Source of the DNA: a virus | IMG/VR virus record: IMGVR_UViG_3300045977_000095 | Location: 1 to 37,582 of that record | Direction: 5' to 3' (one strand) | Length of the DNA stretch: 37,582 bases | The notes under the pieces: generated by a model | Databases searched by the model: none | What the model saw: only the letters and a program-made list of their open reading frames with translations | Told to the model about the DNA's origin: nothing | Shown here: positions 1-37,582 of the stretch, in pieces | Layout: each line of letters starts with the position of its first letter | Position numbering within the stretch: position 1 is the first letter of the stretch | Position numbers and translations under genes: made by a program

Positions 1-329
1 ATCATATCCATCTGCTCTCCGTGGCTTTCGCGTTCGACGTACATCGGCGCCAGGTAGATCGGATCTGGAACGGCGACCGTACCGCCATCAAATTCATGAC
101 GCCACAAAGCCGACCGGATCTTGTCACCATCCACCACCCGCGTTGGCTGTCCCCATCGGCTGATGGCTTCATCATACGTCAGCTTCCCAACCGCGCTATT
201 GAGGTTGGCCTGCCGCTGCGCAATGTGTTCTTGCAGGGTTGGGCCTTCGCGGACTGGTCCAGGCGTGCTACTGCACCCGAGGCACAGGGTGAGGGCCGCC
301 AGGAACAGGAGGCGTGTTGAGAGGTACAT
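1..329 (-). CDS. Lipoprotein, partial (3' end beyond the left edge)
   Basis: The reading frame opens with ATG at 329 and stays open to the window edge, so the C-terminus is missing. A good ribosome site (AAAGGA) lies a few bases upstream. The first 19 residues form a type II signal peptide with a hydrophobic core (LLFLAALTLCLG) and a lipobox ending LCLGC, so the mature protein should be lipid-anchored. The mature part has a TYDEAISRWGQPTRV stretch, which recalls small SmpA/BamE-like outer-membrane lipoproteins; this resemblance is from memory and weak. The gene overlaps the last 62 bases of the integrase in another frame, so the two are probably co-transcribed. A lysogeny-expressed cargo (moron) role is an inference. 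Confidence 0.7.
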   Translation of the reverse strand, partial: MYLSTRLLFLAALTLCLGCSSTPGPVREGPTLQEHIAQRQANLNSAVGKLTYDEAISRWGQPTRVVDGDKIRSALWRHEFDGGTVAVPDPIYLAPMYVERESHGEQMDM

Positions 330-1206
330 GGGATTTCCTTTCTCCGCATTCGAATAAGCGGTCTGTATGGCGCTGGAGGGCGCCGGCCACAGTTTGCAGG
401 TTGAGCCGCGCATAGACGGCGGTCGATTGTAAGGAGCTATGATTGAGCACATGCTGCACGGTTTGCAAGTTTTCCCCATGGATAGACAGCCATGATGCCA
501 CGGTTCTCCTGAGATCATACACCCACAGATCCGGGACACCCGCGAATAGGCGGACCTTCGCCCAGGCCTTTCGGTAGGAGGAGGCGGCCCAGGGTTGAGC
601 TGGATTCTTTCCGGGGAACACCCATTCGGAGAGCGCCGGCAATTCTACGAGGCATTCCCACACTTGGTGCGGAATGGGCTTGTAATCATCGGATCCGTTC
701 TTGGTCTTGCCTTTCTTCCAGACGAACATATCCCGCCCATTGATCGGCCACACCCCCAGGTCAGCCCACCGCATCCGGCAGACTTCACCAGGACGTGAGG
801 AGGTACAGCCAACCAGCAGGATAAACGCTTTCACTTTCGGTGGAGCTTGCAAGATCGCTCGCATGACCGCCGGGGCTTCATGCGGTTGGCAAAACCGTGA
901 ACGCGATGGGCGCGTATAGCGTTTGAGGAACACCACAGTATTGGCGCCCGCGTACAGTCCTTCCCGCACGACGAACGCGACGGCACACTTCAAAGCTTTG
1001 ATCGCGGTATTCGCATGAGTCGGCGTGTCCTTCATCGCCGCTCGCCACTGCAACAATTCCAGGCGTGTCAAGGAGGCAATCTGGCGGTTGAACCAGCAGG
1101 AGACGTGCTGTCTCGAGGCTTGCCTGATGGTTCTTAATGACGGACGACCGGCCAATTGTAACTCAAGATACAGTTGCATCGCTTCGCCAACAGTCATGAT
1201 TGCCAC
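268..1206 (-). CDS. int: Tyrosine recombinase (phage integrase)
   Basis: This is a 312-residue phage integrase, expected to catalyse recombination between attP and the host tRNA site. A short core-binding region (about residues 5-90) precedes the catalytic domain. Visible active-site positions are R138 in SSRPGEV, K167/K169 in the beta-hairpin KKGKTKNG, R233 in YDLRRT, H256 in LNHSS and the nucleophile Y265 in STAVYARL. The usual His of the HxxR box is Tyr (Y230), an uncommon change. The GTG at 1206 gives the longest frame; an ATG at 1197 is equally possible, and neither has a strong ribosome site. The last 20 or so residues are proline-rich and overlap the lipoprotein start. The probable attP lies 45 bases upstream of the gene. 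Confidence 0.93.
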   Translation of the reverse strand: MAIMTVGEAMQLYLELQLAGRPSLRTIRQASRQHVSCWFNRQIASLTRLELLQWRAAMKDTPTHANTAIKALKCAVAFVVREGLYAGANTVVFLKRYTRPSRSRFCQPHEAPAVMRAILQAPPKVKAFILLVGCTSSRPGEVCRMRWADLGVWPINGRDMFVWKKGKTKNGSDDYKPIPHQVWECLVELPALSEWVFPGKNPAQPWAASSYRKAWAKVRLFAGVPDLWVYDLRRTVASWLSIHGENLQTVQHVLNHSSLQSTAVYARLNLQTVAGALQRHTDRLFECGERKSHVPLNTPPVPGGPHPVPRVQ

Positions 1207-1250
1207 TACACAATGACGCTGTCTCGCTGACTATTCCTCTTCCTAGGTAT

Positions 1251-1290
1251 CACCCCAAGCGAGTGCGCTACCAGGCTGCGCTACGCCCCG
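1251..1290 (-). other. tRNA-Pro(GGG) 5' half; probable attP core
   Basis: Read on the minus strand from 1290, the bases fit a tRNA: acceptor strand CGGGGCG, TA, D-stem GCGC, loop AGCCTGGTA, D-stem GCGC, A, anticodon stem CTCGC and loop TTGGGGT with anticodon GGG (Pro). Identity ends one base after the loop, where the expected GCGAG stem strand is replaced by GATAC. No T-arm or 3' acceptor strand follows, so this is not a working tRNA. It lies between the integrase gene and the rest of the phage, where an attachment site is expected. The crossover would lie in or near the anticodon loop. Confidence 0.8.
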
Positions 1291-1309
1291 ACCGTGTTAT
1301 CTCCCCACA

Positions 1310-1555
1310 TCAAGCGGCCGTCCGAGGTCGACGTCCTGGTCTGTCTTGAGTGGGCTTGTCGAGCATGGCAATGTGCGGCGGTAACACCTCATCCGGTTCA
1401 TCATCCGGGATACCATAGGCGCGGTACACCGTTTTCTGAACCTCCCTCCCAAACTTCCGTTTATTCTTTTCCGCAAAACCTTGAATGATCGCTTCGGCTT
1501 CCTGAGAACACGGAAAGTATTTGTATCCCCACTTCCGCTTGGGCGCTGCCATCAT
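1310..1555 (-). CDS. Small basic protein, possible regulator or excisionase
   Basis: An 81-residue protein not recognised by family. The start at 1555 is an ATG-ATG pair behind a very strong ribosome site (AAAGGGGGTG, four bases before the ATG). The N-terminal half is basic and aromatic (KRKWGYKYFPC), followed by a helix-like stretch (EAEAIIQGFAEKNKRKFGREVQ) and a basic tail rich in Arg and Pro. Its size and charge, and its place between attP and the divergent control region, suit a DNA-binding regulator or recombination directionality factor. That role is inferred only from context. It is read divergently from the early operon. Confidence 0.6.
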   Translation of the reverse strand: MMAAPKRKWGYKYFPCSQEAEAIIQGFAEKNKRKFGREVQKTVYRAYGIPDDEPDEVLPPHIAMLDKPTQDRPGRRPRTAA

Positions 1556-1601
1556 GAATCACCCCCTTTCCATTTTGCGGTACAAGAACGGTAGCACAGC
1601 C

Positions 1602-1620
1602 TGTCAATAAATGTCAATAA
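1602..1620 (-). promoter_or_regulatory. Tandem TGTCAATAA repeats, probable -35 boxes for the leftward gene
   Basis: TGTCAATAA occurs twice in tandem (1602-1610 and 1612-1620). On the minus strand each copy contains TTGACA, a perfect sigma70 -35 box. A weak -10 candidate (TACCGT) lies about 18 bases downstream of the first box. This would drive the gene at 1310-1555. The repeat may also serve as a regulator-binding site; that is inference. Confidence 0.45.
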
Positions 1621-1647
1621 CATTACAGCATGGCGTATTTAATTGAA

Positions 1648-1663
1648 TTGTATAAGCATACAA
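1648..1663. promoter_or_regulatory. Palindrome in the divergent control region, operator candidate
   Basis: A perfect inverted repeat, TTGTAT-AAGC-ATACAA, has 6-base arms and a 4-base spacer. It lies midway between the leftward and rightward promoter candidates in an AT-rich stretch. This fits a dimeric regulator operator, but no binding protein can be assigned. Confidence 0.4.
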
Positions 1664-1682
1664 CTAGTGCCATAGTGCCCTA

Positions 1683-1713
1683 TTGACATCCTGTGACACA
1701 TTGAGCATATAGT
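1683..1713 (+). promoter_or_regulatory. Candidate early promoter (rightward)
   Basis: A perfect -35 box TTGACA (1683-1688) is followed by TATAGT (1708-1713) with a 19-base spacer; an alternative -10, CATATA, gives a 17-base spacer. It lies 43 bases upstream of the first early gene, whose ribosome site is AAAGGAG. No other promoter-like pair was seen for this operon. Confidence 0.5.
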
Positions 1714-1721
1714 GAGCACAC

Positions 1722-1741
1722 TCTCTACAACTTCTCTACAA
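1722..1741 (+). repeat. Direct repeat TCTCTACAA, leader of the early operon
   Basis: TCTCTACAA occurs at 1722-1730 and again at 1733-1741, 11 bases apart (one helical turn). It sits between the promoter candidate and the ribosome site of the first early gene. It may be an operator half-site pair or a leader RNA element; the function is unknown. Confidence 0.4.
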
Positions 1742-1755
1742 AGGAGTTACAATCC

Positions 1756-1947
1756 ATGCCCACTGCAGAAAAGCCGCGCAAGCAGAAGCGGAAGAACCCG
1801 AATTTAGGGTTTGTCTTAGACCATGATCTGAACGCGCTCATTGAGAGAGAAAAGCAAATGACCCCGTTCAAGAGCAAGTCCATGATCATCCGGGACCGGC
1901 TCCGGCAGAGCTATCAGAATTATCCGCTGGACAAGGAGGTTCGATGA
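1756..1947 (+). CDS. Ribbon-helix-helix-like small basic protein
   Basis: A 63-residue protein starting at ATG 1756 with a strong ribosome site (AAAGGAG). The lysine/arginine-rich N-terminus is followed by a short strand (NLGFVLD), a helix (HDLNALIEREKQM) and a second helix (KSKSMIIRDRLRQSY). This arrangement resembles ribbon-helix-helix (MetJ/Arc) DNA-binding proteins, including the typical spacing and the SxxIRDRL-like second helix. As first gene of the early operon, next to a palindrome and direct repeats, it may regulate that operon. The family call is by pattern only. Confidence 0.65.
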   Translation: MPTAEKPRKQKRKNPNLGFVLDHDLNALIEREKQMTPFKSKSMIIRDRLRQSYQNYPLDKEVR

Positions 1948-2633
1948 CAGACACCACAGACGACCTGAAAAGCCCGGAGGACGCGGCCCAGCTCGTGATT
2001 CTAACGCTGGACACCATCCCGAAGGCGATCAAGACGGCGCAGGACTATCAGCTCTACATGGGCGAACTGGCGACCGCCAAGACGCGAATCGGGAAGGTCG
2101 AAGGTTTCTTTGAGCGGTTGCGGAAGCCCTTCAATGCGGCACTGAAGGAGAACCGCGAACAGGAAAAGAAGATTCTGGAACCGCTCCAAACCCGCTACAA
2201 ACAACTCAAGGCGCTTTGCGATTCGTTCTTTCTCACCCAGCAGGCCGAACAACGACGGAAGCAGGAGGAGGAGAACCGCAAGAACGAGGAGAAGCGCAAG
2301 GCGGCCGAAGCAAAAGGGAAGGATCCCGACCTCGTAAATCCGGCCAAGGTGATCGAATCGAAGGCGCCGGCCAAGGTGGAAGTCGCACCAGGGGTCAGCG
2401 TGAGCATGAAGATGGACGTGCATTTCAGGTTGACGGAATCCGGCAAAACAAGCCGGCTTCTGATCGATGAACCCAAAACCAAAATCTATCGGGATGAGCC
2501 AGGCGCGCAGGCGATCCCGGATAACTGTTGGCAACTGAACCATAGTCGGCTGCTAGACATGGTGAAAGCCGGCGCGAAGATACCAGGAGTGGAACGGATC
2601 GAATTACCAGGGAATACGGTTCGAGGACAATGA
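1944..2633 (+). CDS. Coiled-coil protein of the recombination operon
   Basis: A 229-residue protein whose ATG overlaps the preceding stop (ATGA). Residues about 55-125 are strongly charged and helical (REQEKKILEPL, then QQAEQRRKQEEENRKNEEKRK), a long coiled coil. The C-terminal quarter looks folded and ends with the motif KAGAKIPGVERIELP. Proteins of this shape often precede phage RecT/Bet and exonuclease genes; their biochemical function is not established. A role in recombination or host nuclease modulation is inferred from position alone. Confidence 0.7.
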   Translation: MTDTTDDLKSPEDAAQLVILTLDTIPKAIKTAQDYQLYMGELATAKTRIGKVEGFFERLRKPFNAALKENREQEKKILEPLQTRYKQLKALCDSFFLTQQAEQRRKQEEENRKNEEKRKAAEAKGKDPDLVNPAKVIESKAPAKVEVAPGVSVSMKMDVHFRLTESGKTSRLLIDEPKTKIYRDEPGAQAIPDNCWQLNHSRLLDMVKAGAKIPGVERIELPGNTVRGQ

Positions 2634-2681
2634 CTTCCGGCCCACCGAATGGGACCGGCGACAAGTGAAGAGGGAAAGAGC

Positions 2682-3041
2682 ATGAATGATCCATTAGTTG
2701 AACAACTCGAACACATCAAGAATGCCGTGCTGCGCGTGACGGCCCTCGCGGCGTGTGACCAACGTGTCGATGCCTTTGCGTTCATGGAGCTATTGGCGGC
2801 CGGCTTGCATTTCGACCGAGGCTTGAACGGGTTCGCTACGTCCATTGCGCTGTCTGAAGAATGGTTGATGACACGAGAGGAAGCGGAGCGCGAAGCGCGG
2901 GAAAAGGGAACACTGCAGCTCATTCTCTCGCAGTACCTTCCGATGGAGCATGCGATTGTTGCGAGGCACAAGGCGCGGCAAGAGTCGATCGTCTTGCGGC
3001 TGAAGGAGCAACTTGCCGAATTGCGCAAGGTCGCACAATGA
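2682..3041 (+). CDS. Hypothetical helical protein
   Basis: This protein has 119 residues. The ATG at 2682 is preferred over an in-frame ATG at 2649 because GAGGGAAAGAGC immediately precedes it. The product looks mainly helical and charged, with a C-terminal amphipathic segment (LRLKEQLAELRKV). Its stop overlaps the exonuclease start (ATGA), so the two are translationally coupled. Family not recognised; its place suggests an accessory to the recombination enzymes. Confidence 0.65.
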   Translation: MNDPLVEQLEHIKNAVLRVTALAACDQRVDAFAFMELLAAGLHFDRGLNGFATSIALSEEWLMTREEAEREAREKGTLQLILSQYLPMEHAIVARHKARQESIVLRLKEQLAELRKVAQ

Positions 3042-3622
3042 TCGAAGAATTCTACCGCGGCTATCGCGGCTATCGAGAAGAGAGCGGCTTGAAGAAGTGG
3101 AATCCGGCGACGGGAACGATTCTAGACATTCTCCATCCATCGCCCATGGAATGGATTGACCAGGCCGACCTGGACGAAGGGGCAGCCTGTCACAAGGAGA
3201 TGGAAGCACAGCTCCGGTTGATCCAGGATCCATTGGCCACCGTAGAGCGGAGCGAGAATCCACTAATGAGAGTACACAACTTCATTGGATGGTTCCTGGA
3301 TCAAAATCTTGAAATCGTGGCCATCGAAACATCCGTGCTGTGCAAGGCCTACGGCTTTGCCGGCCGGCCTGATCTGGTGATCCGCGATCGGAAGAAGACT
3401 GGCAGGATCTTCGAAGTGAAATTTGCCGAGCAAGGCGTGACGCGGCGCTATCAGGCGCAAGTGGAATCCTATACCCACCTGGATCCGTACAAGGGGTTTG
3501 AGCCCTGGTTGATCCAAGTGACTCGTGCCGGCGAGGTAATCCCGCACCCACAAAAACCGAATCACCGGGAATGGGCCGGCTTCCTTGGAGCACTGGCCGT
3601 TTTACGGTGCCGTATGGAGTAA
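3038..3622 (+). CDS. PD-(D/E)XK exonuclease, RecB/Cas4-like
   Basis: A 194-residue protein likely to resect double-stranded DNA ends so that the Bet-type protein can anneal the single strands. The nuclease core is visible: GRPD with D112, the E126-V-K128 (ExK) strand, and the following QAQVESY helix with Gln and Tyr, as in the RecB/Cas4 QxxxY motif. The size and order of motifs fit small phage-encoded PD-(D/E)XK nucleases. The four-Cys iron-sulphur site of Cas4 is not apparent. The start at 3038 overlaps the upstream stop. The enzyme class is firm from motifs; partnership with Bet is inferred from operon position. Confidence 0.85.
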   Translation: MIEEFYRGYRGYREESGLKKWNPATGTILDILHPSPMEWIDQADLDEGAACHKEMEAQLRLIQDPLATVERSENPLMRVHNFIGWFLDQNLEIVAIETSVLCKAYGFAGRPDLVIRDRKKTGRIFEVKFAEQGVTRRYQAQVESYTHLDPYKGFEPWLIQVTRAGEVIPHPQKPNHREWAGFLGALAVLRCRME

Positions 3623-3627
3623 CACCA

Positions 3628-3972
3628 ATGAACCAAGATGGTTTGACAGATGATGAACTCGCGGAAGCGGTTGTGATTATGCGTGAGGATAAGGCTCGGT
3701 TTTTAGCGGCACTGGAAGCCGATCCGCCCCATATGGCGGAAGAAGAGCTACGGAAAGCAATCAGCCATGCCTACTATATTCTCTATGAAATGACGGACGT
3801 TCCCCACATTGTAAAACTTACCGAAGATGAATTGAAAGTTTTTAACCATCTTCTTGAATGCCATCTATATGACGTCATGGAAGGGCTGTACGCCCACACG
3901 ATGAGACAAAAAATTGCCCGCCGTATTCACATTCAACATCCGACTGCCAACACCAAAGGAGGCACTGCATGA
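3628..3972 (+). CDS. Hypothetical acidic helical protein
   Basis: A 114-residue protein starting at ATG 3628 with GGAGT eight bases upstream. The N-terminal two thirds are acidic (MNQDGLTDDELAEA, then DPPHMAEEELRKA); the end is basic and histidine-rich (RRIHIQHPT). Its codon use looks slightly more AT-rich than its neighbours. It lies between the exonuclease and Bet genes and its stop overlaps the Bet start. No family recognised. Confidence 0.65.
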   Translation: MNQDGLTDDELAEAVVIMREDKARFLAALEADPPHMAEEELRKAISHAYYILYEMTDVPHIVKLTEDELKVFNHLLECHLYDVMEGLYAHTMRQKIARRIHIQHPTANTKGGTA

Positions 3973-5099
3973 CGACCGCTGTAGCGACGCGAGAGAAACG
4001 CGCCCTGGTACCGAAGTGGACGAAAGCCCAGCTCGAGCTGTTGAAACGCACCGTGGCTAAAGGTACCACGGACGATGAATTCAGCCTGTTCGTCTATACC
4101 TGCAAGCGGACCGGATTGGATCCGTTCATCAAGCAAATTTACGCCATTAAGCGATGGGATAGCCAATCCAATTCCTATGTGATGGCCATTCAGACCGGAA
4201 TAGACGGCTACCGGCTGATTGCCTCACGGACCGGAGAGCTGGCCGGCATCGATGAGCCGGAATTCGTGACAGATCCAAACACCCCCGATCATCCGATTAT
4301 GGCAACCGTGATGGTGTACCGTTTTGTCAACGGGGAGAAATGTAAGTTTGTCGGCCAGGCGCGATGGGCTGAATTCGTGCAGAAGAACAAGGAGGGTGAA
4401 CCCACTGGCCGATGGAAGGATATGCCGTTCAATCAATTGGCGAAATGCGCGGAAGCCGCCGCCCATCGCAAAGCATTCCCACATGACCTTGGCTGCGTAG
4501 TGGCCAATGAGGAAATGCCGGTTATCGATATTGAGGCGGTCCAGGAAACGACCGCCACGCCGGCCGAGCAACCGAAAGCAGAGGATATGACAGCCGGGGT
4601 CCTCGTGGCCTACTCCCCTGGTGACAGCAAGTCGAAACCCAAGAAGCCACATCGGTTCACGTTCAAGACCGACGCCGGCGCGGAAATCACCTTGACGGCC
4701 TGGGAGCGGCCGGAAACGCTTCGAGGGGACACCATGCCGCTTGGCCGGCGCTGCCAGTTCAAGTATGAGGAGAAGCGGAACGAGAAGAACCCCAACAGCC
4801 CCTACCGCAACCTCACCCATTTTGCCTTGGAGGAAGTGACCCCGGAGAGCGAGCCTGAATCGGGCAATTCCGATGGCCAGGCGGCGCCGGCGGACGAGGG
4901 AGCCACGGCGCCGGGCGATGACCGCACAACGGATATGCGCGCACTGCTGGACGAGAACAAAAACAATCCGCAGATGCTGCAGGATTTGTACAGCACGTTG
5001 AGCGCCGACATGAAGAAGCACGGCTACACCGAGGAGGAACGCAAGCGGGTTCAGGATCATTTCCTTAAACTCAAACAGGAGGCCGAGAAGAAGAAATGA
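3969..5099 (+). CDS. bet: Bet-type single-strand annealing protein with C-terminal extension
   Basis: This 376-residue protein resembles lambda Bet, which anneals complementary single strands during phage recombination. The Bet core is about residues 15-190, with GLDPFIKQIYAI and MAIQTGIDGYRLIA matching the conserved GLNPW/VGVDGW region of lambda Bet, and a C-terminal LAKCAEAAAHRKAFP helix. Lambda Bet is about 260 residues, so the part beyond about 215 is extra. It contains a basic beta-rich segment (HRFTFKTDAGAEITL, FKYEEKRNEKNPNSPYRN) and an acidic linker followed by a charged helical tail. The ribosome site AAAGGAGG is strong. The stop overlaps the resolvase start. Confidence 0.9.
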   Translation: MTTAVATREKRALVPKWTKAQLELLKRTVAKGTTDDEFSLFVYTCKRTGLDPFIKQIYAIKRWDSQSNSYVMAIQTGIDGYRLIASRTGELAGIDEPEFVTDPNTPDHPIMATVMVYRFVNGEKCKFVGQARWAEFVQKNKEGEPTGRWKDMPFNQLAKCAEAAAHRKAFPHDLGCVVANEEMPVIDIEAVQETTATPAEQPKAEDMTAGVLVAYSPGDSKSKPKKPHRFTFKTDAGAEITLTAWERPETLRGDTMPLGRRCQFKYEEKRNEKNPNSPYRNLTHFALEEVTPESEPESGNSDGQAAPADEGATAPGDDRTTDMRALLDENKNNPQMLQDLYSTLSADMKKHGYTEEERKRVQDHFLKLKQEAEKKK

Positions 5100-5632
5100 T
5101 CATATCGGTAGATGTAGGACTTTCTGGTGCCGTGGCCTGCTTCACGGACGCCGGAGAATTTCTGGAGGTGTTCGACATTCCCACTATGCAGGCGAATGGG
5201 AAACAAGCCTACGTCAAGAACGTGGTGAACAGTGCCGGCTTGGCTAAACGGTTGCCGGCCGTGCCGGCGACGCTGGCCTTTGTGGAAACGGTCACAGCCA
5301 TGCCGGCAAGTCGCGGGAAGAAAGGCGAACAGCAGGACGGAGAGCCCACAGGATGGGGAGTTTCGTCAATCTTTTCGCTTGGATGTACGCTATGCTCTAT
5401 CACGTCTGTGCTGGCCGTATTAGGCATCCCCTACCTCATGATTCGGCCGCAGGAGTGGAAGAAGCACTTCCGGTTGAGTCGCGACAAGGAAGAGGCCCGC
5501 TGCCGAGCTCTGCAGCTCTATCCGGACGCGGCATTATATCTAGCCAGGAAGAAGGATCATAACCGAGCGGAGGCAATCCTAATCGGTAGATATGGCATCG
5601 AGAAGCAAGCACATATGTTAGATAAGTCATGA
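5096..5632 (+). CDS. RuvC-like Holliday junction resolvase
   Basis: A 178-residue RNase H-fold nuclease that likely resolves branched recombination or replication intermediates. The first strand carries the catalytic Asp (IISVDVGLSGAV, D6). A second acidic residue is in LAFVETV, and the C-terminal helix DHNRAEAILIGRYG supplies the last acidic pair, as in phage RuvC relatives. The RPQEWKKHF segment is also typical. Its ATG overlaps the Bet stop, so exonuclease, annealing protein and resolvase form one coupled set. Confidence 0.85.
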   Translation: MIISVDVGLSGAVACFTDAGEFLEVFDIPTMQANGKQAYVKNVVNSAGLAKRLPAVPATLAFVETVTAMPASRGKKGEQQDGEPTGWGVSSIFSLGCTLCSITSVLAVLGIPYLMIRPQEWKKHFRLSRDKEEARCRALQLYPDAALYLARKKDHNRAEAILIGRYGIEKQAHMLDKS

Positions 5633-5666
5633 AGCCCGAGAGAGGGCAGAGAGGAGCAAGGCGGAC

Positions 5667-5831
5667 ATGATGGCGCGTCTCTGGATGGTGATTTTCGTCA
5701 TGTCAGTATTTCTGATCGCTGCAATCGTCTACTGGTTTGTCCTTCTGAGCCATGAATTTGAGACGAGGAGTGAATACGTGATTAAGAAGAGGCTGGATGA
5801 ACGATGGAGCCACATGAAAGGACAGCCATGA
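5667..5831 (+). CDS. Small single-pass membrane protein
   Basis: A 54-residue reading frame starting with an ATG-ATG pair at 5667, behind a GAGGAGCAAGGCGGAC leader. Residues 5-27 form a clear hydrophobic helix (LWMVIFVMSVFLIAAIVYWF), followed by a charged tail (KKRLDERWSHMKGQ). The stop overlaps the next start as ATGA, in keeping with the coupling in this operon. Function unknown; it could be a small early membrane protein or a holin-like peptide. Confidence 0.55.
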   Translation: MMARLWMVIFVMSVFLIAAIVYWFVLLSHEFETRSEYVIKKRLDERWSHMKGQP

Positions 5832-6064
5832 GCGACACGGCGGAGCGGTTACTTGACAGGATGACAGCAGAGCAAAGAGCGGAGCATATTGCATGGCTTT
5901 GTCAATTCGAGCGCGAGGCCGAGCGGCGGGTGTGGCGGGAAATCGGCAAGCAGATCCGGTATAGGAACGATGACCCATCCCACTATCACCATACCTGGGA
6001 TGACCTTGCCGACTGGTGCGAGCGCCAAGCGCAGCAGGCGGCGTCACGGAGGGGAGATGAGTAG
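5828..6064 (+). CDS. Hypothetical helical protein
   Basis: A 78-residue protein starting at ATG 5828, which overlaps the membrane-protein stop. It is highly charged, with Trp- and Arg-rich helices (EREAERRVWREIGKQI) and a His/Asp-rich middle (DDPSHYHHTWDDLADW). It overlaps the next gene by eight bases. No family recognised. Confidence 0.6.
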   Translation: MSDTAERLLDRMTAEQRAEHIAWLCQFEREAERRVWREIGKQIRYRNDDPSHYHHTWDDLADWCERQAQQAASRRGDE

Positions 6065-6335
6065 AGACTTGGCCGTAGGCGAGCGGTTAAAGCATGACGA
6101 GGAGACCGCTGAGTATCTTGGGCGGTACGGGACGTGGGTCCATCGGTATTTCGAGTCATGGGGAGGTCGGCATATCCACGAGGTTGCCCGAGATGGCAGC
6201 CATTTTCTGGTGGGGAATGGGGTCAGTATTCTGCGTATCATCAAGCCGAGCCGTAGAAAGGTGGGAGGTGAAGTGTGGAAGATCGACCCGTTGAACTATG
6301 CCGACTATTTTCTTCCTCATGAGATGGAGGGCTAA
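6057..6335 (+). CDS. Hypothetical protein, last gene of the early operon
   Basis: A 92-residue protein starting at ATG 6057 with a strong ribosome site (GGAGGGGAG). It has mixed charged helix and strand patterns (ETAEYLGRYGTWVHRYFESW) with no recognised domain. It is the last plus-strand gene; only 30 bases separate its stop from the end of the opposing late operon, with no obvious terminator between. Confidence 0.6.
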   Translation: MSRDLAVGERLKHDEETAEYLGRYGTWVHRYFESWGGRHIHEVARDGSHFLVGNGVSILRIIKPSRRKVGGEVWKIDPLNYADYFLPHEMEG

Positions 6336-6365
6336 CGCATGCGGACGTGGATGGATGTTTGAGTG

Positions 6366-6668
6366 CTACTTACTGATTTTCTCTACCGCTTGCTCTGCCG
6401 TTTCGCGCAGCTCATCTTTCAGTTTTTTACGCAGATTCGGCCCAATAGCCTCCTTCTTATCCTCTTCCGTTGTCACAATCGCCAAGGTGAGGCGATTGAG
6501 CGCGGAATAAATCTGTCTGTGATCATATGTGGCATACGAGACTGCTATAACAATGAGGAGAAACGTAATAATGAAATAGCCAGCCATCATGGAGCGGTCC
6601 CCGCTCGCATTCATTTTGAGCGGTCCCACTTGTACATCAAGGCCGTTGCCGTGCCGTTCATCCTTCAT
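6366..6668 (-). CDS. Small membrane protein at the end of the late operon
   Basis: This is a 100-residue protein starting at ATG 6668, ten bases after the tail-spike stop. A second start at the MNASG Met (residue 19) is possible. One hydrophobic helix lies near residues 28-46 (MAGYFIITFLLIVIAVSYA). A hydrophilic C-terminal domain with a heptad-like charged helix follows (KKLKDELRETAEQAVEKI). The shape would suit an inner-membrane spanin or a holin-like protein, but no family signature is visible, so lysis involvement is speculation. It is the last late gene and meets the early operon head-on. Confidence 0.6.
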   Translation of the reverse strand: MKDERHGNGLDVQVGPLKMNASGDRSMMAGYFIITFLLIVIAVSYATYDHRQIYSALNRLTLAIVTTEEDKKEAIGPNLRKKLKDELRETAEQAVEKISK

Positions 6669-6678
6669 GTCATCACAT

Positions 6679-8289
6679 TTATCCTACCTCGTAGGCCACC
6701 ACGCCATCATGCGTGAAGAATTGCTTCACCATCCCTGACGCGGACTGGACGCTAGATCCGCCCTTCATGACCATCGTCGCGCCGTGAATCATGGTCACAA
6801 GATTGTTCGCGAAATAGAGCGTGTATATTTTCGCCCGGCGCATATTGGCCAGGCCGGTCATGTTCACCGGGCTTTGGTAGTTGATGTAATAGGCCGTGCC
6901 AATCCGCATGGATGGCGTCGGGTTATTATCGGTATAGACCACCGGCAGTGCCGGATCGGTGACGTTGATCTCTTCGACATCTTCAAAGTTGATCCGTTCT
7001 ATCCCGGTGAGAGTATTTGGATTGACGACCGACCGGCCGTGATTCACGCCGCCTATCTGTCCGTTGGCCCTTACCGCCCGCATGTTCAGTTGACCCACTG
7101 TGAGTAGGCCTGATGTTCCGAACATGGCATGCAGCCCGGCACTGACGCCTGACCACCCCTTGGCGGCGATATTATTCAGATTGATTTGCTCAATGCGGTT
7201 GTCTTCCGCGCCAGAGAAGTGGATGGTTTGCCGGCTCGTATCATTGAACCGGGCCGTATCGACCGTGATCTGATCGATCTTCGCCGTGCCGGTCATGTAG
7301 AACGCGAGATCCCCGTTGATGTTGTCGCTCCCGGTAATCCCCTCATAGGCCGTGTCTCTGACCACCATGTTATGGATCCGCTCCGAGTTATAGACGGAGA
7401 GGAGAATGCCATGGAAGCAGTTCTCGGACACGATGTTGTCGAGGATCCACTGACGGAAATTCACGCTCGGCCCAGCCCCATCACCGACAAGCTTGATCGA
7501 GTGGGATTCAGTCCGGACGGCATTCTTGACATCGAGCCCTCTCATATCTACCTGCATCGGCCCAAAACAGTAGGCGCCATGTTCGCCAGTGAAATTCTGA
7601 TCAATTTCCACTTGTTCCCAGCACAGATTCGTGACCCTGTTGCCAAAGAGACAGCTCCCGATGTAATGAGACAACGGACCGCTCGCTTTAAGTATGCTTG
7701 CTTTGATTGTTTGGAAATCAAGACCGTACTGTGGTCCGCCATCCGCGTACACTTCTGTGTTGAATCCCAGGATCCGGCAATTTTCGACGTGCATCCGGCG
7801 CCCAGAGAGACCAGTTCCATCAAGATCCAGCCGAACCGCGTTCATTTCATAGTTTTGATCGAGATCTGTTTCTGTCTCGATTCCCAGGTTGTAAAGACCT
7901 ACTGAATGCTCCGATTCAAGGAAGTGATTCAGGTTGCCGAAACTGCTAGTTTTCTTTATAAATCTGGTAGTTGTGTCTCCGCATCCAATCAGGATAACCG
8001 GCTTCGTTGGAACAATTTTGGTCGAGAAATACCAGATCCCGGGTGTTCCAAGGATCATCCCACCAGAAGATGGTAGCCAATCGATAGCCCTCTGCAGGGC
8101 GGTTGAGGCATCTTGCCCAGGCACCCCACCAAAATCCTTGAGGGTAGGAATATCGCCGGCGACATCCGCGATCGTGCGCGCCACAGAATTCGGATCATCG
8201 ATCTTCCGGTGAACCGTGTTGGTCGCATCGAGAGTCTTATTGAAAACATCCTGTGTTTTTGATTGCTCAATGACGGTCTTAATAGGCAT
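6679..8289 (-). CDS. Tail spike with pectate-lyase-like beta-helix
   Basis: This 536-residue protein likely binds and possibly cuts host surface polysaccharide. After a helical N-terminus of about 50 residues comes the hallmark start of phage beta-helix spikes: KDFGGVPGQDASTALQRAID, then a GGMILGTPG strand turn. The next 350 residues show regular beta-helix repeats rich in Asn, Ile and Gly (VSENCFHGILLSVYN, IEQINLNNIAAKGW). The C-terminal 60 residues differ and probably form the trimer cap. Catalytic residues cannot be assigned by eye. It sits at the distal end of the late operon, a common place for receptor-binding genes. Confidence 0.85.
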   Translation of the reverse strand: MPIKTVIEQSKTQDVFNKTLDATNTVHRKIDDPNSVARTIADVAGDIPTLKDFGGVPGQDASTALQRAIDWLPSSGGMILGTPGIWYFSTKIVPTKPVILIGCGDTTTRFIKKTSSFGNLNHFLESEHSVGLYNLGIETETDLDQNYEMNAVRLDLDGTGLSGRRMHVENCRILGFNTEVYADGGPQYGLDFQTIKASILKASGPLSHYIGSCLFGNRVTNLCWEQVEIDQNFTGEHGAYCFGPMQVDMRGLDVKNAVRTESHSIKLVGDGAGPSVNFRQWILDNIVSENCFHGILLSVYNSERIHNMVVRDTAYEGITGSDNINGDLAFYMTGTAKIDQITVDTARFNDTSRQTIHFSGAEDNRIEQINLNNIAAKGWSGVSAGLHAMFGTSGLLTVGQLNMRAVRANGQIGGVNHGRSVVNPNTLTGIERINFEDVEEINVTDPALPVVYTDNNPTPSMRIGTAYYINYQSPVNMTGLANMRRAKIYTLYFANNLVTMIHGATMVMKGGSSVQSASGMVKQFFTHDGVVAYEVG

Positions 8290-8295
8290 GGCTTA

Positions 8296-8886
8296 TCAGC
8301 AGATTGGATCCACTGTGAATGTTGGGACAACGATGCTATCCGCTATGGTGGCCTGATCAGTCACGAGATGAATGATTTCGTCATTGTCGATCGTGAACCG
8401 CCATAGGGTACCGCGGTCGTCCAGAATGGTTTTCCCGAATGGTCCGGTTATGTTCTCTATGTATGTCATGTCCCCAGTGTCCCCGTCGACGGTGACTTGA
8501 TAAGGTGTCCCGTTCGGTGCCTGCAGGTAGAAGATTTCGTTCGGATAGCCGCCATGCCGGATGGAAAGCTCGCCAGCAGCATTGAAAAAGAACAGCGTTC
8601 CCTCTTCCCATAAAACCGTAGGCGCCGTGAGCTTGGTATCCTCGTGCTCGAGCGCAAACCGGACGTCATGACACGGATCCCCACACGGCACCCCAGGATC
8701 CGCCACGTCGCCGGCGCCGTACTTCCATCCTGTCCCCCAGTGCCGTCCGGTCCCATACCGAAACCGGATCCGCGTATCGACCGTGAGGCAAAGCGTAGCA
8801 TCGACCCCAGGCGTAAACCCATGTGTCGGAATAAATGCCGCGCCGCCGAATCCAAACCCATGCGTGATGATATCTCTCGCTGGCAT
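8296..8886 (-). CDS. Hypothetical virion or adhesin-associated protein
   Basis: A 196-residue protein that starts with a glycine-rich motif (THGFGFGGAAFIPTHGF), resembling short N-terminal motifs in phage tail-associated small proteins. The rest is beta-rich, with two close cysteines (VPCGDPC) and strands such as TLFFFNAAGELSI and GTLWRFTIDNDEIIHLV. It abuts the upstream gene (one base between stop and ATG) and precedes the tail spike. A structural role is inferred from context. Confidence 0.6.
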   Translation of the reverse strand: MPARDIITHGFGFGGAAFIPTHGFTPGVDATLCLTVDTRIRFRYGTGRHWGTGWKYGAGDVADPGVPCGDPCHDVRFALEHEDTKLTAPTVLWEEGTLFFFNAAGELSIRHGGYPNEIFYLQAPNGTPYQVTVDGDTGDMTYIENITGPFGKTILDDRGTLWRFTIDNDEIIHLVTDQATIADSIVVPTFTVDPIC

Positions 8887-8887
8887 T

Positions 8888-9475
8888 TCAGCTTGTCCTC
8901 GTCCGGCTCGTTGGGTTCAATGAATCGTTCAGTTCAAAGACCATCGCATTTGTTGAGCCATCTAGTTTTTTCGTAATCAATGCTGTTCCCGCTATGGAGA
9001 ACTGAGCCAATGCGCTAAAGAGCATAAATACGAGCTGTTCCAATGTCGGGTCCGCACCATCGGCCGCGTAGCCCTCAGTTAAGGCCGTTCGGAGAATGCC
9101 GTCTATGATGGCAGTCTGCGACGAGGCATTGAGTCCAATCGTGACCTGATCGAAATCAAATGGGAATTTTGCTAACGGGTCGCCGTAGGTATGAATAATG
9201 AGTGAGTTATCGTCCCATTCCGAGCCGGCTGCATCGATCAGTTGAATATCGGCTTGCTTGCATTGCATCTCCGAGGCGGATAGCGACACGGTGACGCCAC
9301 GGCCCCCAGTGGTAAACGGCAAGGTCGCCAGATTGGCGAGCGCGCCACCGTCCTTCGATATTTTCGCGTCTCCGGTCGCCAAGGTTGGATTATTGCGAAA
9401 GTTTTTGGTGGTACTATCCAAGAGTTTCACGCCGTAGAAGGTCGCCGCAGATCCGTATTTAGCGAGCCAGAACAT
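8888..9475 (-). CDS. Tail-fibre-type beta-sandwich protein
   Basis: A 195-residue protein containing a module seen in phage fibre or adhesin proteins: a PTLATGDAKISKDGGALANL segment followed by TVSLSASEMQ and an aspartate-rich strand. The C-terminal strand pattern (AMVFELNDSLNPTSRTR) is also typical of repeat units in such proteins. The middle has a predicted helical segment (EQLVFMLFSALAQF). There is no signal peptide. It lies among other adhesin-like genes. The functional assignment is by composition and recalled resemblance, not by catalytic motif. Confidence 0.65.
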   Translation of the reverse strand: MFWLAKYGSAATFYGVKLLDSTTKNFRNNPTLATGDAKISKDGGALANLATLPFTTGGRGVTVSLSASEMQCKQADIQLIDAAGSEWDDNSLIIHTYGDPLAKFPFDFDQVTIGLNASSQTAIIDGILRTALTEGYAADGADPTLEQLVFMLFSALAQFSIAGTALITKKLDGSTNAMVFELNDSLNPTSRTRTS

Positions 9476-9481
9476 TGTCTT

Positions 9482-10795
9482 TTACCTCATCCCTAGGCCA
9501 ATGCCCTTGAAAGTCCCGCGGCCAATGGTGCCATCGCGTCCACCGGGTGGAATCGCGGCAGTCGTAATCCCGGCATATTCGTAGGCCATATGAGTGCGAT
9601 CGTCGGCGTTCGCGAGAGAACCGTCAGGGTTTGGGCGCACACGGAATGCAGGGAATGCGAGGCTGTAACATGACTGCCGTTTGTTCCGCGTATTGATCGG
9701 ACCAGCCATGACAGGCGTGATCCCCGCGTACTGATAGGCCATGTGTGTTCGATCGGCCGTAGTCGCCAAGGATCCATCGGGTAGCGGCCTGACACGGAAG
9801 CAGGGGAAGGCAATACTGTAGCTGGATTCTCTCTTGTTCCGCGTATTGATATCGCCGGCCACCGGATTGATGACAATCGGATAGGTGATGCTGCCTTGCC
9901 TGGCCGGCACACTGCTATCGGTCGCTCCAACAAGCGTCGAGAAGGTTCCCGGCGCGGAAGGAGTCCCGCTCCACGCCCCGGTAGTGCTAAGCAAGACACC
10001 TGGCGGTAAGCCGGACGCACTGAACGTGCGCGGCGCGATACCGTCCGCGGTCACAGTGGTTCCGAGATACGGAACACTCACCTGTCCAGACGGTTGAGTC
10101 GAGGGGGACAACGTGAGCGGAGGAGATTGCCCTGTAGTCCCGATTCTGGTGTTCCCCGTCGCCACACGATCAAGGTAGATAGTCCCTTGGCCGAACTGAG
10201 CGTAGAGCCGCACATTATTCACATGGTTATTTGAGCCGTTATTGAGGCCGTCCGAGGCTACAGTGCCCGGGTTGGGGCCGCGGTATTCACGGCCAGTTTG
10301 CGAAAAGACCTGAGTAGTCCCGAGCCAAGCCGCCATCGATCCATTGGCCTGTCCCGGAGTATTCATAATCCACTGCCATTCGATTTCCTGCCATGATTCA
10401 GTGAGGGTGATGTTGAGGGAAATGTTTTCCGTGTCTCCGCTATCATAGGCGCCCTGCATAATGAAATGCAGGACTCTCCCGCCGAAGATCATGTTCATTG
10501 AACCGTTGGGGTAAGGGCCTGGCGATTGATCGCATCGGATGTAGATGATTTTGGTACCAGTCGAATCGGTGATAAAGCCGGGGCTGAGCTTAAGGGCAAA
10601 CCGAATGTTAAATTGGTTATTGGTTTGGCCGAGAAACCGATCGACATAGCCACCGTTCGGATACGGGATCGCCACACTTTGAGAGCCGGTATATTGCTGG
10701 CCACTGGTAACAAAAATGTTCTTCCCAAGACCATAATCTGTCCAGTTGGACAGCCCGTTTCCGCCCTCGAAACTATCATCCCAGTAGAGCGCCAT
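9482..10795 (-). CDS. Adhesin with lectin-like, Ig-like and duplicated C-terminal modules
   Basis: This is a 437-residue modular protein. Residues 1-215 look like a concanavalin-like jelly roll (SFEGGNGLSNWTDYG start, IYLDRVATGN end). About 225-320 resemble a bacterial Ig-like putative-sugar-binding domain of the He_PIG type (GLPPGVLLSTTGAWSGTPSAPG). Residues about 325-415 hold two copies of a 51-residue unit beginning INTRNKR and containing FRVRP-PDGSL and DRTHMAY-YAGI. The Gly/Arg-rich end is probably flexible. It fits a surface-binding virion protein that recognises glycans. It abuts its neighbours in the operon. Confidence 0.75.
   Translation of the reverse strand: MALYWDDSFEGGNGLSNWTDYGLGKNIFVTSGQQYTGSQSVAIPYPNGGYVDRFLGQTNNQFNIRFALKLSPGFITDSTGTKIIYIRCDQSPGPYPNGSMNMIFGGRVLHFIMQGAYDSGDTENISLNITLTESWQEIEWQWIMNTPGQANGSMAAWLGTTQVFSQTGREYRGPNPGTVASDGLNNGSNNHVNNVRLYAQFGQGTIYLDRVATGNTRIGTTGQSPPLTLSPSTQPSGQVSVPYLGTTVTADGIAPRTFSASGLPPGVLLSTTGAWSGTPSAPGTFSTLVGATDSSVPARQGSITYPIVINPVAGDINTRNKRESSYSIAFPCFRVRPLPDGSLATTADRTHMAYQYAGITPVMAGPINTRNKRQSCYSLAFPAFRVRPNPDGSLANADDRTHMAYEYAGITTAAIPPGGRDGTIGRGTFKGIGLGMR
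9560..9850 (-). repeat. Two tandem copies of a 51-codon unit inside the adhesin gene
   Basis: Copy 1 begins at 9850 and copy 2 at 9697, exactly 153 bases apart, so the duplication is in frame. The two units agree at most positions (INTRNKR, FRVRP, PDGSLA, DRTHMAY, YAGIT) but differ at scattered codons, indicating an old duplication. The repeat is protein-level structure, not a mobile element. Confidence 0.8.
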
Positions 10796-10798
10796 GAT

Positions 10799-11503
10799 TT
10801 AGACGAACTTTCCTCTGACATGGGTAGTGCCATCATCGCTATGGGTCGAGGTACCGATCGTCGCGTTATCCGCATCGTTCCGGAGAGTCTGTGAGCTGGA
10901 CGTTTGCGTGATCTTGTTGCGGCAAAAGGCCATGACGAGGGAGACGGCCGACACAATCGTATTCCCGAAGGCTGGAATCGAGCCAGGCTCGGCTGTGACC
11001 ACACTATTGAGTCCGCTCGCGCTTAGCGAGTAGCCGGTCTTATCGGACACGGTGGCCGCGGTATACCCGGTCTTATCGCCCACCACTTGGGCATTTGCAT
11101 CCACTCTCCCGCTGATCAGGTTATTGATGGCCGAGCCGTTCACCTGGACGACATTGGCGCGCGGCGTCCGGTTCGCAATTGAGAAATGTGCGAGAACCGC
11201 GTTGACCGTCTGTCCGTCGATCGTCGCGCCGGCCAAGACCACATCGTAATCACTGCCAGCCGCATAGAAGCCGGCATCGGTATTGTCGGAGAGATCAATC
11301 CGACAGTGATGCACGCCGGTCAACGTGTCGAAATCTTCTGTATCGGTAATCCCGTTTGACGAGCTCCGCTCCGTGGTGCTGTTGTTCTTATAGATCCGGA
11401 TAGTCCCGTTGGTGGCTCGCGTGATGCTCGCGCCGTTGGCGCCATTGGTATTCCACTTGAAATCCACAATCGCATTAACCGCAAAGTCTCCAAGTTGAAT
11501 CAT
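10799..11503 (-). CDS. Tail-fibre-like protein with DKTGY repeats
   Basis: A 234-residue beta-rich protein. The N-terminal half (LGDFAVNAIVDFKWNTNGAN, later HHCRIDLSDNTDAGFYAAGS) matches a beta-sandwich module common in phage fibre proteins. A linker then has two DKTGY copies (VVGDKTGYTAAT, VSDKTGYSLSASGL), a short repeat typical of fibre shafts. The C-terminal section carries a hydrophobic helix (TIVSAVSLVMAFCRNKI) and a Ser/Thr/Asp-rich end. Its stop is four bases before the next gene. An attachment role is inferred. Confidence 0.7.
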   Translation of the reverse strand: MIQLGDFAVNAIVDFKWNTNGANGASITRATNGTIRIYKNNSTTERSSSNGITDTEDFDTLTGVHHCRIDLSDNTDAGFYAAGSDYDVVLAGATIDGQTVNAVLAHFSIANRTPRANVVQVNGSAINNLISGRVDANAQVVGDKTGYTAATVSDKTGYSLSASGLNSVVTAEPGSIPAFGNTIVSAVSLVMAFCRNKITQTSSSQTLRNDADNATIGTSTHSDDGTTHVRGKFV

Positions 11504-12192
11504 GACACCAACGCGCCTCCAACGAGAGATTTAATGATAGATCCACCAGCCAATGGCCCCGCAGTATTGCCACCCCCGCCACCGCCTGGCGGCTTGATCG
11601 GCCAGGCCACTTGAGACCAGTTTGCACTGGTAAACGTCCAGCTCATTTCCGTACTTGGTGAGGCCCCCGGTTCCGTACTCATGCCGCCGTTGTTCCACCC
11701 GCCAGAATCAAACCCATCAAGCCGTTCGGTCTGTCCGGATCCAGGCGTGAGGGATCCGCCGGTGTGAAGACGCGCCACGGCGTCAGCAATGAGCATGCTC
11801 GTATCACTTGTTACAGTAGCCAACGCTGCCCCGCTATTCCCGTTCGCCGTGACGACATTCGCCGGCGTAGCTTGTTCGCAATCGGTAAATGACATCGCCA
11901 TGGCGTACATGCCAGTTGTCGACCCGGTAAGCACGATAGAGGCCGTATTTGCTCCGGAGGCTGGCGCGACGAGCCACCGAGCCGCACAATACGATAGGCC
12001 GTTTGCGTCAGATCCAAGCGCGGTCGCTTCCGCACTGTTATAGGTCGCACTGGATACCGTTTCTGAGCCGGCGCGCCTGAGTGCCGCAGCCAACGCAATC
12101 CCCCTGTTTGAGCCGGACGAACAGGTATGACTCCACGAGAGGGAACTGACAGCTTGCCCTTGTGCTGCGCTTACCGTATCAAATGACGGCAT
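11500..12192 (-). CDS. Beta-sandwich virion protein
   Basis: A 230-residue protein rich in Ser, Thr, Ala and Gly with regular strands (GIALAAALRRAGSETVSSATYN, ASIVLTGSTTGMYAMAMSF). A six-glycine run (PPGGGGGGN) links the sandwich to a short C-terminal peptide with GGSIIKSLVGGALVS. It overlaps both neighbours (14 bases upstream, ATGA downstream). No family is assigned with certainty; position and composition suggest a surface-exposed adhesin module. Confidence 0.65.
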   Translation of the reverse strand: MPSFDTVSAAQGQAVSSLSWSHTCSSGSNRGIALAAALRRAGSETVSSATYNSAEATALGSDANGLSYCAARWLVAPASGANTASIVLTGSTTGMYAMAMSFTDCEQATPANVVTANGNSGAALATVTSDTSMLIADAVARLHTGGSLTPGSGQTERLDGFDSGGWNNGGMSTEPGASPSTEMSWTFTSANWSQVAWPIKPPGGGGGGNTAGPLAGGSIIKSLVGGALVS

Positions 12193-12565
12193 TGCGGATC
12201 TGATCCTTAGTTGTCGGCGTTTCGTCGTCTGCGGTCATATATATGTCTCGCGTGACCGGAGGGCCGGTAGCCCTGACCCTAATCCGCAATACCGCTCCAA
12301 TCGGAGGAGTAGTATCAACTTGGGCAAACGATTCGCTGAAGCCATTGTTGCCACCATCAACACCGAAGGCCACGAGAAGAACCCAGTTCTTTCTATTTAA
12401 AGACCACTCCGCAATGACCTCGAGATGTTCTTCCGTGTTCAACCATCCCTCACGAGGAATAGACACACCCATCCAGTTCCATTTCTTTGTAACCCGCTCC
12501 TCAGAAACAATCACGGTTTCACTCGTCGTATAGGTTCCTGAATGTACGAACTTGGATTCCTTCAT
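12179..12565 (-). CDS. Hypothetical beta-rich protein
   Basis: A 128-residue protein whose ATG overlaps the stop of the exported lectin gene. It has an Ile/Val-rich strand pattern (ETVIVSEERVTKKWNW, VLRIRVRATGPPVTRDIYM), suggesting a single small sandwich domain. No motif is recognised. Coupling to both neighbours implies coordinated expression with the adhesin set. Confidence 0.6.
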   Translation of the reverse strand: MKESKFVHSGTYTTSETVIVSEERVTKKWNWMGVSIPREGWLNTEEHLEVIAEWSLNRKNWVLLVAFGVDGGNNGFSESFAQVDTTPPIGAVLRIRVRATGPPVTRDIYMTADDETPTTKDQIRNAVI

Positions 12566-13848
12566 TTTGTTTCAAGCTTTCCCAATTCCTCCTTGAGAAA
12601 CTTAGACAGATTTGTCGCGCTACAGGCCCTTTTATCGATGCAGCGATCCGCCGCTTTAATAATGGCGTCATCCACTTGCGATATTGGCGGCTCCGGCTTC
12701 GGCGGCTCCGGTTCCGGCCCCGGCGTGATGGCGACACAGCGATAATTACCCTCGATCCATTCCCCGGCTTCCGTCGCAGGTTGCACGCACAGATACGTCA
12801 TAGAGGGTGGCCATCTGGTGACATAACGATAGGTTTCCGAGCCTGGCAGAAAATCACCAACCTCCGGCTTATCCGTACCCGTAAAATCCGTCCAATACCG
12901 CAGCTTGCTCGCATAGCCGGCGATCGACACCGTGGCGCCGTACGCATCGGCAACGAGATCCGAAATTTTTACGGGCGCCTCTGGCTTCGGTGGTTCCGGT
13001 TGAGAGGTAGGATTCCCGCGCACCAAAAAATGGCCGTAATAGTGGAAGTCATCATAGGTCCGACAATCGTTCGGATACATGGTTGGCGGTTTGGAGGCAT
13101 CCCGTTGCGCACATTGCCCATCCCACGTGACGGAGCCAACCATTTTGGTGAACCGGAGATCCGGGAAATTCACCGTGTCGTAATACAATCGGACCTTGCC
13201 ATCGATCGAGACGCGGACAATGCCGTCTTTACTGGTTTCTGTCCGACTCTTCTTGAAATACACTTTGACGAGCTTGTACGGCTCCCCTTCGGCTACGGCA
13301 GATCCATCCACGTTGGACGAAAATTCCATCGTGGTTCCGTCGCACTGGTTATAGCCGCCGTCAAAGACACCCTTCCCAATGAGATGGCAATTATCGGCAT
13401 GCCCCTTGGCCCCGTTCAGGAAGACATTGATGGTCCGCCCACCGTCATGCGCGCCCCAAAAATGCACTCCCCACAGGTTCCGATCCCCTTCCGATGGAAG
13501 ATAGAGAATTTTGTTGGCGCTATTGTTGTAGCCCCCAAAGGGCTTCCCGGAATGCCAGGAGAAGGTATATTCCACTTCGGCTTGCGGAGGAAATACACAC
13601 TCCACCTTGGTTCCGCCGTGTCCCTGTCCTGCGCCTTTCCGGTATCGCAATGCATACGGGGCCGAGAGTGGGTCACTCTGTCCCCCCACAATTTGCGCAT
13701 CGCCGGTGGGGTAGATATCAATGCAATCCTTCGCGGTTTTTTGCGTAAAATCCTGGCTCACAAGAGCCGTTAATCCATCGCCGCTTTGCCCGTGGGCTTC
13801 TGGCACGGTAAACACGAGCATGAGTAGCAGTAAAAACATATGTGTCAC
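12562..13848 (-). CDS. Exported lectin/polysaccharide-lyase-like protein
   Basis: This 428-residue protein starts at GTG 13848 with GGGAGG upstream. Residues 1-20 form a Sec signal peptide (MFLLLLMLVFTVPEAHG) with a plausible signal peptidase I site after HG or AHG; no lipobox Cys follows. About residues 30-275 look like a concanavalin-type jelly roll of the kind in polysaccharide lyases (VEYTFSWHSGKPFGGYNN, WGVHFWGAHDGGRTINVFL, YDDFHYYGHFLV). Two proline-rich linkers (PEPPKPEAP; PGPEPEPPKPEPP) separate a middle beta domain and a short helical C-terminus with two Cys. An exported protein inside a virion operon is unusual. The catalytic status is unknown. Confidence 0.75.
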   Translation of the reverse strand: MTHMFLLLLMLVFTVPEAHGQSGDGLTALVSQDFTQKTAKDCIDIYPTGDAQIVGGQSDPLSAPYALRYRKGAGQGHGGTKVECVFPPQAEVEYTFSWHSGKPFGGYNNSANKILYLPSEGDRNLWGVHFWGAHDGGRTINVFLNGAKGHADNCHLIGKGVFDGGYNQCDGTTMEFSSNVDGSAVAEGEPYKLVKVYFKKSRTETSKDGIVRVSIDGKVRLYYDTVNFPDLRFTKMVGSVTWDGQCAQRDASKPPTMYPNDCRTYDDFHYYGHFLVRGNPTSQPEPPKPEAPVKISDLVADAYGATVSIAGYASKLRYWTDFTGTDKPEVGDFLPGSETYRYVTRWPPSMTYLCVQPATEAGEWIEGNYRCVAITPGPEPEPPKPEPPISQVDDAIIKAADRCIDKRACSATNLSKFLKEELGKLETK

Positions 13849-13852
13849 GGTG

Positions 13853-16800
13853 TTACCTCCCTACAGTTGCCGCCGGTTTGGGCGGTTTGGGTTCTTGGGA
13901 TTTACGGTACAACTCGAAGGTGGAGCCGTGCCCGACGCCTTGCCTCCGGTTGTACGCCTTCATAAGATTCTGATAGGTGCGCGGCGATTTCGTCGCCAGC
14001 TCTTGCAGCGCCTTCGACTGAATGCCACGGTCCAGATCGTTGGCCGCGGCTTGTACCAACCGGCTTGTGTCGCCCTTGCCCCGGTCGGTTTCGACGGCCG
14101 CAATCCGGCCCCGCTGATATTGTTTGGACAACTCGAGCGGGGTGAAGGTGAGCGCCTTGCCGGCGATATCCTTTCCGGAGGGATAGAAGAAATCTTTCTT
14201 GCCCTCTTCGGTTGGCCCTGGCGTATGACCTTTGATCGTACCAACGGCCCCGCGTTCAATCTTGCCGGCAGGGCCGAAGCCCGCCCAGCGGCCGGCGGCC
14301 GCCAAGCTGCGGAGCGACGGCGGGAGCAATCGTTCGGCGGCCACCTGCATTGATGGCAGATCGCGCGGGGATTGCATGAACCAATCGGCCGTCCGCTTGC
14401 CTTGGACGAACGGCTGAAGTGCCGGCATGGTGCCGAGATCGAATTCCCCATGCGCGACGTTTGGAATGTCGGACACCACCGGGATCCGCATCTTGTACTT
14501 GCTGGCGACATCTAATCCGGTCGCTGCAGACACAGGACCGTGATACATCCACTCCGGGATGTTCTCGCTGAACATGCCTGGACTTGGCCCGTAGGTATCG
14601 ACATCCTCCATGAACGGAATCCCCTTCAGCCCGGCCATCGTCCAGAAAGCCGCCATCGCGGTAGAGAAGGGGCCAATCTTGCCCTTCACAGCCTCGCGCG
14701 CCATCTTCGAATAGGTCGACAAGGCTTCCACTGGATACGTGCCAAACAGGCCGATGATGGCTTTCTTGCCACGGAACAGCTCAGGCCGGCTGATCGGTGA
14801 GTAATCGAAGTTCACATCGCGCGAGAATTGCTTCGCAAATTCAAAGGCTTCTGCTGGAGTCTTCCCCTGTTGAATACCGGCCCGGTAGCCGGCAAGAATG
14901 GCCCACTTGCGATTCATCTCCTCAATGGCAGAAAATCCCTGCATGAGAAACGGCTGCGCTTTCCTGGCTTGCTCTTCCGACATCTGTACCGTGTTGCCGG
15001 TGAGCCGATGAAACGCATAGCTGACCTTCTCGCCAAGGCCCTTATTCAGTTCGGAGAATTTATCAGCCGCTCCGGAAAGACCCTTCGCTGCCAGATCGAT
15101 CGGCTTACGAACTGCCGAGGCGGTCCCCTGAGACAGGACCCCGCGGTCAACCAACCGCTGTACGTAGGGGCTTCCGAGCTCGAGCGAGTTTGGTTCTTTG
15201 ACTTGGGTTCCAAACAATTCTTGAGCGTTTATCGGTCGAACGTGCCCTTCGCGCTCTGCCATTTCGAGAATCAGCCGGTCTTGCTTAGTCGGATTCAGTA
15301 CGGACCCCCACGCATCCTTGAAGATTTTCATTGCCGGTTTGATGCCGCCCACCGCCCGTTGGAGATTCGGAATGCCCATCGTGGGCACCTGTGACGCGTT
15401 CTGAACCATCGAGCCGACATTCACCATGAGATCCCACACCGCCACCCCGCCCCGGAGCCGTGACCATTCCGCTGGCTTCTCGTTCAAGTAGTCTCGGTAG
15501 CGTTCGGCATACTGCCGCATCTGCGGATCTTTCAGGCCGGCAATCTGATTTTTCATCACATCGTCATAGAGAAACTTCGACGTGTAATTCCCCAAGGCAT
15601 CGATATAGCGTTCGATCGGGGAGGATAGATCGGTCGATTCCCCCATGATCTTCATGGCGTGACGGAAGTGTTCGGAGAACCCGGGCGGCAGGTTGAATTG
15701 ATTGATGGCTTGCTCGTACTCCTGCGGCGTCAAGAGTCCGGCTTTTTCGAGCAGCGACAACGTACCGAAGTCTAAGGCCGGCTCATCGCCCTTCTTCCCG
15801 GCCGAGGCTTTCACCACCGTCTTGCTCCCTGGGAATTTCGCTTGGAGCTGTTTTTCCAGGGCTTCCGCTTCCCGCAGGGTCTGAGAGGCCGAGACCCAGC
15901 GGAGATTATTCGGACCGTCCAGTATGGTCAGGTAGTCCCCGGAGCGCGCAAACGGCACGTAATAGGGATCCGTCTGCATCGGCGGCAGGCCATGGACTTG
16001 CCTTACATCGTTGATCAGATCCATGGCCGAGGCCATCGTCTGATCAATCGCTCGAACCGCCGTCTGTTGCTCCGATGTGAGAGGAGCCAAGGGCTTCCCG
16101 GTTTCCCGGTCGACCAGGCCCACGGTCGTTTGTTGCCCCCGGCGCGCGCGCAGGTATTTGTCGACCGCTGCGCGGTCGGCTTTGCCCAACTTGAAGTAGT
16201 TTTCGGCCGTGGTCCGGAGATCGTGCTTGACCGTCGACGCGAATTCGCCTCGGTAGGTCGCCGTGTCATAGATCGGCCGGAACTCCGGATGCCGTTCGGC
16301 CATTCGCCGTTGGGATAGGCCACGCTGTACCATGGTGATACCTTTCCCTAGCTTCACCGAGCCCCGTTCATTGTTCAGGTTGTCCCACACGCTTCCAAGA
16401 TTCTCCTGTTCCACGTGAAACTCTTGTGCAATTTCCTTTGTAGATTGCGGCTCTACCTCATGGAACATACTGGGTTGTTCTGGTTTCGGGGTCTGTGCTG
16501 ACTTCGAGAACAGCGGCGCCTCTGTCTCGGCCGTTAAGGGATTCACTTCACGGCCGATGATGGGCCGCTCGCCGATGGTGGGAGGGGGAACGGGGATTTC
16601 TGTTTGTGCCGGCGTATTCATGAACCAATCATCCCCTTCGACCGTACTTTTTTTTTGAGCAAATGGGTTCTCGATATTCACTTGCTCAGGAAATTCAGGC
16701 AGTTGTGTCTCCTGCAGCGGCAGGAAATCCTCTGGAATTACAGGCTCTTCCGGCGCCAAGGCAAACTCCGCTTCGAACTCATCGACCGGATCCTTCGCCC

Positions 16801-18376
16801 CGTATGCCCGGCGCCAATCGCGGAATTCAGGATCCCGCAGGAGCGCATCCTTGACCCGCTCAACCTGCTTGCCTTTATCGACACCGGCATCCTGTTCAAT
16901 CTTGGCGATGGCCTTTTCAACTTCCGCCGGCTTCAGCTTGCCGCCGCCAGTCGTAACCTCTTGATACCATTGAGCCGTTGGCGACTTTGACGACCCAAGG
17001 ATTTCCTCCGTGCTGCCCTGTCCAATCGCCTCACCGTGAGCCCTAAACCCGCGTTCTTGGCCGGCAATTTCCATGGTGTCCCTGGCGAACTGTACCCGGT
17101 CGGCCATGTCCTGATTCAGCTCCGGCGGCAGTTCATGCCGAGGTTGCGTGATGATTGTTTCTCGTGGAACCTGTGTCGGATTTTGTACAGTTCTTGTAAT
17201 CGGTTGCTCGCGTTCTTGTATAAATCGTGGAATTTCCACATCTTGTGGACGGTCAGCGAATGGTACTTCCGGTTTTTCAACCGGCCTTGAGGATTTCGTG
17301 AGAACCGGCGGCCGTTGCTGGATGTTCAGTTCGGTCGGAATTTCGCGTTTTAATGGCTCGGGACGCGCGATCGGTTCAAGCCGCTGGAATCGCTCGCGGG
17401 CTACAATATCCTCGACGTGTGGCGGCTGCCTGTACGTAGGACCTGGCATTTCGATCACAGTTCCTTCTCCTGTGCGCACTGGCCCTTTGGCGAAGATGGG
17501 CGGACTTTGCGGAGGTTGATGCTCGAGGAGCGGCCGTTGGATCGGCGGCTCGAACTGTTCCGGATGGACTTCGGTAAATTCGGCATCATAGACCGGCGGC
17601 TCTTCCACCACCGGCGGTCTATCCTCTATCTGCTGCCGAAGTGGCCGTTGCTTGGGAAGCTGTTTGACGGCCGGCCCGGGAGATGGTTGCGTGCTCGGCA
17701 TGGCCACGCCCAAATTCTCCGCAGTCGGCTTCGGCGTCGTGCCACGCCCAGCCAGGCGTCCGAGTGCCGCCTGTCCGACACCACCGAGCCCGGCCCCGAT
17801 AGCGGTCCCGGTCACATAATCCCGTTGCTCTTCCGGGAGATCGGTTTGGGCCGCAGCCCCATACGCCCCGCCCACTACCGCACCAGGCAAGGCATTCTTG
17901 GCGACGGATCCCGCGATCGTGCCGGCCGGCTTCACCGCCGGAAACGGCCACTTGAGCGTACCTACCAACTCGGCCGGCCATTGCTGTTCAGGATCGTAGC
18001 CGCCAGCGAGCGCGGCATACTTCCGGCGCTTCTCATCGAGCTTGGCCTGCACCTTCCGGCCAGCTGCCGCCATATCCTCTGTGCCGAACAGCTCAAAGGC
18101 TTTGGTGGCTGGCCAGGCTACCGTTTTCAGGACGGAGGCCGGCGCTTCCAAGGCCCGGTAGGGAGAAGCCGTCCAGTAGTCATATGCGCCCTTGAGCTTT
18201 TGGCCTATCCAGCCCAGGCCTTCAGAGACCGCGCCCGGCTCTTCCGGTTGGACTTCTGGCGGCTTAGGAGGCCCTTTTGCTTTCAGCTTCTCGAGTTCAG
18301 CGCGGAGATAGTCTTCCTGGTACGGGTCAAGTCCGCCTTCGGCAAGAATCTCCTCGTTGGTTCGTCGACGTGCCAT
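13853..18376 (-). CDS. Giant internal-virion/DNA-ejection-type protein
   Basis: This 1507-residue protein is the largest in the window. Residues 1-170 are charged and helical. About 175-210 form a glycine-zipper, membrane-like stretch (GAVVGGAYGAAA, AIGAGLGGVGQAAL). About 215-630 are a Pro/Glu/Arg-rich, probably disordered region. About 690-1000 are helical with the segment DPYYVPFARSGDY, as seen in large polyvalent phage proteins. About 1240-1300 contain NFDYSPISRPELFRGK followed by IIGLFGTYPVEAL, similar to the PLxRFG-type C-terminal region. Proteins of this type are packed in podovirus capsids and are ejected to help DNA cross the envelope. No transglycosylase motif was found. Confidence 0.75.
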   Translation of the reverse strand: MARRRTNEEILAEGGLDPYQEDYLRAELEKLKAKGPPKPPEVQPEEPGAVSEGLGWIGQKLKGAYDYWTASPYRALEAPASVLKTVAWPATKAFELFGTEDMAAAGRKVQAKLDEKRRKYAALAGGYDPEQQWPAELVGTLKWPFPAVKPAGTIAGSVAKNALPGAVVGGAYGAAAQTDLPEEQRDYVTGTAIGAGLGGVGQAALGRLAGRGTTPKPTAENLGVAMPSTQPSPGPAVKQLPKQRPLRQQIEDRPPVVEEPPVYDAEFTEVHPEQFEPPIQRPLLEHQPPQSPPIFAKGPVRTGEGTVIEMPGPTYRQPPHVEDIVARERFQRLEPIARPEPLKREIPTELNIQQRPPVLTKSSRPVEKPEVPFADRPQDVEIPRFIQEREQPITRTVQNPTQVPRETIITQPRHELPPELNQDMADRVQFARDTMEIAGQERGFRAHGEAIGQGSTEEILGSSKSPTAQWYQEVTTGGGKLKPAEVEKAIAKIEQDAGVDKGKQVERVKDALLRDPEFRDWRRAYGAKDPVDEFEAEFALAPEEPVIPEDFLPLQETQLPEFPEQVNIENPFAQKKSTVEGDDWFMNTPAQTEIPVPPPTIGERPIIGREVNPLTAETEAPLFSKSAQTPKPEQPSMFHEVEPQSTKEIAQEFHVEQENLGSVWDNLNNERGSVKLGKGITMVQRGLSQRRMAERHPEFRPIYDTATYRGEFASTVKHDLRTTAENYFKLGKADRAAVDKYLRARRGQQTTVGLVDRETGKPLAPLTSEQQTAVRAIDQTMASAMDLINDVRQVHGLPPMQTDPYYVPFARSGDYLTILDGPNNLRWVSASQTLREAEALEKQLQAKFPGSKTVVKASAGKKGDEPALDFGTLSLLEKAGLLTPQEYEQAINQFNLPPGFSEHFRHAMKIMGESTDLSSPIERYIDALGNYTSKFLYDDVMKNQIAGLKDPQMRQYAERYRDYLNEKPAEWSRLRGGVAVWDLMVNVGSMVQNASQVPTMGIPNLQRAVGGIKPAMKIFKDAWGSVLNPTKQDRLILEMAEREGHVRPINAQELFGTQVKEPNSLELGSPYVQRLVDRGVLSQGTASAVRKPIDLAAKGLSGAADKFSELNKGLGEKVSYAFHRLTGNTVQMSEEQARKAQPFLMQGFSAIEEMNRKWAILAGYRAGIQQGKTPAEAFEFAKQFSRDVNFDYSPISRPELFRGKKAIIGLFGTYPVEALSTYSKMAREAVKGKIGPFSTAMAAFWTMAGLKGIPFMEDVDTYGPSPGMFSENIPEWMYHGPVSAATGLDVASKYKMRIPVVSDIPNVAHGEFDLGTMPALQPFVQGKRTADWFMQSPRDLPSMQVAAERLLPPSLRSLAAAGRWAGFGPAGKIERGAVGTIKGHTPGPTEEGKKDFFYPSGKDIAGKALTFTPLELSKQYQRGRIAAVETDRGKGDTSRLVQAAANDLDRGIQSKALQELATKSPRTYQNLMKAYNRRQGVGHGSTFELYRKSQEPKPPKPAATVGR

Positions 18377-18378
18377 AG

Positions 18379-18921
18379 TTATTCAGGGATGGCCCCGGAG
18401 GCTGCATCCAACTGGTTCATCAACATATCGAGCGAATTCTGCAACTTGGCGGCATCATTCATCCGCCCGGCCCGCTGGAGCGCCATGATCTTTTGCTGAA
18501 TCATGGTCTTCTTGGCGGCCATCTCCATCCGCTTCGTTTGGTTCACCGTGTTCTGATCGTTCAGCATCATCTGATGCTGTGCGGAATGGAGCTGTTCCTT
18601 GATCGGTCCACCAGGTTGCCGCTCAAAGGCCCCGGTGATCTGCTGCATGCCTTGCGGGACACGCATCCCCATGCGCCGGTATTCGCTCTGCATCTGTCCG
18701 GTATCGTGAACCGGCATAGCCCGAGCCGACTGACCTGGAATGCCCATCATGCTTTCGTCTTGGAGGTAGGGGTTCTCATCATCCATGCCTTGGCCTTCCT
18801 GCATACCCGGAGGAAACACCATATCCTCATCCGTCATGTCAGGATTCATCATCCCCGGTTGCATCGGGCGCCGCCGCGCCATCGCCAACTGTTGACCAAT
18901 CGGCCCATATTGACCAGCCAT
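18379..18921 (-). CDS. Methionine-rich virion-associated protein
   Basis: A 180-residue protein with about 25 methionines (14 %). It is Met/Gln/Pro-rich and apparently disordered in the first 100 residues (RRRPMQPGMMNPDMTDEDM), then helical (MEMAAKKTMIQQKIMALQ). The last 35 residues contain GRMNDAAKLQNSLDMLMNQ, which matches a motif at the end of the neighbouring 108-residue protein. It lies directly upstream of the giant protein gene, so it probably belongs to the internal virion set. Confidence 0.65.
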   Translation of the reverse strand: MAGQYGPIGQQLAMARRRPMQPGMMNPDMTDEDMVFPPGMQEGQGMDDENPYLQDESMMGIPGQSARAMPVHDTGQMQSEYRRMGMRVPQGMQQITGAFERQPGGPIKEQLHSAQHQMMLNDQNTVNQTKRMEMAAKKTMIQQKIMALQRAGRMNDAAKLQNSLDMLMNQLDAASGAIPE

Positions 18922-18925
18922 TGCC

Positions 18926-19252
18926 TTATCCCTCCTCTGTAGAAAGGCCGCTCAACAACTGATCGGCCTGTAGATCCAACTCGTCGAGCATGCCCTGAAT
19001 CGACGCCGCGTTGTTCAGCCGCCCCTCAAATTTCAGCGTGCGCGCCGGCAGTAAGGCGGCTTGCTTTTCCGCCCGGGCTTCTGCGTTGAGCATTTGATTT
19101 GCCATCGAGTACATCGGAGCGACTGAGAAGCTTTTTGGTGGCTTACTCTTACCGCGTGGCCCGAAGACCATTTGTCCGCGTCGACCAGCCGGAGCTTTCG
19201 TGTTCTTCGGCGCCTTAAACGAGTCTGTCAGCTTCGCTTTGATGGATCCCAT
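18926..19252 (-). CDS. Small basic virion-associated protein
   Basis: A 108-residue protein abutting its upstream gene (TAA-ATG). The first 45 residues are Lys/Arg/Pro-rich (KAPKNTKAPAGRRGQ). The C-terminal half is helical and ends with GRLNNAASIQGMLDELDLQ, similar to the end of the 180-residue neighbour. The basic N-terminus may bind DNA or a capsid partner. Family unknown. Confidence 0.6.
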   Translation of the reverse strand: MGSIKAKLTDSFKAPKNTKAPAGRRGQMVFGPRGKSKPPKSFSVAPMYSMANQMLNAEARAEKQAALLPARTLKFEGRLNNAASIQGMLDELDLQADQLLSGLSTEEG

Positions 19253-20068
19253 TTAGTAACTCGCATACGGCGGATAGGATTGCGTGACGCCCGGATAGCT
19301 GTAGCCGCTCGCATACGGACCAGGCTGATTCACGCGCGCCTGTTGCAGTCGTTCATAGATAGGCCCCATCATGGCGCCCTGTGCGCCGGCCTGCAGGAAC
19401 GGCGCGCCCATCTGTCCAACCGTGCCGAAGATTTCCCCGATGTAATCCCCCACCGGCGCCACGGCATTCAGAGATCGGAACGTATCGGGGCTCATCATCG
19501 GTGTGGCCGGCAATCCCGGGGAATAGGTCGGCAACGCACTGACCGCCCAGCGCCGGTTGCTTTCGGCCAACTGTTCGTTTTGGACGTTCAGGTCCCGCAT
19601 CATCTTAGCTTTGTTCGCCGCGAGGTTCTGACCGAGCAATCGTGTCGTGCGATCGTAGCGGCCAGGGGTGTAGACGTTCCCCCCGCCGGAGTTTTTCCCG
19701 ATAGCGGATCCGGCAGAGATCCGGGAGATATCCGAGAGGCCGGCGCCGTAATCCTCGTTGATCTGATCCTTCATGCCCTTGAAGGCACCCGCATCCATGC
19801 CGTAGTTCCCGCCCGCGTACATCTTTAGCCGGTCATAGATCGGCCGGTTGGTATCGAGGAATTCCTTCCGTTGCCCTTCGGTGTAGTTGATGTAATCCTG
19901 TGCGGCTTTCCGTTCTGCAGCGGCCTTGTCCTTCGCACCGAACCACCCGGCGACTCCTTTGCCTATCCCACCGCCAGCCATCGCGCCACCGCCCAGCAGC
20001 GCCATCGTCAATGGCTCAATGGAGCAGAACCGTTTCTTCTGCGGATTGAAGTCGTGTAGGAATCGCAT
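19253..20068 (-). CDS. Probable internal virion/DNA-transfer protein
   Basis: A 271-residue protein. The ATG at 20068 is chosen because GGGGGAGAACC precedes it, rather than an in-frame start at 20086. Residues about 25-45 form a Gly/Ala membrane-like segment (MALLGGGAMAGGGIGKGVAG). A charged helix follows (KAAAERKAAQDYINYTEGQRKEF split by short turns), then a Tyr/Gly/Pro-rich C-terminus (YSYPGVTQSYPPYASY). This layout is like small P22 gp7/gp20-type ejection proteins, without proof of homology. The downstream genes are the other internal virion candidates. Confidence 0.6.
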   Translation of the reverse strand: MRFLHDFNPQKKRFCSIEPLTMALLGGGAMAGGGIGKGVAGWFGAKDKAAAERKAAQDYINYTEGQRKEFLDTNRPIYDRLKMYAGGNYGMDAGAFKGMKDQINEDYGAGLSDISRISAGSAIGKNSGGGNVYTPGRYDRTTRLLGQNLAANKAKMMRDLNVQNEQLAESNRRWAVSALPTYSPGLPATPMMSPDTFRSLNAVAPVGDYIGEIFGTVGQMGAPFLQAGAQGAMMGPIYERLQQARVNQPGPYASGYSYPGVTQSYPPYASY

Positions 20069-20078
20069 GGTTCTCCCC

Positions 20079-20444
20079 CTACGCAATCACGAGATACAGA
20101 TAGGTAGCTTCGGCCGTGTTAAAACTACTGCCAGCCGCCAGCGTAAATGACCGCTTGCCCCAAGCAATCACGTTCGAGCCGGTTGCGATCGGCATCAACA
20201 CGAAATGCGGCGTACTGCCATCGTCCTTCTGCAACATCAAGAAGATCGGTGGATGAGGCAGCTCGGCAATCGACACCGCTTGCAATGCTCCGGTACCGTG
20301 ATAGGTGCCGGATTGCTTCACGGTCTGGTTTTTCACGAGAGCGGTCAATAGTTCATCCACCGCAATAGCAGAATCCTCATCCCACTCCGGCTGGAGCTTG
20401 AATCCCTTCTTCACGCCATCATGGTGTGGCCGGCCGTGGCTCAT
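20079..20444 (-). CDS. Small beta-rich structural protein
   Basis: A 121-residue protein with a basic N-terminus and a strand-rich C-terminus (IFLMLQKDDGSTPHFVLMP, AEATYLYLVIA). Its start overlaps the stop of the 586-residue tail protein (ATGA). No known family was recognised. Context suggests a tail accessory or decoration protein. Confidence 0.6.
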   Translation of the reverse strand: MSHGRPHHDGVKKGFKLQPEWDEDSAIAVDELLTALVKNQTVKQSGTYHGTGALQAVSIAELPHPPIFLMLQKDDGSTPHFVLMPIATGSNVIAWGKRSFTLAAGSSFNTAEATYLYLVIA

Positions 20445-22201
20445 CGTCTCCCTAGCGCGTGCCCTTCGACGCGCATGCCTTTCAGGGCCAAGGGCTCTTT
20501 GCTCGAGCCGAAAATCTTCACATAGAGCAGCCTGCCAATCCCGTTGAGATCGAACCGAACCCGATTCCCGGTCGACAAGGAGAAGGTAGACAGGCCGGTA
20601 TCTTTGTTGACCAACGGCAGGAACGGCCCTTCCTTCTTATCCATGGCGTACTGTGCCGTGAGGAGCGAGGATCCACCGTTTGGCTCGTAGTGAACTTCGA
20701 CGTGACGGAAGCAGTAGGCTTGATCAAGATCCCACTTATTATTTTTCCGCTTCAGCCCGATTCCGCGCGTGCGCAGCTCAATATTGATCGGTGTTCCATT
20801 GAAGGCGGTCCCAGTGTCTCCGGTATACATGAAGCCGTTTGTATCCCCGAGCCAGAGCTTTGAGACTTTGATGGGATCCAGATAAATAGCGAGCTTCGAC
20901 GACGCAAAGGGAACCGTGGTCCATTCCCCAGTCTTGGTGTTGAAGCAGATCCACAGATCGAAATCCGGCGCGCCGGCCGTCTTTGCGTTCCAGATCAACA
21001 TATTCATCGGGAGGTAATAGACGCCCGAGGCAAACTCCATGGCCGATAGGTCGAAGGTTTTCCATAGGTCCTGAATCTTGTAGCCGATGAATTGCTCCCG
21101 GAGTCCGGCAAACACGAACGGACCGCGTTCGCTCAGATAGGCCAACTGGGATTCATACTTGACCATGCCCCATGTGCCGAGCGGCCCTTCTTCCACATCG
21201 GTCTTGGCAAACTCAATGGCGTCCGGTGTCGGCCCGCCACCCACATACAGGCCTTTCTTTTTTCCAACTGCCACCCCGGCGCCGAACCGTTTGATGCCGC
21301 TGATAATGTCCTCATCTTCCGGATCGAGGTCGTACACATCATCCGGATCATGGCCTTCCGGCCGAAGGACGCCACTGACCGCCACCCGACTTTGATTCGG
21401 GGACGCGAGGCCGGTATAGAACAGCATGCCGTTGTAGTATTCGAGATACTTGGCTTGTGGAGGGAGTCCGTTATCCTCGAGCAGTTGTTCGCTCAATGTG
21501 GTTTGATTGTCTACAAATTGCGTTGAGCTGATCGGCAACTCGGTCAGGCGGAACCAGACCCCGGCCCCGCTCGCCGTGGTGCGATAGAGCACTTGGCTGT
21601 CAACTTGTGGATCCGTCGCGCCACCTAAGCCAGTCACAAGGATGCTGTCTGTACTGCCTACGGTAATGTCGCTCGATACTGGCGATGGATTTGACTCGTG
21701 CCCCGTGGCCGAGTTTTTGAACGTGCGGCGATAGCTGAACGTGCCATCGAGGACGCCAGCCCCGTTGTTTGTCAGGATCGGCGCAGTCTCGGGCGCCTCA
21801 ATCCCGACACCTTGAATAGACAAGTCCTGCAGAATCTTCTTATTGGGATTGTCGCCAGAGGTCAGGAACAGCGTGGAGCCGACGACCCGGCCATCATAGA
21901 AGGCTATCGCTTGCGACGTGAGCAGCGGCCGAACAGACGTGGATTCCAGCAAGTATATGGTGCCGCCGGCCATCCCAAAGAACAGGATGCTCGTGCCGAG
22001 CTTCACCTGAAACAGTCCGGTGACGCGGCCGGTCAGATTGCCACTGAAGAGCTGCGCGCCATTCCATTTCGTCAGATCCCCTCGCTTATTCCCATGAAGC
22101 CCGCTCACATGCAGGTGTCCAGCAGCCGGGACAAATTCCGAGATATCGGTATTGATCCCGCCGTCAAGCCCGACATTTTCATCTAACTGTTGATTCGGCA
22201 T
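20441..22201 (-). CDS. Large beta-rich tail (nozzle/hub-type) protein
   Basis: This is a 586-residue protein with repeating beta-blade patterns (VTGLFQVKLGTSILFFGMAG, VVGSTLFLTSGDNPNKKIL, RVAVSGVLRPEGHDPDDVYDL) and a late segment typical of such proteins (GEWTTVPFASSKLAIYLD). Many podoviruses carry a beta-propeller nozzle or stabilisation protein of this size directly after the adaptor and fibre genes, so a tail-nozzle role is the best guess. A fibronectin-like strand set lies at about residues 140-235. The start at 22201 follows the collar-fibre stop by two bases; the ribosome site is weak, suggesting coupled translation. Confidence 0.6.
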   Translation of the reverse strand: MPNQQLDENVGLDGGINTDISEFVPAAGHLHVSGLHGNKRGDLTKWNGAQLFSGNLTGRVTGLFQVKLGTSILFFGMAGGTIYLLESTSVRPLLTSQAIAFYDGRVVGSTLFLTSGDNPNKKILQDLSIQGVGIEAPETAPILTNNGAGVLDGTFSYRRTFKNSATGHESNPSPVSSDITVGSTDSILVTGLGGATDPQVDSQVLYRTTASGAGVWFRLTELPISSTQFVDNQTTLSEQLLEDNGLPPQAKYLEYYNGMLFYTGLASPNQSRVAVSGVLRPEGHDPDDVYDLDPEDEDIISGIKRFGAGVAVGKKKGLYVGGGPTPDAIEFAKTDVEEGPLGTWGMVKYESQLAYLSERGPFVFAGLREQFIGYKIQDLWKTFDLSAMEFASGVYYLPMNMLIWNAKTAGAPDFDLWICFNTKTGEWTTVPFASSKLAIYLDPIKVSKLWLGDTNGFMYTGDTGTAFNGTPINIELRTRGIGLKRKNNKWDLDQAYCFRHVEVHYEPNGGSSLLTAQYAMDKKEGPFLPLVNKDTGLSTFSLSTGNRVRFDLNGIGRLLYVKIFGSSKEPLALKGMRVEGHALGRR

Positions 22202-22203
22202 CT

Positions 22204-23256
22204 TTAGGTTTTGATGAACACGTTACAAGCCAATGACGGATGAATGGTGTTATGCGCGGTCCCTGATCCGGTTTGCTCAGTCAATGACGGAGAGGCCGGC
22301 GAGGCGTCATAGATGGCTGATGTAAACCCGCCGCTTCCGGTTTCATCGCCTACCGTATTGATTTGATGTTGGTGTGGCGCGAGCTCAGCGACGCTCAATG
22401 AGTGCCCCTCCTCTCCAAACCACGCGCCGATAGCCCTGGCGGTTAGAGCATTCCCGCCGGCCGGCTTGGTACCTTGTCCGCCAGCGGTCCCGCCGCCGAT
22501 GCCTGTCCCGGATCCCATCGGCGAGCGGCCACAGAAATTCGGTAGATTGGCTGTCGTGGTGCCATTCCCTGGCCCAAACTTAGTGCCGATCTTGGCGTAC
22601 AGCCGTGCAAACGTGGTGCGGTTGAATTCGGATCCGTCGCACAGGAGCGCCCCGAGCCTGGTATCCGCACCGGAGAAGATGAAATCCCCGGTATCGACAA
22701 AGAAATTATCTTCCGTCCAGATGGGCACCTGTTCGGTCCCGGAATTGACGAACGTCGACACGCGCCCGCCCGTTTCCCGGATGAGATAATCTTTCCCTTC
22801 GCCTTCTAGTCCTATCAGGCGAATCCCTGGGGTGTTCTTTTTGATCGTGATATCGCCGGTAAAGAGCCGTGATGCATCGAGCAGGGCGTAGGCGGCATTA
22901 TCGAACGAGATTTTCCAAGTTCCGCTGTCGCCGTCATACACAAAGATTTGATCCAGGTCCGTCCGGTAGAACGGTTGCCCATCGATAGGAGCGGGGTTCA
23001 CTGGGAATACTGTCCCTTTCGGCCAGACCCCATCCGCGCTAATCGACCGCGAGAGCCGCGCCACGAGATCAAGCGTTGAGCCTTTCAGTGTGAGCGCATT
23101 CCCGAGAAGCGCCTGCAGTTCGGTGATGGCTTCCGCTAATCCGTTGACGTGTTCCGCCTTTCCCTCTGTCCCTGCCAGGCCGTTCGAGATCCGAGAGAAG
23201 GTATCCGGGACCCCGGTGAGGGTATAGTCGGATTGTCCGGTCAGCGTGAGATCCAT
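22204..23256 (-). CDS. Tail fibre with phage tail-collar domain
   Basis: This is a 350-residue protein. The N-terminal 80 residues begin with TLTGQSDYTLTGVPDTF and a helical shaft-like part (HVNGLAEAITELQALLGNAL). The central part is beta-rich. A collar domain starts near residue 205: GALLCDGSEFNRTTFARLY, then GTTTANLPNFCGRSPMGSG, the standard signature of phage tail-collar proteins. The end has the usual HQHQ and a hydrophobic end strand (HPSLACNVFIKT). It probably forms a trimeric fibre contacting the cell surface. The ATG abuts the adaptor stop (TAA-ATG). Confidence 0.85.
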   Translation of the reverse strand: MDLTLTGQSDYTLTGVPDTFSRISNGLAGTEGKAEHVNGLAEAITELQALLGNALTLKGSTLDLVARLSRSISADGVWPKGTVFPVNPAPIDGQPFYRTDLDQIFVYDGDSGTWKISFDNAAYALLDASRLFTGDITIKKNTPGIRLIGLEGEGKDYLIRETGGRVSTFVNSGTEQVPIWTEDNFFVDTGDFIFSGADTRLGALLCDGSEFNRTTFARLYAKIGTKFGPGNGTTTANLPNFCGRSPMGSGTGIGGGTAGGQGTKPAGGNALTARAIGAWFGEEGHSLSVAELAPHQHQINTVGDETGSGGFTSAIYDASPASPSLTEQTGSGTAHNTIHPSLACNVFIKT

Positions 23257-23916
23257 TTAACAATACCCTTCGAGGTAGCCTTCGACTTCATGCACTGGCG
23301 GATTGACCCGGTGAAAGACATCTTGAATCAATTCCAATTCCCGCTCTTTGATCAGCTCGAGGATTTCCACCCGGCGCTTTTGATCCTTCGTACAGGCCTC
23401 CACCGCCGCCCACTTAGAAATAATGTCGTGGTAATCCTCATCGATCGATGGCAACTGTTCATCTTCGGCCAGCGAGGCGAGGCGCGCTTCGTAATAGAGA
23501 CGGATGGTCAAGACGCTTGCGGGCTTCGGGACAAACCTGAGCGAATGGCCGACAATCCAGTATTGATAGGGCTTGGTTTCGTCGCTGGATGAGGACACCA
23601 GCAGGTACGGTTCAGTCCAGACATGCGGCTCCGGCCAGTAACATTTGTCGAGAAAGGTTTCCTTGCCGTCCGTTTCGACAATGGACACCAAGCGGAGATC
23701 CTTACAGTTCGCCGGCAGTTGATAGTATTCCTGGTTCGCAATCGTGCTGAAGGTGACACGCGTGGTGAAATGATTGCGCGAGACGTTCTTGATCTTCGCG
23801 TGATACTTCCGCGCAGCCAGGTCAATGAAGTTGTTCAGCTCAGTATCGGTCCAGAATGCCGCGAACGGCTCATTGATGTAGGTCCGCGTGAGACTGCGTA
23901 GTTGGCCAAGGTTCAT
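23257..23916 (-). CDS. Head-tail adaptor (tail-tube-A-like) protein
   Basis: A 219-residue protein like the podovirus adaptor that bridges portal and tail nozzle. It starts LGQLRSLTRTYINEP followed by WTDTELNNFIDLAARKYH, the typical N-terminal helix pattern of such adaptors. A beta-rich middle follows (NQEYYQLPANCKDLRLVS, LRFVPKPASVLTIRLYYEA), then C-terminal helices (WAAVEACTKDQKRRVEIL). The ATG overlaps the upstream stop. Order on the transcript (adaptor, fibre, beta-rich tail protein) supports the call. Confidence 0.75.
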   Translation of the reverse strand: MNLGQLRSLTRTYINEPFAAFWTDTELNNFIDLAARKYHAKIKNVSRNHFTTRVTFSTIANQEYYQLPANCKDLRLVSIVETDGKETFLDKCYWPEPHVWTEPYLLVSSSSDETKPYQYWIVGHSLRFVPKPASVLTIRLYYEARLASLAEDEQLPSIDEDYHDIISKWAAVEACTKDQKRRVEILELIKERELELIQDVFHRVNPPVHEVEGYLEGYC

Positions 23917-24305
23917 GGTGATCCTTCCGGCATCCCCGCGTTATTGACTCGCTCCCCGCACCGCCTCTGAATGGTCACAAACTCATCTTTGGAAAGATCA
24001 ATGAAATTCTGTAGCCGTTGCGACTTGCGCTGTTCGGTGGCCTTCTGTTCTTCGGCATCGGACGCATCCGCGGCCTTATTCCCGGAGCCGTCATATTGCT
24101 TCCAAAGATCGTTGCGCGCCATCTTGTCGAGCCACATCCGTCCGTCGCCCAACAGATCATGTCGGCAATAGCCGATCGTGTGGTACCGCCCATCCCGGAG
24201 CTTCCGTTTACAGGCCCACCGATCCACGGACCATTCGATCCGCAAGGCCGAGTCATAATTCTGGAATAATTTCTGAACGTGTGGCGGACAGATCCGATCT
24301 GGCAT
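23913..24305 (-). CDS. Hypothetical protein upstream of the adaptor
   Basis: A 130-residue protein with a strong ribosome site (AGAAGGAGATAA) that also carries the stop of the previous gene. The N-terminal part has LRIEWSVDRWACKRKLRDGRY, a Trp/Arg-rich strand pattern, then a helix with SKDEFVTIQRRCGERV. It has four Cys (C6, C32, C47, C115), but they are not in a clear zinc pattern. It overlaps the adaptor start (ATGA). Probably structural; family unknown. Confidence 0.6.
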   Translation of the reverse strand: MPDRICPPHVQKLFQNYDSALRIEWSVDRWACKRKLRDGRYHTIGYCRHDLLGDGRMWLDKMARNDLWKQYDGSGNKAADASDAEEQKATEQRKSQRLQNFIDLSKDEFVTIQRRCGERVNNAGMPEGSP

Positions 24306-24310
24306 GCCTT

Positions 24311-25882
24311 TTATCTCCTTCTCGGACGATACGACGGGATGTAGTGTTGGATGACGGCGACGACATTGGAATAGACGAGCTCAGCCGCCGCGCCGATAAC
24401 GGCATAGGTTCCTGCTTGTGCGTGCAGCCGCCGCGCCGCCCGCAGCCCAGCCGCTACGCCTGTCACCACATAGATGCCTGGATCCGCAACGAGTCGAAAT
24501 CCACGCCGCAGGGACGCGGCCGTTCCAGTCAGGGTATACACACCGGGATCCGCGAGGAGCCGAAGACCGCGCCGCAACGACGCCGCGACTCCGGTAATGA
24601 CATACGCGCCGGGATCTGCCACTAACCGAAAGCCTCTTCGCAGCGAGGCCGCGATGCCAGTGACGACATAGACGCCGGACTCCGCGGCCAACCGACGCGC
24701 CGATCGTAATGTCGCGGCAGTTCCCGTAATGCTATAGGTGCCTGGGACGGCTGCAAGCCGCGCCGCCCTCCGCAGAGACGCGGCGACTCCGGTAATCACA
24801 TATGCCCCAGGTGCAGCGGCGAGGAGAAATCCACGGCGCAGGGCCGCAGCAACGCCCGTGATGGTGTAGGAGCCGGGAACTGCAGCGAGCTTGCGATCCG
24901 CTCGCATGTTGGCCGTCGATCCGCTCAGGCTGTACGTGCCAGGGACCGCTGGCAATTTCAATGCTCGGCGCAGGGCCACACTGACTCCTGTGAGGACATA
25001 CACCCCAGTTACCGCGTCGATTTTTCGCGCGGCTCTGAGTCCGGACGCCGATCCGAGGATGTTGTACGTTCCGGGGCTCGCGTCCAGGGTGTAATGCGTG
25101 AGCGCGGAGGACGGCGCCGCCACCATGATCCGCGGCTGTTTGTATAGATCCCAGCGCGTCTCCGGGTGATACATCGCGGCAATTTCCGCCGCACTCAACG
25201 CGCGCATGTAGAGGCGCACGTCTTTTATGCTGCCCACAAACCAATTGGTTGATGCCGACGCCCCGATCTTAATGCCGTCCGAAGCGGTCAAGCTGCCCGG
25301 GTTGGCGTTCGTCCCAGGAGACCCATCGAGAACGCCGTCCACATACACGGCCATGGTGGTGCTGGACGTGCGGAGCCCGCAAATAAAATGCCACGCCCCG
25401 TTATTCACGGCCGTGGCGCCATCTAGTTGTGTACTGTTTGATGCTCCATCCTCGAAGAGGCGTACCACGCCGCCCCCATTCATCACATCGAAGCCGCTCC
25501 CGATACCGCCAGACGTGCGCTTCCGGACAAAGGTCTGTCGCGCGGTCGAGCTGGTTTTGATCCAAGCCGTCCAGGTATGGAGATTGGTCCCGAGATCGTG
25601 CAGGGCGTTATTGGGAAACTGGACCGCTTCATTGGTGCCGCCGAAGGTCAAGACCGGCCCCATGACGGCATCAAATTCCCAATCCGATGCTTCCATGTTC
25701 AGCAGATCGCCTTGGAGGCCGGTCGCGGCGCGGTCGAATAGAATCATGCCGCCGGGAATCATCGGCGCCCAGAAGCGCAGGTCTTGCGCCTGGCGCGATT
25801 CCCAATTCGGCACGAGGGGCACGACGGGAGGAGGCCCAAACGCCCGTACCTGGCGAACCAACGGCGGAATGGTGAGGATCAT
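24311..25882 (-). CDS. LamG-domain protein with eleven 22-residue repeats
   Basis: A 523-residue protein likely to sit on the virion surface. Residues about 35-245 form a concanavalin/LamG domain (FWAPMIPGGMILFDRA, LHTWTAWIKTSS, WHFICGLRTSSTTMAVYVDG, VGSIKDVRLYMRALS). Residues 267-508 are eleven tandem units of 22 residues with consensus PGxYxxTGxAAxLRxxxxL. A short Tyr/Arg tail (YIPSYRPRRR) closes it. The LamG domain probably binds glycan; the repeats are probably a stalk or Ig-like chain. It overlaps the upstream stop by ATGA. Confidence 0.8.
   Translation of the reverse strand: MILTIPPLVRQVRAFGPPPVVPLVPNWESRQAQDLRFWAPMIPGGMILFDRAATGLQGDLLNMEASDWEFDAVMGPVLTFGGTNEAVQFPNNALHDLGTNLHTWTAWIKTSSTARQTFVRKRTSGGIGSGFDVMNGGGVVRLFEDGASNSTQLDGATAVNNGAWHFICGLRTSSTTMAVYVDGVLDGSPGTNANPGSLTASDGIKIGASASTNWFVGSIKDVRLYMRALSAAEIAAMYHPETRWDLYKQPRIMVAAPSSALTHYTLDASPGTYNILGSASGLRAARKIDAVTGVYVLTGVSVALRRALKLPAVPGTYSLSGSTANMRADRKLAAVPGSYTITGVAAALRRGFLLAAAPGAYVITGVAASLRRAARLAAVPGTYSITGTAATLRSARRLAAESGVYVVTGIAASLRRGFRLVADPGAYVITGVAASLRRGLRLLADPGVYTLTGTAASLRRGFRLVADPGIYVVTGVAAGLRAARRLHAQAGTYAVIGAAAELVYSNVVAVIQHYIPSYRPRRR
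24359..25084 (-). repeat. Eleven in-frame 66-base repeats (22 codons each)
   Basis: Translation of this stretch gives eleven units of exactly 22 residues. Key positions are G, Y, TG and LR (for example PGAYVITGVAASLRR). Units 5 and 8 share the run PGAYVITGVAASLRR, and units 7-10 are nearly the same, so part of the array looks recently duplicated, whereas units 1-3 have diverged. There is no spacer between units. Confidence 0.85.
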
Positions 25883-26340
25883 GCGCTTTGCACCTTTGTC
25901 GGCTTAACCCGAAGCTCCCATGTGGAATCGAACGTCTGTCCACTCGTATTCACGAGCACAAAGCGATTGCCATGTCCGCAGAGCGGAATATGCTTGATCT
26001 GCAAGAGTTCATTGACGCTTGTGCTTGGATTGACGGTGAGAAACGAACCCACGTACAGCGTGGCTTGCGGCGTATCGTCTTGTCCTACCGTGCCGTCGCC
26101 GCCATCGGGGTAGAGCTGTGTTCCGGCTCCATCACCAAAGAGCACGTAGAGATCCGCGACCTTCGTTCCCACGGCCGGCGGTCCGCCATCGTACTGCACT
26201 TGGAGATATGCATCGCACCACAAATCGAGCTCTGTGCTGTTATCGTAATCCCCGGCCGCCCGCGCATTGTTAGACAACGCGGCATTTTTGTCGATCACGG
26301 TATTAAGCGAGGAGTCACGGAGCAGTTTAATTTCGGCCAT
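25879..26340 (-). CDS. Hypothetical beta-rich structural protein
   Basis: A 153-residue protein with strand-rich sequence (VADLYVLFGDGAGTQLYPDGG, NRFVLVNTSGQTFDSTWELRV). It probably forms one sandwich domain. It overlaps the LamG gene by ATGA and follows the upstream stop by three bases. A decoration or tail-base role is inferred from location only. Confidence 0.6.
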   Translation of the reverse strand: MAEIKLLRDSSLNTVIDKNAALSNNARAAGDYDNSTELDLWCDAYLQVQYDGGPPAVGTKVADLYVLFGDGAGTQLYPDGGDGTVGQDDTPQATLYVGSFLTVNPSTSVNELLQIKHIPLCGHGNRFVLVNTSGQTFDSTWELRVKPTKVQSA

Positions 26341-26343
26341 GAG

Positions 26344-26769
26344 CTACACCGTCAACGCTATAGCAATATCTGTCGGCATGATCGTGGTTCCTGAACCAAA
26401 TAATTGCTCACCACGAGAGCCCTTCCGCTTCTGCAGTGCCCCGAGGTTCGCGCGCGTCGTCGTGCCAGGCCCGAATGCCGCCAAGAAGGCATCTCGTGTG
26501 TTGATACCGTTCACCATGATCGTCAACACGGACAACATCATTTCGATCCGGCTCTTCTCCTGTGCCGTGAGTGACGCCCACTCGGCCGGCACGATCGCAT
26601 TGAGCACTTCATAGGACGGCACGAGATCGCGGTTGATATCGATCGTCTCTAGAATTTCGTTCAGTAGCCTCGCGCACTGATCGTGGTTCCCCACCGCGAG
26701 ATGCGGGGCATAGCCGCGTCCAGTGGGATCCGTTTCCAATTCCGTCTTCAACTGCGGGTAATCGATCAT
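26344..26769 (-). CDS. Hypothetical helical structural protein
   Basis: A 141-residue protein; ATG 26769 is preferred to an in-frame start at 26895 because it overlaps the upstream stop as ATGA, the pattern of this operon. The sequence is helical (HDQCARLLNEILETIDINRD, LTAQEKSRIEMMLSVL) with a small loop domain (FGPGTTTRANLGALQKRKG). No motif was recognised. Likely a small head or tail assembly protein. Confidence 0.6.
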   Translation of the reverse strand: MIDYPQLKTELETDPTGRGYAPHLAVGNHDQCARLLNEILETIDINRDLVPSYEVLNAIVPAEWASLTAQEKSRIEMMLSVLTIMVNGINTRDAFLAAFGPGTTTRANLGALQKRKGSRGEQLFGSGTTIMPTDIAIALTV

Positions 26770-26996
26770 CGCTTCACCGAAAACTGTCCAGGCTCCGCGT
26801 ACAGCTTGCGATGCACGGCGCCACACACATGACAGGTGCCCGTGACTCTGTTTTTCGCCGGGAATTCGATCCGAAGGTTTCGGCCCCGCTTGCAACAGGG
26901 CCGTACCTTGTCGTTCTTAGCTAAGTGTGAAAAGGGAGTTCGACCCGAAATCCACTGTAAAAGTCTCGCCATCATTGATTGAAATAGGAGCGCCAT
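26766..26996 (-). CDS. Small zinc-finger-like protein
   Basis: A 76-residue frame; the real start may be the ATG-ATG pair at 26972-26975. Two cysteine pairs, RPCCKRG and TCHVCGAVH, in a basic sequence look like a small zinc ribbon. It overlaps the 142-residue gene upstream by 80 bases and the next gene by ATGA. A nucleic-acid-binding role is inferred. Confidence 0.5.
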   Translation of the reverse strand: MALLFQSMMARLLQWISGRTPFSHLAKNDKVRPCCKRGRNLRIEFPAKNRVTGTCHVCGAVHRKLYAEPGQFSVKR

Positions 26997-27345
26997 AATC
27001 CCACCAGTTCACCAGCGGATCAGCCGGCGAGGTTTGTGTGTCGTTGTACACAGCGGCATATTGAAACGGACCAAACGAGCCGCCGGACGCCGTGAACACC
27101 ACATCGGTACACCCGATCGTGACCGTGCCCCCGGTTTCGGAAACGGTGTTCTGAATATCGGTCCCCCCGGAAGGGTAGCCGTTTGCCGGGGTGATCTCTG
27201 CCAGATCCGCCTTGACAGCATCGCCCGATGCACTCGGCGCCGCATTCGACAAGTAGACTTTGAAGACGTGGCCCGCGGCGCTAAAGTCGTGCTTGGCGAG
27301 GACCAATTGCTCTACGAAATCTTGGAACTTGTTGTACGTCGCCAT
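26917..27345 (-). CDS. Small structural protein (virion-associated)
   Basis: A 142-residue protein starting ATG 27345 with GAGGATC upstream. It begins with ATYNKFQDFVEQLVLAKHDF and has an NGYPSGGTDI turn, a pattern that recurs in small proteins downstream of phage capsid genes. The rest is beta-rich (TVTIGCTDVVFTASGG, GETFTVDFGSNSLF). Its exact role (decoration or connector) is not known. Confidence 0.7.
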   Translation of the reverse strand: MATYNKFQDFVEQLVLAKHDFSAAGHVFKVYLSNAAPSASGDAVKADLAEITPANGYPSGGTDIQNTVSETGGTVTIGCTDVVFTASGGSFGPFQYAAVYNDTQTSPADPLVNWWDYGAPISINDGETFTVDFGSNSLFTLS

Positions 27346-27356
27346 CGTTGATCCTC

Positions 27357-27818
27357 TTAGCGAGTCGCTTCCGCTTTCAACTCAGAAAGCCGTTGCTGTA
27401 GGGACGCGACACGGTTGCGAAGCTCGTTTTCCTGAGATTGGTAGTCACTCACCCGCTCTGCGTGCTGTGCGTCCACGATCGACTTGAGATCCTTCGCGTC
27501 CTGTAGAAGGGCCGCGATCCTGGACTTCGCTTCCGCCTCTTGCTGTTCCAAGACATCCATCTTTTCGTTATGCACGATGGTGGCATTCTTGAGCGTTTCA
27601 GTCATTGCCTTGGTCGACTCCGCTACTTTCTTCTTATTCGCCTCTACTGCAGCCAGGAGCCGTTTTTCTTCTTCCTTGAGCTTATCTAGCTCGAGCGTTG
27701 TTTCACGAGCTGCCTGTGTCAGACTGCGCGCCATCCTCACTTGTTCCAGCAAATCCAGCGTGAACTGCGCGCGCTTCGCTTCCTTCTCCAGTAGGTTTTC
27801 AAGGTCCGATAGATTCAT
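27357..27818 (-). CDS. Coiled-coil protein
   Basis: This protein has 153 residues. The ATG at 27818 is preferred over an in-frame ATG at 27830 because GGGGGG lies just upstream. Nearly the whole protein is a charged heptad-like helix (LDKLKEEEKRLLAAVEANKK, LRNRVASLQQRLSEL). It lies in the small head-gene cluster, so it may be an assembly factor or an elongated virion element. It is not recognised as a known family. Confidence 0.65.
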   Translation of the reverse strand: MNLSDLENLLEKEAKRAQFTLDLLEQVRMARSLTQAARETTLELDKLKEEEKRLLAAVEANKKKVAESTKAMTETLKNATIVHNEKMDVLEQQEAEAKSRIAALLQDAKDLKSIVDAQHAERVSDYQSQENELRNRVASLQQRLSELKAEATR

Positions 27819-27830
27819 CGTGCCCCCCAT

Positions 27831-28238
27831 TTACAGACGCGCCGTTGAGCTGATAATCGCTGTGCATGTTAAGGCGGTTGTGCCATCCCCCGCCGTGACA
27901 CGTGGGCGGATCGCGTTCGGATTTTCTAACACCTGTTCGATCGCCGCCGCGGTCTTGCTGATATTGTTGCCTTGCGGATCGGTGAGCTGGGCATACGTGA
28001 CCGACTGCAGCGCGCCGAGCGTATCGAACACTTGATCGTTTGTGCCTTCTAGGATGATGGTCCCGCCGGCGCCAAACGTGCCTTTGAACTGGACGCACTT
28101 ATCGGACCGGTGGGGACAGACATACGGCTTCCCATCGTCGCCATTGAGGAGCCCGGTCCAAATGATCCCGATTGCTCCCATGATCGTATTTCCGTTGTGA
28201 TCGATAGGGAGAAAGACGGTGAAATCGCGTGTTGCCAT
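27831..28238 (-). CDS. Small beta-rich head-associated protein
   Basis: A 135-residue protein with strong ribosome site GAGGAGG. Beta-rich (TVFLPIDHNGNTIMGAIGII, FGAGGTIILEGTNDQVF), with two Cys flanking VCPHRSDKC. Its size and location downstream of the capsid gene suit a decoration or head-completion protein, but this is inferred. Confidence 0.6.
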   Translation of the reverse strand: MATRDFTVFLPIDHNGNTIMGAIGIIWTGLLNGDDGKPYVCPHRSDKCVQFKGTFGAGGTIILEGTNDQVFDTLGALQSVTYAQLTDPQGNNISKTAAAIEQVLENPNAIRPRVTAGDGTTALTCTAIISSTARL

Positions 28239-28253
28239 TGGTGGCCCTCCTCT

Positions 28254-28670
28254 TTACAGATTAGGCCGCGAGGCTTCTGACCCGGCCAACGGCCGCACAT
28301 TCACAGTCACGCACAAATCCGTGATGGCATCCGATCCAGCAGTGGTCACAAACAGCCCGAGCTTATCGCCGGACGCAAAGGTCGCCGTTCCATCGGTCTT
28401 CAATGTTCCGGCCACGTTCGTCGCCTGTGTCGGGTTGATGGTGGCGGACAGAATACTCGTGCTGCCTTTCTTGACATCCACCCGGGCGGAATCGTCGGCA
28501 TCGGTAATCGCTACCGCATAGGCGTTGACGCTGAGCACCACGCCGGCAAACGGCATGAGGATGGAGCAGAATTCAATGTCCGTTTGTGACGCACCGATCG
28601 AATCCTTTTTAAGAAGGATAGGATGTTCGATGCAGCTTGCGGATGGATCCATGTTCTTTGAGTCAATCAT
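28254..28670 (-). CDS. Probable head decoration-type protein
   Basis: A 138-residue protein with an excellent ribosome site (AAGGAG) after a 56-base gap. The sequence is a beta-sandwich type (GVVLSVNAYAVAITDADDSA, KLGLFVTTAGSDAITDLCV). The composition and place, two genes after the capsid gene, resemble phage decoration proteins. No catalytic motifs. Confidence 0.6.
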   Translation of the reverse strand: MIDSKNMDPSASCIEHPILLKKDSIGASQTDIEFCSILMPFAGVVLSVNAYAVAITDADDSARVDVKKGSTSILSATINPTQATNVAGTLKTDGTATFASGDKLGLFVTTAGSDAITDLCVTVNVRPLAGSEASRPNL

Positions 28671-28726
28671 CGGAATACTCCTTCGTTCGGCATTCGAGCG
28701 ACATTGCTCCGGCCCCTACCGCCGTT

Positions 28727-29227
28727 TTAGCCTTGCTTCGCCGTATCGATCCGGCCGGTATAGTCCCCGCCGTATTGCGGCCCTCGTTGCACCTTCTCAT
28801 TCACAAATTGTTTGGCCTGGACTTTGCGCTTCTCTCGCGTTTCCCCGGGCAGAGGCGTGACTCGCGTCTCGGACTTCCCGATGCCAAGTGATTCAGCGCC
28901 CTCGCTCGTCAAGGCCTTGGGTTCCGTCTGCGTGAGCACGAAATCATCGGAGCGGTCGAGGGCTTCAAGTGGATCCTGTGAGGCAATCGGTCCATCCAGT
29001 GGATCAGTCGGAAAGGCATGATGCCCGGTGATGCCCAAGGCGTAGGAGGTTGGCACACCGGATCCGGCCATCCGCTGAAGGTTGGAGTCTGTTGCGAGGC
29101 ACACCGCAATGTTTTGCGGGTAGTATTTCTTCTGGCCCGGTTGAAACACGATCGGGACGCCATTGTGCATCGTCTCATAGACGATCGAGCGCCGATTCAC
29201 CACTTCTACACTTTCATAGGGATCCAT
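28727..29227 (-). CDS. Hypothetical head protein
   Basis: A 166-residue protein starting ATG 29227 with AAAGGAG. The N-terminal 90 residues are folded and beta-rich (IVYETMHNGVPIVFQPGQKKYY, NIAVCLATDSNLQ). The C-terminal 70 residues are charged and probably flexible (GETREKRKVQAKQFVNEKV, then QRGPQYGGDYTGR). It is the first gene after the major capsid gene. Function unknown; an internal head or minor capsid role is likely. Confidence 0.65.
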   Translation of the reverse strand: MDPYESVEVVNRRSIVYETMHNGVPIVFQPGQKKYYPQNIAVCLATDSNLQRMAGSGVPTSYALGITGHHAFPTDPLDGPIASQDPLEALDRSDDFVLTQTEPKALTSEGAESLGIGKSETRVTPLPGETREKRKVQAKQFVNEKVQRGPQYGGDYTGRIDTAKQG

Positions 29228-29250
29228 GAAATCTCCTTTTCTCGAAGAGC

Positions 29251-29279
29251 CGGCAGGATAGCCTCTCGCTATCCCGCCG
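29251..29279 (-). other. Strong RNA hairpin after the capsid gene
   Basis: On the minus strand the stem CGGCGGGATAGC pairs with GCTATCCTGCCG around a GAGAG loop, 12 pairs with one G-T. No T-run follows, so it is not a classical terminator. It could limit read-through or protect the capsid message from 3' decay. Confidence 0.5.
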
Positions 29280-29301
29280 TGACCCTACGTTTCTTCGTGC
29301 G

Positions 29302-30600
29302 TTACGGCATTTGCACCACAACAATATTGCTGGTAATCCCGCGCAGCACGAAATTCTTGTTCGGGGATTCGCATCCCACGTTATCGAAGATTCTGTACAC
29401 CCCTTCATACGCATCAATCCCGGAGACAAACCGGAGGGTGCCGCCGCCTTCGTCGCACCATTCCCCGGCCGTCAACACCCAATGCGTGAAGGTGTCATGC
29501 TCCAAGCCCATCAAGTTTCCATACGGCGCATCCTTGTCCGTCTTGAGGGGTATCCCACCGAAATCCAGGTCCTGTCCCTTGGCCGCGGCAGTTCCGCCGT
29601 CCGGCCGCATAAGGGATGACCCCTGATACCGGCGATCGTTTTCCAGCATGACTTGATACGCCCGGCGCACCGCATGCTCGCACCAAAGCGCATCTGTCTT
29701 TCCCTTCGCTTTCACAGCCGCCGTATCCAATCCGCGCTGAATGGCATCGGCGCTGAGCGCCCCCACCGAGTTCTGTACCACCGCTTGAAGGTAGCTCCCC
29801 GGTGTGGTCGACCGATCAATGTTATGGAGCGTCGAGACGTAGGTCGTCGAATCGACCAAGCCCAACATCCCCATGATTTCGCGGTCATACGTGGTCTCAT
29901 TGACGTCCGTGGTGGTGGACTCCATGGCAATCACCACCAAGTCGTTATCCGCAACCGCGGCATCCATGGCCGCCGACACATCGAACGTGGTTCCATCTGC
30001 GGCAACCGTTGTGACGGTCCGCGCTCCGCCGGCTCGTATCGCCCCGGTTCCTGGGTTGATAAACGCGACGAACATCCCCGGCTGAATGAACCGCGCGCCA
30101 TTGGTCGCGCCGGCTACGCCATGCGGCGCATCGACTGTGACCGTGGTTCCAGTTCCCGGATCCCCGTTCACGAGGCAGAGCACGCCTTTACCGTAGCCCC
30201 AAATGGCGCGGCCGCGGTAGTTGGCCATATCTTCAACAAGCCCCTCGATTTCCGTTCCGAGCGCCCGCCCGAATGCTCCCTTGCTCGTCAACGATTGCTT
30301 CATGACTTGCGCCGTCAAGCGAATGGAGCCATGCGCGTACTTGCAAGGGATTTTCCAATCGAGGTAAGACTGCCGGCCCGGCACGTGGTACTTGTAGCCT
30401 TCCGTGGTCGCCGCGGCGGAGAAGTTCCGCTTCACGCGCGCCGGGAACACGACTTCTCGGCCGGTCCAAGAATCTGAGTCTTTCTTGATCTGCGAGAGCA
30501 GAGGTTGCTCATCATTGAGCGTATCGATGATCCCCTTCTCGTACACCTCCTTCAACGCTTCGTTGAAGAAGGCAACTGATTGTGCATCCAGTGCTGGCAT
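29302..30600 (-). CDS. Major capsid protein
   Basis: A 432-residue protein immediately downstream of the scaffold gene (two bases between stop and ATG). An N-terminal helical arm (AFFNEALKEVYEKGIIDTLN) leads into an HK97-type pattern: GREVVFPARVKRN, a long helix region (TSKGAFGRALGTEIEGLVED), a beta-rich insertion (about residues 145-235), and VRRAYQVMLENDRRYQGSS near residue 320. The order portal, scaffold, capsid and the size make this the best capsid candidate. A strong hairpin follows its stop. Confidence 0.8.
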   Translation of the reverse strand: MPALDAQSVAFFNEALKEVYEKGIIDTLNDEQPLLSQIKKDSDSWTGREVVFPARVKRNFSAAATTEGYKYHVPGRQSYLDWKIPCKYAHGSIRLTAQVMKQSLTSKGAFGRALGTEIEGLVEDMANYRGRAIWGYGKGVLCLVNGDPGTGTTVTVDAPHGVAGATNGARFIQPGMFVAFINPGTGAIRAGGARTVTTVAADGTTFDVSAAMDAAVADNDLVVIAMESTTTDVNETTYDREIMGMLGLVDSTTYVSTLHNIDRSTTPGSYLQAVVQNSVGALSADAIQRGLDTAAVKAKGKTDALWCEHAVRRAYQVMLENDRRYQGSSLMRPDGGTAAAKGQDLDFGGIPLKTDKDAPYGNLMGLEHDTFTHWVLTAGEWCDEGGGTLRFVSGIDAYEGVYRIFDNVGCESPNKNFVLRGITSNIVVVQMP

Positions 30601-30602
30601 GT

Positions 30603-31412
30603 TTACCTTTCAGAAGCTCCCGACATGGCGCCTTGAACGACGTTCCATGCCGCTTCATGGAGCTTCCGGCCCTTCAGCTTCTCCTGTGGTGGTGCCGGTG
30701 GCGGACTCCCGCCAGGCCCGGGCGCCGCCGGCGGACGACGCATGAACTGGCCGTTGTTGTGATTGCGTGGAAGGTTAGGATTCAGAGGCGGATTGCCCGG
30801 TTTGACGAAGAAGCCCTTCGCGCGCTTCAACACATCGGCGGCGACAGCTCGGTCCCCGTTGGCGATCCTGACGGTTTCTTCCCAACTCATGACTCCGCAG
30901 ACAAACCGCTCCCAGGCTTCCGCCGAGAGAGGAATTTCTTTCGGGTTGTATGCGGCCTTGAATTGCGCTTCGACGCCGGTCAGATAGGCATCGGCAGCCA
31001 TCCCGGCCGCCCGCTCGATCTGATCCAGTCGTGCCTGCAGGTCAGGATCAATCCCGCCCCGTTTTTGGAGTTCTTGCTCTAGCTCCGCGATCTTCGCTTC
31101 GAGCCGGGGCACCCCGGCATATTCTTGAAATCTCTTTTGATGGGGATCGATCTGCGGATCTCCCGCCACTCCACGAATCCCGCTCTCGAGCCGATCCAGT
31201 CGGCTCGTCAACCCGGAGATCTCATTTCTTAGCGCCGTTTCGCGGGCATGAAATTTCTTCCGTTGCGCGACGTGCTCCGACAGCGGCACCATCTTGGCTT
31301 GCTGCGGTTGTTCTTGGCCCTGACCATCGCCTTCCCCTTGAGCGCCAAGCTCTTGGGTTTGGTCGCTCGCTAGGTCCTGTCCTTCGCCAACGGATCCTTC
31401 TAGCTCTGGCAT
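30603..31412 (-). CDS. Capsid scaffold protein
   Basis: This protein has 269 residues. The ATG at 31412 is preferred over ATG 31424 because GGAGGG precedes it. The acidic, Gln-rich N-terminus (SDQTQELGAQGEGDGQGQEQ) is followed by coiled coil (FHARETALRNEISGLTSRL, RLEAKIAELEQELQKRG), a helical middle, and a Pro/Gly linker before a basic C-terminal helix (KLKGRKLHEAAWNVVQGAMS) of the kind that contacts capsid protein. This is a typical scaffold architecture and it sits right before the capsid gene. A terminator lies upstream. Confidence 0.75.
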   Translation of the reverse strand: MPELEGSVGEGQDLASDQTQELGAQGEGDGQGQEQPQQAKMVPLSEHVAQRKKFHARETALRNEISGLTSRLDRLESGIRGVAGDPQIDPHQKRFQEYAGVPRLEAKIAELEQELQKRGGIDPDLQARLDQIERAAGMAADAYLTGVEAQFKAAYNPKEIPLSAEAWERFVCGVMSWEETVRIANGDRAVAADVLKRAKGFFVKPGNPPLNPNLPRNHNNGQFMRRPPAAPGPGGSPPPAPPQEKLKGRKLHEAAWNVVQGAMSGASER

Positions 31413-31458
31413 CGCGCCCTCCATCGCCGGAGACAGCCGGCGGCTGAATGAGTGGGCC

Positions 31459-31506
31459 GAAAAAAAGGACCGGGCTCCCGGCTCTGCCGGAAACGCGGTC
31501 CTTCTT
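31459..31506 (-). terminator. Rho-independent terminator before the scaffold-capsid genes
   Basis: On the minus strand AAGGACCG pairs with CGGTCCTT, enclosing an inner CCGGC-AGA-GCCGG hairpin, and is followed by a run of seven T. Outer GGCCGAA and TTCGGCC arms can extend the stem. It lies 47 bases upstream of the scaffold start and downstream of the lipoprotein gene. The rest of the gap 31413-31625 shows only a GC-rich palindrome and no gene. Confidence 0.7.
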
Positions 31507-31625
31507 CGGCCTATGGAGGACGCCTTATGCGGACTCTTGTCGGTCTAACGGCCCCTGAATGTCCGCCGGAAACGGCCCGGCGCGCCGGCTCCCCTGAAAC
31601 GGCAGGAGAGCGCCCCGAAGTTTAG

Positions 31626-31859
31626 TTACTGGATCTTGTGACAGCCGCTCAATTTCCCATCGTCGCCGCGCGTACAGTTCCAGCGTTCGCTGTGAAGCAT
31701 CATGCCGTCTTTCTTGAATTCCACTGTGTATTCTCCGGCCACCTGTGCCGCGAGCACGGCTTCAATCTGTGAATTCCCACCGAAGAGGCCTTTGACGGTT
31801 TCGCATCCAGACAACGCAACAACCGCAATCAATATTCCGAAGAGAGCTATGGCTTTCAT
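31626..31859 (-). CDS. Small lipoprotein
   Basis: A 77-residue protein with a type II signal peptide: KAIALFGILIAVVALSGC, where LSGC is the lipobox and C19 the lipidated residue. The short mature part has a glycine-rich start (ETVKGLFGGNSQ) and a strand (VAGEYTVEFKKDGMMLH) with two Cys near the end (NCTRGDDGKLSGC). An 11-base gap separates it from the small gene upstream. Phage lipoproteins often block receptors or superinfection; here that is only inference. Confidence 0.75.
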   Translation of the reverse strand: MKAIALFGILIAVVALSGCETVKGLFGGNSQIEAVLAAQVAGEYTVEFKKDGMMLHSERWNCTRGDDGKLSGCHKIQ

Positions 31860-31870
31860 AGGATACGCTC

Positions 31871-32116
31871 CTATCTGCCTGAGATCGGCATGTTGACGGA
31901 CGGATCAGGCATGATTGCCTGCCGTAACATCCTTCTGGCTTCTTCGAGTTTTCGACGTAACGGACTCATACGCATGATGCGGTTTCTCGATGGCCCGAGA
32001 TCGTGCATGCCGCCCTGTTGTAAAACTTCCGTGCGGCGTCGGATCGGTGAAACGCTTTCAGGTAACGCATAGGGATTGTTCAGCCCACCATCTCCAAAGA
32101 TTTCAGTAGGATGCAT
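31871..32116 (-). CDS. Hypothetical protein after the portal gene
   Basis: An 81-residue protein whose ATG directly abuts the portal stop. It is basic in the middle (SRNRIMRMSPLRRKLEEARRML) and has a Pro/Gly-rich N-terminus (FGDGGLNNPYALPESVSP). The central helix could bind nucleic acid or a protein partner. No known family. Confidence 0.55.
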   Translation of the reverse strand: MHPTEIFGDGGLNNPYALPESVSPIRRRTEVLQQGGMHDLGPSRNRIMRMSPLRRKLEEARRMLRQAIMPDPSVNMPISGR

Positions 32117-34402
32117 TTATCCACTCCCCGCCGTTGCCGGCTCGCGTCGATGCCCGCCCTTTGGGCTCGCCGCTTCATAGGATGGCTCCATGGATCCGCT
32201 AGGTTCTTCCGGTTGACGATTCGACGGCCCACCTGAAGGCGGCCCGGGAGGGGGCGGCCCACCGGGTGGCGGTCCTCCGGATTGCGGCATCCCACCTTGA
32301 CCCGCCATGGCTTTCTGCATTTCCTCCTGCATCAACTGCATGCCGTGCTGTTCAACGTGTTTCAGATAGATGGCTTGCCACTCGGCCGGCAGTCGCATGA
32401 AGGCATCGGTCTTGGCAAATTTCTTGTGTGACCAAATATGGATGAGATGGTTGTCGATCTGCGGGCGGAAGCGCAGGGCGGACATGGTGATCGTTTGCAC
32501 TTCTGTCTGTGCTTGCTGCGCTTGCATTGCTGCCTGTTCCATCATCGCCGGATCCTGCAGAGCGCCAGCCTGTTCTTGCATCGCATTCACTTGCTGTACC
32601 ATCCCCGGCAAGTCGTATTTATTCGCAATCTCAATGAAGGCTTGCTCCTCTTTCGCCGCGTCCTTCATGTCGTAATCGGACTGGTTGTCGTACTTGCTCA
32701 TCCCAACCGAACGCAGTATTTGCGCACGGTTGGCCGGATCCAGATGATCGACCAGGCCCTTCGCGATCAGATTGTCGAGGATGGATTGTTCGGTGAGAGA
32801 AGAGGTCGGCTTGGACGAGCCGGCTTCACATTGCATAGTCAGCGTCGACAGGTCCTCATCTTTGAATCGATCGACTTCCCATTCCCCATGGGGACCCAGC
32901 ATCCGCGCCATCTCCACGGCATTCATGTATTCCCTTGTCAGCGCCGTCACTTGCACGGCCCACATGATCATGCCGTTTTCCCACCGCTGAAAGAGCGGCC
33001 CCCATCGTGATTGTCCGCGTTCGATGAGAAGTTGTAAGGCGTAACCAGCGGTTACACCGGGCGGCTGATTGCCCTTGAGGAGATCGAACACGCTGGCGAT
33101 CTCTTCCATGTCGGCATCGATCTTGTCCAACCATTGCGGCAGCGAGGATGGAATGTTTTCCCCGGGCAGCCGCTTGGGGTCTCCGGAAGCCGTGGCGGAA
33201 ATCTGAATCGACTTCAGCACCGCGCCAGGTTGGCCAGAGAACCCTTCAACATCGGTCCCAAACGGCACAATCCACACCGGGTTGGCCGAGCGCATCGTGA
33301 TCAATTCGATCAGCGATTCAAGCCGGTTCCGTTGGGTTTGTTTGGGCGCCAGATCGTTGGCGACAGTCGTGCCGATGCCGGATCCTGGAATGGGATCCAT
33401 GATGAATTGCGAGATCGGCAGGAATTTATTCCCGTTATGATCCCGACAATGCAGGGTATCCCGTTCCAGTAACGTGCTGCCGCCCATAATGGCGTAGCAG
33501 CCATCCGGGTAGTCATCATCCGGCATCCGGACATACCAGTATTCGCTGGCATGCGGCCGGCCACCTTTCCCGAACGAGGTACTGAGCCCGGCGCCGGACC
33601 CCATGAACGCGAGCGCATTGGAGTAATGCTCGCTCATGGTGGTGGAACTGCCTTGCTGTACCTCTTTGCCTTTCTTTCCGTACTGTCTCGGGAAATACGA
33701 GAGGGGCCGACTCTTGATGATCAAGGCTTCCGACTGTGAGACCCACTGCGTCACGGTCCAGTCGGAGTAGGTTTCAAACGGGGAGGCAATCTCGGTTCGC
33801 ACGGATCCGGCTTTGTACTTCTCCGTCTTCAGAATCCCATCCTCACCCATCGCATATTGGAAATTGCCGGAGGCGCACTTGGGACACCCTTCCTCGAATT
33901 CTGATTGCGGCCCTTCGTGCTGGCAGATCTGACAAGCGTTGAGAGGGATTTCATAAAAGTTTCCGCCGGCCGCATCGTAAAAGTTTGCGAGGTAGCCGTT
34001 GCCGGTGTACACAATCCAGTTGGCAAGCATCTGCCGCCACTCCCGGAAATGCGTGGCTTCCTTCAACCGCTCCACCAATTGTGTCGCGGTTTCGGCCTTG
34101 GTCTTTTCAGGTTCATCGTTTGGATCCAGCGCGCGCCACTGCAGTTGCGGTTCGACGCGCAGGACCAGCGAGGAGAGGGCATCGAGGATAGAGCGGAATT
34201 TATTCGTAACCGGTGTTGGCACCCACGATTTGATTTTCTTTTGACGGAAGGCGCGGCCGGTTCCATCCCACACGATCCATTGATGGCCCTGCCGATAGAG
34301 GAGGTTGCGGTACCAATCACGTTCATGGCCATACCGGAGATGGTGATATTCTTTCTCGCACAACTGAATATGAGCGATTAACTCTTGATCTGTCTTGCTC
34401 AT
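32117..34402 (-). CDS. Portal protein with an inserted zinc-ribbon-like motif
   Basis: A 761-residue protein, the size of P22-type portals. It begins SKTDQELIAHIQLCEKEYHH and has the portal-type pattern GHERDWYRNLLYRQGHQW, VTNKFRSILDALSS and later ANDLAPKQTQRNRLESLIE. C157, C160, C173 and C176 (CQIC and CPKC) look like a zinc site. The C-terminal 130 residues include a helical part and a Pro/Gly tail (PPPGGPPPPGPPSGGP). It forms the dodecameric DNA channel at one capsid vertex. ATG 34402 follows a terminator's T-run with no ribosome site; GTG 34447, in frame, would put that hairpin inside the coding region. Confidence 0.85.
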   Translation of the reverse strand: MSKTDQELIAHIQLCEKEYHHLRYGHERDWYRNLLYRQGHQWIVWDGTGRAFRQKKIKSWVPTPVTNKFRSILDALSSLVLRVEPQLQWRALDPNDEPEKTKAETATQLVERLKEATHFREWRQMLANWIVYTGNGYLANFYDAAGGNFYEIPLNACQICQHEGPQSEFEEGCPKCASGNFQYAMGEDGILKTEKYKAGSVRTEIASPFETYSDWTVTQWVSQSEALIIKSRPLSYFPRQYGKKGKEVQQGSSTTMSEHYSNALAFMGSGAGLSTSFGKGGRPHASEYWYVRMPDDDYPDGCYAIMGGSTLLERDTLHCRDHNGNKFLPISQFIMDPIPGSGIGTTVANDLAPKQTQRNRLESLIELITMRSANPVWIVPFGTDVEGFSGQPGAVLKSIQISATASGDPKRLPGENIPSSLPQWLDKIDADMEEIASVFDLLKGNQPPGVTAGYALQLLIERGQSRWGPLFQRWENGMIMWAVQVTALTREYMNAVEMARMLGPHGEWEVDRFKDEDLSTLTMQCEAGSSKPTSSLTEQSILDNLIAKGLVDHLDPANRAQILRSVGMSKYDNQSDYDMKDAAKEEQAFIEIANKYDLPGMVQQVNAMQEQAGALQDPAMMEQAAMQAQQAQTEVQTITMSALRFRPQIDNHLIHIWSHKKFAKTDAFMRLPAEWQAIYLKHVEQHGMQLMQEEMQKAMAGQGGMPQSGGPPPGGPPPPGPPSGGPSNRQPEEPSGSMEPSYEAASPKGGHRREPATAGSG

Positions 34403-34440
34403 AAAAAAAGGCCACCCCCGGTTTCCCGGGAATGGCCCTT
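34403..34440 (-). terminator. Rho-independent terminator abutting the portal start
   Basis: On the minus strand GGCCA-TT-CCCGG pairs with CCGGG-GG-TGGCC around a GAAA loop, followed by seven T and then the portal ATG. It lies 30 bases past the stop of the Com-like gene. The stable GAAA tetraloop and U-run are textbook. It would stop transcription from the packaging genes unless antiterminated, and it also fills the portal's leader. Confidence 0.75.
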
Positions 34441-34470
34441 GGGTCACAGCTTCGCGCCGTTTACGAGGCT

Positions 34471-34647
34471 CTACGTACTTTGACTGGCTATGATGGCGCC
34501 ATCACGAACAGTGAACCTTGTTTTGCAACGGCTACATTTGCACTCTATATACTCCAAATTTCCGGCAAACTGCAAATAGAGCCGGCCACAAGTCGGACAA
34601 TAGAGCGGGAATGTCCTGACAGTTGTCTTAAGCTCCATGCTTGGCAT
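34471..34647 (-). CDS. Com-like zinc-finger protein
   Basis: A 58-residue protein; ATG 34647 or 34638 may be the start, and both are consistent with a 10-20 base overlap with the upstream gene. Two cysteine pairs are spaced YCPTCG and CKCSRC, with the strand between them (LQFAGNLEYIECKCSRCK) as in Mu Com, a small zinc-finger translational activator. It could regulate phage mRNA, but other uses of the fold are possible. It directly precedes the portal terminator. Confidence 0.7.
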   Translation of the reverse strand: MPSMELKTTVRTFPLYCPTCGRLYLQFAGNLEYIECKCSRCKTRFTVRDGAIIASQST

Positions 34648-34927
34648 GATCAAGTTGGTCCGCCTCCACAATGGTTCCATCTCCGGTATCGTCCTCGTCT
34701 TTGAAGATCGCCATGATATCCTCCATGGCCTTCTGTGAGTCGACCGCCGACAGCTTCGGCAGCGGCGTAATCGACGGCTCGCCTTGCCGTGCAAGTAGTT
34801 GATCTACGGCCTTTTGTTCGCGCTCCCGGCTATGGCCGAGCTGGCTCTTGAGGGTCTGAATCTGTTCTTCCAGGCTCGTGATCCTCTTGTCCTTTTCCGC
34901 GCAAACCTTGCAGGCGAACCAGTTCAT
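34628..34927 (-). CDS. CxxC coiled-coil protein
   Basis: A 99-residue protein; the ATG at 34927 has AGGAG upstream, and the longer frame to 35026 is not supported. It starts MNWFACKVCAEKDKRITSLE: one CxxC near the N-terminus followed by a coiled coil (EEQIQTLKSQLGHSREREQK) and an acidic tail. It resembles small phage proteins that dimerise through a coil. It overlaps its upstream neighbour by 98 bases and the Com-like gene by 20. Confidence 0.65.
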   Translation of the reverse strand: MNWFACKVCAEKDKRITSLEEQIQTLKSQLGHSREREQKAVDQLLARQGEPSITPLPKLSAVDSQKAMEDIMAIFKDEDDTGDGTIVEADQLDHAKHGA

Positions 34928-35192
34928 TTTGGATCTCCTGTGTTCGGTCTTGCCTTCCCCGGATGAAGCCGCGTTTCCACCCTGTCCGGTAGGCGTCATT
35001 GACGAGCGTATCGATATCCAAGGCAAAACCTGGGATCCGTGTCTTGATGATCAGCCACCGCCAGGCCCTGACCAAGACATTGATGGGTATCGGATAGCAG
35101 ACGGCCACTTGAGCGCCCATGTCGAAATACGAGAAGCCGTAGCCAGTCGGAAGGCGGATGCCTTCAGTAATGAGCTTCTTCACAGCCAGCAT
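34830..35192 (-). CDS. Hypothetical protein with hydrophobic N-terminal half
   Basis: A 120-residue protein starting ATG 35192. The middle is moderately hydrophobic (VAVCYPIPINVLVRAWRWLI) and the C-terminal third charged (IRGRQDRTQEIQNELVRLQ). The last 33 residues overlap the next gene's frame, an unusually long overlap, so the exact end may not matter functionally. No family recognised. Confidence 0.55.
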   Translation of the reverse strand: MLAVKKLITEGIRLPTGYGFSYFDMGAQVAVCYPIPINVLVRAWRWLIIKTRIPGFALDIDTLVNDAYRTGWKRGFIRGRQDRTQEIQNELVRLQGLRGKGQEDHEPGRTDSDPQEPARP

Positions 35193-35223
35193 TCAATTTC
35201 CCTAGCCAGCGCACCCAGCTCGC

Positions 35224-35280
35224 TCATATCTTCAACCAGTGTACGCGCAACTGGGATGATGCCGATTGGTGCCGGATCAT
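35224..35280 (-). CDS. Possible 18-residue peptide with a strong ribosome site
   Basis: AAAGGAGG lies seven bases before an ATG at 35280, an ideal start, but the frame closes after 18 residues. A second frame, with no start codon, runs open from this point to 35180 and reads like protein (PAPIGIIPVARTLVEDMS, then ELGALAREIECW). Either a tiny peptide is made, or a frameshift (biological or assembly) joins the two. Confidence 0.25.
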   Translation of the reverse strand: MIRHQSASSQLRVHWLKI

Positions 35281-35307
35281 GATCAAACCTCCTTTGTGGC
35301 TGTGGGG

Positions 35308-35547
35308 TTACGGTCGCTCACGTTGATACTCCATAATCGCCCGGCCTTCCGGCTTTTGTAGCGCCGTGATATCGGCCTCAGTGACGTTGTGCAATTTCAT
35401 CCGGTCCCGGAAGTATGGCAATTGATACCGCGCTTGCCGCTCCGCTTCGTCGGCCAACGGCCAGCAGGCAAACGGATCATGCGCCGCGCCGCCACAGATC
35501 GCGCAATAAAACCAGGTGCCGTTATTCGTTCGGGCTAAGCCGCTCAT
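35308..35547 (-). CDS. Small protein with a zinc-knuckle-like motif
   Basis: A 79-residue protein whose ATG overlaps the upstream stop. The N-terminus has WFYCAICGGAAHDPFACWP, a C-x2-C-x5-H-x4-C spacing near that of zinc knuckles. The remainder is a charged helix (ADEAERQARYQLPYFRDRMK). Function unknown; it is one of several small cysteine-containing proteins in this packaging region. Confidence 0.6.
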   Translation of the reverse strand: MSGLARTNNGTWFYCAICGGAAHDPFACWPLADEAERQARYQLPYFRDRMKLHNVTEADITALQKPEGRAIMEYQRERP

Positions 35548-35777
35548 GGCGTACAGATCCCTTTCTCCGTCCGGCGCGGAGAATCCGGCCCTTCCTCGTA
35601 ATCGAATGCTTGCATGGAATACAAACCCGACGTCAACATGGTCCGGCCTTGAATCCGCCAGAAGATCCGCTCGAACCGAGGATTGATTGTCGGAATAGTG
35701 ATCGATGGTGGCGCCGGCTCATCGGCCTGTACTACCGAGACTGGACGACCTTGCTGATCCCACAGGTAGGCTATCAT
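35544..35777 (-). CDS. Hypothetical protein after the terminase gene
   Basis: A 77-residue protein, the ATG overlapping the terminase stop by four bases. The sequence is beta-rich with Trp (MIAYLWDQQGRPVSVVQADE, FERIFWRIQGRTMLTSGLY). No motif was recognised. Tight coupling suggests a role in packaging or head assembly. Confidence 0.6.
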   Translation of the reverse strand: MIAYLWDQQGRPVSVVQADEPAPPSITIPTINPRFERIFWRIQGRTMLTSGLYSMQAFDYEEGPDSPRRTEKGICTP

Positions 35778-36922
35778 GAGAAAAATTCATCGCCTCCGTC
35801 ATCGTCGAGTTTCTTCTTCTGAATCTCCGCATTCGTCATATGCAGCGTGGACGCTTGGAGCGCACTCGCGGCCTTCCCGTCGATCTTGAAACAGTGGATG
35901 TAGATGTACCGCAAGGCGTCCATGACGTGCTCGAACCAGCCGTCTTTCTTCGCGCTATTCTTGAGCCGGCCTTCCGTATCCTTGCCGGTCGCCGTGACGT
36001 CCAGCTTATAGCCGCCGGCGAACCCATCGATCAGATCCTCATTGTCTCGGTAATCGATCGCCAAAGCCGGATCGCCATCTTCCCGCACGATCAATGACCG
36101 CTCCATCATCTTCCAGCCCTCTTCATTCGAAGACCAGCGATAGTGGAGGTTGATATGGAATTCCACGAGGAGAATCTGTGTGGTCGCGCCTTTGTCCGTT
36201 TCCTGTGCGCCGGCCGGATCTCCACAATCAATGATTTCCGCGCCTGGGTAGCGCATCTGGGTTTCAGCAATCACATAGGGCGCGAAGTCCCAAATGGTCC
36301 GTTGGGTTTCGATGATCGACCGTAAGACATGAATGCGATTCTTCTTGGTCTTTTGCGCCCACACACAGGATGGATGGCCTCTCCCAAAGTCCCAGCCGCG
36401 GATGATCGGGAGGGAAGGATCATACTTGAGCGCCTTGACGTGCATATCCCGGTTGAAGGTGGGGAAGAACGGCTCGCCTTCAGAAATCGTGAAGTCGATT
36501 TCCCGCTCCCGGTTCCAATCCCGGGTACTTGATTTCTCTTTTTCTTTTTTGATCCACGCATCCCCTTCCGGGGTCCCCGGCCGGAAGCGGGGATCAGCTG
36601 AATAATGGACAACGACGACGCGCCAATTCTTCGGGGTCGTCCAGACCCACACGCCGGGACTCTTTTGCTTCGCATCGATCGGGATCTTGACGCCGTTGAG
36701 GACATGCGCGGGGATCCCGGCAGGCTTGAGCGTTTTCATGACCCCGCCCATATCAGAGAGATCCACCGCGTCCGGTTCGAGCCGCCGCGTCTTTTCACAG
36801 GAGCGGCAATACGTATACAGGCCGTCCTTCGAGGCCGCATTCTTTTTGAAGTCCGCCGCCGGCAGCTTATACTGACAGGCCGAACAGACTTTCCATTGGG
36901 GTTCCGTCTCGGTTGGTATCAC
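35774..36922 (-). CDS. Terminase large-subunit nuclease domain, ATPase half absent
   Basis: A 382-residue protein. GTG 36922 is chosen because GAAGGA precedes it and the longer frame upstream is unlike protein. An N-terminal zinc motif has C13, C16, C39 and C42. A segment from about residue 90 to 155 (VVVHYSADPRFRPG, REIDFTISEGEPFFPTF) matches the link between ATPase and nuclease parts of large terminases. The RNase H-like nuclease follows, with D178 in IIRGWDFG, D232/D235 in DCGDPAG and D335 in EHVMDALRYI. No Walker A or B is present here, so a motor ATPase must be encoded elsewhere, for example beyond the right edge. Confidence 0.8.
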   Translation of the reverse strand: MIPTETEPQWKVCSACQYKLPAADFKKNAASKDGLYTYCRSCEKTRRLEPDAVDLSDMGGVMKTLKPAGIPAHVLNGVKIPIDAKQKSPGVWVWTTPKNWRVVVVHYSADPRFRPGTPEGDAWIKKEKEKSSTRDWNREREIDFTISEGEPFFPTFNRDMHVKALKYDPSLPIIRGWDFGRGHPSCVWAQKTKKNRIHVLRSIIETQRTIWDFAPYVIAETQMRYPGAEIIDCGDPAGAQETDKGATTQILLVEFHINLHYRWSSNEEGWKMMERSLIVREDGDPALAIDYRDNEDLIDGFAGGYKLDVTATGKDTEGRLKNSAKKDGWFEHVMDALRYIYIHCFKIDGKAASALQASTLHMTNAEIQKKKLDDDGGDEFFS

Positions 36923-37055
36923 AGAGCCATTCCTTCGGGATGAGACAGGGCAGCGCAGTCTTGGGATGCTCGGATATATAGAAGTGTTCGGCACCGGCCG
37001 GTCGACCCGGCGCGGAGAGCTGACCAAATAAGGGCGAGAGCCAGGTAATCACCAT
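36867..37055 (-). CDS. Hypothetical small protein overlapping the terminase start
   Basis: A 62-residue frame starting ATG 37055, coupled by overlap (ATGGTGA) to the membrane peptide upstream. It has a hydrophobic start (VITWLSPLFGQL) and reads like protein through EHFYISEHPKTALPCLIPKEW. It overlaps the nuclease start by 56 bases. It is not recognised; the nuclease's own N-terminal zinc motif is in another frame. Confidence 0.45.
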   Translation of the reverse strand: MVITWLSPLFGQLSAPGRPAGAEHFYISEHPKTALPCLIPKEWLCDTNRDGTPMESLFGLSV

Positions 37056-37147
37056 GAACCCCACCACGCGGACAGCACACAGGTGATTGCTACCGCCAGC
37101 AGGATCCACTCAAGGCTGTGTTCCAGTGTCCAGGTGTTGTTGCTCAA
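37049..37147 (-). CDS. Putative 32-residue membrane peptide
   Basis: A short frame from TTG 37147 with AGGA five bases upstream. After a polar start it has one hydrophobic helix (WILLAVAITCVLSAWWG). It overlaps the stop of the zinc-ribbon gene and its own stop overlaps the next ATG. Its shortness and TTG start make it tentative. Confidence 0.35.
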   Translation of the reverse strand: MSNNTWTLEHSLEWILLAVAITCVLSAWWGSW

Positions 37148-37463
37148 GGGCTTCCTGCTTCTTGCGATGATACTCACGTTGATACTCGCGTTGATACGCC
37201 CGATGTTCCTCCGTGCGCCGGTAGAACTTCATGTATTCCCGACGCTGTTTGGTTTTCTCTGCGGCCGTTTCAGACGGTGGCACGCCACCACGGACCCCTT
37301 GCCCGACAGGGCGCCCGCCTGGGTGCGGATCTTCCTCAGGACGGTACTCCCGATACGGACTTGTTGGCGGGAGATAGTCCGAGCGATTGCCGCAGTTCAG
37401 ACAGCGTTCTTCGACGTGATCCCGATGCATGAAGCCGTTGCAGCGCGGACAGCTTTTCACCAC
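37110..37463 (-). CDS. Zinc-ribbon protein with a basic helical tail
   Basis: A 117-residue protein starting with a GTG pair at 37463, overlapping the preceding stop. A zinc ribbon is formed by SCPRCNG and RCLNCGN (C5, C8, C21, C24). The C-terminal half is a long basic Tyr/Arg/Glu-rich helix with repeated REY motifs (RAYQREYQREYHRKK). Such tails accompany phage DNA-binding or small-terminase-like proteins, but no function can be fixed. It precedes the terminase nuclease. Confidence 0.6.
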   Translation of the reverse strand: MVKSCPRCNGFMHRDHVEERCLNCGNRSDYLPPTSPYREYRPEEDPHPGGRPVGQGVRGGVPPSETAAEKTKQRREYMKFYRRTEEHRAYQREYQREYHRKKQEALEQQHLDTGTQP

Positions 37464-37582
37464 TCCCCCGCAATCAGCCCTATTTGGATCCCTCCGGCAC
37501 AGGCCGTGGAGATATAAATCGCTTGGCCGGCTTCCCCCAGCGCCGGCGCCATCGCGCGCAAGCTGGCCTTGGCTTCCGGTTG
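37457..37582 (-). CDS. Partial gene at the right edge (C-terminal 41 residues)
   Basis: The frame is open to the window edge and stops at 37457, overlapping the zinc-ribbon gene start. The visible end is hydrophobic (GQAIYISTACAGGIQIGLI) with a preceding Ala-rich segment. It is too short to identify; it could be the C-terminus of any gene upstream of the terminase nuclease, including the missing packaging proteins. Confidence 0.5.
   Translation of the reverse strand, partial: QPEAKASLRAMAPALGEAGQAIYISTACAGGIQIGLIAGEW

Follow-up and report, generated by a model that had tools for sequence, protein, structure and literature searches.

Where does the ATPase of a large terminase (TerL) lie when its nuclease half stands in an open frame of its own, and do the two parts still make one motor? 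The question is raised by the right-hand part of a linear virus contig of 37,582 bases (IMG/VR record IMGVR_UViG_3300045977_000095), whose whole length is called the window in what follows. In the well-studied tailed phages TerL is a single chain, and it is treated as a hallmark and used as a marker gene. A sequence-only reading of the window had proposed that the motor is split here into two polypeptides, possibly with zinc-binding parts forming the joint, or with an intron or insertion between the halves. Our analysis indicates that the locus very probably encodes a two-gene large terminase that works as a reassembled motor, and we infer both the physical reassembly of the halves and packaging from the comparisons described below.

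The nuclease half occupies the minus strand, in an open frame at positions 35774-37027 (417 codons), whose likely start is a GTG at 36922 with AAGGA just upstream, giving a gene at 35774-36922 (-) and a protein of 382 aa. In a PHROG search, residues 131-383 of the 417-codon frame matched the terminase large subunit (phrog_2, E 1e-11), and the RNase H-type nuclease core (35888-36415, -) carries the acidic triad D178, D235, and D335 (protein numbering) as invariant columns. Foldseek paired the predicted structure, a low-confidence model (pLDDT 59), with the D6E large terminase (E 2e-5). Ahead of the core, positions 36473-36655 (-) hold the last strand of the ATPase fold (WRVVVVHYSADP) and the linker/subdomain II region (DWNRERE), as placed by alignment with T4 gp17 from about residue 308 and with two contiguous relatives, L048 and L053. 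A Pfam search of this ORF gave no family, a PDB profile search with the nuclease half gave no match, and its profile did not align directly with T4 gp17, so that its equivalence to gp17 rests on the contiguous relatives and the multiple alignment. Downstream in the same gene string is the portal gene (32117-34447, -; phrog_156 portal, E 2e-17); the same strand carries the head and tail genes as well, likewise below the terminase region, and an integrase-family gene is found at the left end of the window. Also on the minus strand, at 24311-25882, is a 523-aa ORF with several tandem repeats of about 28 residues (GxYxxxGxAAxLRRxxRLxAxPG) in its C-terminal half.

The ATPase gene is truncated by the right end of the window, where positions 37457-37582 (-) hold its 3' end, i.e., the last 41 codons and a TGA stop, which match the ATPase HMM. 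A near-identical contig, L003, differs from the window at 4 of 5,679 shared bases (99.93% identity) and reaches 5.6 kb farther upstream. Residues 172-212 of its ATPase ORF are 100% identical to the 41-codon frame of the window, and the full ORF (L003 5110-5748) encodes 212 aa with Walker A-like, Walker B, and coupling motifs (KSRQMLITW, FVSDECNFQ, and ISTA), ends with GLIAGEW directly before the stop, and matches phrog_2. A profile of nine such ATPase ORFs matches T4 gp17 over residues 141-288 (E 1.8e-6), and the AlphaFold model of the L003 ORF (pLDDT 76.5) superposes on the gp17 ATPase domain with a TM score of 0.71 and a Z score of 15.1; the ORF thus carries the three motifs of TerL in a RecA-like ATPase. 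Across the ATPase ORFs the deviant Walker A (K-x-R-Q...W), the D-E pair, and the serine of the coupling motif are invariant. These ORFs end about 7-22 aa past the coupling motif, eight of the nine close ones finishing with L..(G/A).W and a stop. Neither half has a Pfam match, so such viruses are easily annotated as lacking a TerL or as carrying a broken one. Farther upstream in L003, a helix-turn-helix ORF (3697-4149) is a weak candidate for a small terminase. The 4 differences between the window and L003 all fall at the start of a zinc-ribbon gene (window 37388-37455, L003 5750-5817), three of them within 4 bases.

A sequencing error that breaks a single frame is rejected, since two other assemblies, L002 and L003, show identical frames and the same break recurs in distant relatives. 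The sequence-only reading was borne out in its observation and in its split motor: the nuclease half has no Walker motif ahead of it in its frame, the four-Cys zinc motif and three small genes are present, a Walker-motif ORF without a nuclease lies upstream, ATPase and nuclease are separate in this virus and about 16 others, and no complete TerL was found elsewhere in the window or in ten split records tested. A contiguous terminase, which it had proposed to look for in relatives, occurs in L048 and L053, and the other subfamily members found are split.

Scans with each half, together with HMM searches of all ORFs, yielded about 17 species-level viruses, the window virus included, in which the ATPase ORF and the nuclease ORF after it are separate; the break is at the same loop in every case. 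The split set comprises the window virus (L003), L004, L005/L006, L041, L043, L044, L045, L046, L047, L049-L052, L055, L056, L057, L058-L060, L062, L065, and L082. Among the subfamily members found, an uninterrupted ORF occurs only in L048 (521 codons) and L053 (502 codons). These two IMG/VR sequences belong to the same subfamily by both halves and share with the split viruses the KSRRM/KSRQI Walker A and the linker motif HYS..P...W, but differ from them in having one ORF. Each of the ten split records tested, including those of 45-47 kb, holds one ATPase half and one nuclease half, and the place beside the portal gene is kept. Distances between the ATPase halves closely track those between the nuclease halves (Mantel r 0.91, 0 of 5,000 permutations), an agreement that fits partners but would be expected of any pair of genes from the same genome. 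Split sequences cluster on the tree, yet a single clade of them is rejected (AU test p 0.0002), which implies fission and/or re-fusion at the loop in no fewer than three changes. A single fission with two later re-fusions (L048 and L053) and several fissions are both compatible with this tree. Among genome contigs, the nuclease half retrieved no match, and the ATPase half retrieved one decayed copy, L082 (5435-7265), on contig JAALKI010000011 of a Nitrospirae MAG, with an ATPase gene, a broken nuclease gene, and no zinc finger; this suggests a Nitrospirota host for the split-terminase group.

The space between the stop of the ATPase gene and the start of the nuclease gene differs widely among these lineages, from an overlap of stop and start (L056) to 1.85 kb. 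It is 2 nt in L005 and 1,443 nt in L057. In L004 it measures about 244 nt and is taken up by an 84-aa gene; in L043 it is 1,029 nt long and contains a DNA methylase; in L047 it is 1,851 nt long and contains a glycosyltransferase-like gene; and in L065 it holds a DUF3310 gene. In the window it measures 534 nt and accommodates three small genes on the minus strand: a zinc-ribbon ORF of 117 aa (37110-37463), whose start overlaps the ATPase stop and which has no Pfam or PHROG family above the cut-off; a 42-aa single-TM peptide (37049-37177) with the hydrophobic stretch WILLAVAITCVLSAW; and a 62-aa ORF (36867-37055) that overlaps the nuclease gene start and has no PHROG match. That the cargo is unrelated from lineage to lineage, and that some lineages have no gap at all, speaks for two independent genes and against exons; both ORFs are complete, each with its own start and stop and no splicing signal. 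Frameshifting or hopping was also considered, and it is ruled out by gaps of up to 1.85 kb that hold other genes.

Alignment with T4 gp17 and the contiguous relatives places the junction at gp17 residues 299-307, in the loop that links the helix following the coupling motif to the strand behind it. The break thus falls within the ATPase domain and away from the ATPase-nuclease hinge; the nuclease ORF retains the last ATPase strand, subdomain II, and the hinge. We take the gp17 subdomain boundary to be at about residue 314. Compared with the single-chain TerL of the T4 gp17 type (2O0H, 3CPE; phrog_2), the ATPase motifs and fold, the RNase H-type nuclease residues, and the portal-adjacent place are the same, whereas here the protein comes from two genes, the cut falling after the coupling motif and before the last ATPase strand, and the Walker A is a deviant K-S-R-Q in place of the usual GK[ST]. 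In T4, ATPase and nuclease domains separated by loss of the hinge stay active but translocation is lost (PMC9958956), so function cannot be taken for granted in a split motor, although the present terminase is cut at another place. The natural cut would spare the hinge and leave the ATP cleft between two chains, as judged from the sequence alignment.

In the mechanism that we propose, gene 1 would supply the nucleotide-binding part of the ATPase, corresponding to about gp17 residues 100-300, with the deviant Walker A KSRQ, the Walker B DE, and the coupling motif. The remainder would come from gene 2: the final ATPase strand, subdomain II, the hinge, and the headful nuclease, to which this virus adds an N-terminal zinc finger. 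The halves would be translated separately from one late gene string and pair by complementation of the strand and the cleft, placing the ATP site at the polypeptide interface, and the paired halves would go on to work as a TerL ring of the usual kind at the portal. As to its origin, the break probably arose by gene fission in a surface loop, with other genes entering the gap afterwards and one group of lineages fusing an endonuclease VII-type zinc module to gene 2.

The zinc finger bears on a second account of that origin, one compatible with a two-gene terminase, in which insertion of an HNH/endonuclease VII gene made the break and left its zinc end fused to the nuclease half. The Cys4 motif CSACQYKLPAADFKKNAASKDGLYTYCRSC (36797-36886, -), conserved in eight lineages, does resemble the zinc modules of endonuclease VII/HNH proteins (phrog_1035, E 5e-8; also PHROG 2340, 2255, and 2633), and in L066 an HNH_3-AP2 endonuclease gene lies downstream of the ATPase ORF. 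The spacing C..C-F-D[GR]-C..C has very few carriers among 5,558 ORFs searched, nearly all of them in this nuclease family, and the module leads into the terminase linker and not into an HNH domain; Pfam gave no HNH or endonuclease VII match after it at E up to 1. The finger is present in the window virus, L004, L005, L041, L043, L044, L045, and L062, and is missing from L065 and L082 of the same subclade and from every remoter split relative. On the tree, which does not include L082, L065 diverges first within the subclade, and the remaining members group together with support of 97/96. The zinc-bearing viruses thus have a zinc-less split member branching below them, which places the addition of zinc after the split, and the other gaps hold no endonuclease. 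Most likely, the module joined a nuclease gene that was already separate, and an origin of the break by endonuclease insertion is unlikely. Since several split members have no zinc finger, it is not the necessary joint that the sequence-only reading had imagined; it is most probably a dispensable part acquired later. Small ORFs away from the terminase in L025 (4196-4621) and L061 (5740-6141) also carry this endonuclease VII-type Cys4 module.

The intron also raised by that reading fared no better. Spliced introns do occur in phage terL genes, those of ICP1 (PMC10448857) and the Jug phages (PMC12363816), and the two ORFs could in principle be exons of one terL joined by a self-splicing intron of this kind; the 534-nt gap of the window is large enough for a small one, an unclassified type remaining formally conceivable. 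Rfam, however, gave no family at the gathering score in 14 loci or in the window, and nothing intron-like over the gap at a relaxed threshold, and the 2-nt gap of L005 and the overlapping stop and start of L056 leave no room for an intron in those lineages. Lineages with 41-54% identity conserve the C-terminus of the ATPase, and the nuclease ORF has a start of its own and carries a zinc domain that is missing from contiguous TerLs. This makes splicing a very unlikely explanation: both the ICP1/Jug terL and the present one consist of separate genomic ORFs, but the former are rejoined by RNA splicing, while the split terminase described here shows no intron signal and in some lineages has no space for one.

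It is highly unlikely that one or both halves are decaying or non-packaging remnants in a virus that uses another terminase. The copy in the Nitrospirae MAG is visibly decayed, as such a history would have it, and most of the records are fragments; against this, the motif residues are invariant across the clade, the split pair is the only terminase in the 45-47 kb records, and the place beside the portal gene is retained. Post-translational joining of a fractured gene by a split intein, an arrangement for which split inteins between gene halves were reportedly described by Dassa in 2009 (a reference of PMC10448857), is extremely improbable, as no intein family was matched, zinc-less split relatives have as few as 16 residues ahead of the conserved strand, and the approximately 7-22 residues after the coupling motif leave no room for an N-intein.

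Returning to the two-gene terminase, its closest parallels include other phage enzymes that are split but functional, such as Aeh1 NrdA and gp43A/B of phage 25, with T4 gp60/gp39 as another split gene (PMC2988022). In these, too, one ancestral polypeptide is made as two, with reassembly thought or shown to occur. They are different enzymes, and their breaks trace to homing endonucleases or untranslated spacers, unlike the gaps here, which hold ordinary cargo genes or nothing. In the open-access literature searched, no TerL made from two genes with the cut inside the ATPase domain was reported, and the split, fragmented, or bipartite terminases found there were intron cases only. The break point may be regarded as a natural experiment on the motor, in which the hinge, which T4 cannot lose, is spared and the nucleotide-binding core is parted from subdomain II; purified halves would allow mix-and-match tests of the hinge, subdomain II, and the nuclease in force generation. 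A tentative and rather doubtful extension is that this is a stable, old motor design, with the ATP site across two chains and a subdomain II-hinge-nuclease piece that is separable and independently regulated or exchanged. If so, the nuclease piece might be recruited only for cutting, or might help to avoid TerL-sensing defences.

In L055 (1085-2791) the nuclease half has an additional C-terminal extension of about 250 residues in its open frame. L066 (5674-9345) has a split-type ATPase ORF, the endonuclease gene mentioned above, and then a 383-codon ORF without a nuclease HMM match, whose motifs GVFERSWID, GVDVGAG, and KHGDLVV hint at a divergent TerL nuclease. Finally, L019 (1248-3515) carries a contiguous TerL ORF of 756 codons with an apparent intein-like insert at the P-loop (EGALS|CLTPWTEV ... 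VGVIHHN|SGKTT).
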